From assembly GCF_040183065.1 (NCBI RefSeq), contig NC_091117.1:111169001-111233000 (forward strand): a DNA stretch of 64,000 nt. The letters run 5' to 3'. The position numbers and the translations under genes were made by a program. How positions within the stretch are numbered: the stretch's first letter is position 1; the number at the start of each line of letters is the position of its first letter. Source of the DNA: Periplaneta americana. Lineage: Eukaryota; Arthropoda; Insecta; Blattodea; Blattidae. Under the pieces are notes generated by a model that was given only the letters and a program-made list of their open reading frames with translations, was not told the DNA's origin and made no database searches. Shown here in pieces: positions 1-64,000 of this stretch.

Positions 1-1341
1 AAGGTTGGTAACGCTGAATGACACGTCCGGAGCATGTCCAGAGTCTAGGCTCTTTCCAGACTTCACAGCACACGGTTTAGCATTAGTGACGTATGCAAGC
101 ACTCCGCTTGGCGCATGCGCATATGCTTTCTCTATCAGCTGCAGCGAGCCTGATTTGAAGCAGTCTCCTCATTCAGTGAGTGTATAACTCATTGGTGAGT
201 AGCCATAATGTAGTTGTGCGCTGGTCCCGCGCCGAGGAGCTGGCGTCAATCCTTCCGTAACTAGAGAGCATAATACCGAAAACTAGAGATTTCATTTACT
301 TATACCAATGGAAACAGGAAAATGAAAATGCGCTTATTTCTTGAAAATCCCATGGGTATTCTAAGGCTCACAGATTACCCTTCAGCTTCGCCCCTGCTAA
401 TTACTTAAAGTAGCACGAACAAGTGTTACAAAATGAACCAAATTTACTCTTAGGTTTGCAGTTTATCAGACGTGATTGTTCATTACTTTCTTCTTTTTCT
501 CCTCAACTATATGGTTTAGGCAAAATATCTTTCCTAAGATCCTAATTTCCCTACTTGCTAGCATGGGAATATGTAGACAATGTTTGGGCAATAATTTTGA
601 CAAATCATACCAATTTTTTTAGAAAATTATTTTTTATCTGTTGTATTATACAATCACAATCAACAAAATTAAGTTACACACAACGATCTCCCAACAATGT
701 TTTTTTTTGTGCTGGTTACGTGGCATTTAGTCGCCAATTGCAAGAAGAAATGGCTTATTGCAAGTTTTGTTTGATGTCACAGTCTGTCACTTCATCTCTG
801 TCTGTGGTTCGTTTGTGACTTGTGAGGTGTGACATATAATGAAAAGAGGATAAGAAGAAACTGTTTGTTATGAAACTAGAAATAGCACATTTAACGAACA
901 TTTGTGATGAAGAAAATACAAGCAGTGTTCTATCATTTCCCCTTGTACAAGCTACTCAAGAGCCAGAAAAAAGTTACAAAGTACTGGTGCTTGAGACTCC
1001 TGGAAAGGAAAGGCCTTAAACATTACAGTCCGATGCAGATAATTTTGATAAGTCTGTTATTAGATGAATTGTTAAGAACTTATATATACCAGTAACACAA
1101 AAAAGTACCATTTTTTTTTTTTCCGAATTTTGCTGCCATTAGTAAAGGAAACCATTAACTTTCATGGACAAAGGAGAAATTGCATACAGTATTGAAAAAA
1201 AAATTGGTCTCAGGGTAAAAGTGCCAGATTAAAAGGTTTCTGATGGAAAGACATTAATTTACAGTACCATTTTAGGTATCTAAGGGAATTTAATACATGC
1301 ACAATGAAAAACGCGTGATAATTTATTTGGCTAAAATATGG
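1..1341. other. unassigned AT-rich DNA
   Basis: No gene, RNA or repeat was recognised here. Short open frames exist (for example 5-187 on the plus strand) but none shows a protein motif, and the segment has short T and A runs typical of intergenic insect DNA. Confidence 0.5.
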
Positions 1342-2325
1342 ATTTCATAGATTTCAAAAAGGCATACGACTCGGTTAAGAGAGAAGTTTATATAATATTC
1401 TTATTGAATTTGGTATTCCCAAGAAACTAGTTCTATTAATTAAAATGTGTCTCAGTGAAACTTGCAGCAGAGTCCATATAGGCCAATTACTATCTGATGC
1501 TTTTCCAATTCACTGTGGGCTAAAGCAAGGAGATGCACTATCACCTTTACTTTTTAACTTTGCTCTAGAATATGCCATTAGGAAAGTTCAGGATAACAGA
1601 CAGGGTTTGGAATTGAATGGGTTACATCAGCTTCTTGTCTTTGTGGATGACGTGAATATGTTAGGAGAAAATTAACAAACAATTAGGGAAAATACGGGAA
1701 TTTTACTTGAAGAAAGTAAAGTGATAGGTTTGGAAGTAAATCCCAAAAAGATAAAGTATATGATTATGTCTCGTGACCAGAATATGGTACGAAATGGAAA
1801 TATAAAAATTGGAGATTTATCCTTTGAAGAGGTGGAAAAATTCAAATACCTTGGAGCAACAGTAACAAATATAAATGACACTCGGGAGGAAATTAAACGC
1901 AGAATAAATTTGGGAAATGCCTATTATTATTATTCGACTGAGAAGCTTTTGTCATCTAGACTGCTGTCAAAAAATCTGAAAGTTAGAATTTATAAAACAG
2001 TTATATTACCGGTTGTTCTGTATGGTTGTGAAACTTGGACTCTCACTTATGAGAGGAACAGAGATTAAGGGTGTTTGAGAATAAGGTTCTTAGGAAAATA
2101 TTTGGAGCTAAGATGGATAATGTTACAGGAGAATGGAGAAAGTTACACAACGCAGAACTGCATGCATTGTATTCTTCACCTGACATAATTAGGAACATTA
2201 AATCTAGACGTTTGAGATGTGCAGGGCATGTAGAACATATGGGCGAATCCAGAAATGCATATAGAGTGTTAGTTGGGAGACCGGGGGCGGGGGAAGGACC
2301 TTTGGGGAGGCCGAGACGTAGATAG
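1342..2325 (+). pseudogene. RTE reverse transcriptase, C-terminal half, broken
   Basis: The translation gives the reverse transcriptase fingers and palm ([14 protein letters not shown] at about 1517-1560), the active-site box as FVDDVN (usual form YADD) near 1638-1656, the thumb, and the C-terminal segment with LRWAGHV-like (here LRCAGHV) and GRPRRR. It is dead: a frameshift near 1387, an in-frame TAA at 1673-1675, a frameshift near 2050-2070, and a stop at 2323-2325 where the family has a Trp. Endonuclease and N-terminus are absent. It would have copied element RNA at the nick site by target-primed reverse transcription. Confidence 0.85.
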
Positions 2326-2472
2326 GAGGTATTAAAATGGATTTGAGAGAGGTGGGATATGATGAGACAGAGACTGGATTAATCTTGCATAGGATAGGGT
2401 CTGATGGCAGGCTTATGTGAGGGTGACAATGAACCTGCGGGTTCCTTAAAAGTCATTTGTAAGTAAGTAAGT
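1342..2472 (+). mobile_element. RTE-type LINE, 5'-truncated copy 1
   Basis: This is the 3' part of a non-LTR retrotransposon. It starts inside the reverse transcriptase at the DFKKAYDSV motif and ends in a short (GTAA)n tail at about 2461-2472, the kind of microsatellite tail RTE elements carry. A second copy of the same family lies on the minus strand at 44972-46071 and begins at almost the same internal point. No clear target duplication was found around this copy. The clade (RTE) is inferred from the [14 protein letters not shown] motif and the 3' tail; the species link to cockroach is from memory. Confidence 0.85.
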
Positions 2473-3322
2473 GGAATCACTTTAAAAAAATGTTAACGAA
2501 GTGACAATACTCATGCCTATTTCAGCCGGCATTAAATACATTACTGGTCATAGAGGTTCTTCTGGCAGATTCTTGAGAGGTTATAATTGGTGTTTCATGG
2601 TGGTATTGCTTTGAGAAATTACTAAGTATGTGCAGATGAATTCTATTAATTCTGAACATTGGTTACACATAAAGTGTTGCCTAAACTACCTGCCAATAGT
2701 ATAATTGTTATGAATACTGCATTGTACCATTGTTTGCAATACAATAAGGCATCCACTAAGAATGCAAAGGAAGAGGACATGTTGTGGTAGGAATAGAAAT
2801 ATTCTCTGCAATGTTAGTCAAAGGAAGGAAGAACTATACGAAATTATTGAACAAAATAAAGCATTACAAAATGGTGTTAAAAGTAGAGAGATTGTTGAAA
2901 AACTGTGGTCCACAGTATTCAGATTCCCACTCTACATAATGTGATTTGAGTACCGGTACATAGAACTAGTATGGACGAAAATAAAATGTTTTAAGCAATA
3001 TTATTCATAATAAATCAACATTATACAGTGTATTTTAGAATCTTTGCATCACTATAAGTCTACAATGAGATAGATATGCGTGGGAAGAGCCGGTTTTTAA
3101 AATGGGGGAGGGGGGCGGCTTACGTTTCATTGTTATTTGTTTGCTTTTATGACATCATCTTGTTTTGAGCATAGCTTAATTTTGATATCTGTAGCTGAAT
3201 TTTGGGATATTTGTAACAGATTCGCTTATGTTGTGTTTGGCAATGCTAACAGATGTTAATTTCACGCCGTGTTTTCTGCATTAGGATACTTTAATATTTT
3301 TTCAATTGCATTTTGTATATAC

Positions 3323-3328
<6 letters not shown>
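2473..3328. other. unassigned DNA
   Basis: No recognised feature. A 60-residue plus-strand frame at 2762-2944 has mixed composition and no motif I know, so it is not called a gene. A G-rich stretch lies near 3105-3117. Confidence 0.45.

Positions 3329-3378
<50 letters not shown>
3329..3378. repeat. (TA)n microsatellite
   Basis: About 25 uninterrupted TA dinucleotides. The Tyr/Ile-rich frames read through it are an artefact of the repeat. Confidence 0.95.
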
Positions 3379-3380
<2 letters not shown>

Positions 3381-4664
3381 CTACATTTTTATAAATTTTT
3401 ATTTGGGCGGTGTGGATGGATTTCATATTTTGCCAAAACTGTTTTTATATTTTTCCACTATACTTACTATAACCAAGACAGAATTGAGGGCCTTAATTTT
3501 CCCACTAACATTCTGTTTTATTTTCAAAGAGAGAGCAACTGCATTATACAAAATAAGTAGAATAATGATAGCATTTTCTACCTTTGATATGCATGCATTC
3601 ACCATAACTAAATTGTAACAATGGGTAAAACAGCGCTCCTTACTGCTTGCCTGAACTCAATTGATTCTTCCAGACATAAAGGATGCACCATCAAAACAAA
3701 TAACCAGTATATTTTTCTAGCTATGTTTCTACCGTTTCAAAAACACTTTTAAAGCATTAAACATTTAAAGTGCATCGAAAGATGTAGCCTACAAGCCAAG
3801 TAAAGTTTCTACTGTATCATGAAAATATCTAACAATAAGGGGCATTTACTTATTATGGCCACAATACTTGTTTCATCTGTCTTTAATGAGATGTTCTTCC
3901 CATGCAGATTTTTGCATATACCCTCACGGATTGCAATGTTCAAAGACACTGAAGGTTATCTTGGTTAGTTTTACTTAAATAAGTTGCATTTTTGGATTCC
4001 CTCTTGTAACTGTTTCTTCATTGCCGAGTTGTATAGTATTATTTCTATTTTCAGGTTCTCTATTTAAGCAGTCGTCCTTTCCTTTGTTGTTGACTACTCG
4101 TAGTTTTTCATGTTTGTATTGTTGCCAAGAAAACATGGTATTAATGTGACATCTTGTTTAGCCATGATTTTGTAAACATTTATTTGCATGTTCACAATTT
4201 CTGATGTCCTTTTTAATGACTACTTCATCTGTATGCCCTTCTAAAATTGAATCATTAAGAGGAAAATGCTCTACAGCAAAAACAGTACACAGCATCTTGA
4301 GATCTGCTGTATTCCTCTCCTCAAATAACGAATTTTGGAAATTTGTATCTCTCTTATAGAAGATAGTTTTGGGATAAGTTACTAAAATAGGCTGACAGGG
4401 CCCTTTCGAGAGTCTCAACTGTCTTTCCAGTCACTCCTCAGGCAAAGGCAATGCAATCATAATTTGCAATATCATGCACATCAATGATTCTTGCTTCATT
4501 TGGGTCCAATAATGGTCTTTGTTGAAATAATAGAAAAATTAGCTTGATTCTGTGTCGTATTTCTTTTCACTTGTATTGTCTTTAGTGCAAGATCAGTGGC
4601 GGCTGATTGGCTGAGACAAGTGAGACTAGACCTCTGTCACTTGGGTTAATTGAACTCAAATTTT

Positions 4665-4667
<3 letters not shown>
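3379..4667. other. unassigned DNA
   Basis: No gene or repeat recognised. The minus-strand frame at 4158-4418 (86 codons) has no motif I can name and is left uncalled. Confidence 0.45.

Positions 4668-4725
<58 letters not shown>
4668..4725. repeat. (TA)n microsatellite
   Basis: About 28 TA dinucleotides with one break at the right end (ATAATATG). Confidence 0.95.
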
Positions 4726-4727
<2 letters not shown>

Positions 4728-5190
4728 GTAAGTTATTTGAATGAATCATACAGCTTTGTAGAATTATTTCAAACTCTGTGAAGTATACAGACCTGTTTTG
4801 CAGTAAAATTTGTTCCTGAGGCCTCAAATAGTCTGGCTTCTGCATTTAGTATGTTTTCACGGGCTTCGAGATTGCACTTGGAAAACTGTGACTGATGCAC
4901 ATTTCTTTTTCCATTCATAGACTATCTTTTGTCAATGCCAGTCTCAAGGGTGGAATGGGGTGAGATTAAGTTGGATAAGCACTGGTGGCTCGTCTTCCTA
5001 GAGAAGGCATAAATAACATGAACATTTTCGCTGTTCAGCAGCCATGAGACTACAGTTCTCTCTGCTTGTGTCAGTTCATGACTTATGCAAGGGTTTTGTA
5101 CTATTGTACTTTAAAACAAATACAATAGTGAGTGTGGTCCAGTGTTGTTTAGGGAAAGTGGAAACTGAAACAGGTGCGAGCAATAATGAT

Positions 5191-5382
5191 ATAATTAATT
5201 CATTGTTAGAGTACTGGCACCCTTTTTTGAGAAGAAATAATTTATGCAGAGTGTTTCAAAGAAAATGAACTGAAAGTAATCAAACTCTTAGGAAAGTTTA
5301 AATAATTAATTCATTGTTAGAGTACTGGCACCCTTTTTCGAGAAGAACTAATTTATGGAGAATGTTTCAAAGAAAATGAACC
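5191..5382. repeat. two-copy ~80-bp direct duplication
   Basis: An 80-bp unit starting ATAATTAATTCATTGTTAGA occurs at 5191-5270 and again at 5302-5381, with about five differences, 111 bp apart. The region between the copies is unique. It is a local duplication and no gene is implied. Confidence 0.9.
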
Positions 5383-5813
5383 TTTTAGTTAAGAACTGTG
5401 AGTGGTTGAATTGTACTGTAATTTTCCCCGGAAAATATATTAAATGCAATATTAGACCCTGTGAAATACCAGTATCTTATCTTGAATTGATACATGGTAC
5501 TAGCAGAAGAAGTCCAAGGAAACTTTTTGAGGACAGAAGAGAAAAATCTAAGAGACTGAAAGGGAGGCATTATTAGCAAGTATGAGTAGACACGAACTTA
5601 AGCTGGCCAGATCAATTTACAATTGGAAGAAGGAATTTAAATTAAGAGTAACATTTTTACATGGTTTTATCATTTTAAGTGCAAATATTGGTACAACTGT
5701 AGCAAATACAAAGGTATAAATGAAAATAATTAATAAAATTCGGTACTGGTATTAAGTTATATATGTTTTGAGACATAGAAATAAGGAAATGCACATTTTA
5801 ATAATCCTCAGTA
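5383..5813. other. unassigned DNA left of the satellite
   Basis: No feature recognised. The satellite begins immediately to the right with a degenerate first monomer. Confidence 0.4.
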
Positions 5814-6248
5814 CTAGGAGGAAATGGGAGGCACATATCATTCTCCATTGGTATTTATGACTGGAAATGGGAGAGACATATCACTCTCCACTGGTATTCA
5901 TGACTGGAAATGGGAGGCACATATCACTCTCCACTAGCATTTATGACTGGAAATGGGAGGCACATATCACTCTCCACTAGTATTTATGATTGGAAATGGG
6001 AGGTATATATCACTCTCCACTAGTATTTATGATTGGAAATGGGAGGCACATATCACTCTCCACTAGTATTTATGATTGGAAATGGGAGGCACATATCACT
6101 CTCCACTAGTATTTATGATTGGAAATGGGAGGCACATATCACTCTCCACTAGTATTTATGACTGGAACTGGGAATGGGAGGCACATATCACTCTCCACTA
6201 GTATTTATGATTGGAAATGGAAGGCACATATCACTCTCCACTAGTATT

Positions 6249-6498
6249 TGAGGAGCGTTTTTGCAAAAGTCGATAGATGCAGAAATCAAGATTTTACAGA
6301 AATTACACTAAGTGACAGGATCTATCGAGTTTTGAAAAAAAACCTGGAAGGTTTTGTAGTCTCTACATACGGTATGAATCAAGTTTTAATAAATCTGACT
6401 TCATAGATCGATTCCGGAGGTAGAAAACATACGATATCCATATGTAATTCACTTTCTAAAATTTCTGCATCTATCGACTTTTGCAAAAACACTCCTCA
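6249..6498. mobile_element. MITE copy 1, inside satellite
   Basis: A 250-bp non-coding element with ~35-bp terminal inverted repeats (TGAGGAGCGTTTTTGCAAAA... at the left; the right end is its reverse complement with one change). The satellite monomer resumes after it with TT repeated, so a 2-bp target duplication is the simplest reading. It has no ORF. Confidence 0.9.
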
Positions 6499-6856
6499 TT
6501 TATGATTGGAAATGGGAGGCACATATCACACTCCACTAGTATTTATGACTGGAACTGGAAATGGGAGGCACATATCACTCTCCACTAGTATTTATGATTG
6601 GAAATGGGAGGCACATATCACTCTCCACTAGTATTTATGATTGGAAATGGGAGGCACATATCACTCTCCACTAGGATTTATGATTGGAAATGGGAGGCAC
6701 ATATCACTCTCCACTAGTATTTATGATTGGAAATGGGAGGCACATATCACTCTCCACTAGTATTTATGACTGGAACTGGGAATGGGAGGCACATATCACT
6801 CTCCACTAGTATTTATGATTGGAAATGGGAGGCACATATCACTCTCCACTAGTATT

Positions 6857-7105
6857 TGAGGAGCGTTTTTGCAAAAGTCGATAGATGCAGAAATCAAGAT
6901 TTTACAGAAATTACACTAAGTGACAGGATCTATCGAGTTTTGAAAAAAACCTGGAAGGTTTTGTAGTCTCTACATACGGTATGAATCAAGTTTTAGTAAA
7001 TCTGATTTCATAGATCGATTCCGGAGGTAGAAAACATACGATATCCATATGTAATTCACTTTCTAAAATTTCTGCATCTATCGACTTTTGCAAAAACACT
7101 CCTCA
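6857..7105. mobile_element. MITE copy 2, inside satellite
   Basis: 249 bp, nearly identical to copy 1 and in the same position in the monomer. It differs from copy 1 mainly by one fewer A in an internal A run and a few point changes. Shared position plus high identity argue for amplification with the satellite, not independent insertion. Confidence 0.9.
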
Positions 7106-7420
7106 TTTATGATTGGAAATGGGAGGAACATATCACTCTCCACTAGTATTTATGACTGGAACTGGAAATGGGAGGCACATAACACTCTCCACTAGTCTTT
7201 ATGATTGGAAATGGGAGGCACATATCACTCTCCACTAGTATTTATGATTGGAAATGGGAGGCACATATCACTCTCCACTAGTATTTATGATTGGAAATGG
7301 GAGGCACATATCACTCTCCACTAGTATTTATGACTGGAACTGGAAATGGGAGGCACATATCACTCTCCACTAGTATTTATGATTGGAAATGGGAGGCACA
7401 TATCATTCTCCACTAGTATT

Positions 7421-7669
7421 TGAGGAGCGTTTTTGCAAAAGTCGATAGATGCGGAAATGAAGATTTTACAGAAATTACACTAAGCGACAGGATCTATCGA
7501 GTTTTGAAAAAAACCTGGAAGGTTTTGTAGTCTCTACATACGGTATGAATCAAGTTTTAATAAATCTGATTTCATAGATCGATTCCGGAGGTAGAAAACA
7601 TACGATATCCATATGTAATTCACTTTCTAAAATTTCTGCATCTATCGACTTTTGCAAAAACACTCCTCA
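7421..7669. mobile_element. MITE copy 3, inside satellite
   Basis: 249 bp, same ends and same insertion point as copies 1 and 2, with private changes (GCGGAAATGAAG near the left end, AAGCGACAG further in). Confidence 0.9.
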
Positions 7670-7772
7670 TTTATGATTGGAAATGGGAGGCACATATCAC
7701 TCTCCACTAGTATTTATGATTGGAAATGGGAGGCACATATCACTCTCCACTAGTATTTATGATTGGAAATGA

Positions 7773-8084
7773 GTATTAATCTGTCCTCATATTTTTAATG
7801 TACGTTACAACCATTCTTCTATTTTTACTTAGTGTATAAGATTTTATGAAAATGTGTTAGATGGGAGAGGTTATTTTGCCAAATTCACCTTCTAGGAAAG
7901 AATAGTTTAGCCTATCCAAGAGTAATCAGAGATTATCAATACTAAAAGAATGTTACCCAAGACTTCTGTATGGAATTTTATAAAAAATCTGCTTGGTAGG
8001 AGAAAAACTATTAATTTTGTCTAGCTAGATTTGCGTTTTGGACCACTGTACAGCATCGAAAGTTGAGACATAATAGCATGTCAT
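7773..8084. other. unassigned DNA
   Basis: Nothing recognised between the satellite edge and the transposase fragment to the right. Confidence 0.4.
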
Positions 8085-8510
8085 GCTGAGACTAGATCTC
8101 TCGTGATGGAGCAGATGCATTTGCCAAGTACCGATATATCCACCTTTTGGAAAATGTGTTGTTTCCTACTATTCAAGAATGTTAACCCCAAGGATCAAGA
8201 TTCAGCAGGTTCACATTTCGCAAGACATTGAAACATGGTTTCGGAGAAGGCCCAAGATCAAAATGATCCATTGGCCTTCCAGGTCATCAGATTTGAATGT
8301 CATTGAAAATGTGTGGGCGGAATCGAAAAAGAGAAGGTGCAAATTATTTAGACATCAGCTATCTCGGAATACAAACGAGCTCTGTGGTCAAGATCTTGAT
8401 ACCTGGAAAGACCTCACCTAGAATCAGTGCTATTTCCACAAGGTCGTAGATTCGATGACCAAAAAGATCATGGCTACAATAGAAGCAGATAGCATGTGGA
8501 CAAAATATTA
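8085..8510 (+). pseudogene. Tc1-like transposase, C-terminal fragment
   Basis: Read across frames this gives a segment like YIHLLENVLFPTIQ, then (8190-8350) the catalytic C-terminus IHWPSRSSDLNVIENVW, where the Glu after VI is the third catalytic residue, and a closing EADSMWTKY-like tail near 8490-8510. It parallels the more complete pseudogene at 16215-17208 segment by segment. The second catalytic Asp block is lost in a frameshift near 8180-8215, and the N-terminal DNA-binding half is absent. It once cut and joined transposon ends at TA. Confidence 0.8.
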
Positions 8511-8706
8511 GGTTCACATTTTTTTTTACATAATTGTGTTTATCTTTATTTTGTTTGAGAAAGACAAACTGTCTTCCTTGTTTTTAGACCAGGTCAAGCC
8601 TACCCATAGGAGTTGAACATTAATTATTCCACTTTCTGTTATACAAACTGAAACATGTCCCATGACACTGTAAAACTTCATTTTAAAGTTATTTAGGAAA
8701 TTAATT

Positions 8707-8800
8707 AAAAAACCTCGCAGGCTTGAGGCTCAAACAGACTTCATCCTACATGACAGGCAAATGGCCCTACCACCTGAGCTACTAAGACGAGACGAAAGAC
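8707..8800 (-). mobile_element. tRNA-derived SINE-like fragment
   Basis: On the minus strand it begins GTCTCGTCTTAGTAGCTCAG, holding a good RNA polymerase III A box (TAGCTCAGGTGGTAGGGC), and has a weak B box (GTTTGAGCC). Sequences at 9290-9365 (+) and 17640-17745 (-) share the GTCTYGTCTYAGTAGCTCA start, so this is a dispersed family. It does not fold as a proper tRNA. Confidence 0.55.
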
Positions 8801-9289
8801 CTCACTTCTTAGTGATGTGTTGACCTCCTCACTAACGTTATCGTGTCATTCATGCTACAGAAAAACCTCCAAGAGTCAGGCCATTACTTTTTTTTTTTTT
8901 TTCTGGCACTATACAATAATGGTATGTTGGGTGTTGATTTTCAACACCAAGTTTTCGTTTCCTTTTCTATTATAGCCTATAATGGATATGGTACAGTTCC
9001 CCAAGAAAAGAATGAGACAATTGAATATTCCTAAGTCTCAGATGTAAAACACTGCACATGATCGGAGACCAGAGCACTGATACACAAGATAACGAATATT
9101 CAGTTACTTAAATTCAGGCTATTTGGTTTGTTACTAGCATCGTTCCGAAATTCACTTCAAAAACTGCAAAACATATGGTAATATGATGTAAATAATAGAT
9201 AAATATATAGCCTACATAAATCGTTTAGTTAAATCTACATTGGACCTTCGTGACTAGATCGACACTCCATACAGAAAGGAAAGCTTTCG
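8801..9289. other. unassigned DNA
   Basis: No feature recognised. A T15-type run near 8889-8902 is the only simple repeat. Confidence 0.4.
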
Positions 9290-9365
9290 TGTCGTTTTAA
9301 TAGCTCAGATGCTAAGACTTCTGCATGTTGTGTATAAGAGAGTGGGTTCGATTTTCAATCTGTAC
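9290..9365 (+). mobile_element. tRNA-derived SINE-like fragment
   Basis: A-box-like AATAGCTCAGATGCTAAGAC and B-box-like GGGTTCGATTTTC stand about 45 bp apart, the spacing seen in tRNA-type promoters. It is related to the copies at 8707-8800 and 17640-17745. The cloverleaf is not maintained. Confidence 0.5.
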
Positions 9366-9531
9366 TAACGATTTTTTTGTCTAAATAACGTTGAAATAGA
9401 ATTTTACAAAGTCCCGAGATTAAATGTTAATGATCACAGATAATACAAAATTACAAATTATAATATTATAAACTTTAATCTAATGAATGCATTTACTCCA
9501 TTGATATATATAATTCACTGATATAAATGCA

Positions 9532-9534
<3 letters not shown>

Positions 9535-9581
<47 letters not shown>
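9535..9581. repeat. (TA)n microsatellite
   Basis: About 23 TA units following the word ATTCATATAT; the minus-strand frame through it is not a gene. Confidence 0.95.
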
Positions 9582-9584
<3 letters not shown>

Positions 9585-10296
9585 TTATTGAGCTTCCTCA
9601 AATTAGAGGCTGCCATTAGACAAAGCATACAAAACAATATAAGAACAAATAGATGATGAAAGATAACGGAGTAAGGAAAAAAGTAAACAAGTACACAAAC
9701 AAACAAACAATGGCAGTTTACAGAATAAAAAAAAGTTACAAGTAAAGAAGCAATGAAAGCTAATAAGAGAAAGAAAAAAGATAATAGTGCGTCAGTAAAT
9801 GCATGTATGTTAAAAACTAACAATTAGAATGAAATTAAAAAAATATTCCTAAGCTACACAGACGAACTTTTACAAAGGTTTAGAGTCCTTAGGCCTATGT
9901 CATTCGTTGAGTAATTATTACAATATTTTATTAGTAGCTTTCCCACATGTGTAAAAAATGCACTCGCACAAAACAATTTTTGTTAAAAGTGTGGCTTTGA
10001 ACTATTTCATTCTCACCCCTTCAGTTGATTTTAACTATTTTATCTACGTGTTTGCAATACTGTTTAATTTAATGTGCATTAAATTTTATTCAGGTTATGA
10101 ATGAATGAAAAAGCACTGTTGCAGTTATTGACTAATTAGATATAGTACTAATTATTAAATGCATCTGTTAAGTAACCAATTGCAATACCGGTATCTTTTG
10201 CAAAATCTTGAATGTTTAAGTTGTCAATATTTATGTACGGTACTATATATTATAAGGCGTTAAAAGGATTTGCAATATATTTGGGATCCTCTACTT
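9582..10296. other. unassigned DNA
   Basis: No feature recognised up to the left end of the hAT element. Confidence 0.4.
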
Positions 10297-11290
10297 CAGA
10301 GGTCGGCAACCTACGGCCCGCAGGCTGTATATGGCCCACGATGTACTTCTATCCGGCCACTGGCTAGAAATAAAATAATAGACTTAAAAAAATAACTTAC
10401 ATTTTCTTTCAACCTCGAAATAAATTATTATTTTGGGGAACTTAACAGCTTCTGCTACAATTGATTAGTAGGAGAGACACACTCCCTCTTTCTCACATAC
10501 TATATTAAAATTAACTCGACAAATAGCTCCTTAACTATCTCCTGTATTATACAGAGCTTTCATTTCAAAACTTCCCAGTTCTAAATAGCTATTTAAATGT
10601 AATTCAATTTAAATAAAAAAAAACACGTCAATTTAGATAGTGAGGAGGAAGTCTGAAACCAAATTGCAGTTTGGTTTCATCCCCACAACCCAGCCACCCC
10701 CACTTTGAAATTTCAAATGGCACCCCTATATTTTTATACTTGAATATGAAAGAGCATTCAATTGTTTATGCACCTCATTCATTTATTTCACATATTTTGT
10801 TTTATATCGTTGCCTGGCAACCTCGATTGTTGTTACTGTTGATTAGAGCTGAAGCTACAAATACCATTGAACATTTCTTTTAATAGTTGTGTTCGTGTTT
10901 TAAATTATTGTAAAATGATGTATACCTCTTCAAGAGAGAACAGTAATCATATTTATTTATGGAGCTGAAAACTGCTGTGCTCATAGAACGTCTAGAGCTT
11001 TCAACGAGAGGCATCCTCAGAAAAACATATCACCGATATGTCATAGATCTAATAAGGAAATTTGAAGAAACTGGTTCTGTGTGCAATAAAGCAAATGGCC
11101 AACCTAGAAAACTCGATGAAACTTTGCAGATTGAAATACTAGGTCATTTCATTCATGAATCCACCACCTCCATTCCAAAAATAGCTGCTGTAATAAACAT
11201 TTCGGTTGGTTCCATACATAAAGTGCTGAAACTGAACAAAATAATTGATTAAATGACGATCTTACTCGTGTTAAATGTGTAAGCATGTGC

Positions 11291-11334
11291 GGCTTACAGC
11301 TGTTTCGGTGCTTCTTCACACCATCCTCAGAGCC
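11291..11334 (-). ncRNA. hammerhead-ribozyme-like motif of Penelope
   Basis: On the minus strand: GGCT, then CTGAGGA (fits CUGANGA), a 4-bp GGTG/CACC hairpin, GAAA, the self-complementary CAGCTG, TA, and AGCC that pairs with the opening GGCT. This is the order of a hammerhead with a minimal stem III. One extra T stands at the base of stem II, so activity is uncertain. Hammerheads are known in Penelope-like elements. Confidence 0.5.
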
Positions 11335-11518
11335 TACTAGATCTCGGCGTCATCTCGAACTTCGCTGCCTGATGTGTGGTGCATTCGATTGTTGAAAAGT
11401 GTTCAAATGTGGTGTCAAATAGTGTGTGTGTTCTGAAATTGATCTGTATGTTGAGAATTTGATCAGGGTGTGTTTTAGCGTGTCTGTATATTTCATATTG
11501 TTCTAGTGTGTTGAGTTT

Positions 11519-12080
11519 TTAGTTTTTGGGTTGTATGTGTAGGATTTTCATGTCTGTATTTATGTTATTGTATGTGTGATTAGCATTAGTTATGTGTTCG
11601 GCATATGTAGATGTATTGTGTCCTCTGGTTATTGCTTTAATGTGTTCTTTATATCGAGTTTGGAATGATCTGCCTGTCTGTCCAATGCATGTGAGTTTAT
11701 ATACGCTTGTGTGGTTGTATTTATTTGTTTGTGTTGTTTGTGTGTTGAGATGTCTTTGTAGTGTGTTTTCTGTTCTGTATGCTATGTTGTATTTCTGTTT
11801 TCTGAATGAGGATGCGATCTTTTGTGTGTTTCTCTTTTCGTATGTTAGTGTGATGTATTTCTTGTGTTCTTGTGTTTGTGTTGTGTTTTGTGTGTTTTTG
11901 TGTTTGTTGAATTTTTGTTTTGTCTTCCTTATGATGTTGGCTATTATGTTTGGGTTGTAACCATTTTCTTGTGCTATGTATTTGATTGTGTTCACTTCTT
12001 CATTGTAGTGTTGTTGGCTCATGGGTATGTTAAGTAATCTGTGTACCATTGTCCTGAATGCAGCATGTTTGTGTTTTTCC
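11519..12080 (-). pseudogene. Penelope GIY-YIG endonuclease domain, defective
   Basis: The frame ends at 11519 and stays open upstream to about 12080, where the element is truncated and the frame continues into foreign sequence. Family motifs seen: HKHAAFRTMVHRLL, ENGYNPNIIANIIRK, and VYKLTC directly joined to IGQTGRSFQTRYKEH. In relatives several residues (including a Tyr) separate these two halves, so part of the GIY-YIG active site is deleted. The domain normally nicks target DNA to prime reverse transcription. The residues beyond 12080 toward 12268 belong to the antisense of the mariner and should be ignored. Confidence 0.8.
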
Positions 12081-13180
12081 TCTACAAAATACAAGATCAC
12101 CAACATCTCAGCGAAGACGATTTTGATAGAAAAGTAGAATTTTGTGAACGGATGTCTCAGATAATTGAAGATGATCCAAATTTGACATACAATATATGTT
12201 TTAGTGATGAAGCGACTTTTTTTCTTAAAAGGGTTCATCAACAAACACAGTTGTAGATACTGGAACACTGAAAATCCTCATGTGTTTCGTGAAGATAATA
12301 CCCAGTTTCCTCAGAAGATCAATGTGTGGGCTGGAATTTTTGGGCTTGATATTGTTCGGCCGATTTTCATTGAAGAAAAACCTGACTGGAGAATTGTATC
12401 TGAACATATTAGAAAATGTAATTGATCCACTTATAATACTGTCGTAGAGAACTAAGTCAATGAAGGAAACTTGGTGTTGGACGAACAAAATTAGCATTTT
12501 TTTCAACAGGACGGAGCTCCCCCACACTATGCTGTACCTGTGCGATAATGGCTGGATAGAAGATTTCCTGGAAAATGGATTGGTAGGAGAGTTGCTGTAG
12601 AATGGCTGGCGAGATCTCCAGACCTGATGCCGCTTGACTTCTTCGTATGGGGTCATTTGAAATCCTCCTCTGCCTGAGAATATCAAGAATTGAAAAGTAG
12701 AATAACCCAATACTGTAATCGGATTAGTAAGGAAACACACCAAAACATTCCCGAGGAGTTCCAAAATAGACTGTATTACTGTTTAACCAACAATGGAACA
12801 CATTTTGAACACTTGATTCAGTGCAATATAATCTGTTTCTTGTCAGGTTGCCAGGCAAAAGATGTAAAATAAATTAATGAAGTGTATAAACAATTGAGTG
12901 CTCTTTCATATTTCAGTATTCAGTATAAAAATATAGCGATGTCATTTGAAATTTCAAAGTTGGGGTGGCTGGAGGTGAAATCTAAAATGCAATTAAGTCT
13001 GGTTTCAGATTTCCCTCTCAATATCTAAATTGACGTTTTTTTTTTGTTTAAATTGAATGCAATTTAAATAATTAGTTATTTAGATTGGGAAGTTTTGAAA
13101 TGAAACCCCTGTATAATGTACTCACCTGTCAAGCAAGAAAGTACCGGTATCACAGTTCCGCATAAAGGTTTTGTGAAATG

Positions 13181-13991
13181 TTAGGCCGAGTGCACACATA
13201 ATCAGACGCGACATGATGCTACATTTTGTTTAGAATGCCTCGCGATAGCTGATTTGCTGACTGTTTGGCTATGGAAAACTAGCCTAGGCTAGCAAATGGC
13301 GTCAGTGAAAGAGGACTGTCTATATGAAAAATTCTATTGTATTTGGTTATTATTTCCTAAGAATCCTTAATACGCCTAAAAATCTATATGATGGAAAGAG
13401 TCTTAAAATTAAATACTACTAATGTACTGCATAAATGTCATTTTGTATGTTTATGATTACTTTACGACTCACAATAAAGAAAAATAATATATTAAATAAA
13501 AAATTAGTGATAGTATAGAGCAGACAATTAGACTTACTACAAATTATTATTATTATCAATTATTATTATTCACGTGGTGCATTCATCTCATTTGCAATTT
13601 CTCGCATATTTTTAGAAACCACATTATTGTCGTGATATTGTTTCAAAAATTAAACAGAACATATCTTTCCTGTATGAAAACAACTAAATTATGTGCATCG
13701 AGCTCCATTATGAATAATGTGCACTACACAACAATAGTGTCTGTAGATAGTGAAGAAGTGCAATCATAGCCACTACTAACGCATGCGCAGTAGTACACTG
13801 CAGCTATCAGACTGTCTCCTCGCGACGAACTTCAGTTATTCGATGTTGTCTCTCCATGTCTCCTCGCGACCGTCATGTCGCGTCTGATTCTGTGTGCATC
13901 ACATCATAAGAAATCAATGGAAGACAAGTACCAACAGACAAAATGTCGCGTTGCGCCGCACCATGTCTGATTCTGTGTGTACCCAGCCTTA
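13181..13991. mobile_element. MITE-like element with TTAGGCC/CCTTA ends
   Basis: Left end TTAGGCCGAGTGCACACATA and right end, reverse-complemented, TAAGGCTGGGTACACACAGA are inverted relatives. Both continue into subterminal words with ATCAGACGCGACAT, repeated again at 13876-13896 and 14222-14278. There is no coding motif. It interrupts hAT element A just upstream of the surviving transposase exon. The lone end at 14222-14278 suggests a second, deleted copy. Confidence 0.6.
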
Positions 13992-13992
13992 G

Positions 13993-14480
13993 AGTTGTTG
14001 CAGAAGGAACTTCTTGGATCTTTTCAGGATTTTGATACATATTCCAAGGATATTCGCTTATTTCAGAACTCTTAGCCATTGAAATAGAGACAGTATCTGA
14101 AATGTACCAACTTGATCTCATTGACATGCAGACTAAAGATGAAACTGAAAGAAATATTTCATTCAAATCCAGAGTAAAATTTTACAAATGTCTCTCAGTT
14201 ATACAGTTTCCTAGCTGTCACGAGGCGTTGTAAAGCAAAATGTAGCATCGCGTCTGATTTTGTGTACACCTGGCCTAACACAAAAACTTGCAGCTAAAAT
14301 ATTAACAGTTTTCGAAAGCACTTATATAGGCTATGTGAGCAGACGTTTTCAAGGCTGAAATAAAAATAAAAATTTCCCTCAAGAATAACTAGTGACTATT
14401 TTCATCATTATTTACGCATATCAGTCACCAACTTCGAAAGAGATATAAATTTTCTTGCATCTAAAATTCAGCCGCAATCT
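13993..14480 (+). pseudogene. hAT transposase C-terminus (GTF2IRD2/ZBED-like)
   Basis: Reading across frames gives FQDFDTYSKDIRLFQNS, then YQLDLIDMQ (14112-14138) and FYKCLS (about 14181-14200), an interruption at about 14222-14278, then FESTYI, CEQTFSRLK (14335-14365), RITSDYFHHYLRISVTNF and INFLASKIQPQSS. This is the end of the RNase-H-like fold and the hAT dimerisation domain. The catalytic Asp residues lie upstream and are missing. Stops and frameshifts are throughout. The lineage is inferred from the order YQLxLIDxQ - FYKCL - CEQxFS. Confidence 0.75.
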
Positions 14481-14709
14481 TCTTATTATTGTAATGTCAG
14501 ATTTTCATTTGTACAATTGAAGCACATACTCTTTTGAGACTTTGTATTTATGAGTACCAAAGTTAGAAACGGTAATTTACATAATTTAGTTGCTATTTTG
14601 TTTAGTTATAATATTTCTTCAATTTCTTAATATGTAATAAGTAATTTATTAACGAAGAGAGTAATTCTGCATATATATTTCAATGATATTTATCATTCAT
14701 TTAACTGTA

Positions 14710-14932
14710 GTCGGCCTGGGTGGCACAGTCGTTATTGTGCTGCCCTTCTGTGTTCGAGGTTGCGGGTTCCATCTCAGCTCAGGTCAATGGCATTTAAGTG
14801 TGCTTAAATGCTCATGTCAGTATATTTACTGGAATGTAAAAGAACTCCTGCGGGTCAAAATTCTGGCATACCAACGACACTGATATAACCTCGGCAGTTG
14901 CAAGCATCGTTAAACAAAACATAATTAAATTA
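14710..14932 (+). mobile_element. tRNA-derived SINE, copy with target duplication
   Basis: Starts CGGCCTGGGTGGCACAGTCG (A-box region), has a B-box-like GCGGGTTCCATCTC, the family word GGCATTTAAGTGTGCTTAAA, and an A-rich end. It is flanked by an exact 11-bp repeat ATTTAACTGTA at 14699-14709 and 14933-14943. A second copy lies inverted at 33166-33363. Confidence 0.85.
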
Positions 14933-15017
14933 ATTTAACTGTAAGTTATGTCTGGTCCAGATCTCCTTCACTTCTTATCATTGTGGCCCACTCATACAAA
15001 AATGTTGCCGACCTTTG

Positions 15018-15474
15018 CTTTACTTTATAATCACTGGTTTTAATGAAAAACATATTTTCTTTATTAGGATAGGTATCTATAAGTTTAACTTTAATAATAT
15101 TCCGAATAGCTATAATTGGTTATCTGAATTTTGTACTTTTCTATTCAAATGTATTCTTTTTGCCTCTTTTATAACTTTTGATAAAATTACACAGCTTACT
15201 TCTTGAAGAACATGAGGATCATATTCATTACATTGCTATTCATTACATATAGATTCTTCTTTTTTAATAAATGAGATTTTTAAGTTCCTGCGTTATCTAC
15301 ATGTTTTTACTTTTGAATTTTTTCACAAAATTGAGTGGAGAACATGCAGTGACTCTGAAATGAAGTGAAAAATACATTACATTTATTCTTAATGTCAGTA
15401 GTACCAATATCATGTACGTTTTTTCCAAGATTCATTTTGTAGACATAAATGTAAATAATCACTAGATTCAGCAT
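15018..15474. other. unassigned DNA
   Basis: No recognised feature between hAT element A and the LINE fragment. Confidence 0.4.
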
Positions 15475-15777
15475 TTACGACCCTTTTTTAATTTTTAAAT
15501 TAATATTTTGAAATTGTTCAGTGACATTGGAAACACTTAGGATTTGTTTATCATCTTCAGACAAGCCATTGATTATAGGTTCTGTCGAACAGGAATTCAG
15601 TCTAATTCTGTGTATAAAACTTGTATCAGGGGTTGTACTATTTTCAGCTTGTATGCTGGTTGGGAAAACTACTCTACGACTAAGGTTTTCAGTTTCAAGG
15701 AGTGAATTTAATTTACTTTTATGGAAAAGTTCCGAGAGATAATCTATGTTTATGTCACTACAGATCACAAATTCCAT
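15475..15777 (-). pseudogene. LINE endonuclease fragment (CR1/Jockey type)
   Basis: A 100-codon minus-strand frame contains CSDINIDYLSE, the apurinic-type endonuclease motif (usually GDxNID), followed by TSFIHRI and PIINGLSEDDKQILS, which corresponds to the SDH motif region of this enzyme (here SED). The start codon is incidental; the element is truncated on both sides. The enzyme nicks target DNA for retrotransposition. The Gly-to-Ser change and missing His suggest it is inactive. Confidence 0.7.
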
Positions 15778-15879
15778 ATGAGGTTTCTAAAATCTTTTCA
15801 TTACAAATTCAATGTTGGCTATAAATATTAATAAATAATGTAGTTAGAAGTTTGATTTACATTATAAAAAGCAAGAAGT

Positions 15880-15960
15880 TATATTCCTCAGCAAGATTCG
15901 AACTTTCGATGTTTGGTTTTGTCCTCCAACGCATAAGCATGGACCTATTCAATGTTTATG
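15880..15960 (-). mobile_element. possible tRNA-like SINE fragment
   Basis: The minus strand contains AAGTTCGAATCTTGC, a good B box, about 45 bp after a weak A-box-like stretch. It could be chance; no second copy was found in this window. Confidence 0.3.
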
Positions 15961-16214
15961 TTAATAACTTACAATTTAGCTGTAGCAAGTGGTGTCGTAA
16001 CTTGGAGTTTGTTTATTTAATGTAATTAGATTTAATTTGATTAGTTTCGCAACAATTGGACTTCCTGTTATATCCTGTTATTTAAATATTTAATTTAGGG
16101 TTGATTTATTAACTCTTACTGTGCAAGATGCCCCTTATTTCAATAATTCTATATCACATTAAATAGTCATTGTCTACACTAAAGTATTATCGTCATTCCT
16201 CATTTCTCATCGTA
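15961..16214. other. unassigned DNA before the transposase
   Basis: No terminal inverted repeat could be found for the transposase that starts at 16215. Confidence 0.4.
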
Positions 16215-17208
16215 ATGGCAAATCGACGTGACATGAGACAGCGAGTTATAGCTCTAGTTGAGGCTGGATATGGGGCCAAATCTGCCGGCCATTTGGTCGG
16301 TATTCCTGGCAGTAGAGACGCGAGGTGGGTTCATCATTATCAAAATTCAGGGGAAGTCGAAAGTCGCCCTATTCCTGGGCATCCGCGGATTTCTTCATTG
16401 GAAGAGGATGCTTCCTTATTCGAGACAGTTCGACAGGACCCCTTTCGGACTGCTAGCGAAATAAGAGCAGCATCTAACTTTCCCAATTCCTCACAGAATG
16501 TGATCAACAGGTTGAGGAGCCATGGTAATAGGAGCCGGAGGGCTGCGCAAATGGAAATATTGGGGGAAGACAAGCTGTCGACCGTCTTGCCTTCGCAACC
16601 AATCAAGTGGATTTCGAGTGGAGAAATGTAGTTTTCTCCGACGAAACAACCATCTCGAATGATTACGAAGATTCTGTCCATGTCTATTGTGAGGATGGCC
16701 TCTGACATGATCAGTGCTATGTGCACCGACGTGAAAGATCGGAGCACTTTACATATCGTGTTGGGGGGTGAATGTCTTATGATGGGTCTGGCATTATAGA
16801 ACGCATTGATGGCTGGTTTAATGTGGAAACTTACGAGCACATTCTGGAAAATATATTCCTTTCTTCGGCCCGAGAACGTTTTCCCAAAGGAACATTGCTG
16901 TTCCAGCAGGATAACCATGCGGTGCACTATGCCGCAACCATTCGAAGATGGTTTCAAAGGAGATCCGAGATCGAAATCATTCATTGGCCTCCGAAGTCAC
17001 CTGATTTGGACGTCATCGAAAATTTATGGTCGGAATTGAAAAAGAGGATAGCCACCTATGCCTTCAAAATCGAGACAAATTGTGGGATCAAGTTGTTATC
17101 TGGGAAGATCACGCCAAGGATCAGAACTTATTCCACAATCTCGTGACATCCATGCCGGATAGACTTAGAGCTGTAATAGAAGCCGATGGCATGTGGACAA
17201 GATTTTAA
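16215..17208 (+). pseudogene. Tc1-like transposase with 35-residue D-E spacing
   Basis: ATG at 16215 opens an intact DNA-binding part (MRQRVIALVEAGYGAKSAG, GHPRISSLEED) up to a stop at 16629-16631. A frameshift near 16550 then leads to the catalytic core: first Asp in VVFSDETT near 16635, second Asp in FQQDNHAVH near 16905, Glu in SPDLDVIENLW near 17005-17030, and the tail ADGMWTRF ending at 17206. I count 35 residues between the second Asp and the Glu, one more than in Tc1. Stops interrupt it near 16703 and 16769, and another frameshift is near 17050. A related 3' fragment is at 8085-8510. Confidence 0.85.
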
Positions 17209-17359
17209 GTTTACAGGTATCTTTTTGTTTCTTATGTTTTTTTAATTGAGGAAGAATACTTTTAACTTCTACGTAAGATTTATTTTTTTTTAGACGAGGT
17301 TCAGTCCACTTGTAATACCGAGAAATTGGGCATAAATTATTTCATATTTTTCGACCAAT

Positions 17360-17607
17360 TGAGGAGCGTTTTTGCAAAAGTAGATAGATGCAGAAATCAA
17401 GATTTTACAGAAATTACACTAAGTGACAGGATCTATCGAGTTTTGAAAAAAACCTGGAAGGTTTGGTAGTCTCTATATACGGTATGAATCAATTTTGGTA
17501 AATCTGTTTTCATAGATCGATTCCGGAGGTAGAAAACATACGATATCCATAGGTAACTCACTTTCGAAAAAATCTGCATCTATCGACTTTTGCAAAAACG
17601 CTCCTCA
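17360..17607. mobile_element. MITE copy 4, outside the satellite
   Basis: 248 bp, same family as the inserts in the satellite at 6249-7669, with better matched ends (TGAGGAGCG ... CGCTCCTCA) flanked by AT on both sides. It lies 150 bp downstream of the Tc1-like pseudogene. Because it is outside the array it represents the free, mobile form of the MITE. Confidence 0.9.
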
Positions 17608-17639
17608 ATTAGACAATCGAGGGACTCTGAACAAATTAA

Positions 17640-17745
17640 TTACACCTCAATAAAAAAAAGTTTTACCGGGGATCGAACACGAGATGTTTCGGTTATACAG
17701 TGGAACCGACATGCTACTTTATGAGCTACTGAGACAAGACAGTGA
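17640..17745 (-). mobile_element. tRNA-derived SINE-like copy
   Basis: The minus strand gives GTCTTGTCTCAGTAGCTCAT, an A box (TAGCTCATAAAGTAGC), and the B box GTGTTCGATCCCCGG about 45 bp later, then a T-rich tail. It is the best-preserved member of the family at 8707-8800 and 9290-9365. Confidence 0.6.
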
Positions 17746-18393
17746 CATTAGCAGCAGTCCAGAATTTAGATCCCACAGCAGGAATTTGCCATTCGTTACA
17801 GAGAAGCAATGATATTTTGTGACCCGAGCTGTGTTGTGAAATTGTGGCCTTAACGTGGCTGTCTTCTTCGTCATCCTTATGCTGGTCCTTGTCCTTGTTG
17901 TAGTCCTTGTAACAATTCTTGTTGTATTTGTCATGGTATTTATCGTGGTTTTAGTCCTTATCGTGGTTCTTTCGTATTTCTAGTTGTGAACCATAATTAT
18001 CGTAGTCGTTATTGTAATCCTTGTTGTGGTGCTTTCCGTTGTCCATGTCGTCATCATTATCGTAGTCTTTGTCGTCTTTCTCGTGATTCTTATCGTCATC
18101 TTGTTGCCCTTGTTGTGATCCTAATCATGGTCCTAGTTGTCTTTGTCATGGTTCTGGTGCTTGTCGTAATGCTTGTCATGGTCCTTGTTGTGTCCATGTC
18201 GTAATCCTGACTGTTATCTGTATCGCGATGCATGTCCTGATCCTTACTGCAGTCGTTGTTATTATTGTCTTGTGTTCGTCTGTGTCGTGGTCCTATAATG
18301 GTCGTTGTTTCTTTGTCGTAATAATTATCGTGGTCATTATTGTTATCCAAGCCAGGGTGTTTTATTGCGATCACTGTCATGGTGCATGTCATA

Positions 18394-19011
18394 TTGTATT
18401 GTATTTATTAACATTCCATGGTATTCATACATTGTTTACAGCTAGAATATGGAACAAGTCAAAAAAGTTAATACTATTATAAAATCTTAATTTATAGTCA
18501 CAGTCTAATATACAGACGAGATTTACAATATAGTCTACTAGTACAACACAAAGTTTTAGTATCAATTTCATGAAGTGTTATTGAATGTCATGAATTCACC
18601 TACAGAATAGAAGGCGTGAGAAATTAGGTACTTCTTCAATTTGGCTCTAAATAATTTTATGTTTTGGGTTTCATTTTTTTATATCGATATGGAGGCTGTT
18701 AAAAACTTTTACTGCAATATAACGCAATCCTTTTTGATAGCACGATAGACTTGCCGATGGAGTATGGAAGTCATTTTTTGACGTGTATTTATGCTATGAA
18801 CTGTTGAATTAGTTACAAAGTTTTCACAATTACAAACGAGGAAGATTATTAATGAAAAGATATACTGACAAGCCATGGGCATTATTTGTAGTTTTTTGAA
18901 AATAGTCCTACACGATTCCCTGGATTTGGCACCTACTATTATTCTAATTACTCTTTTTTGTAATAGAAATATATTGTTACTAGGAATTTCCCCAGAATAT
19001 TATTCCAGTCG
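18394..19011 (-). mobile_element. LINE J 3' end, copy 1
   Basis: The minus strand carries the last part of a CR1/Jockey-type reverse transcriptase ORF (CRTIFKKLQIMPMACQ-like region at about 18870-18920 in broken frames), a 3' untranslated part and an (ATACA)-type tail at the left end. The same sequence occurs on the plus strand at 46180-47270. It is 5'-truncated and inserted in the 12-bp array. Confidence 0.8.
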
Positions 19012-19112
19012 TCCATGCCATGATATTTATAATGGTCCTTGTCCTTATCGAGATCATTATAATGATCCTTGATGTCTTTGCCATGATCTTTATCGTGGTC
19101 ATTGTTGTCTCT

Positions 19113-19659
19113 GAATAATTTCAAGGAAAAATTGTTCCGGAGCCGGGTATCGATCCCGGGACCCTTTGCTTAGCGCGCGAACGCTACCGACTGAGGTACC
19201 CCAGGAACTATACATAACACCGTCACAATTTTTCCTTTATATCCATACAACTCACATGAGCTGACAAGACGCCAGAACTCAGCTATGAGTGCACACAAAT
19301 GCTGTGTGAGTTAAATTGTGGCTTTCTGTTAACGTACCTCCAGTAACGAATGTATTATGCAAATCTGGCTTTCAGGTAGTAGCTCCCTGTAAAGCAGGTT
19401 TGAATAATTTCAAGGAAAAATTGTTCCAGAGCTGGGTATCGATCCCGGGACCCTTCGCTTAGCACGCGAATGCTTTACCGACTGAGCTATCCCAGGAAAT
19501 ATACACAACACCGTCACTACCGTTGTGTATAGTTCAGTCGTTAGAGCGTTCGCGCGTTAAGCGAAGGGTCCTGGGATCGATACCCGGCTCCGGAACAATT
19601 TTTCCTTGAAATTATTCAAACCTGCTTTACAGGAAGCTACTACCTGAAAGCCAGATTTG
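19113..19659. mobile_element. composite of three tRNA-like SINE units
   Basis: Two units on the minus strand (tRNA-like parts at about 19138-19206 and 19427-19500, period 289 bp) and a third on the plus strand (about 19530-19600). Each has a D-arm-like CTCAGTCGGTAGCG, a TTCGC...GCGAA anticodon-type stem whose loop reads GCGTTAA in the plus copy, and a perfect T stem CCGGG/CCCGG. A shared non-tRNA tail (TTTTTCCTTGAAATTATTCA) follows. The whole block is flanked by CATTGTTGTCTCT at 19100-19112 and 19660-19672, suggesting one insertion event. The units are too degenerate at the acceptor stem to be called tRNA genes. Confidence 0.7.
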
Positions 19660-20449
19660 CATTGTTGTCTCTATTGTGGTTATTCTCTGCTTTGTTGGGG
19701 TCCTTATCATAGTGCTTGTCATTGTAATGGCCTTTTCCTATCTTCTTTTGTCATGGTCCCTATCGTGGTTTTGGTCCTTATCGTGGTCCATGTCGTGATT
19801 CTTATAGTTGTTCCTGTTTTGTCCATGTCGCGTCCTTATATTGGTCCTAGTTGTCTCTAGCATGGTCTTTACCGTGATAATTGTTGCCTTTGTCATGTTT
19901 TTTATCGTGAACATTGTTGCCTTTGTCTTGGTTCTAGTTGTCTTTGTAATACCCCTTATCGTTCTTTCTGTCTTTGCCATGGTTCTTATCTTGGTCCATG
20001 TCGCGATTCTTATCGTGGTTCTTGTCTTCGTCCATGTCACGCTTCTTACATTGGTCCTTGTCTCTGCCATAGTCCTTATCGCGATCCTCATTCTCTGTCA
20101 TGATTTTTATCGTGATCATTGTTGTCTTTGTAGTGGTCTTTGTTGTCATTGTAATAACCCTTATCTTACTCCTTGTCTTTGTCATGGTCTTGGTCCTTAT
20201 CGTAGTCCTTGTCGTGAATCTTATCGTAGTATTGCGATCCTTAAAATGGTTCATGTTATGGTTCTTATCATCCTGAACCTTGTGGTGCGTGTCATGGACC
20301 ATGTCGTGATCCTTATCGTAGTTCTCGTCTTTATCCTTTTCGTGATTCTTATAGTGATCCGTATTCTCCTTCGCATAGTTCTTACCGCTGTCTTCGTCTT
20401 ATGAACCTTATCGTAGTGTTTGTCATGGTCTTTATCGTGTTCCTTACGG

Positions 20450-21462
20450 TTCGAGACGAATGTCTTCCACCGATTAGGGTCGCTGCGGATCCAGCCCAAT
20501 GTCACAGTCGAATTTGTCCATAGAGTTGCCTCAGAAGTGTCGTGGCCTGTCGCCTTGCTGAAGTAATTCAGCAGTCACGCTCCAACCAGAGCAGCTTGTA
20601 GTTCTAATCTTGGCAGCGTTACCTTCTTTACTGGTGCGAGTCTATTCTTGCTACAGGCTAGGCTGACGGAGACGCAGTCATCCTTGGTGGAACGGACGTA
20701 AATGACTGCTCCGTAGGCTCTTTCACTAGCATCACAAAAAACGTGAAGTTGGTGGATATATCGTTCGGAAGTGCCGATCCATCGAGGAATGCGTATTTGC
20801 GACAACTCTGAAAGGCTGGAGATCCACATGTGCCAACGAGTTCCTAGATCGTGTGGCAAGAGTTCGTCCCATTCCATTCCTCTGCACCACGTGTCCTGAA
20901 ATAGCAATTTTCCGGTGATGGATATTGGTGTCAAAAGTCCAAGTATGTCGTAGAATCTGGACGTTACACGCAGGAGTTGCCTCTTGCGGGTGGGTCCCTC
21001 CAGGAACGTTTCTGTGATGTCACGGTGATCTATGTAGAAGGTGTCAGATGACGTGTCCCACATTCCTCCCAGAACCTGTGTGTCAGTCTCGATTTTCCGA
21101 TCCTCGGCCTCCCAAAAACATCTTAACTGCTCGGAGTTAGTTGCCCATTTTACCATAGGTAGGCTAAATATATTCATCAGTTGTGTGAGTTCGTAGTACA
21201 GGGAGATTACTTGGTTATCATTTTCCCTGCTGGCCACAAAGTCGTCCATGAAAGTACTGGTACTGTTATCGATGAGACTGGCGGCACTAGGAAATGTGGA
21301 CTTGTGTAGGTAAGCAAGTTCCCTTAGTGCTGCTGAAAGGAGAAACGGACTGCAGGTAAGGCCAAAAGGTAGACGTGTAAAACGGTAGATAGTGACGTCA
21401 CTTGTCATTTCATATTTTCCTTCGTCATCTTGAGTTACGTTGTACCAGAAAAACCTGGTCAA
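20450..21462 (-). pseudogene. BEL/Pao reverse transcriptase and start of RNase H
   Basis: Minus-strand frame 21462-20575 carries RLPFGLTCSPFLLSAAL, the active-site box FMDDFVAS near 21245, SRFYDILGLLTPISITGKLL, and HVFCDASERAYGAVIY (RNase H start). After a stop at 20575 a second frame continues ATLWTNSTVTLGWIRSDP and WKTFVSN to 20450, where the array begins and the protein becomes a simple HDKDHDK-type repeat. The copy is non-functional. Confidence 0.9.
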
Positions 21463-23008
21463 ATCTGTCTTTCCGATCCAATTTAAGCTGCAGGATCGCT
21501 TGCTCTATGTTCCCAATTATTGCCGTACGGTATGTTCGGAATCTCAGAAGAATCGAAAGAACCTCTGGTAATAAATTTGGTCCCATCTCTAGTGAATCAT
21601 TGAGTGAGGGATCATCGCCTCCACGTTTCTCTTTCTTTACTAATTGGTGAGGTAAGTAGAACTCGTCATATGGTTGACTTCCTAGAGCAACAAGATCCAC
21701 GTGCCCCTTAACAATGTAGTCCATCATCTGAGTATAGTATATTTCTTTTAGATGTGCATTTCCTTGCAGTCTCTTCTCTAAGTTGTGGAACCATCTCTGT
21801 GCATTATAGCGATTGGTGGGCGGAATAATTCCCTCCTTCCTGGGAAGGGAAACTACCCGCCGTTGGTCCTCGATGAGATAGGAGTCCTCGAAGGCCTGAA
21901 GTATTGCTGAGTCCTTGGAACTGCGTTGTCGATCTTGATTTTCTCTTATCCCCAGGGTCTCCAGATCCCAGAATTTTCTGAGGACATCATCCGGGTAAGA
22001 GGGGGCATGTTCTGAGTGGATGTAATTCACAATTGTTGAGCCCACGGTGATGCCTGTTCGATTCCCACTTAGTATCCAACCAAACTTGGAGGGGATAAGT
22101 ACTACTGTTGGTGAAATACGGATGGGTGAGCTGTTTTTCACCACCTTCCAGTAGTGATCACTTCCAATAATGATTTCAATTGGAAGAGTCATATCCTCGG
22201 TGTGATCCTTGGGGTCAGCTAGCTGCAGTTTCCTAGTGTGCGCTAGCATTTTTACATCGTGAGGTACTGCTGGCTGTGGAGAGAAGACATGGGTACTTTC
22301 AAATCCAGTGACACTCGCAGTAGAGTTGGTCCAGATACTCTTCACCGAAAATCTCACAAGTCTGCGTGGACTCGATGTAGAAGATGTCTCAAAGGATGCA
22401 ATGACTAAGTCTCGCCAGTCGACAACCTCTAACTTCAGCTCATCCACTATGGATTTGGTGACAAAGCTAGACTGACTCCAGCCGTCCAACACGCAGCACG
22501 TAAGTTTAGTTAGACGTGTGGGTCCCATGACCCATACGCGTGCTGTCTGCAGGTATGTGAAATCTGTTGCTTCAGCATTTATCCTATTTACGGACGTAAA
22601 TTTTGTCGGGTGAGTTGTTGGCTCGGTAGATCTGGGGTTGCTGCAGATAGACCTGTGGTGGGACATCTTGCAGTGAGTGCACAATGCTTTGCCCTTTCTG
22701 CTGCAGTCTCTGGCAGAGTGACCTCGATTCAGGCAAAGAAAACAGCGGTTAGCATTCTTCAGTCTCTTCACTCGCTCACTGGCATCTGGGACTACCTTAC
22801 AATCTTGAGCCCAATGACCACGGGACCTGCTCTTACGCGATCTGGATCCTGTCTTGGTGTCGACTCGCAGTGTTGCTGTTGTAGGGATATAGGTAGAAGA
22901 GAGGGCGTCACCACGGATCTTCTGAGTAGTCAGGGCGCTGTCTACTTCCTCGCCCAAAAACTCCATTAGCTTGAGAATATCTCTCTCTGATAAGTTTTCT
23001 CTCTTCAC
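21425..23008 (-). pseudogene. BEL/Pao zinc knuckle, protease and RT start
   Basis: Continues the gag frame after the single stop. In order: KRENLSERDILKLMEFLGEE, CCHC knuckles (CFLCLNRGHSARDC, then CTHCKMSHHRSIC) near 22620-22740, an aspartic-protease-like domain (DUF1758) in which the usual DTGSQ-type core reads VLDGWSQSSFV near 22480 (altered), EIIIGSDHYWKVV, and the start of reverse transcriptase SLNDSLEMGPNLLPEVL. A stretch expected before SLND (the RVVFDAS-type motif) is missing, so an internal deletion is likely near 21640. The frame is lost by a shift near 21460. Confidence 0.9.
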
Positions 23009-23017
23009 GTGAATTAT

Positions 23018-23722
23018 TCACCGGCGACAGATGTCGTCCGGGAACGCTTGCAGTATTTTAGGCGCAAGGATCCTTCCATATCCATTGACATCTTCTCCGA
23101 GTGCTTGAAGGGCTTGCACTTGCTGGTGACATTCTATGTATGTAGTGTTCAGTGCTTCAGGAGTGGCAATTCGTATGGGTTTTACATCCTCCAGATAATC
23201 TAAGTGTGCTGAATTATCCTGTTCTTGTCGCCGTAGCGCGTCCGTAGTATTTTCTTCGTCTCCTCGTACATTCCTGCAATCACAGGAATTCGTCAACAAA
23301 TTGTTTCGGTTCATCCTCCAAATAGCCAGGAGAAGTATGTGTTTGTTTATTGTAGAGAGGGAGGGGTCCTTATCTATAGATGATTCGAACTGCTCCCAAA
23401 ATAGTGCCCAGGTCTCAACGTCTCCGGAGAATGGTTCGAGGTTGATCGGTGGTAGTCGGAACGAGTGTGTGATCGAAGCTTGTGTTGGTGCAGTTGTGAC
23501 TGTCTGCTTATCGGAGATACTTGTGTTCGTCATCGAGGTTGATAATCTATCCCCAATCCTTCGCGACGCTTTCTGTATCATGCATTTAGCGGAATCCAGG
23601 TACTCCTCACACTTCTCCACGTCATCATCGTACTCGCTGTCTAAAAGGAGATCGTGGATAGTGTCATCAAGTGTGCCCAATTTACTCAGGGTTTCCTGAA
23701 GCCGGTCATTCTCTAGCAGCAA
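23018..23722 (-). pseudogene. BEL/Pao gag-like N-terminal region
   Basis: A 234-codon frame on the minus strand begins near 23722 with a coiled, acidic N-terminus and contains FSGDVETWALFWEQFESSID (DUF1759-type gag segment) and later HLDYLEDVKPIRIATPEALN and ILAPKILQAFPDDICRR. It stops at a TGA at 23018-23020 where the family reads Trp; the same frame reopens at 23008. Residues between about 23310 and 23215 are out of register with the family while both flanks match, which implies two compensating frameshifts. Gag would package element RNA. Confidence 0.85.
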
Positions 23723-23760
23723 GCATTTGACACCAGTGCATTTTCTTTAATTAGGACCCA

Positions 23761-24800
23761 CCACGTGACGGAAAGATTGTTTGGAAATGAGATTATATTA
23801 GTTCTTGCAGAACATCACATAATTTCCCCTTAGTTCAGGCCCCTTTAGACCAGAAGTAGCACCTGCAGAAAAATCCGGAAACTACTTGCGTGTTTTAGGC
23901 TGTAGACCTGAACTATGTCTTCGAGGAAGTTAGTGGTGTCATTCTGTTGGTTCGCAATGGGTCACCCAAACCACTTGTTAAATTAGTTAAAACATTTTAG
24001 CTTTTTAAAGAAAGAAGGAATATTAATTCAACACAAAACTTTCCAGCTTTTTAATATCGAGTAAACATAATGCAATTAAATTAACGACAATACAATTCGA
24101 AGTGATCATATTATTATGCATTGCTATTTCCCAACCAAATGTGCGCGTAATCAGGACAGGAATATGATATGCCTGCAACCTTGAAACTCAGCTGCAATAA
24201 TTACTTCAGCAGTCGTCTAGTCCTTCACCTTCCAATGTTAATACCACATACAGAACAATGCAACATAGTATTAAAAAAAGTAATTATAAAAATAAATCGA
24301 CTTTCAACTAAAAAATACAATATTAAGCACATGACTGAGAGTAACTACTTCGTTTTTCTCTTTGAATACTCTTCCTACAATCTTTATTCCATTTGAATAT
24401 GATAAATTATTTTATTAAGAGTATTGCAATACTGAATGCATTATTGGTCACTGGTTTGTTTCGGAAAATAAAAAGTTCAATAAATTTTGTAGGGGAGGGT
24501 GTAAGTGTATTTGCAGATGCATCTTCCACTTTTCAAACAATTTGTTGCTGTGGTCAGATATTCAAAGCTAGTTGGTGTGATAATTACTCTACACACAATT
24601 CTGTATAGTAGCATGTTTCACTGCAATTTCCATTTATTTGTAGCTGTTTATTATTACCTTATTTAATGTAATTTGATATTAAAATTATAAAATTTTCAAT
24701 CATTAGCAGTAATATTGGGTCGTAAAAAAAACACATAAACGAAGAAAATCTCATGCAACACACTGTATAAACAGAAAATAACACAAACATTTCCTAATAC
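23761..24800. other. unassigned DNA
   Basis: No feature recognised. A BEL LTR would be expected here, but I cannot identify its ends without a second copy to align. Confidence 0.4.
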
Positions 24801-24804
24801 ACGT

Positions 24805-25045
24805 ACCTGAAAACGTAATGCTTGTATATCAGATGAACTCGCCTTTCTTTAGCTGTGGCAAATTCTTCAATAACCTTCTTGTTGAATTCAAGTCATACGA
24901 ATTCAGGAATGTCACGAATCACTTTCTTCTCCAGAGAGAGCATAGCTAATGCATTCAGTCTTTCATTTCCCATTGAATTTCTTAAAAATGTTTTAATACG
25001 ATTAAGGGTTGGAAAACAATCGTCATTTTCGACTGCTGTTCTTTC
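24805..25045 (-). pseudogene. hAT transposase dimerisation domain fragment
   Basis: The minus strand reads FPTLNRIKTFLRNSMGNERL, then LNALAMLSLEKKVIRDIPEF, one stop, and FNKKVIEEFATAKERR. This is the conserved hAT C-terminal dimerisation domain. A GT follows at its end (TTTTCAG then GTACGTG), which may be a decayed splice donor. The rest of the transposase is absent. The plus-strand frame here is only its antisense. Confidence 0.75.
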
Positions 25046-25099
25046 ACAGCAATTCTGTCCACGTGTGTTAAATGTTTCGATTGCAAATACTCATTACAA

Positions 25100-26117
25100 A
25101 ACACTAAATAATCATACAATATAAAATCGCAAGTTATACACACAGAACTCATTTAAGAACAAAAAAAATATAAACTACATTTCTTAACTTTATAATAATA
25201 ATAATAAATTTAGCCTGCTAGTTCCCATAAGGGCAAGGGCCTCCTGATTGACAGGGCTTGGCTCAGTAGACTTCACTCGTTAGGTGAGCTGCTTAACTTT
25301 AATGACCAGCAATTTCCTAATGTAATTTATTTATTTTTATATTGTAAATTAAAACCGGTACACGCACTGCAGCACAGACCATAAGCACGAGCTCAACTAA
25401 TCTCTTTTTCAGTTACAAACTTCCTCTCAGTTGAAGTGAGAACGTTTGTAAATTTTCACCCTCCAACCCATGTCACCCATCTCCTCCGCAGCCAGTCAGT
25501 GCCCCTGCATCCACTTCAAGGACGAATGCATTTTTCTGACAACATGCCTAATGGTTAAACAACACGATGGTGTCTTTATTGTACTGGCAGAACGGACTCT
25601 GGGTACTAGCACTCCTGACCACTGAATCTCTATAGAAGGATTAGAATTCCTGATCACTGAATCTCTAAAAAAAAAAGCATACTATTAGATTGAAGCAAAG
25701 TAGAAAGTAACTTGAAAAGAAAATCTTATCGAGTAAGGAAATTCTGATTTAATATCATTAAATACAAAACATTTACTTCTAAATTAATGGCAGGACAGAA
25801 AGGGAGTGCGCATGACCTGTGCCCTTTCAAAGGAGCCGTGCCTGGCAGAGAGAATACCTCTGATTGAGGTTCTGGCTGATGTGCATCTATTATCAAGCAG
25901 TACATCTCATTTGATGGTATGTGTCAGAAGAAGAACAATTGTTTGTTTACATCTGAAGTCTGATTAGTGTAATATGTAGCTAATCGGCAATGTATGCAAT
26001 GGATGGGGAAAGGTATTGGTTACCCTACCCCATTATCTCCTGGGCTAGTTGCCTCATAAGTGGTGCATTATTGTATCACTTGTGAGATTCAGACCTGTCT
26101 TCAGACAGTTGACTGAA

Positions 26118-26118
<1 letters not shown>
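25100..26118. other. unassigned DNA
   Basis: Contains a short (ATA)n run at 25192-25208 and otherwise nothing I recognise. Confidence 0.4.

Positions 26119-26150
<32 letters not shown>
26119..26150. repeat. (CAG)n microsatellite
   Basis: About ten CAG units. The minus-strand frame across it gives poly-Leu and has no other protein signal, so it is not called a coding repeat. Confidence 0.9.
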
Positions 26151-26151
<1 letters not shown>

Positions 26152-27968
26152 GTTGTTAAGAAATTAGAATGACACCACTGAAGGAAGCTGTGAAATGTAG
26201 ACCTATGGTCTGGGTCCCTCCATTGCCAATACATAAAGACAGACAAATAGGCGTCGAACATAGCTTGATATACTCTGTTTAGCAGGCACCTATAGACCCT
26301 CAATTGTTCGTATGGACATCTGTTTTGAGATCCTTGAATGTAATGGAATGATTCACAGCAAGATGTTGGAACTCTTCAGCATTCGAGGTATTATATGACT
26401 TCCAATGATCAGACTAGATCATGGTTTCTCGCATAATTCGGTCCTTTCTGATCTGGAGGAGAACAGCTTCGGACCAAGCACTGGGAAGAGTAAGCATCCA
26501 CGAGTTTCACAGCTGACAGCACCAAATACCCACTACTCCTGGCACATTTACCCTTGTGATACTTACTTTTACCAGATTTGAACTCGTTCATATACATCTC
26601 TATGTTCCATTCAATCTACATTGCCTTTACACATTTCCATAATCACTCCACAAACTTCTCTACAGTAAAGATATCATGCAGCACTGTTTTTTAGTCGACA
26701 CTCGCATATTACTGTACTAGGCATTCTGCTGGGAAACTTTCGTAAACCAGCAGTATGTCAATGAAAGAAAATTGCCCTTCGCAAGTTTAGAATTATTGAA
26801 CCAGGTTTCATTCTTTACAGAATGACTCACATATTCAATATTAAAGATTTATTAAAAGTTACATTATTAATTTCCAATACGAATATATGAAAACACATCA
26901 ATAACATGAAGTTCGCACCAGGATCCTGAGTTAAGAAAGCTGTTCTAAATTATTTTCATCAAAAGATTAACACAGCATAACTCAGATGGCTCCCTTATGT
27001 TTCTATCAGCTATTCTTAAAGTCTCCAAATTTACATTCATATTACAGTCCTTTTATTATCTCGTATACACACTTATTCTGTCCATAGTAATACAGTCTGA
27101 TATTGATACACTCGTATTCACTAAAGCTTGTTGATCAACTAAACATTTTGATCAGGTAACCGGATACCTTTAATCGATTAATTGACCAGTTAATCAAATT
27201 TTAATTGATTTTAAACAGTGTTCGTAAATTTCAACAAGAATACCTAATATCAATTTATAATAATTTCATATGCTATAAAGAAGAACATAAGTTTTTAAAT
27301 TTTAATTTTACTGATGTATGTCTTTCAAGCCCCACTCATGAACTACATCTTAAAATTCTTCTGTGCAAGTAAGTGGCGGTGTTGTGCGCCTCTGTGAAAT
27401 TACTGAACTTACGTTAAGCTTCATTATTCAAAACAGGTGATACTTGCAAGAAATCTTTAGGCGAGTTATGTTATTAGCCTAAATATTTGAGGAAGAGAGG
27501 TTTACCTTTCAGAGGAAGAAATGAAAACAGTAATGTCCTGTTTTTCTTTTTTTGTTTAGTTGATTTCAGAGTATCATTCTTCAAATATTTGTGATGAGTT
27601 TATACACTGAGTATTTAAGAAAATGAAGGTGGTGTTCGGGTAAAGGGGAATAAATCATTTTTTTGCGCAGATGGAATTTTGTTCTCTAGATGAACAAACA
27701 AGTTAAATTATACAAGTGAGTGTGCAAAAATCAAAACTACACTAGCAGTTGATGTTTTAATTATGTAGAAAATAGTTTGCAATACGGATCCAAAGTTTAA
27801 TTTTCATTTATCTCCAAACTAATTTTTATGACTTATCTCCCTTTACCCAAACAACACAGAATTATTGCTGAAATAAAATATTGTAAATGCTATTCATTAT
27901 GTCAGTTATCTGTACTCCAGACATTACCAAGTGTGATCAGTAAATATCGGATTTATGGGCACTAAAAA
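26151..27968. other. unassigned DNA
   Basis: No gene or repeat recognised in about 1.8 kb of AT-rich sequence. Confidence 0.4.
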
Positions 27969-27969
27969 C

Positions 27970-28100
27970 TAAGAATGTCACCGAGTATACTAGGGTGAGT
28001 GTGGTGTTAGTTGGGAGAGTTTATAGGCTTGATTCATAAGTCACTGAAATCTAACAATAGGTTAATGAGTCACATGGACTGCAGCATGTTATCTAGTGAA
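27970..28100 (+). repeat. dispersed repeat, copy 1
   Basis: CTAAGAATGTCACCGAGTAT and the following ~130 bp match, at roughly 75-80 percent by eye, the reverse complement of 54045-54165. Shared words include GAGTATACTAG, TTGGGAGAGTT (CTGGGAGAGTT), TGATTCATAAGTC and GAGTCACATG. Family unknown. Confidence 0.7.
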
Positions 28101-28578
28101 CTGTGTGCTGATATGTAAGTGACTGTTAAAACTGTTAACAATGTGTTGTTTGCATTATCTTTTGATACCATCAACCAGTCTGAAGTCGGGCAGGGGTGGT
28201 GAAGTCGAACACTATGCATAGATTCTGATTTTACGTCATAACAATATTGTTATCAATTATAATAAAAAATCATTAAAATAGTACGAGTGTTAGATGATTT
28301 ACAAATGATTGAATTTTTAAACGATCACTGTCAGAATTCATAGAAAATGTTAAAACAATATAATAAACAATTTTTGGAGGGAAAACGTTTGTCTAACTTT
28401 TGTCAAAAGAATCTCCCATAATAAAGTAACTGTATTGAAAAATATATCAAAATGTTTAAAATTTTATCGTGAACATGGAGAAATAGTTACGAATGTAAAT
28501 TATGCAAGCATGTTCATAATAATGAGATTTTTAAAAATCCCTTGTGGAGTCGGACATACTGTTGAGATATTCCATTTG

Positions 28579-29785
28579 GAGTTTATGCATGGATGGAGGA
28601 ACCATTGAAGGACCCAAATAAGTGTTCGAACTTCGAGGATTCAAAAGGAGATTGGGTTCTGATAAAATGCACTACTGACAATGGTGATATCAGTATATAT
28701 TATGTTGCTCATGTAGACAAGTTACGTCATTTCCCATAACTATGGTCCAAGCACCCAACTATTGTCTAAAATGCATTATGTACTACTTAGTCCCCCAAGA
28801 GTTCAGTGTCTGCCATTTGAGGCGCCACTGTTATGGAATTAAGTTCCCCATAGATGCTTCCATATACCATTACATGTGGCAATGATATGGATGCTTAACA
28901 AGGTTAGTGTGCATCGTTCTATTGAATGTGTGAAGACACGAAATCATTCATTTTATGTTTGTTTTATTAAGCTCTCCTCTGTAGAACTGGTATTTTATAG
29001 ATATATGATTATTTGTACAATGAAACTTGGCTATACAGTGTTTACTTTCACGTAATAATTAGATTGGCAGAAGTTAAGGACACTGCATGAAAAATGTGTA
29101 ACCTCAAGGCTAGAAGTCGGTTCTCAACTATGTAGCCTACCACAATTTTTCGAGGACCATAGTTGTATTTCATTTTGAAATATTTGTTTTAATAAAATGT
29201 GATCAATGAGGTTATTTACTTCTGCAAATACGGTATCTCAGTATATTCTAAAACACCATTTAACATTATAGTCCAGTAAATAAAGAAACAGGTTGTTCCA
29301 GCATCAATGGTACTAGCACGAATGATGGTCCGGTAAAACAAAAACTTCAGGGTAGAAGGAAAACAATCATCCCTGTAAATGACTATGAGAGCGATGAAAT
29401 TGAATACAGGTTATGATGTTTCCGGTGTTCTCTCCATATTTACAGTGAGTCAAATATGGAAAAGAGACGAAATCTGTTAAATTAATGCTAAAGGCACATA
29501 GTCATATGGTAGTTACTTATGAGGAGGAATTGTGGCCAGGGAAAGTTTTGGAAGTGAAGAACAATGGAGCTGTTGTTTTATGTATAGTAAGAAGCGGCAA
29601 TTACTAGGTGGCGAGAAATGGAAGACATTTTATTCTATAGAAAGGAAAACATAATAAAACAAATTGAAGACCCCAAATGCATCTCGAAAAAGAGAGATCT
29701 ATTTTCAATTTCAGAATTACAAGAGAAGGGAGATTCAAAGGATCGAAATAAGCCTACTGAATGTAGTTCTCAGTATGGTAAATAA
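28579..29785 (+). pseudogene. decayed conserved ORF, unknown family
   Basis: Three coding-like pieces lie in order on the plus strand. 28579-28737 reads GVYAWMEEPLKDPNKCSNFE and GDWVLIKCTTDNGDISIYYV. 29273-29409 reads KETGCSSINGTSTNDGPVKQ and NDYESDEIEY. 29440-29785 reads HMVVTYEEELWPGKVLEVKN and, after one frame change near 29605, RWREMEDILFYRKENIIKQI. The pattern of a VLIK-type strand followed by YEEExWPGKV and ILFY...IIKQIEDP is one I associate with a small domain seen beside transposon proteins in arthropods, but I cannot name it. A decent acceptor (TTCTCTCCATATTTACAG) precedes the third piece, yet the splice phases do not join cleanly. Confidence 0.35.
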
Positions 29786-29869
29786 ACATTATCAGTGACT
29801 TTATTTGCATAATATTTTGCTAAGAATGTGTTAGTTTATTTTGATACCATACTTTTGTTCTTTAACATA

Positions 29870-31325
29870 CACTCACCGGTAAAAAAGCCGGGCCAACTAC
29901 ATTTTCTTCAAAAGTTTTGAAAATTGTAGAATTTTTTAAATAATTGTAGGTGTGCTCAGGTTCATTTAGTTATTCATTTATTTTGTGATGCGTAATAATG
30001 TAATAATGAATATGTAATAGCCAACAATGATGTGAAAAGAAGATTCGTTCTTCTTGCAATATTGTGTCTAAAGTTCTTGGACTCATTTCAAGCTAAGCTG
30101 AAGAAGTCTACAGACTGGTAAGCTCTTTTGAGGCAGTATTGGAATACTTCACTGTATACAAATGTCACTAAGTCCTACCGATTCAGCAAAAGTGGTTGCA
30201 TTGATAGAAGATGGGAATAGTCAGTTTTATGTGGCTGCAGTTCTTGAGATTCCTCGATCAACCATACAACGGGTGTACCATCGCTTTAGAGAGACAGGAG
30301 GTTATTCCAGGAGCTCCGGTTCAGGGAGAAAACGAGTAACTTTGGCTCGTGACGTCCATTTTATTGTCCTAAACACATTAAGAGATCGCCATTCCACAGC
30401 TATTGAGACCAGAAGAGCTTTCCAGAAAATAAGACAAGTTAACTGTAAGAATGATTACGTTTTGCTCACAATAATGCCAATTGGAACCTGGGGTTGTGGC
30501 GAGGAGTGCTCTTCACAGATGAATCGAGATTTAGTTTACAGATGGACGTGAAAGAGTGTGGAAAAGAGAAGGAGAACGTTTTTCTTCATGTACCTTCAGT
30601 TCACGTGTCAGTTTCCAAGGTAGGTCAGTAATGGTATGGGGTGGCATTTCGTATGAAGCTCACACAGAATTTGTTTTCATTAATGGAGGTGCTTTGACTG
30701 CTCCAAGATACATCGAACAAGGTCTAATTTAACATGTGGTACCATATGCCCCACTTATTGCCGAAAACTTCCTGTTAATGCATGGCAATGCTCGCCCTCA
30801 TGCTACAGAAATCGTGGATGAGTTCCTTCACAACGTTGGATTGAATAGGATAGCATGGCCAGCAAGAAGTCCTGATATCAACCCTATTGAACATGTGTGG
30901 GGAATGATAGGGAAGCGAGTTAGAAGTCGTCTAACTCCTCACAGCAACTTACAGCAGTTCCGAAATGTTCTAAGTAAAGAATGGAATAGAATCGACCAGA
31001 CTGACATCCAGAATCTGATCGAAGAGTTGAGTCGGCGAATGGTAAGTCATACAGTCACGGGAAGGCAATACCCGCTATTAGCAACATCTGGGTGGCCACA
31101 AAATCAGTTGAACATTTGGAAGAAAATTGATACAATTTTGCAAGTTTTTACACGTTTTAATTATATCCATTGTTTGGCATTGAAAATAATAGCGCAAGTG
31201 ATAATAAAAAAAGTTTTTTTTTCTGGGAAGCAATGTTTTCTTCATTTCATAATGGGTTTTCTGATTCTCACCTCATAAAAAAAATTGAGAAACTTTAGGT
31301 GGCCCGGTTTTCTTGACGGTGAGTG
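29870..31325 (+). mobile_element. Tc1 element with intact ends
   Basis: Left end CACTCACCGGTAAAAAAGCC and right end, reverse-complemented, CACTCACCGTCAAGAAAACC; TA flanks at 29868-29869 and 31326-31327. Length 1456 bp, typical for Tc1. It carries a broken transposase. Confidence 0.95.
30162..31100 (+). pseudogene. Tc1 transposase, broken
   Basis: MSLSPTDSAKVVALIEDGNS at 30162 starts a paired-type helix-turn-helix (IPRSTIQRVYHRFRETGGYS; GRKRVTLARD). A frameshift near 30500 leads to VLFTDESRFSLQ (first Asp), then VMVWGGIS, a stop at 30730-30732, LLMHGNARPHATE, and SPDINPIEHVWG with the catalytic Glu. The second catalytic residue, normally Asp in QDNARPH, is Gly here (GGC, one base from GAC). 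With the frameshift, stop and lost Asp it cannot act. The open frame beyond about 31110 is probably 3' non-coding. Confidence 0.9.
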
Positions 31326-31327
31326 TA

Positions 31328-31695
31328 ATTGTTCATTATTGCAGGAAAATTAATTTCAGATTTCACTTGTTTATTGTGTGTTTATGCAATGTGTACTAAT
31401 AAAAAGAATTCATGTACTTTTCATTTATGTTTAATATTTCTGTGCTTGATTATGTTTCTCCCCTTAAATTAGAAACTCAATATATTGATTTACGAATAAT
31501 TACAGCTCCAGCTATAGTCCATTCATGGTTTCAAGCATGAATATATGAGTGGACCATAGTTGGGCAACTCAGAATGCAACTATGTACCAATGCTTATTAT
31601 TTTTTTTAACACTTGTAATTAAATAATTTCAAACACATACTGTATGTCAATATTTATTTAATATACACTTACAAGAGTCCGAAGCCAAAATTTCT
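31328..31695. other. unassigned DNA
   Basis: Nothing recognised between the Tc1 right end and the SINE pair. Confidence 0.4.
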
Positions 31696-32084
31696 AATCT
31701 TCATCTTACGATGTTGGATGACGTATATACGTCCGTTGATGTGACATATTAATGAATTTAAATACTATTATAGTCACAATCATGCCATGGTATGAAAGAA
31801 AAATTTCACAACCTCGAGCGGGATTCGAACCTGCGACTTTCTGTCCTTTGGTCAGGTGCTCTACCACTGAGCTATCAAGTTCGTCTCACGCCAAAGGCTC
31901 GGAATTATCCTTTCATACTGGCGCCTGATCGGAGTACAGGAAGTCGCAAGTTCGAATCCCGCTCGAGGTTGTGAAATTTTTCTTTCATACCATGGCATGA
32001 TTGTGACTATAATAATATTTAAATTCATTAATATGTCACATCAACGGACGTATATACGTCATCCAACATCGTAAGATGAAGATT
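31696..32084. repeat. two SINEs in head-to-head palindrome
   Basis: Arms of about 145 bp (31696-31842 minus, 31941-32084 plus) are near-perfect inverted copies around a ~98-bp spacer. Each arm holds a tRNA-like B box (GGTTCGAATCCCGCTCGAGG on the minus arm) and a shared tail with TCATACCATGGCATGATTGT and ACGGACGTATATACGTCATC. The minus copy also keeps a D arm (TAGCTCAGTGGTAGAGC) in the spacer. The T stem has one mismatch and the anticodon stem is disrupted, so these are SINEs, not tRNA genes. Confidence 0.8.
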
Positions 32085-32199
32085 ACATTTGTAAAGTTTC
32101 TTCCCAGCCATAAGCAGTGCTGACTAGATCAGACGCTATGGACAGTACTGTATAACAGAGTCGCCAGTATGAAAGGATAATTCCGAGCATTTGGCGTGA

Positions 32200-32345
32200 G
32201 ACGAATTCGATAGCTCAGTGGTAGAGCGCCTGACCCAAGTACAGGAAGTCGCAGGTTCGAATCCCGCTCGAAGTTGTGAAATTTTTCTTTCATACCATGG
32301 CATGATTATGACTATAATAGTATTTAAATTCACCAAAATTTCTCT
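32200..32345 (+). mobile_element. tRNA-derived SINE, third copy
   Basis: TTCGATAGCTCAGTGGTAGA through GCAGGTTCGAATCCCGCTCG, then the same tail as the palindromic pair. It has a good A box and B box; the anticodon arm (CCTG/CAGG) has a nine-base loop. The sequence upstream of its head (32160-32199) matches the spacer of the palindrome. Confidence 0.75.
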
Positions 32346-32984
32346 TAATCTGGATGAATAGTACTGAATAGACAAAGAAAAATGTGGACCATAGTTAGGG
32401 GAAACTAAGGTATTACCAGTAGTGGTAGGTATCTACAGAAGAGCAATAGGTTCAGATGGCCGAATTTGAAGGATAAACGAATCATTGATTATGACCAAAT
32501 TAAAAGAAAACTCGATCCACCAATATTTTTCATTTCTTCAGGTTCTAAGTATACCAATAACCAGTGACAGACTTTAGTTTCAGCGTAGGATTCCAAGGAT
32601 ACAACCTGTAATTTGTTTGTGAGTTTTAAGATTCCCTGTAATTTTTACATCCTGTTTCATACTAGTTGTGTTCTCGTCCTCATTTATAAATTAATTGTTT
32701 AAAATTTTCGAAGTGTTGTATTAATACAAGTTAATTCTTACTAATATTTTCTTTTAATTTTAGAAATAGCACTAATCACCTCCCATCCAAGTTCAAAGTC
32801 ATTTTTTCTATGAAAAAATCCTTCCTCTATTCAATGGTATGTCCGAGACCAGACGGTAATGCATGGTTTTGTCGTTTCTGTGATAAATATATGAGTATCC
32901 GACTCCAGACCATTTTCACGGGTTAAGTCAGACACATACAAATAATTTTTTCAGGTGCTACCATGCATTTTAGTGGACTGACAA
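32346..32984. other. unassigned DNA
   Basis: No recognised feature. Confidence 0.4.
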
Positions 32985-32985
32985 G

Positions 32986-33038
<53 letters not shown>

Positions 33039-33068
33039 GTCAATCAATCAATCAATCAATCAATCCAA
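32985..33068. repeat. (AATC)n microsatellite
   Basis: About 20 tetranucleotide units with two point changes. Confidence 0.95.
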
Positions 33069-33165
33069 TCTTCTTACTGTATCCAGCTGTTTGCTGACAA
33101 CATAAAGTCCATTATAGTCCATGTAGTCTATGCAGCATATAAAAGAAAGAGCGTTTAATACGATG

Positions 33166-33363
33166 GTTAATTGTTGTTATGTTTTATTTAATGATGCTCG
33201 CAACTGCAGAGGTTATATCAGCATTGCCGGATGTGCCGGAATTTTGTCCCGCAGGAGTTCTTTTACATGCCAGTAAATCTACTGCCATAAGCCTGTCGCA
33301 TTTAAGCACACTTAAATGCCATCGACCTGGCCTGGGATCGAACCCGCAACCTTGGGCATAGAA
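33166..33363 (-). mobile_element. tRNA-derived SINE, inverted relative of 14710
   Basis: The minus strand shows GGTTGCGGGTTCGATCCCAG (B box), GGCATTTAAGTGTGCTTAAA, AACTCCTGCGGGACAAAATT and an A-rich end, matching the SINE at 14710-14932. The A-box end is truncated. A 9-bp repeat AATACGATG at 33157-33165 and 33364-33372 probably marks the target duplication. Confidence 0.8.
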
Positions 33364-34301
33364 AATACGATGTGTGGAGTAGGTACAATGAAGGTATACT
33401 TTACACAAAATATAGCCGAAAGTGTCCGACTCCAGATTGGTTGATGGTACCATTAATGGACTTAATCATAATTTACACATCAACACACAGTAGGGTGTAT
33501 CAAAACATTTTTTCGAAATTCAAAACTTAAGAGTATACAAAAGTTGCCTTGTAATCTCTATTATATGCAGTAAAAAAAAAAAAATACATTTTTTACAGAC
33601 CTGCAGGAGATTTAAAGTTAAGCATATAAAGTAAAATTTTTATTACTTTTTTAATTTTCATAATTCTTTGGTGCATGGTTATAGGGACTTAAGTCAGTGT
33701 ATATATTTTTAGTTCCTGATAAACTATTAAAAAGAAAGAAAAAAACTCAGTTTTCACTTGGTATTACGGACTTGTGTTTGGGTGGAATATCGTCACTTAA
33801 GAACCAATACCGCGTAACTGACAAAATGTAAATTTTACAGGAGAAGGAAAAAACCGAATAAAAGCCATAAAAATAACGCAATAGTCTTGAAAAGTGGTTT
33901 ATGGCTATGAAATAGCTTAACTAATTTGTAACTAAGTGAAAATGGATGATCATGGCCGTAGACATTTGGCCATGTCACTTACGCGGTATTGGAACTCTGC
34001 CGTTGACCACATTTTGTTAGTTACGCGGTATTGTGAGGCAACTTTAGCAGCTTCAGGACACATGTTGACAAGCGTTTACTTTGCGCTAAAACTGCCTTCT
34101 GGAAATATTATTCGTGCTCTTGTATATGTCAATGTGTTATCTGAATCGTTGTCCTACCATCTAACTTGAGGTCAAGGTCGGTAGGCTGTAGCTTGAATCA
34201 GCACAAGATTACGTTCCAGACAATGATTGCTGCATTCTTAGTCAATCAAATGCTGAAACTATGGGAAAGAAAAAACGAAGACACAATTCAATGTTTATTG
34301 T

Positions 34302-34302
<1 letters not shown>

Positions 34303-34368
<66 letters not shown>
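34303..34368. repeat. (AAT)n microsatellite
   Basis: About 22 uninterrupted AAT units. Confidence 0.95.
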
Positions 34369-34479
34369 TCAATCTGATACCAGGTACTCTATTTTCACAC
34401 TACGTATTTGAATAGATAAGTAGAATTGTTACTAAAACGTTGCTGACAAATATAATTTTATAATAAAATAATGAATATT

Positions 34480-34494
34480 GTTATTATTATTATA

Positions 34495-34569
<75 letters not shown>
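34480..34569. repeat. (TTA)n microsatellite
   Basis: About 29 TTA units with one interruption; it is the complement of the (AAT)n run 110 bp to the left, so the two could pair. Confidence 0.95.
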
Positions 34570-34894
34570 GACAATGGACTTGACTGACTTGCGAATAATG
34601 AAAAGAAAATCATATACAAATATAATAATGATGATAACTTTTTAGGCACAATATTCGTTAAACACAATAAATAATTATAGGCCTATGCTGAAATCACAAA
34701 AAGTAATCCTTGAGTAACCCTAGTGTGGAATACTATCATAAAACTATGGCACAATCGGTTCTATATACAATAATGTGACGGTAATTTAGGCAGGCTACTA
34801 ATGCTGTTTTTTTTCTGTGCTTTTGCACGAGAACATGACTTTTTTTTACTGAAGGGACGCCATCAGTACTATTAGCTAACCAATATCGCACAGT

Positions 34895-35452
34895 TCATTC
34901 TTTAATTCGCAATGTATACAGAAACATATTTTTGCAAACATGAATTTTTTTCTCATCAACTTTTAGGTTGTAGACAAATGTTCTCTTTCTTCTCGATTCA
35001 GAATTTGTACTGCCAGGACTTTTCGTAGGAGTAAAATCCACAAGATTTGATACGTAAACGGTCCTCTGTTCCCAAGTTATAGTTTTACAGAATGCCTGAA
35101 ATATGTCTTCTCTCATTAGAAATTAAATTACAGCCCCTTACTTTCGAATTTTGGCACATTTTATAACTACACTCTGGCCCCAAATTCCTTGCATCTTTTT
35201 CGTATCATGTGTCACTTTGCCATCTTTCGATCTCTTGTAGCTAAGATAAGCTTCCTCTTCCCTTCTAAGTTTTCTATTTTTCATTTTCTTCCACTTACCC
35301 TTGTGTGGCTTTGAACTTCTTTTTCTCTTTTCTGTCAAATTTCCATTACCTTTTTCTGACGAATGTAAAAATGTAGAATAAATAACACTCACAAATTCTT
35401 CGGGATCGTCTACATCTGAAGAGGCATCCGAAATACATTGTAGATCCTTCAT
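34895..35452 (-). pseudogene. transposon N-terminal Cys-domain protein, broken
   Basis: Two minus-strand frames read in order: 35452-35138 (charged; EEFVSVIYST, KGKWKKMKNRKLRREEEAYL, then VIKCAKIRK) and 35116-34895 (EDIFQAF, WEQRTVYVSNLVDF, FVYNLKVDEKKIHVCKNMFL). I recognise the second part as the conserved domain that precedes the catalytic part in a widespread group of insect DDE transposon proteins (a Q-x-x-Y-x-x-x-V segment, then VCKxMFLxTL). A related decayed copy is at 49540-49780. The catalytic half is not present inside this element. The minus orientation and the position between terminal repeats suggest it is the element's own gene. Confidence 0.5.
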
Positions 35453-36818
35453 TGACGGGGTATTGTCTTCAGTTTCTGTTCCATCCTATTTCTAGCGGTA
35501 GGCTATTACTTTAATAATGTTGCTTTAAATCATACCAGACTGTATAATACAATCATAACATTACCGGTAACACTGGACGGACAATCCCTGATCTGCAGCA
35601 GCCCATTTTCAGAAGGACGGTTTTCTTTTGCATTTGAATTATCAGGCAGTACAACTACGAATATGATGAAATTACAAGTGTTTATAAATGTGATATAAAT
35701 GGATGAAAAAACATGTGTAGTAAATATTATAATCAATTTAGATCTTCCTCCTACCGGAGGAAATGGGAGGAACCAAGTTCAGCACCACTGAATGTAGCGC
35801 AAATTATTTTAGCGGCCCATTCATGATTATTTATATTAAATACTTAAATTAAGTTTGCTGTTATGATTCCGTAACTGAACAAAAATAAACGTTTAATAAC
35901 TGTGATACTTCTTATGCCATACCTTCGTTAATGTTCACAGAAGTTTCTCCCGTCTTCAATGCAGAACATAGCACAGATAGAATTTCGTTCTCGCTAAACT
36001 GACCGTCGTCTCATTCACTGTCCATTTCTTTTCTTGTATCTGTAGGCCTATATAATAAAAAATAATAAATATACTATATTTCAGTGAATGAACTTGCAGT
36101 AAGATTCTGCGGGAACTCAGCTCAACTAACATTCAATTGACATTAGTGAAATGATTCTATTATATTTACCTTTTAAAATAATTGAAACTGAACACTTCTT
36201 TAATCTTCTCAGAATATCACACACTGTTGACACAATTTCACAAGGCAATAACGAGAACCAGCTTCCGTACTGAGGGCGCGAGGGAGTAGACATAATATCT
36301 GTTGTCAGATACGCGGTATTTCCTACAGACTTCTCGTGACTTCAGATACGCAGTATTGTACCCCCCTCCTTCGCACGCAGGCCATTCATGCAATCAAATT
36401 CCCGCGCTTGTCAATGCATGCAGATGACAGTGGAGGTACCATCTGTGCAAAAAAACAGTTTTGACCAAAAATGTCAGTTACGCGGTATTGTTTCTTAAGC
36501 GACGATATATGTCATAATACAGAAAAATGATCAATTTGCCTTCATCTTAGAAAATAACAAAATAATATTTTGTTGGTTATTTTGTTGGTATTAACAATAT
36601 ATGTCGACATTATGTCCTTACAAGGGAACCGTCTCAGGTCATGTAGCTTGAATTTAACGAAAATGCATATTTAAGCTAATTTTCGTTCGTTCTTCATAGT
36701 TTATAGCTCCCACATTAATGCTCTATTTTCTTTTTCTCTTAACTCAGATTAATAGATTACTCTTGCTGAAATACAAATTCTATTTGAATTTAAAACATGT
36801 ATTAACTTTGTGACTCAC

Positions 36819-37475
36819 CTAAATATATTGGGATTCGAAATGAAGTGGTCGGAACAAAGAGCCATTGAACAGTAAAAACATTTTATATAGGCTCGTTTTT
36901 CGCACTTCTGTAACACACACACTGTTTCCAACATACAACATTGTTGCAAGAACGTTATCAAACTTTCTCACATGTTTCTCCGTCACACATCCACACCTCT
37001 GCCACGTGTATATTAGCATGCCCTTGAGAATAGGCGAATGAAACTGTTGATACACAGAAGAATGCAATGTCATTATGAACCCCTATCATGCAAATGTGTC
37101 TGGAATGTTTTCACAGATAATTTTCTATCTGAAATACTCTTCTAGTCTTGAGATTACAATTTTATATTGCTTAAAAAAATACACATTCAAAGGTTGCAAA
37201 AAAATCTTGTAGTTTTTAGGGGGATAATTTGTGTTTTAATTGTCTTAATATGTTTCCTTCAAAAGTGAATATAGTGTCATCTATCTGACCACTCCAGGAA
37301 TCCAGAAGTAGCAGTGTGTCTTTTTTAACCTCCGGGAGAAATACATCTCTTAACCATCTTCTCACGCGATTTTTTGTCAGTTTACTGGAACTACTTGCAT
37401 CTACCAAGATATTAAATGGCTTATCTTTGTCTACACGTTGTTTTACTTTAGGTCCAAATTCCCCTTGCAGTTCTT
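36819..37475 (-). pseudogene. DDE transposase C-terminal half of element X
   Basis: Read on the minus strand from 37475: LQGEFGPKVKQRV, NILVDASSSSKLTKNRVRRW, LPEVKKDTLLLLDSWSGQID, a stop, then LQPLNVYFFKQYKIVISRLE, and further down HSSVYQQFHSPILKGMLIYT and TSLYKMFLLFNGSLFRP-like in shifted frames. The LLLLDSWSGQ and QPLNVYFF blocks are the second and third catalytic Asp regions of a DDE family common in arthropods (the usual QPLD has Asn here). The N-terminal half is missing, possibly removed when the hAT entered at 37622. Several stops make it dead. Confidence 0.65.
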
Positions 37476-38340
37476 AAAAACATAGTATGTAAAGTCGTGT
37501 TCCTAGACTTTCAGCTGGATATCTATGGATTTGGATGGTGTACGAATGAGTGAAAGATGTCAAGATTGCACTACTACTTGATTAATGTACCATAAGTTAA
37601 GAGAAAACAAATTGACTAGAGCAGTGATCCCCAAACTTTTTGAAGGTGCGATCCACTTTTGGGCGAGACTTCTGTATGTGATCCCTACTACCGAATTGGT
37701 AGAGTACTTAACCCTACTCAAAAAATACAAATCCCTTTAACCCTTCTGCAGGCAACCAGGGTCCGTCGGACCCTGGCACTACTATTTTTGTGAATAAAAT
37801 TAAAGCTATTGTTTCTACGTACTTGAAATTTCTTGACTTTGTTAATTTCTGTGTTTTTTTTTTTATATTTATGGAGAAGGAAAATATTGTAGTATTTTGC
37901 ACAAATGTTCTAGAACACTTTTATTTCTTTAAAGTCTTAACCGGGCATGCAGGGTCTATTGGACCATAGTAGGCTATATTTTATTAGTTTTTCTCACTTC
38001 ATAACAAGGTTTCACTCTTTCAAACCCTTCAGTGATAATCTAACGGCAATGGAATGTTGGCAAAATTATTTCCGAACCTCAACAACAATGACATTAAAAA
38101 AAATGGACAATTATACATTATAATAAATATAAATAAGTCAGTGTGAAGTTATGCTAGTCATAATACGGTGTAGTTTATAATAGAAAGAGTGACTGAATCT
38201 CTCACCTTTACTTTATTTTTATAAGGGCGTAGGCTAATTATTATGGAAAAGCCGAAGAAAGTCAAATGTACGGTCTTTAGATGTTACAGTATATTTGAAT
38301 GATGAAATGAAATGCGCACAATGTGCATAGGATTTGTAGG

Positions 38341-41109
38341 TTAGTCTTTGCAGAAGTTTGTGAGCGAGGTTTTCCTTTCTCGGCAGTTTTCAACGTGATA
38401 TCGTCCACATGGCTTCTGACACAGTTCACACACACATTCGTCGTTGGGTTCGTGGTATCTCTTGGTGGTACAGATCTTATGGTGAAAACCATGTACTGCG
38501 TAACGGGTCACTATGTGTCTCAGTTCGTAGTTTGTGTTTGCCCAGTCTCTGGTTGTCATGGCGTCTGTTATGTAGAACTCGCTCCAGATGGCGTTCTTCT
38601 TTCCTCTGAGTACTTCCAGGGCTTTCTCGTATGCTGGGGTGTTCGGCATGCAGAGTTGTGTTCTAATATCTTCGATGAAGAAGCGTTCCTTCATTAGTTC
38701 GTATGTTAGTCTCGAGAGAGTTGTTCTTCCTACTCCTAGTACTCTTTTCATGAAGGATGATTTGACTCGTTCAATTTTTCCCATGTCGCTGACTGTTAAG
38801 TTTCCCCATATGATGTTTAGTCCGTAGGTTGCTATTGGTGCTATAGCTGACCTAAATAAGGTCATTGCCGTTTTTGTTTCTAGTTGTTGCAGATTCTTAA
38901 TATTGTACATAGCTTTTATTGCAGCGGCTGCTCTTTCTTGAATGTGGGTTCTGTATGATTTTAGTGTTGTTTGAAGTGTTACTCCTAAATATTTAAATTT
39001 TTGCACTACCTCAAGTGGCTCGTTCTGCAGTGTCAGGGTGTCTTTTTTTCTTTGTTTGCCGCCGTTTCTGAAGTTCATTTGTTTTGTTTTCTGGTGGTTT
39101 ATCTGTAGGCTGTTTTCCTCGGCCCATCTCACGAGTTTATTTAGGACCTGTTGTAGTTCTTCTATGTTGGACGAGCCTATCGCCATGTCGTCTGCGTACA
39201 TAATCATCGATGCTGTGGTGTCCTCTGTGATTTTTGTTATGTCTGTGGTCATGATATTGAAGAGGACCGGGCTGATAGGATCTCCTTGTAGTACCCCATT
39301 TGTCTGTATTATTTTGTTAGATAGAGTAATTTCGTCTGATATTTGAATGTAGTTGCAGCTTAGAATGTCTGCAATTATTGTTGTTAAGGCATGTGATTCG
39401 CCGATCATGTTGCTTAGTTTTCTAATTAGTGTTTCCCTGTTTATTAGGTCGAAAGCTTTGCAGTAGTCGACGAAGACTACATGGTATTTCTTCCCAGGGA
39501 GTCTTAGGGTATTCTCTATTTGTTCTATTAGGTAGCTTATGGCATGAAGGGTGCTTCTGCCTTTCCTGAATCCGAACTGGCATTCCGGGATACGGTTGTC
39601 TACTTCCACTACTAGTCTGTTAGTTAGTATTTTTGTGAGTACTTTGAAAGCGACATTCTCGAGGACAATACCTCGGAAGGAGTGAGGATTGTTGGTTTCT
39701 CCTTTTCCTTTGTAGAGAATTTTCATTGTCGATGTTCTCCATGCTTCTGGGATTGTTCCTAGGTGTAGGCATTTGTTGAGTAGCTCCAACCAGAAGTCAC
39801 CCGTCAGATGTAAGGAGTCCTTTATGTGTTCCATGTATATGCCATCAGGTCCCGCTGCTTTCTTGTTCTTGGCTGCTGTAATTGTTTCTTCTATTTCTTT
39901 CCTGGTTATAGGAGGTGGTTGTTGCGTCGTTTCTCTCTTGGGTGGCTGCTGTGACTTTTCTTTATGCTGGTAATTCAGGATTTCTTTGAAGTGGAGTTCC
40001 CATGTGTCCATGGTGATTTCCTTTCCTACTGTTGGTCTTGAATTTCTGAGTGCGATGAAGGGGTTTTGGTTGGCTTCCACGGCTAGTTTTCTTGCTTCTT
40101 CCTCTATGTATTGTGCTTTTTTCGTTTTTATTAGTTGTTTGTACTGTTTTCTCTGTGTAGCATATTGCGATAGGATATCTTTTTGATTTGCGGTTCTTGC
40201 TTGGTGGAGTGCTGTTAAAGTTTCCTGCCGCTTATCGAAACACTCTTTGTCAAACCAGGGTTGGGCTCTTCTTTCCTTTGTTGGGATGCTGCACTCTTGG
40301 AGGATTGATGTGTGTAGTTTAGCGGCTTTCCCGAGTTCGTTCTGCTTTGCTAGTTGTGATGCTGTTCTGATTTTTGCCTGCATTTCCTTTAGTTTTCTGG
40401 TATCTATCTTTCTGGAGACTCTGTGTACTTTTATATTCGAGATTTGTTGAGCCTGTTGAATTCTGATTGTAGTTTCAATCGGTATGTGCTTTCTTATAGG
40501 AGCCATTCCTGTTGCCCAAAGTCCATCTTGTTTAATTGCTTGCATTCCTTCTCCTTTGAGGAGTACAAGGTCTATAGCACTGGTTCCGTTAGGAGCTATG
40601 TAAGTCTTTAGTTCTGGCTTGTTTATGAGGGTAAACCCTTCTTCTGTTAACGTGTCCAGAACCACTTCGGACTTGGTGTTTTGCTTATCTATTCTACAGT
40701 TCAAGTCTCCTGCAAGGATGATCCTCTCTTCTTCGGTTGTTTGTGTGATGACCTCTGCTATCCTTTCTACTGCATCTTCTGCTGTTGATTGTGGGTTGAT
40801 GTACATGCCTATTATGGTCACATCTTCGGTTTTTACCAAGACTGTATTTTCGGTTTTTAAGCTTTCTCTGATTTTTCCTAGTTTTGGCTTGAGGAAGATC
40901 GATACTCCGCCAGCTGGCCTTCCTGCTGTGGGTTGGGCGAAAGTGTGTATTCCGTAGTGTCCTTGAATGTTGTATTCTTCTGTTAAGAAGGTTTCTGTAA
41001 GGATGATTGCATCATATGCTGCTATTGATTCTATTGGTGTGAGTGACATTGCGTTGCGTAGGCCTTCGATGTTCCACAGTAATATCTTTGTGTGTCTAGA
41101 TGAGTTCAA
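38341..41109 (-). CDS. LINE ORF2: endonuclease-reverse transcriptase
   Basis: About 922 residues. N-terminal apurinic-type endonuclease: LLWNIEGL, ILTETFL, GGVSIFLK, IILAGDLNCRID, SAIDLVLL. Reverse transcriptase: FRGIVLENVAFKVLTKIL, CQFGFRKGRSTLHAI, FVDYCKAFDLINRETLI, QTNGVLQGDPISPVLFNIMT, active site MYADDMAIG, then FKYLGVTL. A C-terminal Cys-rich end (CVCELCQKPCGRYHVENC) closes it; no RNase H. The endpoint 41109 is a TTG, and the first ATG in frame comes only after WNIEGLRNA, so translation must start from a non-ATG codon or by shifting from ORF1; the frame is open up to about 41150. Exact clade (CR1 or relative) not fixed. Confidence 0.92.
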   Translation of the reverse strand: MNSSRHTKILLWNIEGLRNAMSLTPIESIAAYDAIILTETFLTEEYNIQGHYGIHTFAQPTAGRPAGGVSIFLKPKLGKIRESLKTENTVLVKTEDVTIIGMYINPQSTAEDAVERIAEVITQTTEEERIILAGDLNCRIDKQNTKSEVVLDTLTEEGFTLINKPELKTYIAPNGTSAIDLVLLKGEGMQAIKQDGLWATGMAPIRKHIPIETTIRIQQAQQISNIKVHRVSRKIDTRKLKEMQAKIRTASQLAKQNELGKAAKLHTSILQECSIPTKERRAQPWFDKECFDKRQETLTALHQARTANQKDILSQYATQRKQYKQLIKTKKAQYIEEEARKLAVEANQNPFIALRNSRPTVGKEITMDTWELHFKEILNYQHKEKSQQPPKRETTQQPPPITRKEIEETITAAKNKKAAGPDGIYMEHIKDSLHLTGDFWLELLNKCLHLGTIPEAWRTSTMKILYKGKGETNNPHSFRGIVLENVAFKVLTKILTNRLVVEVDNRIPECQFGFRKGRSTLHAISYLIEQIENTLRLPGKKYHVVFVDYCKAFDLINRETLIRKLSNMIGESHALTTIIADILSCNYIQISDEITLSNKIIQTNGVLQGDPISPVLFNIMTTDITKITEDTTASMIMYADDMAIGSSNIEELQQVLNKLVRWAEENSLQINHQKTKQMNFRNGGKQRKKDTLTLQNEPLEVVQKFKYLGVTLQTTLKSYRTHIQERAAAAIKAMYNIKNLQQLETKTAMTLFRSAIAPIATYGLNIIWGNLTVSDMGKIERVKSSFMKRVLGVGRTTLSRLTYELMKERFFIEDIRTQLCMPNTPAYEKALEVLRGKKNAIWSEFYITDAMTTRDWANTNYELRHIVTRYAVHGFHHKICTTKRYHEPNDECVCELCQKPCGRYHVENCRERKTSLTNFCKD

Positions 41110-41986
41110 CTCCTTCGTCTTGATTGTTTTTTGGAAATCGAAATCGTCTGACTATCACTCCCTGTGGCCAGAAGTCTGACCGTTCTGTCTCCTCGATGTG
41201 GTTAAAAGGGAAGCCTACTTTGAAGGCTTTCTTGCCTCCTAAATTATGCAATTCTTCACATATGATGTTTCCTTGGATACCATTTCTTTCCAGGTATTTA
41301 GCCACCGTTTCTGGGGTCGTACTTTTCTTCAGTCTCCCAATGTATAGCCACGCCATCTTCTCGGCTGCTTGGAGGTCGTCACTATTATTTCTTGTGCCTA
41401 TAATAGTTCTTGCCTGGGTTTCTTGTCTGCGATTGGATCCGCGTTCTCTTGGTTGCTGTGTTTTCCATCCTGCTTCTTTCTCCTCCTTTTCCGTGTTTTC
41501 TCTCTCTTCCGCTGGTCGTTGGTGTTCTTCATAGTCCTTGTAGATGTCTCGACTTTCGTTGCTGGCGGTTTTTTTGTTGCTGTTTGTTATGACAGTTTCT
41601 CGTTTGGACGGTTCCGTTTTCCTGGTTAGGCTGTGGTTTATTTTGTCTTCTATTAGTGGTCCTAGCTCGTTGGCTAGGAAGTCCATTATGTAGTCTACTT
41701 TCGCTGTTATGTTCTCTCTTTGTTCATTTTCATCTTCTTTCCTTCCTGTTTCCTTTTCTACTTTTGTGAGTGCGTCTGTACATTTGTCACATAGCCACGA
41801 GAGTTTACGGTTTTTTCTCCTAATCATATCGAATTCTCCTTGTGTTAGGCCGATACATTCTTTATGGTGTTCATTTTTGCAGAAGCCGTCGCATGTTAGT
41901 GACAGCTCTTCTTCCTCTTTGATGACTTTGTCACAGGTCCCGCATTGCGGATTTTTCTGGCCTGTCTTCTTTGGTGATGTGGGCAT
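41096..41986 (-). CDS. LINE ORF1: PHD finger plus C-terminal RNA-binding-like domain
   Basis: 296 residues from ATG at 41986. Residues about 15-65 form a PHD-type zinc finger with Cys4-His-Cys3 spacing (CGTCDKVI, CDGFCKNEHHKECIGL, WLCDKC). The middle is charged and coiled (KVEKETGRKEDENEQREN and on). Residues about 210-290 hold LYIGRLKKSTTPETVAKYLE and FKVGFPFNHIEETERSDFWP, an RRM-like fold found at the C-terminus of many insect LINE ORF1 proteins. PHD fingers in ORF1 are known for CR1-like LINEs. It should bind element RNA in the particle. ORF1 and ORF2 overlap by at least 14 nt, ORF2 being in the +1 frame. Confidence 0.9.
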   Translation of the reverse strand: MPTSPKKTGQKNPQCGTCDKVIKEEEELSLTCDGFCKNEHHKECIGLTQGEFDMIRRKNRKLSWLCDKCTDALTKVEKETGRKEDENEQRENITAKVDYIMDFLANELGPLIEDKINHSLTRKTEPSKRETVITNSNKKTASNESRDIYKDYEEHQRPAEERENTEKEEKEAGWKTQQPRERGSNRRQETQARTIIGTRNNSDDLQAAEKMAWLYIGRLKKSTTPETVAKYLERNGIQGNIICEELHNLGGKKAFKVGFPFNHIEETERSDFWPQGVIVRRFRFPKNNQDEGVELI

Positions 41987-42142
41987 CTTCGCTCGTTGTT
42001 TTGTTATCTCTGTTTTGGTGCGATATTCGTTTGTTACTGCGTCACTTCCGGTTTCCGCTTCCCGCGTGGGTTGGTCGTCCTTAACCTGAGTTGCTTTATT
42101 CCTTTCTTTGGCGTTTTGTTTCAGCGTTCCTTCTTTATTCTA

Positions 42143-42143
<1 letters not shown>

Positions 42144-42179
<36 letters not shown>

Positions 42180-42180
42180 T
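42144..42180. repeat. (TTA)n run in LINE 5' region
   Basis: About 12 units, inside the LINE 5' untranslated region according to the target duplication. Confidence 0.9.
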
Positions 42181-42394
42181 ATAACTACTTTTGCTAGGCG
42201 TATTGTCTTCCTCGATTACCAGGTCCTTTTGTTGTCTTCTCACGAGTTATTACTAAAAGTATGTCTTGGCTTCGTCACCGACTTCCTTACTCGTTACAGT
42301 GTACCTTTTTGTATATTTGAATGCATCTTAGTTATGCTGTTATACTGAAGAGTAGTAATTAGGACAAATATTCTGACAGACTCAGCGTAAGTAC

Positions 42395-44350
42395 TTGTGT
42401 GAAGAATTCATTCAGGATTTGCTTAGAGAACCTGACCTAAGAAAAGACGATTCTAGCTACAAGCCAGAAGATAACGCCAATAATAGTAAATCTGATCATC
42501 AGAGTGAAGTATCAGAAGTTAGTGATCATCATTTAGAGCCACAATATGACCATAGTCTAGTATATACAGTCGCGAAGCTCAATACATAGTAAATATGCAA
42601 ACATTAGATAGTTGCTCACCACTAGGATCGCGAATATCGCCCCATTACAGGCAATGCAAAATAGTACTGTCACAGTCTATTATTTCTAGCACCCTCAAAA
42701 CTCAAGCTTCGTGACTGTATATAGTAGACTGTGATATGACCCTAAACTCCTGATGATGAACTATCTATCAATGAGAAAAGCATTTATCACCAATGTGATC
42801 CACAAGAGGTTAGTGTCGACCGTCTAGAACTAGGATATGGGGGGGAAGCATTCGTTCAAAGTGCTAATTTCTTTGGTAAAGATGGCACCACGTGGAACTC
42901 TCAGCCTTTTCCGACAGACCAAGCTAGGGCTCACAATATTATCAAAGGGTCAATAAATAAAGTCACTCTTTCACCTGGGAAATCTATTGATGCCTTCAAT
43001 CTTTATACTGATTCAGTTATAAGTGACATAGTTAGATAAATAATCAACAGGCTGAGCGGCTGTATTTAGAAAGAAATGTTGCATAGGCATGGAAATGTTG
43101 TAATGACACTGAATTGCGGCCATTTTTCGGTCTACTAATAACTGCAGGACACCTCAAACCAAACTACACTAATTATGACATTCCGTGGAGCACCTTGTAT
43201 GGTGTTCCAGTATTTAGAGCGACCATGGGTCTCAAGAGATTCAAATCTTTGCTAGCATTTACTAGCTTTGATGACAAAACAACAAGATCCATTTGCCGTG
43301 AGAAGGATAAGTTTTCCCTGATCATATATGTCCGGGAAAATGTCAATTCGAATTTAAAAAAAATATATATTAGGCCTATATTCCTTGTACTGATATAACG
43401 GTTGGTGAGCAACTTATTCTATTCCGTGGTAGATGTCCTTTCAAGGAATGCATGCCATCAAAACCTGACAAATAAGGCATGAAAGTATGGTGCGATTGTG
43501 ACTCCAAAACTTTCTATCCCCTAAATGGTCTGCCATACACTGGAAAAGAAAACGTGTATGGGTGCAATCTGGAGTAGGACGAAGGGTTGTAGAAACACTG
43601 TCTTATCAAAGAACAAACAGAAATGTAACTTGCGATAACTACTTTAGTGACAAAGAACTCGCTGAGAATCTCCTCAGTAATGGTCTCACCTTAGTTGGAA
43701 CAGTACGCAAAAATATATATTCATCTCTCCTGAGTTTCAGCCAAATAAAAGACGGCCAGAGTATTCATCCATCTTCAGATTTACAAAATATGTAACGTTG
43801 GTTTCAATGTACCAAAAGCAAATAGGCAGTTGTTGTTCTTTCTGCAATGCAACACACACAAACCATTTCGGAAGGAGAAGAGAAACCACAAATTATTCTT
43901 CACTATAATAGCACAAAAGGAGATATTGACACACTCGATCATTAGTGAATGCATATGCGTGCAAGAGACGTACAAATCGCTGGCCATTTGCATTTTTATG
44001 AATCTTTTAGATATATGTGGAATTACTGCATTTGTTGTGTGGATGAGCCTTCATCCTTCGTGTAATCTTGGAAAACAGAACAATAGGAGGTTGTTCCTTG
44101 TAGCTGTTGCTGAAAGTCTCATCCAACCTCAAATTGAAAGAAGACCTAGAGTAGGACTTCAGAAAAAACTGTAATGACCATTGCTCCTTTCATGCCAAAA
44201 GCTAGTAGGCCTCTCCATTAACTGCGCCCCAACTATAGGAGATCATTAAAAGGTGTCATGCAGTATGTACCAGTATGAAAAACGTCGCAAACATAAAGAA
44301 AGTTGTGACAATTGTGGCCAATCTGTGTGTCATGAGCACAGTGAAGTGGC
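42395..44350 (+). pseudogene. piggyBac transposase, broken
   Basis: Pieces in order: acidic N-terminus at 42395-42555 (ending EPQYDHSLVY), a MITE, then FFGKDGTTWNSQPFPTDQAR and AHNIIKGS near 42870-42950, FFGLLITAGHLKPNYTNYDI at 43120, RNVTCDNYFSDKELAENLLS at 43615 (second catalytic Asp in TCDNYF), LTLVGTVRKN, EEKPQIILHYNSTKGDIDTL near 43880-43930 (third catalytic Asp region), WPFAFFMNLLDI, and the start of a Cys-rich tail (SCDNCGQSVCHEHS near 44300). Frameshifts near 43035, 43400, 43790 and 43950 kill it. The enzyme cuts at TTAA without footprints. Confidence 0.9.
42565..42719. mobile_element. 155-bp TA MITE in piggyBac gene
   Basis: Ends TACAGTCGCGAAGCT and AGCTTCGTGACTGTA are inverted relatives (two changes), flanked by TA on both sides. 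It splits the piggyBac N-terminal frame. No ORF. Confidence 0.85.
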
Positions 44351-44381
44351 GCGCGTGTATAAAAACTGTAAGAATGATGAT

Positions 44382-44523
44382 GAGTGATGACGTGTGAGAG
44401 TGATGACGTGTGAGTGTGATGACGTGTGAGAGTGATGACGTGAGAGTGTGAGTGATGACGTGTGAGAGTGATGACATGAGAGTGTATGATTAAGTGTGAA
44501 CGTGTGAGAGTGATGACGTGTGG

Positions 44524-44574
<51 letters not shown>

Positions 44575-44584
44575 CGTGCGTGCT
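44382..44584. repeat. GATGACGTGTGAGAGT minisatellite and (GT)n
   Basis: A variable ~16-bp unit (GATGACGTGTGAGAGT and shorter forms) fills about 44382-44520, followed by (GT)n at 44527-44570 and a few CGTG units. Both lie inside the right part of the piggyBac. Confidence 0.9.
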
Positions 44585-44971
44585 AGAAATGAAAAAATCT
44601 AAAATTTGTGTAAATGTGTTTGAGTTTTACGACAAAAGCAAAAAAAAAATTGTAGATCATACACTAAACATGATTCCTTTATCGCATGAAAAAACTACAA
44701 AAATTCTATTATATATGTATATTATCATGGATATTTTGGTCACTATAATAATATCATTATTAAAGAAGATTAATATTGTGTACAATAAAATGATTTTCTT
44801 CTGTCAATGTATTAAAATGGCATGTGGGTCCGATGGACCCTCCTTGCCCATCAACGTTACAAAGGTAGGTTGCCCGGAGAAGGGTTAAAATCGGAAACAA
44901 CAATGATTTTACTCAAAATTAGTAGTTACCACCCAAAGAACGACCATAATAGAAGAATATAGTGCAACAAT

Positions 44972-46071
44972 ACTTACTGGCTTTTAAGGAACCCGGAAGT
45001 TCATTGCCACCCTCACACAAGCCCGCCATTGGTCCCTATCCTGAGCAAGATTAATTCAGTCTCTACCATCATATCCCACCTCCCTCAAATCCATTTAATC
45101 TCCCCAAAGGTCTTTTTCCCTACGGCCTCCCAACTAACACTCTATATGCATTTTTGGATTCGCCCATATGTGCTACATGCCCTGCCCATCTCAAACGTCA
45201 GGATTTAATGTTCCTAATTATGTCAGGTGAAGAATACAATGCATGCAGCTCTGCGTTGTGTAACTTTTTCCATTCTCCTGTAACTTCATCCTCTTAGCCC
45301 CAAATATTTTCCTAAGAACCTTATCCTCATACATCCTTAATCTCTGTACCTCTCTCAAAGTGACAGTCCAAGTTTCACAGCCATACAGAACAACTGGTAA
45401 TAGAACTGTTTTATAAATTCTAACTTTCAGATTTTTTGACAGCGACTAGATGACAAAAGCTTCTCAACCGAATAATAACAGGCATTGCCCATATTTATTC
45501 TGCGTTTAATTTCTTCCCGAGTGTCATTTTTATTTGTTACTGTTGCTCCAAGATATTTGAATTCTTCCACCTCTTCAAAGGATAAATCTCCAATTTTTAC
45601 AGTTCCATTTCGTACAATATTCTGATCACGAGACATAATCATATACTTAGTCTTTTCGGGATTTACTTCCAATCCTATCGCTTTACTTGCTTCAAGTAGA
45701 ATTTCCGCGTTTTCTCTAATCGTTTGTGGATTTTCTCCTAACATATTCACGTCATCTGCATGGACAAGAAGCTGATGTAACCCGTTCAATTCCAAACCCT
45801 ATGTGTTATCCTGAACTTTCCTAATGGCATATTCTAGAGCGAAGTTAAAAAGTTAAGGTGATAGTGCATCTCCCTGCTTTAGCCTGCGGTGAATTGGAAA
45901 AGCATCAGATAGAAACTGGCCTATAAGGACTCTGCTGTAAGTTTCACTAGACACATTTTAATTAATCGAACTAGTTTCTTGGGAATACCAAATTCGATGA
46001 TAATATTATATAAAACTTCTCTCTTAACCGAGTCATATGCTTTTTTTAAATCTATGAATACTGATGATGTA
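44972..46071 (-). mobile_element. RTE-type LINE, 5'-truncated copy 2
   Basis: Same family as 1342-2472. A 13-bp target duplication ATAGTGCAACAAT at 44959-44971 and 46072-46084 fixes its ends. The longest frame (45795-45427) holds [13 protein letters not shown] and [20 protein letters not shown]. It is broken by stops and frameshifts elsewhere (for example TTAAGG where the family reads a longer LFN segment near 45855). 5' truncation is at the same motif as copy 1. Confidence 0.9.
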
Positions 46072-46179
46072 ATAGTGCAACAATGGCATGAAATATTATA
46101 TGAACATCATTCCTAGTAGCCTACTCTGCTGATATTTAGAACACTTAAACACTTTGAATAGTAGTTTGCAAAGCCAAGA

Positions 46180-47270
46180 TGTTAACATACTAACATGATC
46201 TTGCCCCCCTAATAAAAGATGTAGGTCATCCCATATTATTTGCAGATGACACAAGTATAGTAATACAGCCAATAACTCCAACACATTCCAATCTTCAACA
46301 GAGGAAATTCTCTTCAAAATATGTGACTGGTTCTTGGTCAATAAATTAGTATTAAAGTGTAACAAAACTAACATAATTCAATTTAAATCCTGTCCAAATT
46401 CAACGTTGCAAATTTCTAGCGCAATAATTAATAACTGATCCCTATTAGAAACAACAACAACCAAATTTCTTGGCTTAAAAATCGATAATGTGTTAAATTG
46501 GAAAAATCATATTAAAGAAATTACCCCCAAACTAAATTCAGCTTGTTTTGCTATTAAATCTATGCAAAAGATAGTAAATATCAATACCTTAAAAACAATA
46601 TACTTTGCATACTTACACTCGGTAACGAGTTTTGGAATAATATACTGAGGAAATTTCACAGATAGTAACAATATATTTCTATTACAAAAAAGAGTAATTA
46701 GAATAATAGTAGGTGCCAAATCTAGGGAATCGTGTAGGACTATTTTAAAAAAACTACAAATAATGCCCATGGCTTGTCAGTATATCTTTTCATTAATAAT
46801 CTTCCTCGTATGTAATCGTGAAAACTTTGTAACTAATTCAACAGTTCATAGCATAAATACACGTCAAAAAATGACTTTCATACTCCATTGGCAAGCATAT
46901 CATGCTATCAAAAAGGAGTGCGTTATATGGCAGTAAAAATTTTTAATAGCCTCCCTACCGATATAAAAAATGAAATTTAAAACATAAAATTATTTAGGGC
47001 CAAATTAAAGAAGTACCTAATTTCTCATGCCTTCTATTCTGTAGGTGAATTCATGACATTCAATAACACTTCATGAAATTGATACTAAAACTTTGTGTTG
47101 TACTAGTAGACTATATTGTAAATCTCGTCTGTATATTAGACTGTGACTATAAATTAAGATTTTATAATAGTATTAAGTTTTTTGACTTGTTCCATATTCT
47201 AGCTGTAAGCATGTATGAATACCATGTAATGTTAATAAATACAATACAATACAATACAATACGATACAAC
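46180..47270 (+). mobile_element. LINE J, 5'-truncated copy 2
   Basis: Begins in the reverse transcriptase near LIKDVGHPILFADDTSIVIQ (active site FADD). Then broken frames of the thumb and C-terminus: NWKNHIKEITPKLNSACFAI, INTLKTIYFAYLHSVTSFGI, LLQKRVIRIIVGAKSRESCR. Ends in (ATACA)n at about 47236-47265. Same family as 18394-19011. The clade is CR1/Jockey-like by motif. Confidence 0.85.
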
Positions 47271-48060
47271 AGCCAGGGATAAAACCAAAGAATTTATAAA
47301 ATAACTTCATTTCTGGTAGACATCACTTGATTCAAAAGAATATGATGCATTGCTGTAGTATTAAATAACTCTTGGAAAATTTAGCTAAATATGATACGAC
47401 AAATACTGAATTTGTTTATGCGATCATGCAATTATGTTTGCAAAATTCTAAACAACAGCTTTTTGAGTATTTTCCAGAAGATATACAAAACAATACAACT
47501 GTCACAGATGGTTACTAAATCCAATTTTAGACAGTTGCGTTCAACTGACTGACATTTAAAAAACGAAGAAAATTTAATTTAAATATGTAGTCTATGTACC
47601 TATTGATATAATGTTGAAACTAGGCTTTTTGCACGTGTAAAACAGTTTTGGACCGAAAGTGTGATAGAATGTTAAAACTAGACTTTTCGCAGAGTGTAGA
47701 CCAGTTTTGGTTCAAAAGTATGCAGGAATACTTGCAAAAGAAGCCCTTACATATTTAATAACATTCGGAATCTCATATTTATGCAAAATAACCTTCTCTT
47801 TATAACTGTCATCAAATCAAAGACGAGAAATCTCACTGAACTTTAAAGTGATATCACTATGTGTGTATTGACTATAGGCTCTAGATTTGAGAGCTACTTT
47901 CTGAAAAACAGGCACATTTGTCGCATTAATAAAATTATTTTTTACTTTAGTGTACAACTGCTGATTTTTTTTTTATTTTTGTGTTAAATGTTAATGTTTC
48001 TGAACACACAGTAAATGTATATTAAAAAGGTGTTTTTGTTTTATTTTGCAAATCATCTTG
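47271..48060. other. interior of hAT element B, no gene seen
   Basis: Between LINE J and the hAT right end; AT-rich. A partial internal repeat is visible: CTAGRCTTTTTGCACGTGTA-like words near 47620 and again near 47680 with GTTTTGG. Confidence 0.4.
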
Positions 48061-48345
48061 CGACCCCCTTCAGGTCTTTCTATGACCCTCCTGGGGGTCG
48101 CGACTCCCAGTTTGGGAACAACTGGACTACAGCATTAATGCGAGAGCTTGATACAGTGTCACGGAGCTATGAGGATCCGAGTGCACGCAAGAAACGGCAT
48201 AAGTAGCAACGATTTTCAAGTCAGTATATTTCGTAAATGAGAGCAAAACGAATGACTATCACCACGTTTCTTAACGAACGAAAATTAGTTTAAATATGGA
48301 TTTTCAATAAATTCAAGCTACACGACCTGGGACACTTCCCTTGTT

Positions 48346-49539
48346 AGTATCATCACTGTATGATGTACTGGAGAAATTTTATGTTGACCACTTAAAGATT
48401 TTTATGCCCCTGTACTTAAACAAACAGGTGCCAACACTGGAGAAAGCTTCTAAGATTTATATTTCCACTGTTGTTGCATTCTAGAAGACGAGAGATTAAC
48501 ATTAACGAATTATTAAGATTGTATATGTCTTGTAGAAAGGAAATGGTTCTTCTAGTACAAAATCAAGATAACATTGACAAAGGTAGGTACTGTAAATGTT
48601 TTTAATAGGAATATTTTTTCTATTACCGGTAAGTATATGTTTAATATAAAATAGGCATATTGATTCGTTCTATAAATTAGAATAAAATTAAAATCATGAT
48701 TTTAATGACTGATACTTATTTATTACATAAAACTAAATTAGAGCCTCTGGACCAAATTTCTTTCTCATGTCCTAGTAATACTTTAGTTGCATATTAAGTG
48801 GTGTTTGAGGTGATGAGCTTACTGCTTGTCCCTCTGTCCATCAGCTAAATTCCTTGTAGGTATTGAAACCTCTGTCAGGGAGTATCTCTATGTTCCAGCA
48901 TTGGAACGATGGGTTAAATACAATAATACATAGAACTGGTTCTGTATGGGTTATTTTTTGTCTACTACATTACATTTTCTTAAATACAATAATACATAGA
49001 ACTGGTTCTGTATGGGTTATTTTTTGTCTGCTACATTACATATTCTCATAACAATAACACATACAAGGATATTAAATGTACTGAATTCCTACGAAATTTA
49101 AATTTGTTACATATATCTTAGTACTGTCGTTGCCTCCAGTTGAACTAGAGAAAACTGGAGGAAAACATCTGATGAAAGATCACAAAACATATACCCCAGA
49201 ATTAGAAAGTGAAAGTAGTCTGGAGGAATTAATGTATAAGACAAGAAATAAATCAGCTATTATTAAAGTCCCATAATGGTTCAGATCTTCAACAAGGGCA
49301 CATTTTTTAAACTATTCTGCAAACTATGGTGGACACATATCTTTCGAAAGATCAAGTTGAGCTTTTTCCTACGAGCAATGGCAATGCTGAAGTCAGTTCT
49401 TCGCAATGTAAACAGTGTGAGTAGAACAAACCTTATTAATAATGTTAATGTTAATGGAGAGGAAGTACATGTTAGGAAAATAAAACTATTTAAAACAATG
49501 CTTTCTGGTTATGGAAAAATTATATAAAAAAAATATTTT
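48346..49539. other. unassigned DNA
   Basis: No gene recognised. Coding-like words (49140-49250: GGKHLMKDHKTYTPELESES, SLEELMYKTRNK) could be an upstream part of the decayed transposon protein at 49540. Confidence 0.35.
48916..49047. repeat. two tandem 66-bp units
   Basis: AAATACAATAATACATAGAA starts both units (48916 and 48982); they differ at a few bases. A recent local duplication. Confidence 0.95.
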
Positions 49540-49780
49540 TCCTTTTCCAGAATACTGGGAGCTTGGTACTCGTGATGAAAGAGTTGCATTTATCACAAAA
49601 CATGTCACCAGTAAGAAAAGCACAAGACCTAGAAAAGAAAATGGTTCATGATTACTTCTTTTGAGATCAATGGTCAGAGGATACCTGTCTGCAAACACTA
49701 GTTTTCTCAGCACATTGGATAAACATGATAAATTTGTAAGACACGTCACTGAGAATAAAAGGCCAAAGCAGTGCTGAAAC
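49540..49780 (+). pseudogene. transposon Cys-domain protein fragment
   Basis: Across frames: YWELGTRDERVAFITKHVTS, TRPRKENGS, FFEINGQRIPVCK, then FLSTLDKHDKFVRHVTENK. This is the same conserved domain as at 34895-35116 (a Q/E-RxxxV segment followed by VCKxxFLxTL), in a different copy. At least two frameshifts. No terminal repeats identified. Confidence 0.5.
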
Positions 49781-50093
49781 ACGCTCCAGAGATGGACGTG
49801 GAAAATATACCCTGAAACATAAGAAGAGTGGGGAAGGATTAAATGAAGTAACAACTCATAATTTGTCTTTCTCTGCTTTTGAAATTCATTATACCACAAC
49901 CTCCGTTATTTAAGTACTGAGGATTTGCAGCGTACAGTATGGTGTATGTTATCAGGAATTTACTTGTGGGGGGAAACATTGTTTTCCATGCCACACACAA
50001 TTGTTTGAGAGACTAGTGAAGATAGTCAGTGATGCTTAAGCTACAGTTTGTGGTGAAAAAGAGATCTTTTATCATGCACACACTGGATATAAG

Positions 50094-50444
50094 CAAATAC
50101 TCTCTAACATTAATACTGGAAAGTTCACTATAAGAGAGGCGAATGACTCATCAGTGCTATCTAGCGGCAGGGAATGTTGACAGTGAGGATAACATGACAC
50201 GTAGCGCGGTAAACTGCATCTAACAAGAGTTTTGTACTTCAACACGTGGTGTAAGTCGTAAGGATTATTCTCATGGTTGTTCCACAAAATGTCAGGGAAA
50301 AGTGGAATTGTTTGTTCTGTGTTCTTCTGTAAAAACTACGCTTGGCAAAAACATGCTAGATCGTTCTTCAGATTTCCGAAAGATACAGATAGGTGAGTGA
50401 GTAGTCATGTAAATACGAGTAGTCTATTACTTTTCTGCCACAGG

Positions 50445-50485
<41 letters not shown>

Positions 50486-50683
50486 TACAGTAGATAACTT
50501 GTTCTGTGACCTTATCATGTGTTGTGGCTATCACCAATGGGTATGGAGAAGGAAGATAATTAGTCTGAGATGAACTTTCGTGTCAGTAGATTCGTATAAT
50601 TTTAATCATGAAACAAACTCTCTTTCTGTTAGCTCATTCTTTCCCCACTCACACGATTGACATGACAGGTCTCGTGTCCTCAC

Positions 50684-50716
<33 letters not shown>

Positions 50717-52556
50717 ATTATTATTTGTTTTTGTCTTATAGATGTGCCATATGGGTAAATAAATGTAAAAGACAGGACCTAGACGAAACGTTTAAAACTA
50801 GAGGAACAGAGTATCTGTACAAAAATCACAGAATATGTTCAGATCACTTTAGATTATCGGACTTCAATAACCCTAATTTGAAAAGTCAGGGGTAAGTAAA
50901 AATAAGGTGTAATTGGAAAAGTACCGAAGTTTCAAATGAGTCATAGACCTGTTAATTTTTAATATTTTTTTTAAATAACAGACTGAAGAGAACAGCTATT
51001 CCTTCACTGAATTTAACAGCTCCTTCTTCCGAAAATATGGGTCAAAGTACGATGAAAGAACCGCGAAGGTCCCCAAAGAAACACATTAGACCTTCCATCG
51101 AGGAGGCGACAGGTTCTCCGATTCCAGACAGAAACAACGATAGTCCTCTACCAGGTACCTCATAATCAGATAGTACATTAGCAATAACATGTTCTCTGTG
51201 CTAAGTGAATCAGTTATTAAACTGCATAAAACTACTTTACTTCCATCATACCAAACACAATTTCTTTATAGTTTCTCCTTATAAAATACTGAACGTCATG
51301 ACTTTTTCATTCAAACTAAATAGACGCATATTGTGATACGTAACATAATAATACGAATTATTGATTTTGTGAAGAAAGTGTGTGAACTCATGTTTTCTCA
51401 TAAAAACTGATTCAGTTAGTTATTCGCAAAATATTATTTACCTAGCCCTAGACTTTCAAGACGTTATTAATATTTCACTAAATTAAGTTCCTGTTTATTT
51501 TTTAAGATGCAAGAAATCCTAAAAGGTCAAAGATGGCTCAAGATCTTCAGATAAAGACACTTTCTAAGAAATTGATTGCAGCTCAAAAGTTGGTATCTAA
51601 ACACAAAAAAAATTATTTCATCTCTTCGGGCGGAAGTGAGAGCTCTGAAGACAACCAGTTCAAATACTGATTTAATCAAAATTGTTTCTAATGATGAATT
51701 CATTGTGTCGCACGTGCGCTTAAAAAGAAAGAAAAAATGGGAAGGCGGTATTACAGATGTCTCCGATTTGGATGTAACTGTTGATGACAAAAATGTACAG
51801 CATACAAATGAAAAAACTGTGTTGCAAGAAAATGCAAGGGCTTATGTTGCAGGTTGGGTGTGTAGCAGAATAAATCAGGAAATTTGTCGAAGAAATTTAT
51901 CTTGTAAAGAAAACCCCAACGATGACATAACAATGCACATCGCAAATAAAAAATACCGTAAAGATTCAAAAATTGTTTTCCCTAATGATGTTTCTCTAAT
52001 GCTCAGCCAATTGTGTTCTGATGTTTTCAAAGAAATTGATCATGTTATTTGTAAAACTAGAATTGGTGTAAAAAAAGAACTAGTTAAAATGGTAGTGCTC
52101 CCTGTTAACATGTCCATTTGCAGTGACTGTGCCAATGTCTTCATTGATAAATATTTCAATGTGTTAATAAATTGTTACATCAAAAATAAAATGGACAACC
52201 ATACAGCTGAAAAACGAAACAAGCGATGCATGAAAGCTGCTAAAGTCATGCACAACTAAATTTCATCAAATTTGAAAATATGAGAATTTATCAATTCATT
52301 TCTATTCTAATAACTTTGTAATTTGTTGTTAATTAAAAATGTTATGAACAAAGTGACTCTAAAGTATACTATTTATTGCTTTGCAGCTTCTTATTGAAAT
52401 CAAATGCACACCTCTCCTCTTTTCTTCACTTAACCCAGCACGACGCACAGAGTGTGCAAACGTTTCAAGCCGCTAGATGGCAGCAGTGTTACTTTTCACC
52501 GCAGCTTGCAATGCTAAACAGGAAAGCTTTCCAGTATTAATGTTAGAGAGTATTTG
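50094..52556 (+). mobile_element. P-like element carrying a THAP gene
   Basis: A perfect 30-bp terminal inverted repeat: CAAATACTCTCTAACATTAA (then TACTGGAAAG) at 50094-50123 and its inverse at 52527-52556. ATATAAG flanks both ends (50087-50093, 52557-52563); the duplication is 7 bp, or 8 bp (GATATAAG) if the last G is shared. P elements make 8-bp duplications. An internal inverted pair, GCTATCTAGCGGC at 50158 and GCCGCTAGATGGC near 52471, recalls the inner repeats of P. The element is 2463 bp and holds one four-exon gene. Confidence 0.85.
50289..52259 (+). CDS. THAP-domain protein, four exons, no catalytic core
   Basis: Exons 50289-50392, 50742-50891, 50982-51154 and 51507-52259; donors GTGAGT, GTAAGT, GTACCT and acceptors TTATAG, AACAG, TTTTTAAG, with phases that all fit (2, 2, 1). 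Residues about 11-75 are a THAP zinc finger: C-x4-C (CSVFFC), FRFP, Trp in IWVNKCKR, C-x2-H (CSDHF), then AIPSLNL for the AVPxF box. Exon 4 needs a one-base shift in an A8 run near 51606-51613 to go from KLVSKHKK into SLRAEVRALK and the long frame ending KVMHN. The C-terminal part has ENARAYVAGWVCSRI, as in P/THAP9-type C-termini. The RNase-H-like catalytic domain is absent, so a DNA-binding repressor-like product is possible. Introns hold (TTA)n (50445-50484) and (CAT)n (50683-50717). Confidence 0.8.
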
Positions 52557-53406
52557 ATATAAGGAAGCAACTTCAATCCTATGATAAGGCAAATTATTTT
52601 TCACGGAGAGCAAAATAAAAATAGAATAAACGAACAATAAAAACAAATACGGAGTAGTAGTAGGTGGATGGAATTCGTTAGCAGCTATCTCCCTATGGTA
52701 AGTTCTGGATTGATGCGGCCGTAACATATTTGCATCTTTTATATTGCATTCCTGCCATCTCTTGGAGCTCAAAAATAATAGTCCTTTTCTTTTATCTGTC
52801 TATAATAACAAATCACAGCAGTGTGCACTAAGCATATGCTTATTTTAGAAAAAATTAGATACTCAAAAAGAATCACGCTGTGGTTCGGTTAAAAGTGCTT
52901 CTAGGTCAAAATTTTTTGTGCGAAATGTTGGCACCAGACTGCTGCATTGGAGTTAAATTCCTCGCTTGAAGTTGGTCAAATGTTGCTGCCTCGAATGAGT
53001 TAAGGTCTGTCATATCTTGTATGGAAGGCGACAGATAACATACACAGACATCTGACACTGTAACAGATAAGGTTTTATTTTCTGAGTTTATGACAAACGT
53101 TTAATGGAATGTACCAAAACAACAGTAACATGGAGTTATAAGTAAAATAGTGTGAAAAAACTTAGATATACAATTATTACTGTTAATTAATAATTATTCA
53201 ATATTTGATGTACCACAAATATAATATGATAGGTCCATACATAGTGTTCCATCTATATACTGTGACATGTAGAAACATTTTACAAAATATTATTGATATA
53301 GCAGTAGATTAATAACAATATTAGCACAGAGATAATGACACAGAAAATATAATAAAACGAATAATCATGCTGTACAACTGCTACAGACGCAAAGGTTGAA
53401 ACACTA
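52557..53406. other. unassigned DNA
   Basis: Nothing recognised to the right of the P-like element. Confidence 0.4.
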
Positions 53407-53462
<56 letters not shown>

Positions 53463-53471
53463 TACTACTAG
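53407..53471. repeat. (TTA)n microsatellite
   Basis: About 20 units, changing to CTA at the right edge. Confidence 0.95.
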
Positions 53472-54396
53472 AAAACTTGATACGATTCTTGCATTATCAT
53501 GATTATGTTCTCCGTTTATAATAATTACATTTAGATCCAATAACATATATCATTCCTGTGTGAAAAAGAAGAAAAAAAAACATTTACCTACAACATTTAT
53601 ATTACATTTTAAAGTAAGTTTATAGCTGTACTATGGAAAGGTTAGTTAAACACTGCAAAGTTTTAAAATCATAAACATCTATGATGTTAGTACACAATTC
53701 ATCACTGTACACTTAAACGTTAAATTTCTTCCCAATGCTATGAATGAACAAAATAACAACTTCACCACATCTTTTAGCTCGCGCTCCATTTTTGATAATG
53801 CACTACTTGCTGGTAACAAGAACAAATGCCTAATGCTCGGCCTATACCGTTCAAGGATTTCTTGCTCGTGAGGCTTTTACCCATCATGCATGTGCGCTAC
53901 CTATCGTATTATGCTATGAACTACTTGGCGCTCGAGCTAAAACATCCAATGCAGACCTCTGGTTGGCACCATTATGCAACTCTTGCAAATCCTTAAATTT
54001 TTTCGGCATTTTTCAATAAACCCAACACAGTTTACAAGGTTCATTTACAGTTCATGTGACTCATTTACTTGCAGTCAAAATTTGGAGACTTATGAATCAG
54101 GTCTATAAAACTCTCCCAGCTGATACCACATCCGCTCTAGTATACTCAGTGGCATTCTTAGCCTATAAAGCCTATGTGTAGTAATCAGCTAACATTCATT
54201 TACACACAGTAGGTTAACTTGTCGAAATAGTTAATTGATGCCCTAGAATGCTTTCAATGTCAATAAATCCCAATCCTCAATATAAGTGATGTTGAACATT
54301 TATTAATAATTTCTTAGAAAGTTATGCTAAAACTCTTCCAAAAAGATTTCACTTGAACAAAAATAGACGTAAAAATTATCTGGATGTGATATATAC
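53472..54396. other. unassigned DNA with one dispersed repeat
   Basis: No gene seen. The stretch 54045-54165 is an inverted relative of 27970-28100. Confidence 0.4.
54045..54165 (-). repeat. dispersed repeat, copy 2
   Basis: Reverse complement matches 27970-28100 through CTAAGAATGCCACTGAGTAT, GGGAGAGTTTTATAGACCTG and GAGTCACATGAACTG. Unknown family. Confidence 0.7.
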
Positions 54397-54727
54397 CAGG
54401 TGTTTCAGACCACCCGTATCAGCCTTTTTTCTCGAAAACTATATGATATTGGTTGTCCATAAAAAAATTTTGATAACAAAACATATGTAAAGAATCGATT
54501 GGTGGTAGTACCATTTCCCGTAACAAACTGGAAGTAGAGGTACCTGTGGTCAACTTTGAAACTTCAAATGAGAACATGGAGCATTGAAGGTGCCATTGGA
54601 AACTATTTTTAAAAAGAAACAACTTTTACTGAAACTTTTATTTTTCTAACTTTTATTATTTACTCACAAAGCAACAAAAATGGTATTTTCTGGGAAATGT
54701 TGTATGTTGTTTATGTACGTACACTCT

Positions 54728-55491
54728 TCATAGTAAGTGTTCAAAATGTGTGCCACCCTGTGCAAAAGAATGTTCTAATCTCCTCTTAACATCCGTGATT
54801 GCACGGAGACCTTCAGCACAGCTGAGAGACACACATGGTGTGGCTTGTCTAATTCTTTGTTTCATAGCTTCTCTAGTTGTTGTATGCACCTGGTAGAACA
54901 TGTCTTTAATTCTCCCCCACAAGAAGAAGTCATTTGGAGCGAAGTCAGGAGATCTTGCAGACCAGGCTATTGGTCCTCCTCGTCCATTTTACTGTAGGGG
55001 AATAACCAGTTAATAACACACCGAGCCCTACGTGAAAAATGGGCCAGACAGCTGCCCTGCTGAAGCCACATCGTTACCCGAAGCGCAAGGCGAATATGAT
55101 GAAGCAACTGGTGAAAAATGTTTCAGAAGAAACGTGCGTTTCCTCAAAAAAGTATGGTCCTATGAATCGGTGTCCGAGGAGGCCACACCATGTGTTGAGG
55201 CTCCACACGTGCTGGTAATACACTTCACGTAGCCAGTGTGGATTAACTGGAGACCAGTAATGGGCATTGTAGAGATTCTCCAGACCATTATTTTTGAAAG
55301 TTGCCTCATCAGTCCACAGAATTCTGAGCTCGAAATCACGGTCCATGTTTAGAAACTAGTTGCAGAAATCAACACGAGTCTGGAAGTCATGTCCCCCAAG
55401 TTCCTGATGGAGATAAATATGGTATGAATGAAATTTGTCTTTGAGAATTCTAAACACTGTATTATGATGCAATCCTAAGTCACGGGCAATC
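54728..55491 (-). pseudogene. DD41D mariner transposase, broken
   Basis: On the minus strand from 55491: RKIARDLGLHHNTVFRILKD, HQELGGHDFQTRVDFCN, a stop, MDRDFELRILWTDEATFKNN (first catalytic Asp), HYWSPVNPHWLREVYYQHVW, WCGLLGHRFIGPYFFEE. A frame loss and an apparent deletion follow near 55010-55070, and the part with the second Asp is not seen. The C-terminus WGRIKDMFYQ and TPCVSLSCAEGLRAIT to THFEHLL lies at 54922-54728. Related to but distinct from the transposase at 10959-12850. Confidence 0.8.
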
Positions 55492-55495
55492 TTTC

Positions 55496-55690
55496 TTGTG
55501 GGGGAGAATTAAAGACATGATCTACCAGATGAGTACAACAACTAAAGAAGACATGAAACAAAGAATTAGACAAGCCACACCATGTGTGTCTCTCAGCTGT
55601 GTTGAAGATTTCCGTGCAATCACGGATGTTGGGAGGAGATCAGAACATTGTTTAGCACAGGGTGGCGCACATTTTGAACACTTACTATGA
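55496..55690 (+). pseudogene. duplicate C-terminus of the DD41D transposase
   Basis: 64 codons, WGRIKDMIYQMSTTTKEDMK to AHFEHLL, the inverted twin of 54728-54922 with about a dozen residue changes. It exists only because the element's end was duplicated in inverse orientation; it has no catalytic part. Confidence 0.85.
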
Positions 55691-56313
55691 AGAGTGTACG
55701 TACATAAACAACATACAACATTTCTCAGAAAATATCATTTTCGTTGCTTTGTGAGTAAACAATAAAAGTTAGGAAAAAAAAGTTTCAGTAAAAGTTGTTT
55801 CTTTTTAAAAGTAGTTTCCAATGACACATTCAATGACCCATGTTCTCATTTGAAATTTCGAAGTTGACCACAGGTACCCCTACTTCCGGTTTGTTACGGG
55901 AAATGGTACTACCACCAATCGATTCTTTACATAGGTTTTGGTTATCAACTTTTTTTATGAACAACCAGCATCATATAGTTTTCGAGAAAAAAGGCTGATA
56001 CGGGTGGTCTGAAAAGCATTAATTAGAATATGACGAGAAAGATACCAGGTACTTTCGATGCCAGAGATATCATAATTAGCGGTAATAAATTTCTTGTAAC
56101 TACAGAAAAACTTACTATTGAGCTGTCTGCTAGAAGCTCTACCTATTCTGATTTAATTTATAATTTGGTTTCCTAAGCAACATTTCTTCACTGCACTTAA
56201 CAAGAAATCGAGAGTTCTGCATTATAAGCCATTAAAATATCCTGACAACTTTGGACATGATAGAAGGTATTCATTTCCATGGCTTTGTAAAAGAAGTTGG
56301 CCTTAATGAAAAC

Positions 56314-56572
56314 TCACCAGGAGAATATCTTAAGTTTGTTTGTGATAAAGGGCTTGTAGCAGTGTATCCTAATTTGGACATTTTCCTACAAACTAATTCA
56401 AGTGGCGAATGGTCTTTGTCCTAAGAACAGTGAAGAATTAATTATTTAAGAAACTCAACCACGGAGAAACTGCTTAGAGTAATGACTTCTTTTGCTTGTG
56501 ATTCGGAATTACATGATACTACTAGTTACAAGTATGACACAATCATTAGAAAGTTTGCTGTGATGAAAGTGA
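56314..56572 (+). pseudogene. hAT transposase dimerisation domain fragment
   Basis: One frame with two stops reads GEYLKFVCDKGLVAVYPNLD, then LRNSTTEKLLRVMTSFACDS and YKYDTIIRKFAVMK. Alignment in mind to the hAT C-terminal domain is good at VYPNL, LRNSTT and IRKFA; the GERSFS core is damaged (SSGEWSLS). Upstream 56225-56313 may be an earlier part. Nothing else of the element was found. Confidence 0.65.
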
Positions 56573-56580
56573 ATCTCTAA

Positions 56581-57388
56581 AAACTTTTTAAAATACTTTT
56601 CGTATGATAGTAACGAAAGAGAACTGATAAGATTCTTGTTTGTTATTAAATGTGAAACTTGATTTTATATTAATGTTCTCTGTGCAAGATACACGGAGAA
56701 GCCGAAATAATATGTCTAGTTTCATTTAGTATTAACAGAAAGGTCATAATCAAATATCTAGGCCTGAAGTTTGCAAAATACTTCTTTTAATTCATACAGA
56801 CAACTTTTATAAATTGCTTGTTTAAAAAAAGGTCATAATTTGAACACTAAAGCTGAAATACTTAGTTGTTTCAATAGACACATACTGTATTCATATCCAT
56901 ACTTGCCGTAACAGGATGTTTTATTTTATATCCTTTAGAAAATTTTCATTTTCATGGAAAACATTATCATAATGCACAGAGTTGTATTAACAGATAGGTG
57001 GACTGTAGTCAAATTATTTTAGTTTGCAGTGACTGTTATTCTATTTAGTTAAAAATTTAGGAAGTTACTGTAACAGATATGAAATTCGTTTCTCAATGAT
57101 GTTTGTAAAATCATTGATTGGTCCTTGCTTACATACTCAATTATGAAGACCAAGCTGAATGTGACTCACATGCACAAATTAATAAGAAATGTCAACCATT
57201 TAAAGCTGAATAAAAGGGGCATCTTATTATATTCTAGCCCATGAGTGCCACAACTAAGTTTATACAACGTCATATTAGATCTGTCTGGTATACATTTTTA
57301 CTTCTTATTTACAATATACCCATTTTTACTTAACCTTACAGGAGAGGATATTTTCTTTCTAGTAAGTTTTGAAATCGGTAAATCAAAT
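56581..57388. other. unassigned DNA
   Basis: AT-rich, no feature recognised. Confidence 0.4.
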
Positions 57389-57484
57389 ATACCTGTTGGA
57401 AAGTGTTCGCGTAGGCTTCCGCGGCTGGTGTACATGGTGTGTGGATAAGCTTCAGGGCTTCTACTGCGTTGTCTTGGTGTTATT

Positions 57485-57525
57485 GGCTGACGTTTCGACC
57501 GCTGTGTTGTGGCCATCTTCAGAGC
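57485..57525 (-). ncRNA. hammerhead-like motif in left arm
   Basis: Minus strand: GCT, CTGAAGA (fits CUGANGA), hairpin GGCC/GGTC, GAAA, CG, TC, AGC pairing with the opening GCT. Same order as at 11291-11334, including the extra T at the base of stem II. The right-arm twin (57838-57878, plus) reads TTGAAGA, so its core is damaged. Confidence 0.45.
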
Positions 57526-57790
57526 AGTTGTTGGATAAGGAAATAGCTGCCAGCTCTTATATATATATAGTAGTCTCGATGGGGGGAGTAATTGCTGTGT
57601 CGTAGGTTCTCCTTCTGGCATCTGATTGGTCCTACATGGTCCAATCCGGTTGAGGTCTGTATGAAGGGGAGTATTCATATTAAATACTGGCCCTCCCCTT
57701 CATACAGACCTCAACAGGATTGGACCACGTAGGACCAATCAGATGCCAGAAGGAGAACCTACGACACAGCAATTACTCCCCCCATCGAGA

Positions 57791-57812
57791 CTACTATATA
57801 TATAAGAGCTGG
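57791..57812 (+). promoter_or_regulatory. TATA-like element in palindrome arm
   Basis: CTACTATATATATAAGAGCT resembles a TATA box with a downstream GAGC. The mirror image lies at 57554-57573. Whether it drives transcription is not known. Confidence 0.3.
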
Positions 57813-57940
57813 CAGAGTATTTCCTTATCCAACAACTGCTTTGAAGATGGCCACAACACAGCGGTCGAAACATCAGCCAATAACACCAAGACAATGCGGT
57901 AGAAGCCCTGAAGCTTATCCACACACCATACCTGTTGGAA

Positions 57941-58399
57941 CTTTAGAAGTGGATTAAATAAAATTAACAAATTACCAGTATGAACAATTTTTAATATGGT
58001 ATTGCTATAGTAATTGAGACACGAAAAATAAAAAAAATGATAACATCTTCAGAGATTCATACAGGTATAGTCTTATTCTTTTTCAAAAGATTCTATCATG
58101 TAGGAGAGTAGTGTATAATATTTAAACTACAAGCAATTTTTATCAAGTTACCTTTTTCCATTGCTGAATAGTAAAGTAGTAACCATTTGAATTAGGAACA
58201 CTTATTGAATATTTAAATAATGAATAGATCTAGATGTGAATAACGAAATTTTGTGTAATTAAAGTAAAATATTCATATTTATACAGGGTCCGGCAGAGGA
58301 ACAGGCAATTATAAATACCATACGAGTTTGTTATTGATTCAATTTTTTTTTTTTTTTTTTTTTTTTTGAAATTACATATGTGATATCTTGAAAAGGACG
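57941..58399. other. unassigned DNA with poly-T
   Basis: A T run of about 25 (58343-58367) follows ACAGGGTCCGGCAGAGGAAC at 58285, which looks like a mariner-type terminal repeat, possibly of the transposase remnant to the right. Confidence 0.4.
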
Positions 58400-58745
58400 T
58401 CCTTCAAGTGACTACCAGTACCACTGAGATGGAAATATCCATCAGACATCCAAAGTGTCAGTAAAGTCATCTTCATCTTCATCCATGCAATTTGAAACCT
58501 CCTCACAAAACGCTCTTCAGTTAAGAATACCGCGATGTTTTAATTAATGTACCACCTGAATTTTGTATGGATGAAAATATTAAGTCACATGAGCAGATGG
58601 AATGTTATCATGGTGGCATAAATTAAAATGACGAAATTTACGCCTACTGGCTTCAAAACTGTTGTTGTTCTTGTATAATCTTTTAATTGCAAAAGCATGT
58701 CGTGCTAGCTCCACCTTTCCATGAGTAAATGGTATTGTGCTAACA
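58400..58745 (-). pseudogene. mariner-like transposase N-terminal remnant
   Basis: Minus strand from 58738: FTHGKVELARHAFAIKRLYK, NNNSFEASRRKFRHFNL, HDNIPSAHVT, then in other frames RAFCEEVSNCMDEDEDDFTD and TLWMSDGYFHLSG. This is the helix-turn-helix plus the first catalytic Asp region (usual form MSDEAHFHLSG) of an insect IS630-Tc1-mariner group. The rest of the catalytic domain is missing. Several stops. Confidence 0.6.
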
Positions 58746-61198
58746 ACAGAACTGCACGCAGTTTATTACTCCCCAATTGTGCTGTGGGAGATTAAAATCA
58801 ACTGTTATTCTGCTGGGCTCTGTGTATGATTCTGAGCATTTCTTGGTGCCAACATTGTACAAGGAAGCAGGCTTTAAGCAAATACCTTACTATAATAATA
58901 CTGGTCAGCCACCAGTTCTGAGCACGAACAATGCTGGTGCTCTACCTAGGCAACAGGGTGTAGCGAAACCCATGAAGCAACATGTAATCAAGTGTAATGT
59001 ACAGTAGATTGTTACTGGGCTTGTAAATAGTTTTATTAATTAGTGCTAAATTAAAATGGTAGAATCTATATGTTGCTGTTTATATCTGCAACAATTACGG
59101 CTTTACTAACTGCTCCAAATCATATTTTCGATTTTTGAGTGATCATGAAACGTGAGTGAGCAAAATTCTTTAGTAGGCTTTGTCTTTGTCTCTGTGCTGC
59201 TACAACAATAAAATAACCATCAGTTTCCTTTTAATGTAGCAAAAGTACTGAATTTGTAAATATATTGTAGGCTAAATGACTGAAATGTTTGTATGCTTGC
59301 CAGCATTTCATCAGCTTACTTCTAAACCCATGTAAGTCCAATTTTTCCCTAATGTTGAAATCATTGTATATTTTCAAAATCTCTCTGCTGCTGCAAATGT
59401 TTCCATATTTTATAAATAACAAATGCATAACACTTGTTGGTTGGTGGATAAAATGAACAAGAAGTTATTTTGCTCTCTTGTACAATTTTCTGAAATGCAG
59501 TTACGGGCTTTTAAAATTAAATACAGTTCACAGGCGATTCTGAAAAAATTTAATCTTTTAATTCATTTTTGAAACTCAATTACATTAAATTTATTTTAAT
59601 TTAGTCACATATTACATATACACTACCCCACACTTATGTAATGCTACGCTCATGAGTCCAAAAAAATTTGCGCCCACACCGACTTACTTATGCAAAAACA
59701 TTTAGCAGTCAAGCTGGGGAAAAAAGAAGTGGCATATAATAATTTAACATATACTACTAACCAAAGCAGGCATGTGCGAATTGGAAAAATATGAAAATTA
59801 ATTTTCTGCTCGATTTTTTTCTTTCCTTTAAATTTTGCTGCTTTGGGCCCACGCTCATGTGGGCCATGCGTAATAAATACAGCGTTCCATATACAAACAG
59901 TAAAAATCTCCATATCCATACGAGCATAGCTCGAGGCATTATACAATCTACGATATGTAGGCCTAATAATAAATTAGTTTGAGACAAATGAAGAAAGAAA
60001 AATAAAATAAACACAGTGACAGAAATACATCAATGCTAATACATAAGAATAAACATATTATATGAAAACCTCGATGTAATGTGGTGACATATAACACTTT
60101 CTTGGATACAACGCTCTCTCTGCTGGTCCCTTGGTTCATGAGGCAAAGTACAGTCTTACCTGTTCCCTCCCCTCCAGCGCGGGTAGAAGCAATGAAGCAT
60201 GTCCAGAGCACAGAGACATACAACTGTTTAGTAAGTTATTCACGTAAGTTCTATGATTTTGATTTAGCCTAATCACCTTAACCTGCCATCATCATACCCG
60301 AAATATATTATACAGTAAGCTATTAATAAAGTAGATTAATATGCTAACAATAATTCAATAGTGAAACTTTTTTTTTTAAACTAATGGTGAGTATTTGACT
60401 TCATTCATCTATATGAAGCCATCACCTTATTAACAAATTGTCGATTATCCGACTTTTTTTTTCCTGCATAAAAAATTATGGAATACTGTACATTATGCTT
60501 CTGCATAGTTTTCCTATTACAAACCTTTACTCTTACTAAGTACCACATTTTGTAGTAGGAATGCTTTGCTGTTGGCAACAGAAATAATTAGTCTACTTGT
60601 AAAATAGTCATCACTTGCTTTCAAGAACTTCCACAAACCTGTGTACCATTCTTTCCTTATCCTCGCTATTCGTGTGGCTGTATTATATAACTTCTATGCA
60701 AAATGCAGTTCCAAAAGAAAACGTATTGTTAATTATCAAAAAAAAAAAATTACAAATAATTGAGAGATTAGGGAAAGAAGAAACTGTACACAATTTAAAG
60801 AAACAAGGATAAAGTGCATAAAGTATGTAAATCTACAAACTAGACTATTCCTATCTTTCTGCAGACAATTATCAACCATCAACCCTTGGCCCTTAAGAAC
60901 CCGTCATTGACAACTGAACTTTCAGTGAACTCCTAATCTACTACATAGCAAATTAATAAATTTCAAGATATATATTCGTTTTACACTTCCTGGGGCAGAA
61001 TATGTGAATTTCACTGCACCTAAAAAACTTAAATGAGGGGTTGACACCTAAAATAACCTAAATTGCTGTTTTGCCATCTTCAAATGAAAAATGCTACTTT
61101 CCTATTGAAACTCATCGTACAATTATTTCCACCACTTATACCCAGTAGGATGGAGATAGTTCAAGTAACCGGTACTATCGTTAAATGCAGCATGTCCC
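58746..61198. other. unassigned DNA
   Basis: 2.4 kb with no feature I recognise. The frames at 58777-59007 (+) and 59650-60223 (-) have no known motif; the codon content is unremarkable. Confidence 0.4.
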
Positions 61199-62805
61199 AT
61201 GCCTTCCACTGCACATGTGACATCTAGTGATAACTTGATGCAGCTGATAGAAGGTCAGGAGGAGCATAACGAGTTAGCCTCCAGTCGTCCACAGAGAATA
61301 CAGCAGGCAGAAAACTTTAATTGTTGTATAGCAAAACAATGCCTAAATCGCACTTACTTTACTACGGATGGTCAAGTAGTCTTTTGTCAGACATACTCCA
61401 AGCAAGTAAGTCTCTCGTAACTAGCCTAATAACTGCACTGCAAGACTCTAGCATGCTTACTGAAGTGTACTTAAATTTAAATTTTTTATTTCAGGTTAAA
61501 CGTGAGCAGAAATCCCATCTTGAGCAGCATAAATCTGCAGCTGCGCACATTGCTAGTGTAGCTAGGTGAAATAAGTCCAGCAACAACAGTAAGCAAACAC
61601 TTATTTCTTTCACAGTTGGCAATCTTTAAGATAACTTTAACTTTTGCCTATGACAGGCATTGGTATCAGCTAACACATCCCATAGAACGTGCTAACCAAC
61701 TCAACCTTGAAATCATTCTTAGAAGACATCAGTGGCAGCAATATACCTAATGAATCCATTTTAAGGAAGAATTATTTGGTTCCTGTTCACCACAAGACAC
61801 TAGATGAAATAAAAGATATAGGCAACCACTACAGTTGCGGTCGCTTCATTGTGAATGTGGTAGTAGGTAAGCTGGACCCAAATGAATCAGGTAACCATCA
61901 TCTAATTCTTTGTAAAGAAATAGAACAAACAACAGCACAATAGCCTGTGCAGTGAGGGATGCTTTATGCATATTGTGGCCAGCAGAGAATGAGGATAGCA
62001 AGTTACTTTTATTAGTAACAGACAGTGCCGCCTACGTGTTGAAGGCAGGAGAGGTTCTACAGTCCTTCTACCCAAGTATGCTGCACGATACATGCTTGGC
62101 CCATGGTCTGCACCGCCTTGCGGAGGAGATTAGAAGCCACTTTGATGACGTGAACAACCTGATATCTTCGGTCAAGAAGGTTTTCTTAAAAGCCCCAATA
62201 AGTATACAGTTGTTCAAAGAGAAACTACTGGCAACCCCTCTTCCACCTGAGCTGATACTTACCCACTGGGGAACTTGACTGTCTGCTGCCATTTACTATG
62301 TCGAGCACCTAAAAGACGTTACAAATGTAGTCAATGACTTGGATGAAACAAAAAGCTTCCTGCATCGCCAAGGCCAAAAAATCATTTGAGTGTCCCTTGG
62401 ATATAATACAACACATTTTTGTTTTATACCAGAAACTATTCTCTGGTTGGAAAGTGCAACCTTGCCACTCAAAGATGCTCTGGATATCACTGGCAATGTT
62501 TCCAGAAAGAAATACCTGGACCACTGGGAGTTGCATGTTCTTCGAAGTTGCAGAAGATTCTTCAATGGAATTCTGGTTTTGAAGATATGAAAGTCATCAA
62601 TTCAGTATTACAAGGAGAAAAATCTACAGGAAAATTACCCCTAGTACCTGCTGCATTAGCATCTATGCCCTATGCTCCAATGATGTCATGTTCCATTGAA
62701 AGCACTGTTTCTTCATATACGAATATGTTACGTGATAATAAGAAATCGTTTACACCAGAAAATTTGGGTATGTATATAGCTATCTACTGTAATGCCAAAA
62801 AATAA
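61199..62805 (+). pseudogene. hAT-like transposase gene (DUF659 type), broken
   Basis: Starts near ATG 61199 and ends at the stop 62803-62805. An early intron is visible: donor CAA/GTAAGT at 61405/61406, acceptor TTTTATTTCAG ending 61494, joining CQTYSKQ to VKREQKSHLEQH in frame. Later blocks: SFLEDISGSNIPNESILRKN, FIVNVVVGKLDPNESGNHHL, LLLLVTDSAAYVLKAGEVLQ (catalytic-type Asp), CLAHGLHRLAEEIRSHFDDV, VKKVFLKAP, and the end PLVPAALASMPYAPMMSCSI, SFTPENLGMYIAIYCNAKK. I remember very similar proteins as abundant hAT-like genes in cockroaches and termites. Stops at 61567 and in at least five other places, plus frameshifts near 61940, 62275 and 62560, make it dead. Confidence 0.8.
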
Positions 62806-63069
62806 CCTATAAAAGAAACAATAAAATCTATTATTTGTATGTTTTTGATGAATATCTTTGACAATGTAAACTTTTGTGAATTAAGTTCATAAATAAATCT
62901 CACAAAACTAAGAAAAACAGAAAATTATTGGTGCCTGTACTCATCCACAAAGCAAAACCCAAAAACCTAAAATGAAGGTTTATGCCATCTAAATATCCGG
63001 GCCATAATTATAAATAACAGTATTTCATCTTAAATACAGACTACATTATGTCTAGTCATCAGAATATTT
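62806..63069. other. unassigned DNA
   Basis: 3' flank of the hAT pseudogene; no terminal repeat found. Confidence 0.4.
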
Positions 63070-63071
63070 TA

Positions 63072-64000
63072 CGAGGGGGATCCAGGAAATAACGACCGTT
63101 TTGTTGTAATAATTAAAAAAAATATATTTATTTGAAAAAACGAAGTCTGTTACATAACTGAAGCTTCCTTTACTTCTCTACATAATCACCACCTACATTT
63201 AAACATTTGTCGTATCTGTTCACTAGCTTTAGAATTCCCGTGTTATACTCCTCTGCCGCCAGTTCATTAAGCCAGGTGTTCACTGTCTTCTTCAACTCTT
63301 CATCACTTCCAAAACGGTACCACCCAGAAAGTCTTTCAGCTTACCGAAAAGGTGAAAATCGCTAGGAGCAAGGTCTGGACTATAGGGCGGATGATCAAAG
63401 ATTTCCCAACCGAATTGATCCAGCAATTCTCGAGTTGAAGCAGCAGTGTGCGGGCGGGCGTTGTCGTGAAGAAGCACAACTCCTCTCAAAAGTATTTCTC
63501 GCCTCTTGTTTTGGATGGCTCGCCATAGTTTTCGTAAAGTCTCACAATAACGATTTGCATTGATCGTAGTGCCTTTTGGCATGAAATCCAGCAAAAGAAC
63601 ACTTTTGCGATCCCAAAAGACAGTAGCCATGACTTTTTGTGTTGAGAGAGTCTGTTTGAATTTTTTCGGTTTCTTGGGTGATGAGGGATGATGCCACTGA
63701 CGTGATTGGCGCTTGGTCTCTGGGGTGTTGTGAGACACCCAGGTCTCATCACCAGTCACAATTTGATCAAGAAAGGTGTCTCCATCTGTGTGATATCGCA
63801 TCAACAATGTCAATGCTGAGGCCATTCTCTGAGTTTTGTGTTGGTCACTCAGTTGCCGTGGAACCCATCGTGCACAGATTTTGTGGTAGCCAAGATGTTG
63901 CGACACAATTTCACCAAGAAAAGAACGAGAAATGTCAGGAAAGGCAATATGCAATTCGTCGAGTGATGTGCGCCTGTCTTGCAAGATTCTGTCGTTCACT
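63072..64000 (-). mobile_element. mariner element, 3' part, runs off the window
   Basis: The terminal repeat CGAGGGGGATCCAGGAAATA begins at 63072 after a TA (63070-63071). The element lies on the minus strand and its 5' end is beyond base 64000. Confidence 0.85.
63173..64000 (-). pseudogene. mariner DD34D transposase, C-terminal frameshift
   Basis: The frame is open from the window edge to 63292: ARWVPRQLSDQHKTQRM, IVTGDETWVSH (first Asp), KVMATVFWDRKSVLLLDFMP, LLHDNARPHTAA (second Asp), YSPDLAPSDFHLFGKLKDFL (third Asp, 34 residues after the second). All three catalytic residues are present. A frameshift near 63305 puts the true end (KKTVNTWLNELAAEEYNTGI to VEK, stop near 63173) out of frame. 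It is the least damaged Tc1/mariner-type transposase here; its N-terminal DNA-binding part is outside the window. Called a pseudogene because of the shift, which could also be a sequencing error. Confidence 0.85.

Follow-up and report, generated by a model that had tools for sequence, protein, structure and literature searches.

P elements carrying an internal deletion are a familiar phenomenon (PMC7776569). In KP of Drosophila melanogaster, the full-length ends are kept and the catalytic region is deleted, the THAP domain and the dimerisation region being retained in a product of 207 residues (PMC7776569). KP makes 8-bp target-site duplications, as do the P elements of Anopheles gambiae, which have terminal repeats of 27-31 bp and transposases of 876-895 residues, and whose end-sharing deleted derivatives are MITEs with a centre unrelated to any P sequence (PMC1562414). 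Pdre2/THAP9 of the zebrafish is a P-like element that has subterminal inverted repeats and also occurs in internally deleted copies; its terminal repeats measure 13 bp and its duplications 8 bp (PMC10983969). Galileo, also described in Drosophila, generates duplications of 7 bp at targets that favour a palindrome close to GTANTAC (PMC4168063); the terminal repeats of Galileo-G measure 1.2 kb, and the Galileo THAP domain protects positions +63 to +80, the THAP sites of the P element being placed at 53-63 and 41-51, 12 apart between the two ends (PMC3688188). The P superfamily was found in all species investigated in an arthropod survey, Blattella included (PMC6327564), and a literature search for P element together with cockroach or Periplaneta returned no paper. 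The original prediction for the present locus, that such elements are little described in cockroach-like genomes, is thus only partly right.

The window analysed here is a stretch of 64,000 nucleotides from Periplaneta americana. It contains, at 50094-52556, a DNA transposon of 2463 bp, which is a new family of an already known kind of internally deleted P-like transposon. As in KP, the catalytic region is deleted, the ends are kept, and THAP finger and coiled-coil segment (a putative dimerisation region) are joined in frame in the window copy. The element differs from KP in family and host, in its 7-bp duplications and in that a C-terminal transposase domain is still present in its DNA. It resembles Galileo in the 7-bp duplication, GTANTAC-like in raw counts, and in an inner inverted repeat whose offsets (62-85 from the left end, 75-98 from the right end) lie near the THAP footprint; however, the very long terminal repeats of Galileo are replaced by repeats of 30 bp. 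The size of the terminal repeats, the end-sharing deleted derivatives and, in our reckoning, the transposase size are points of likeness to the Anopheles elements, whereas the 8-bp duplications and the unrelated centres of the latter are not. Subterminal inverted repeats and internally deleted copies are shared with Pdre2/THAP9, in contrast to the lengths of terminal repeats and duplications. An N-terminal THAP finger and short terminal repeats with a 7-bp duplication, both hallmarks of the P superfamily, are found in the window copy itself. A further hallmark, an HTH together with an RNase H domain split by a GTP-binding domain, is absent from this copy and occurs in two long relatives (L052 and L055) and in a sister family (L058). 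The three catalytic acidic residues of an autonomous P element are likewise missing from the window copy.

Ends and reading frames of the element

Table 1. Features of the P-like element and its flanks (positions are those of the window)
Feature	Position	Strand	Remark
Left target-site duplication, 7 bp	50087..50093	.	ATATAAG
Left terminal inverted repeat, 30 bp	50094..50123	+	30/30 bases identical to right arm
Left inner inverted repeat	50155..50178	+	candidate THAP/transposase site; core ATCTAGCGGC
Exon 1	50289..50392	+	THAP finger, first part; GT-AG junction 50392/50742
Exon 2	50742..50891	+	THAP finger, second part; GT-AG junction 50891/50982
Exon 3	50982..51154	+	end of THAP finger and linker; GT-AG junction 51154/51507
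Exon 4, canonical phase	51507..51670	+	coiled-coil-like segment, then stop 51668-51670
227-codon open frame	51576..52259	+	end of coiled coil, deletion junction, transposase C-terminal domain
A-run	51605..51612	+	frame changes here in window copy; length differs between copies
Internal-deletion junction	51747..51756	+	hybrid of imperfect 10-bp direct repeat
Right inner inverted repeat	52459..52482	-	candidate THAP/transposase site
Right terminal inverted repeat, 30 bp	52527..52556	-	30/30 with left arm
Right target-site duplication, 7 bp	52557..52563	.	ATATAAG

The features of the element are listed in Table 1. The terminal repeat is perfect, as predicted, and the identity of its arms stops after 30 bp. 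The inner inverted repeats, also part of the original prediction, match at 19 of 24 bases, a score reached in none of 2000 first-order simulations of subterminal DNA (mean best 14.7, maximum 18). Both arms share a 10-bp core without mismatch, ATCTAGCGGC, which occupies offsets 66-75 on the left and 79-88 on the right, each counted from its own end, so that the spacing differs by 13 bp between the ends. A literature text search with the inner-repeat letters yielded only unrelated papers among the matches listed, as judged from title and start of abstract. The right inner repeat includes a CTCF-like match, to a consensus in a form widened after the site had been seen.

The target-site duplication had been put at 7-8 bp. 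We set its length at 7 bp because 27 of the 31 short copies aligned (see below) show an exact 7-bp duplication, with flanks that differ from copy to copy. An asymmetric 8-bp duplication could be read in the window copy and in 4 of the other 30, which is about chance level, and is ruled out by the remaining copies. Raw counts over the 27 duplications give T at position 2 in 25 cases, A at position 6 in 22, and G or C in 21 cases at position 1 and again in 21 at position 7; on these counts (n = 27), the target preference appears palindromic and much like the GTANTAC of Galileo.

The three GT-AG junctions of the predicted four-exon gene stand, all six splice dinucleotides being intact in the window copy, and the THAP domain is complete as claimed (PF05485, 2.9e-17, 87/87 profile positions). 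Residues C9, C14, P30, W39, C67, H70, F71 and P92 are all present, matched by eye to the list given for Galileo (PMC4168063). The continuous phase, in contrast, does not hold: translation across the canonical junctions runs into the exon 4 stop and yields 196 residues, comprising the THAP finger and a coiled-coil segment recognised by eye. Downstream lies the longest open frame of the element, 227 codons, a length attained in none of 500 simulations. It is offset by one base from the canonical phase, the shift falling within the A-run of exon 4, and therefore the predicted protein of about 390 residues is not encoded by the window copy with canonical junctions. Reading artificially through the frame shift, as was done for searching, gives 392 residues, probably the figure that the original prediction had counted. 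Formally, the last intron could use any of 20 alternative GT/GC-AG pairs that reach the downstream frame (299-351 residues), and 12 solutions with an extra intron also join it (325-375 residues). Neither an extra small intron in exon 4 nor other junctions for the last intron need to be invoked to explain the frame change, since another copy (L013) holds one frame here with canonical junctions, although either may still apply to the window copy.

No RNase H family was detected in the tested readings of the window copy, in keeping with the catalytic region having been called absent. The 227-residue frame gave no credible match against PDB and Pfam, and AlphaFold, run on this frame with no relatives supplied, returned a mean pLDDT of 36.8. 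Elsewhere in the window, a weak THAP-like match around 59075 (tblastn 0.018 and 0.003) sits amid stop codons and was dropped.

Short copies, long relatives and a sister family

The host assembly (3.23 Gb, 91 contigs) contains 284 occurrences of the terminal repeat with at most one mismatch and none of the reversed control. Short copies were collected by a DNA search in which the best 40 of 3487 candidates were scored; the list is hence a lower bound, biased to window-like copies. Thirty-nine loci were fetched, and the 30 near-complete ones were aligned with the window copy (n = 31). Left out were L037, L038, L040 and L042-L047, in which the element is cut short, is interrupted or extends beyond the fetched stretch; among these, L046 is nearly complete and was excluded because its right end was not cleanly recognised. 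Searches of viral contigs and of prokaryote genome contigs found no relative.

Each of the 31 copies differs from the majority base by 1.2-2.1%, and pairs of copies differ on average at 2.9% of exon, 3.4% of intron and 1.6% of terminal-repeat positions. A 392-residue frame accompanied by a full set of intact splice dinucleotides is found in one copy, L013; L028, with splice dinucleotides intact, would yield 234 residues. When the majority base is taken on the columns of the window copy, 392 codons are open. A second A-run (51732-51737), just before the deletion junction, is 6 bases long in 13 of the 31 copies and 7 bases long in 11, and the C-terminal domain is in or out of frame according to this length. 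Coding variants found in a single copy look neutral, with 305 replacement and 76 silent changes, a ratio 1.23-fold that expected. Those present in at least two copies number 46 replacement and 22 silent, six of them creating stops. With kinship ignored, the shared set yields p = 0.058 against the intron spectrum and p = 0.026 against the singletons (Fisher). The lower proportion of replacements among shared variants is a hint, not proof. Neutral-looking private variants, and 30 of 31 copies without a 392-residue frame plus intact splice sites, are observations that run against the account favoured in the last section.

Long relatives emerged when the genome was searched at protein level with the 227-residue frame as query, the best 150 of 1027 candidates being scored. 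A second class of matches starts at residue 53-56, with open frames extending upstream, and ten such loci were fetched (L048-L057). All ten possess both sides of the junction, one up to element position 1663 and the other from 1654 on, and between them a middle of 924-2670 bp that is missing from the short element. Both terminal repeats are present in nine of the ten; in L051 the left one is present, and the right part is interrupted and runs off the fetched stretch. Only two independent long insertions were seen. In nine of the ten loci the flanking bases are identical on both sides and about 1500 bases of upstream DNA are 96-98% identical to those of L048, so that these nine represent a single insertion copied along with its neighbourhood; L051 alone is clearly separate. 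The middle of L052 encodes an HTH (PF12017, 6.9e-11), RNase H-N (PF21787, 6.2e-27), a GTP-binding insert (PF21788, 2.8e-19) and RNase H-C (PF21789, 1.4e-5), and L055 and L054 carry parts of this P-transposase domain set. The greater length of L052 and L055 is due to a retrotransposon-like piece (RNase_H PF00075, 3.1e-14 and 4.2e-14). The homology of the middle to P domains speaks against its being a later insertion into a short ancestor. These relatives bear out the central claim of the original prediction, namely a P-like element, internally deleted, that has kept the THAP finger and lost the catalytic region. The check proposed with it, a search for relatives with the same ends, uncovered longer ones with the catalytic region in the same genome, in decayed form.

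In the long copies the middle is flanked by imperfect 10-bp repeats, GGTATTCCAG (with small variants) and GGCATTACAG; the junction 10-mer of the short element is a hybrid of the two, GGTATTACAG. The exact hybrid stands beside the expected flank in 21 of the 31 short copies and with one or two base changes in 7. In the remaining 3, a change in the flank defeated the counting pattern, and the alignment shows the junction 10-mer in place. One deletion event, not many, is common to the 31 aligned short copies.

A search with L052 as query found, among the best 130 of 4389 candidates, no other sequence at 73% identity or more that spans RNase H-N/GBD (residues 6-302) free of stops. Because no intact transposase of the same family stands among these candidates, we infer rather than observe the source of transposase in trans. 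The same candidates include P-like catalytic domains about 45-53% identical to the query, three of them within open frames of 739 residues. One of these three loci, L058, was fetched. Its element is 3769 bp long and flanked by the 7-bp duplication GTAATAA, and its right terminal repeat agrees with that of the window element at 22 of 30 positions. Compared with the window protein, the two main THAP pieces are 62% and 68% identical, the coiled-coil segment 46% (4.1e-07) and the last part 33% over 199 aligned positions (1.2e-26). In the catalytic region, this sister family is about 48% identical. All four P-transposase domains are found in the 739-residue exon, whose residues 56-528 match the sequence of the Drosophila P transposase structure, 6p5a (8.3e-41). 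RNase H-N/GBD and RNase H-C lie in different frames in L052, whereas L058 reads through in one.

The C-terminal part of the 227-codon frame has its homologue beyond RNase H-C in L052/L055 and in L058. We call it the transposase C-terminal domain by position, because the matching end of L058 lies downstream of RNase H-C; neither Pfam nor PDB placed it, and 6p5a has no match there. In the last exon of L058, the motifs VLDE, VVSDQ and QDCIENIF occur at residues 177, 273 and 497 and would correspond, by motif and not by structure, to D230, D303 and E531. None of the three has a counterpart in the window protein when the latter is compared with L058, and since they carry the three catalytic acids, the window element cannot make transposase.

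Inner repeats as candidate THAP sites

The original prediction envisaged binding of the THAP finger to the terminal repeat. Of the regions compared across short copies, the inner repeats show the least variation, with 8 variant cells in 1471, the adjacent non-coding DNA having 207 in 11809 (p = 1.6e-4). The terminal repeats show 15 in 1859 (p = 1.5e-3 against the same non-coding DNA), the exons 534 in 36420 and the introns 453 in 24016. Both ends carry the exact inner core in 27 of the 31 short copies. The sequence TCTAGCGGCTTG is found at offset 80 from the right end in the window element as well as in L058; at the left end of L058, a looser resemblance to the inner repeat is seen by eye. We take the inner repeat as the probable THAP target because its offsets are near the Galileo and P-element sites, and the difference between its ends is 13 bp as compared with 12. 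By this analogy, the inner repeat would probably be a likelier target than the terminal repeat.

In the nine long relatives compared, which are copies of one insertion, the core is altered at both ends, to CTAGTGGC or CTAGCAGC, and the changes fall at CpG. The exact inner core is thus present at neither end of these relatives, an observation that does not sit easily with the account given below.

Origin and possible role of the short element

We consider it very probable that the window element is a non-autonomous, internally deleted DNA transposon of the P superfamily that was multiplied by transposase acting in trans. A full-length ancestor of about 3.8 kb would have encoded a THAP finger, a coiled coil, an HTH, an RNase H domain split by a GTP-binding insert and a C-terminal domain. 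Some 1.4 kb of its last exon would then have been lost between two imperfect 10-bp repeats. Having kept both ends, the shortened element could still have been mobilised in trans, the transposase being supplied by the long copies before their decay or perhaps by a relative. The product of the canonical exons would comprise a THAP finger and a coiled coil with no active site and, by analogy with KP, could bind the inner repeats and block or titrate the transposase; such repression by the short-element product is possible, albeit on the doubtful side.

An identity with another THAP-bearing superfamily, Kolobok or hAT, has practically no probability. THAP fingers do occur outside P transposases: Kolobok has one, together with a TTAA target duplication. 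The cockroach element, however, is flanked by 7-bp duplications and not by TTAA, the long relatives and the sister family contain P-transposase domains, and the sister family matches 6p5a; the homology of the missing middle refutes this identity. We also find it quite unlikely that the four-exon gene, with its 392-residue product of THAP finger, coiled coil and C-terminal domain, is maintained as the family's own protein. The open frame and intact splice dinucleotides of L013 would fit such a protein, as would the 392 open codons of the majority reading, but the latter borrows the length of the window copy at the second A-run, and the window copy itself is broken at the first.

There remain two readings of what the coding remnant does. 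It may be without function, the copy being a passive and decayed one that was once mobilised in trans, and this we hold to be rather likely. The scarcity of the 392-residue frame with its splice sites (1/31), a divergence between copies of 2.9% in exons and 3.4% in introns, and the broken state of the long copies are what would be expected, although in the window copy the 227-codon frame is open and the THAP finger intact, and a truncated product would still show the architecture of a repressor. Alternatively, the short element could have spread or persisted because a THAP and coiled-coil product occupies the inner repeats and blocks transposase, in the manner of KP; we regard this as a tentative possibility. 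The putative products (196 residues from the window copy, 234 from L028) are close to the 207 residues of KP (PMC7776569), and an interrupted transposase is combined with a DNA-binding domain, the two features by which a putative repressor is defined (PMC12393704). Shared variants show fewer replacements than singletons in the Fisher comparison, which points the same way. Yet their deficit reaches only p = 0.058 against the neutral expectation, stops are found among them, and the singletons look neutral; moreover, being good substrates would suffice for short copies to spread. On present evidence, passive decay is more likely than repression.

In conclusion, the original prediction is partly confirmed: the observation is real and its core interpretation correct, although reading frame, duplication length and probable THAP site had to be amended. 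The added interest lies in completeness, in that one deletion, many short insertions, long relatives and an open sister exon are found together in one genome, and in the inner repeat as a sharply defined candidate THAP site, given its least variation and the right-hand motif at the same offset in L058. It is conceivable, though unlikely, that one deletion created a THAP and coiled-coil protein (in some copies with the C-terminal domain) and that the element carrying it out-spread its full-length parent and helped to silence it, in which case KP-type self-limitation would have arisen independently far from flies. For Drosophila, it has been proposed that invasions by P elements are brought to a halt by internally deleted copies (PMC12393704). 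As the cockroach genome holds a deleted short form in many separate insertions, decayed long relatives and a sister family whose catalytic exon is open, the question of how such invasions are stopped can be asked outside flies.

Mobile elements and foldbacks in the window

Apart from the internally deleted P-like element, mobile sequences of several types were detected in the window, and inverted-repeat structures were found at two places (see table). Two tRNA-like calls, Phe-aaa and Leu-caa, lie on opposite strands together with the nested inverted repeats of the first of these.

Location of mobile elements, foldbacks and sister-family exons
Feature	Position	Strand	Support
Tc1/mariner-like remnant	16167-17146	+	HTH 2.9e-4
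Pao-type retrotransposon	20575-23746	-	PF05380 8.7e-42
Tc1/mariner-like remnant	30132-31278	+	DDE_3 4.1e-07
Nested inverted repeats	31743-32342		184-nt arms at 92%; 165-nt arms at 95%
Non-LTR reverse transcriptase	38341-42139	-	PF00078 3.4e-39
Long foldback	54403-56014		Paired arms 241 and 318 nt (92% and 89% complementarity)
hAT-like remnant (weak)	61916-62802	+	DUF659 4.7e-07, dimerisation region 0.043
Sister-family exon	C3:68430121		739 residues
Sister-family exon	C15:132763823		739 residues
Sister-family exon (L058)	C5:84860117		739 residues

Intron 1 and the right inner repeat

Intron 1 of the P-like element carries two triplet microsatellites, TTA and CAT (50445-50486 and about 50683-50716), whose lengths vary by tens of bases from copy to copy.

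The right inner inverted repeat contains CCGCTAGATGGCAG (52470-52483, + strand), which fits the CTCF-like pattern CCRSYAGRKGGCRS. This pattern is a form of the CTCF consensus that was widened once the site had been seen. Its sole match in the window is this one, and none occurred in 100 shuffles. The left inner repeat does not fit the pattern.

P-like relatives in the host genome

The host assembly (3.23 Gb, 91 contigs) drops from 138 Mb at contig 17 to 3.8 Mb at contig 18; therefore, the chromosome number is perhaps 17. Nine of the ten long P-like copies fetched from it (L048, L049, L050 and L052-L057) have common flanks. Since these are 96-98% identical across approximately 1500 bases upstream, the nine copies represent one insertion multiplied within a larger host repeat.

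A sister P-superfamily family, about 48% identical, has open catalytic exons of 739 residues at three places in the host genome, one of which was fetched (L058). This family is a candidate active P-like transposon.
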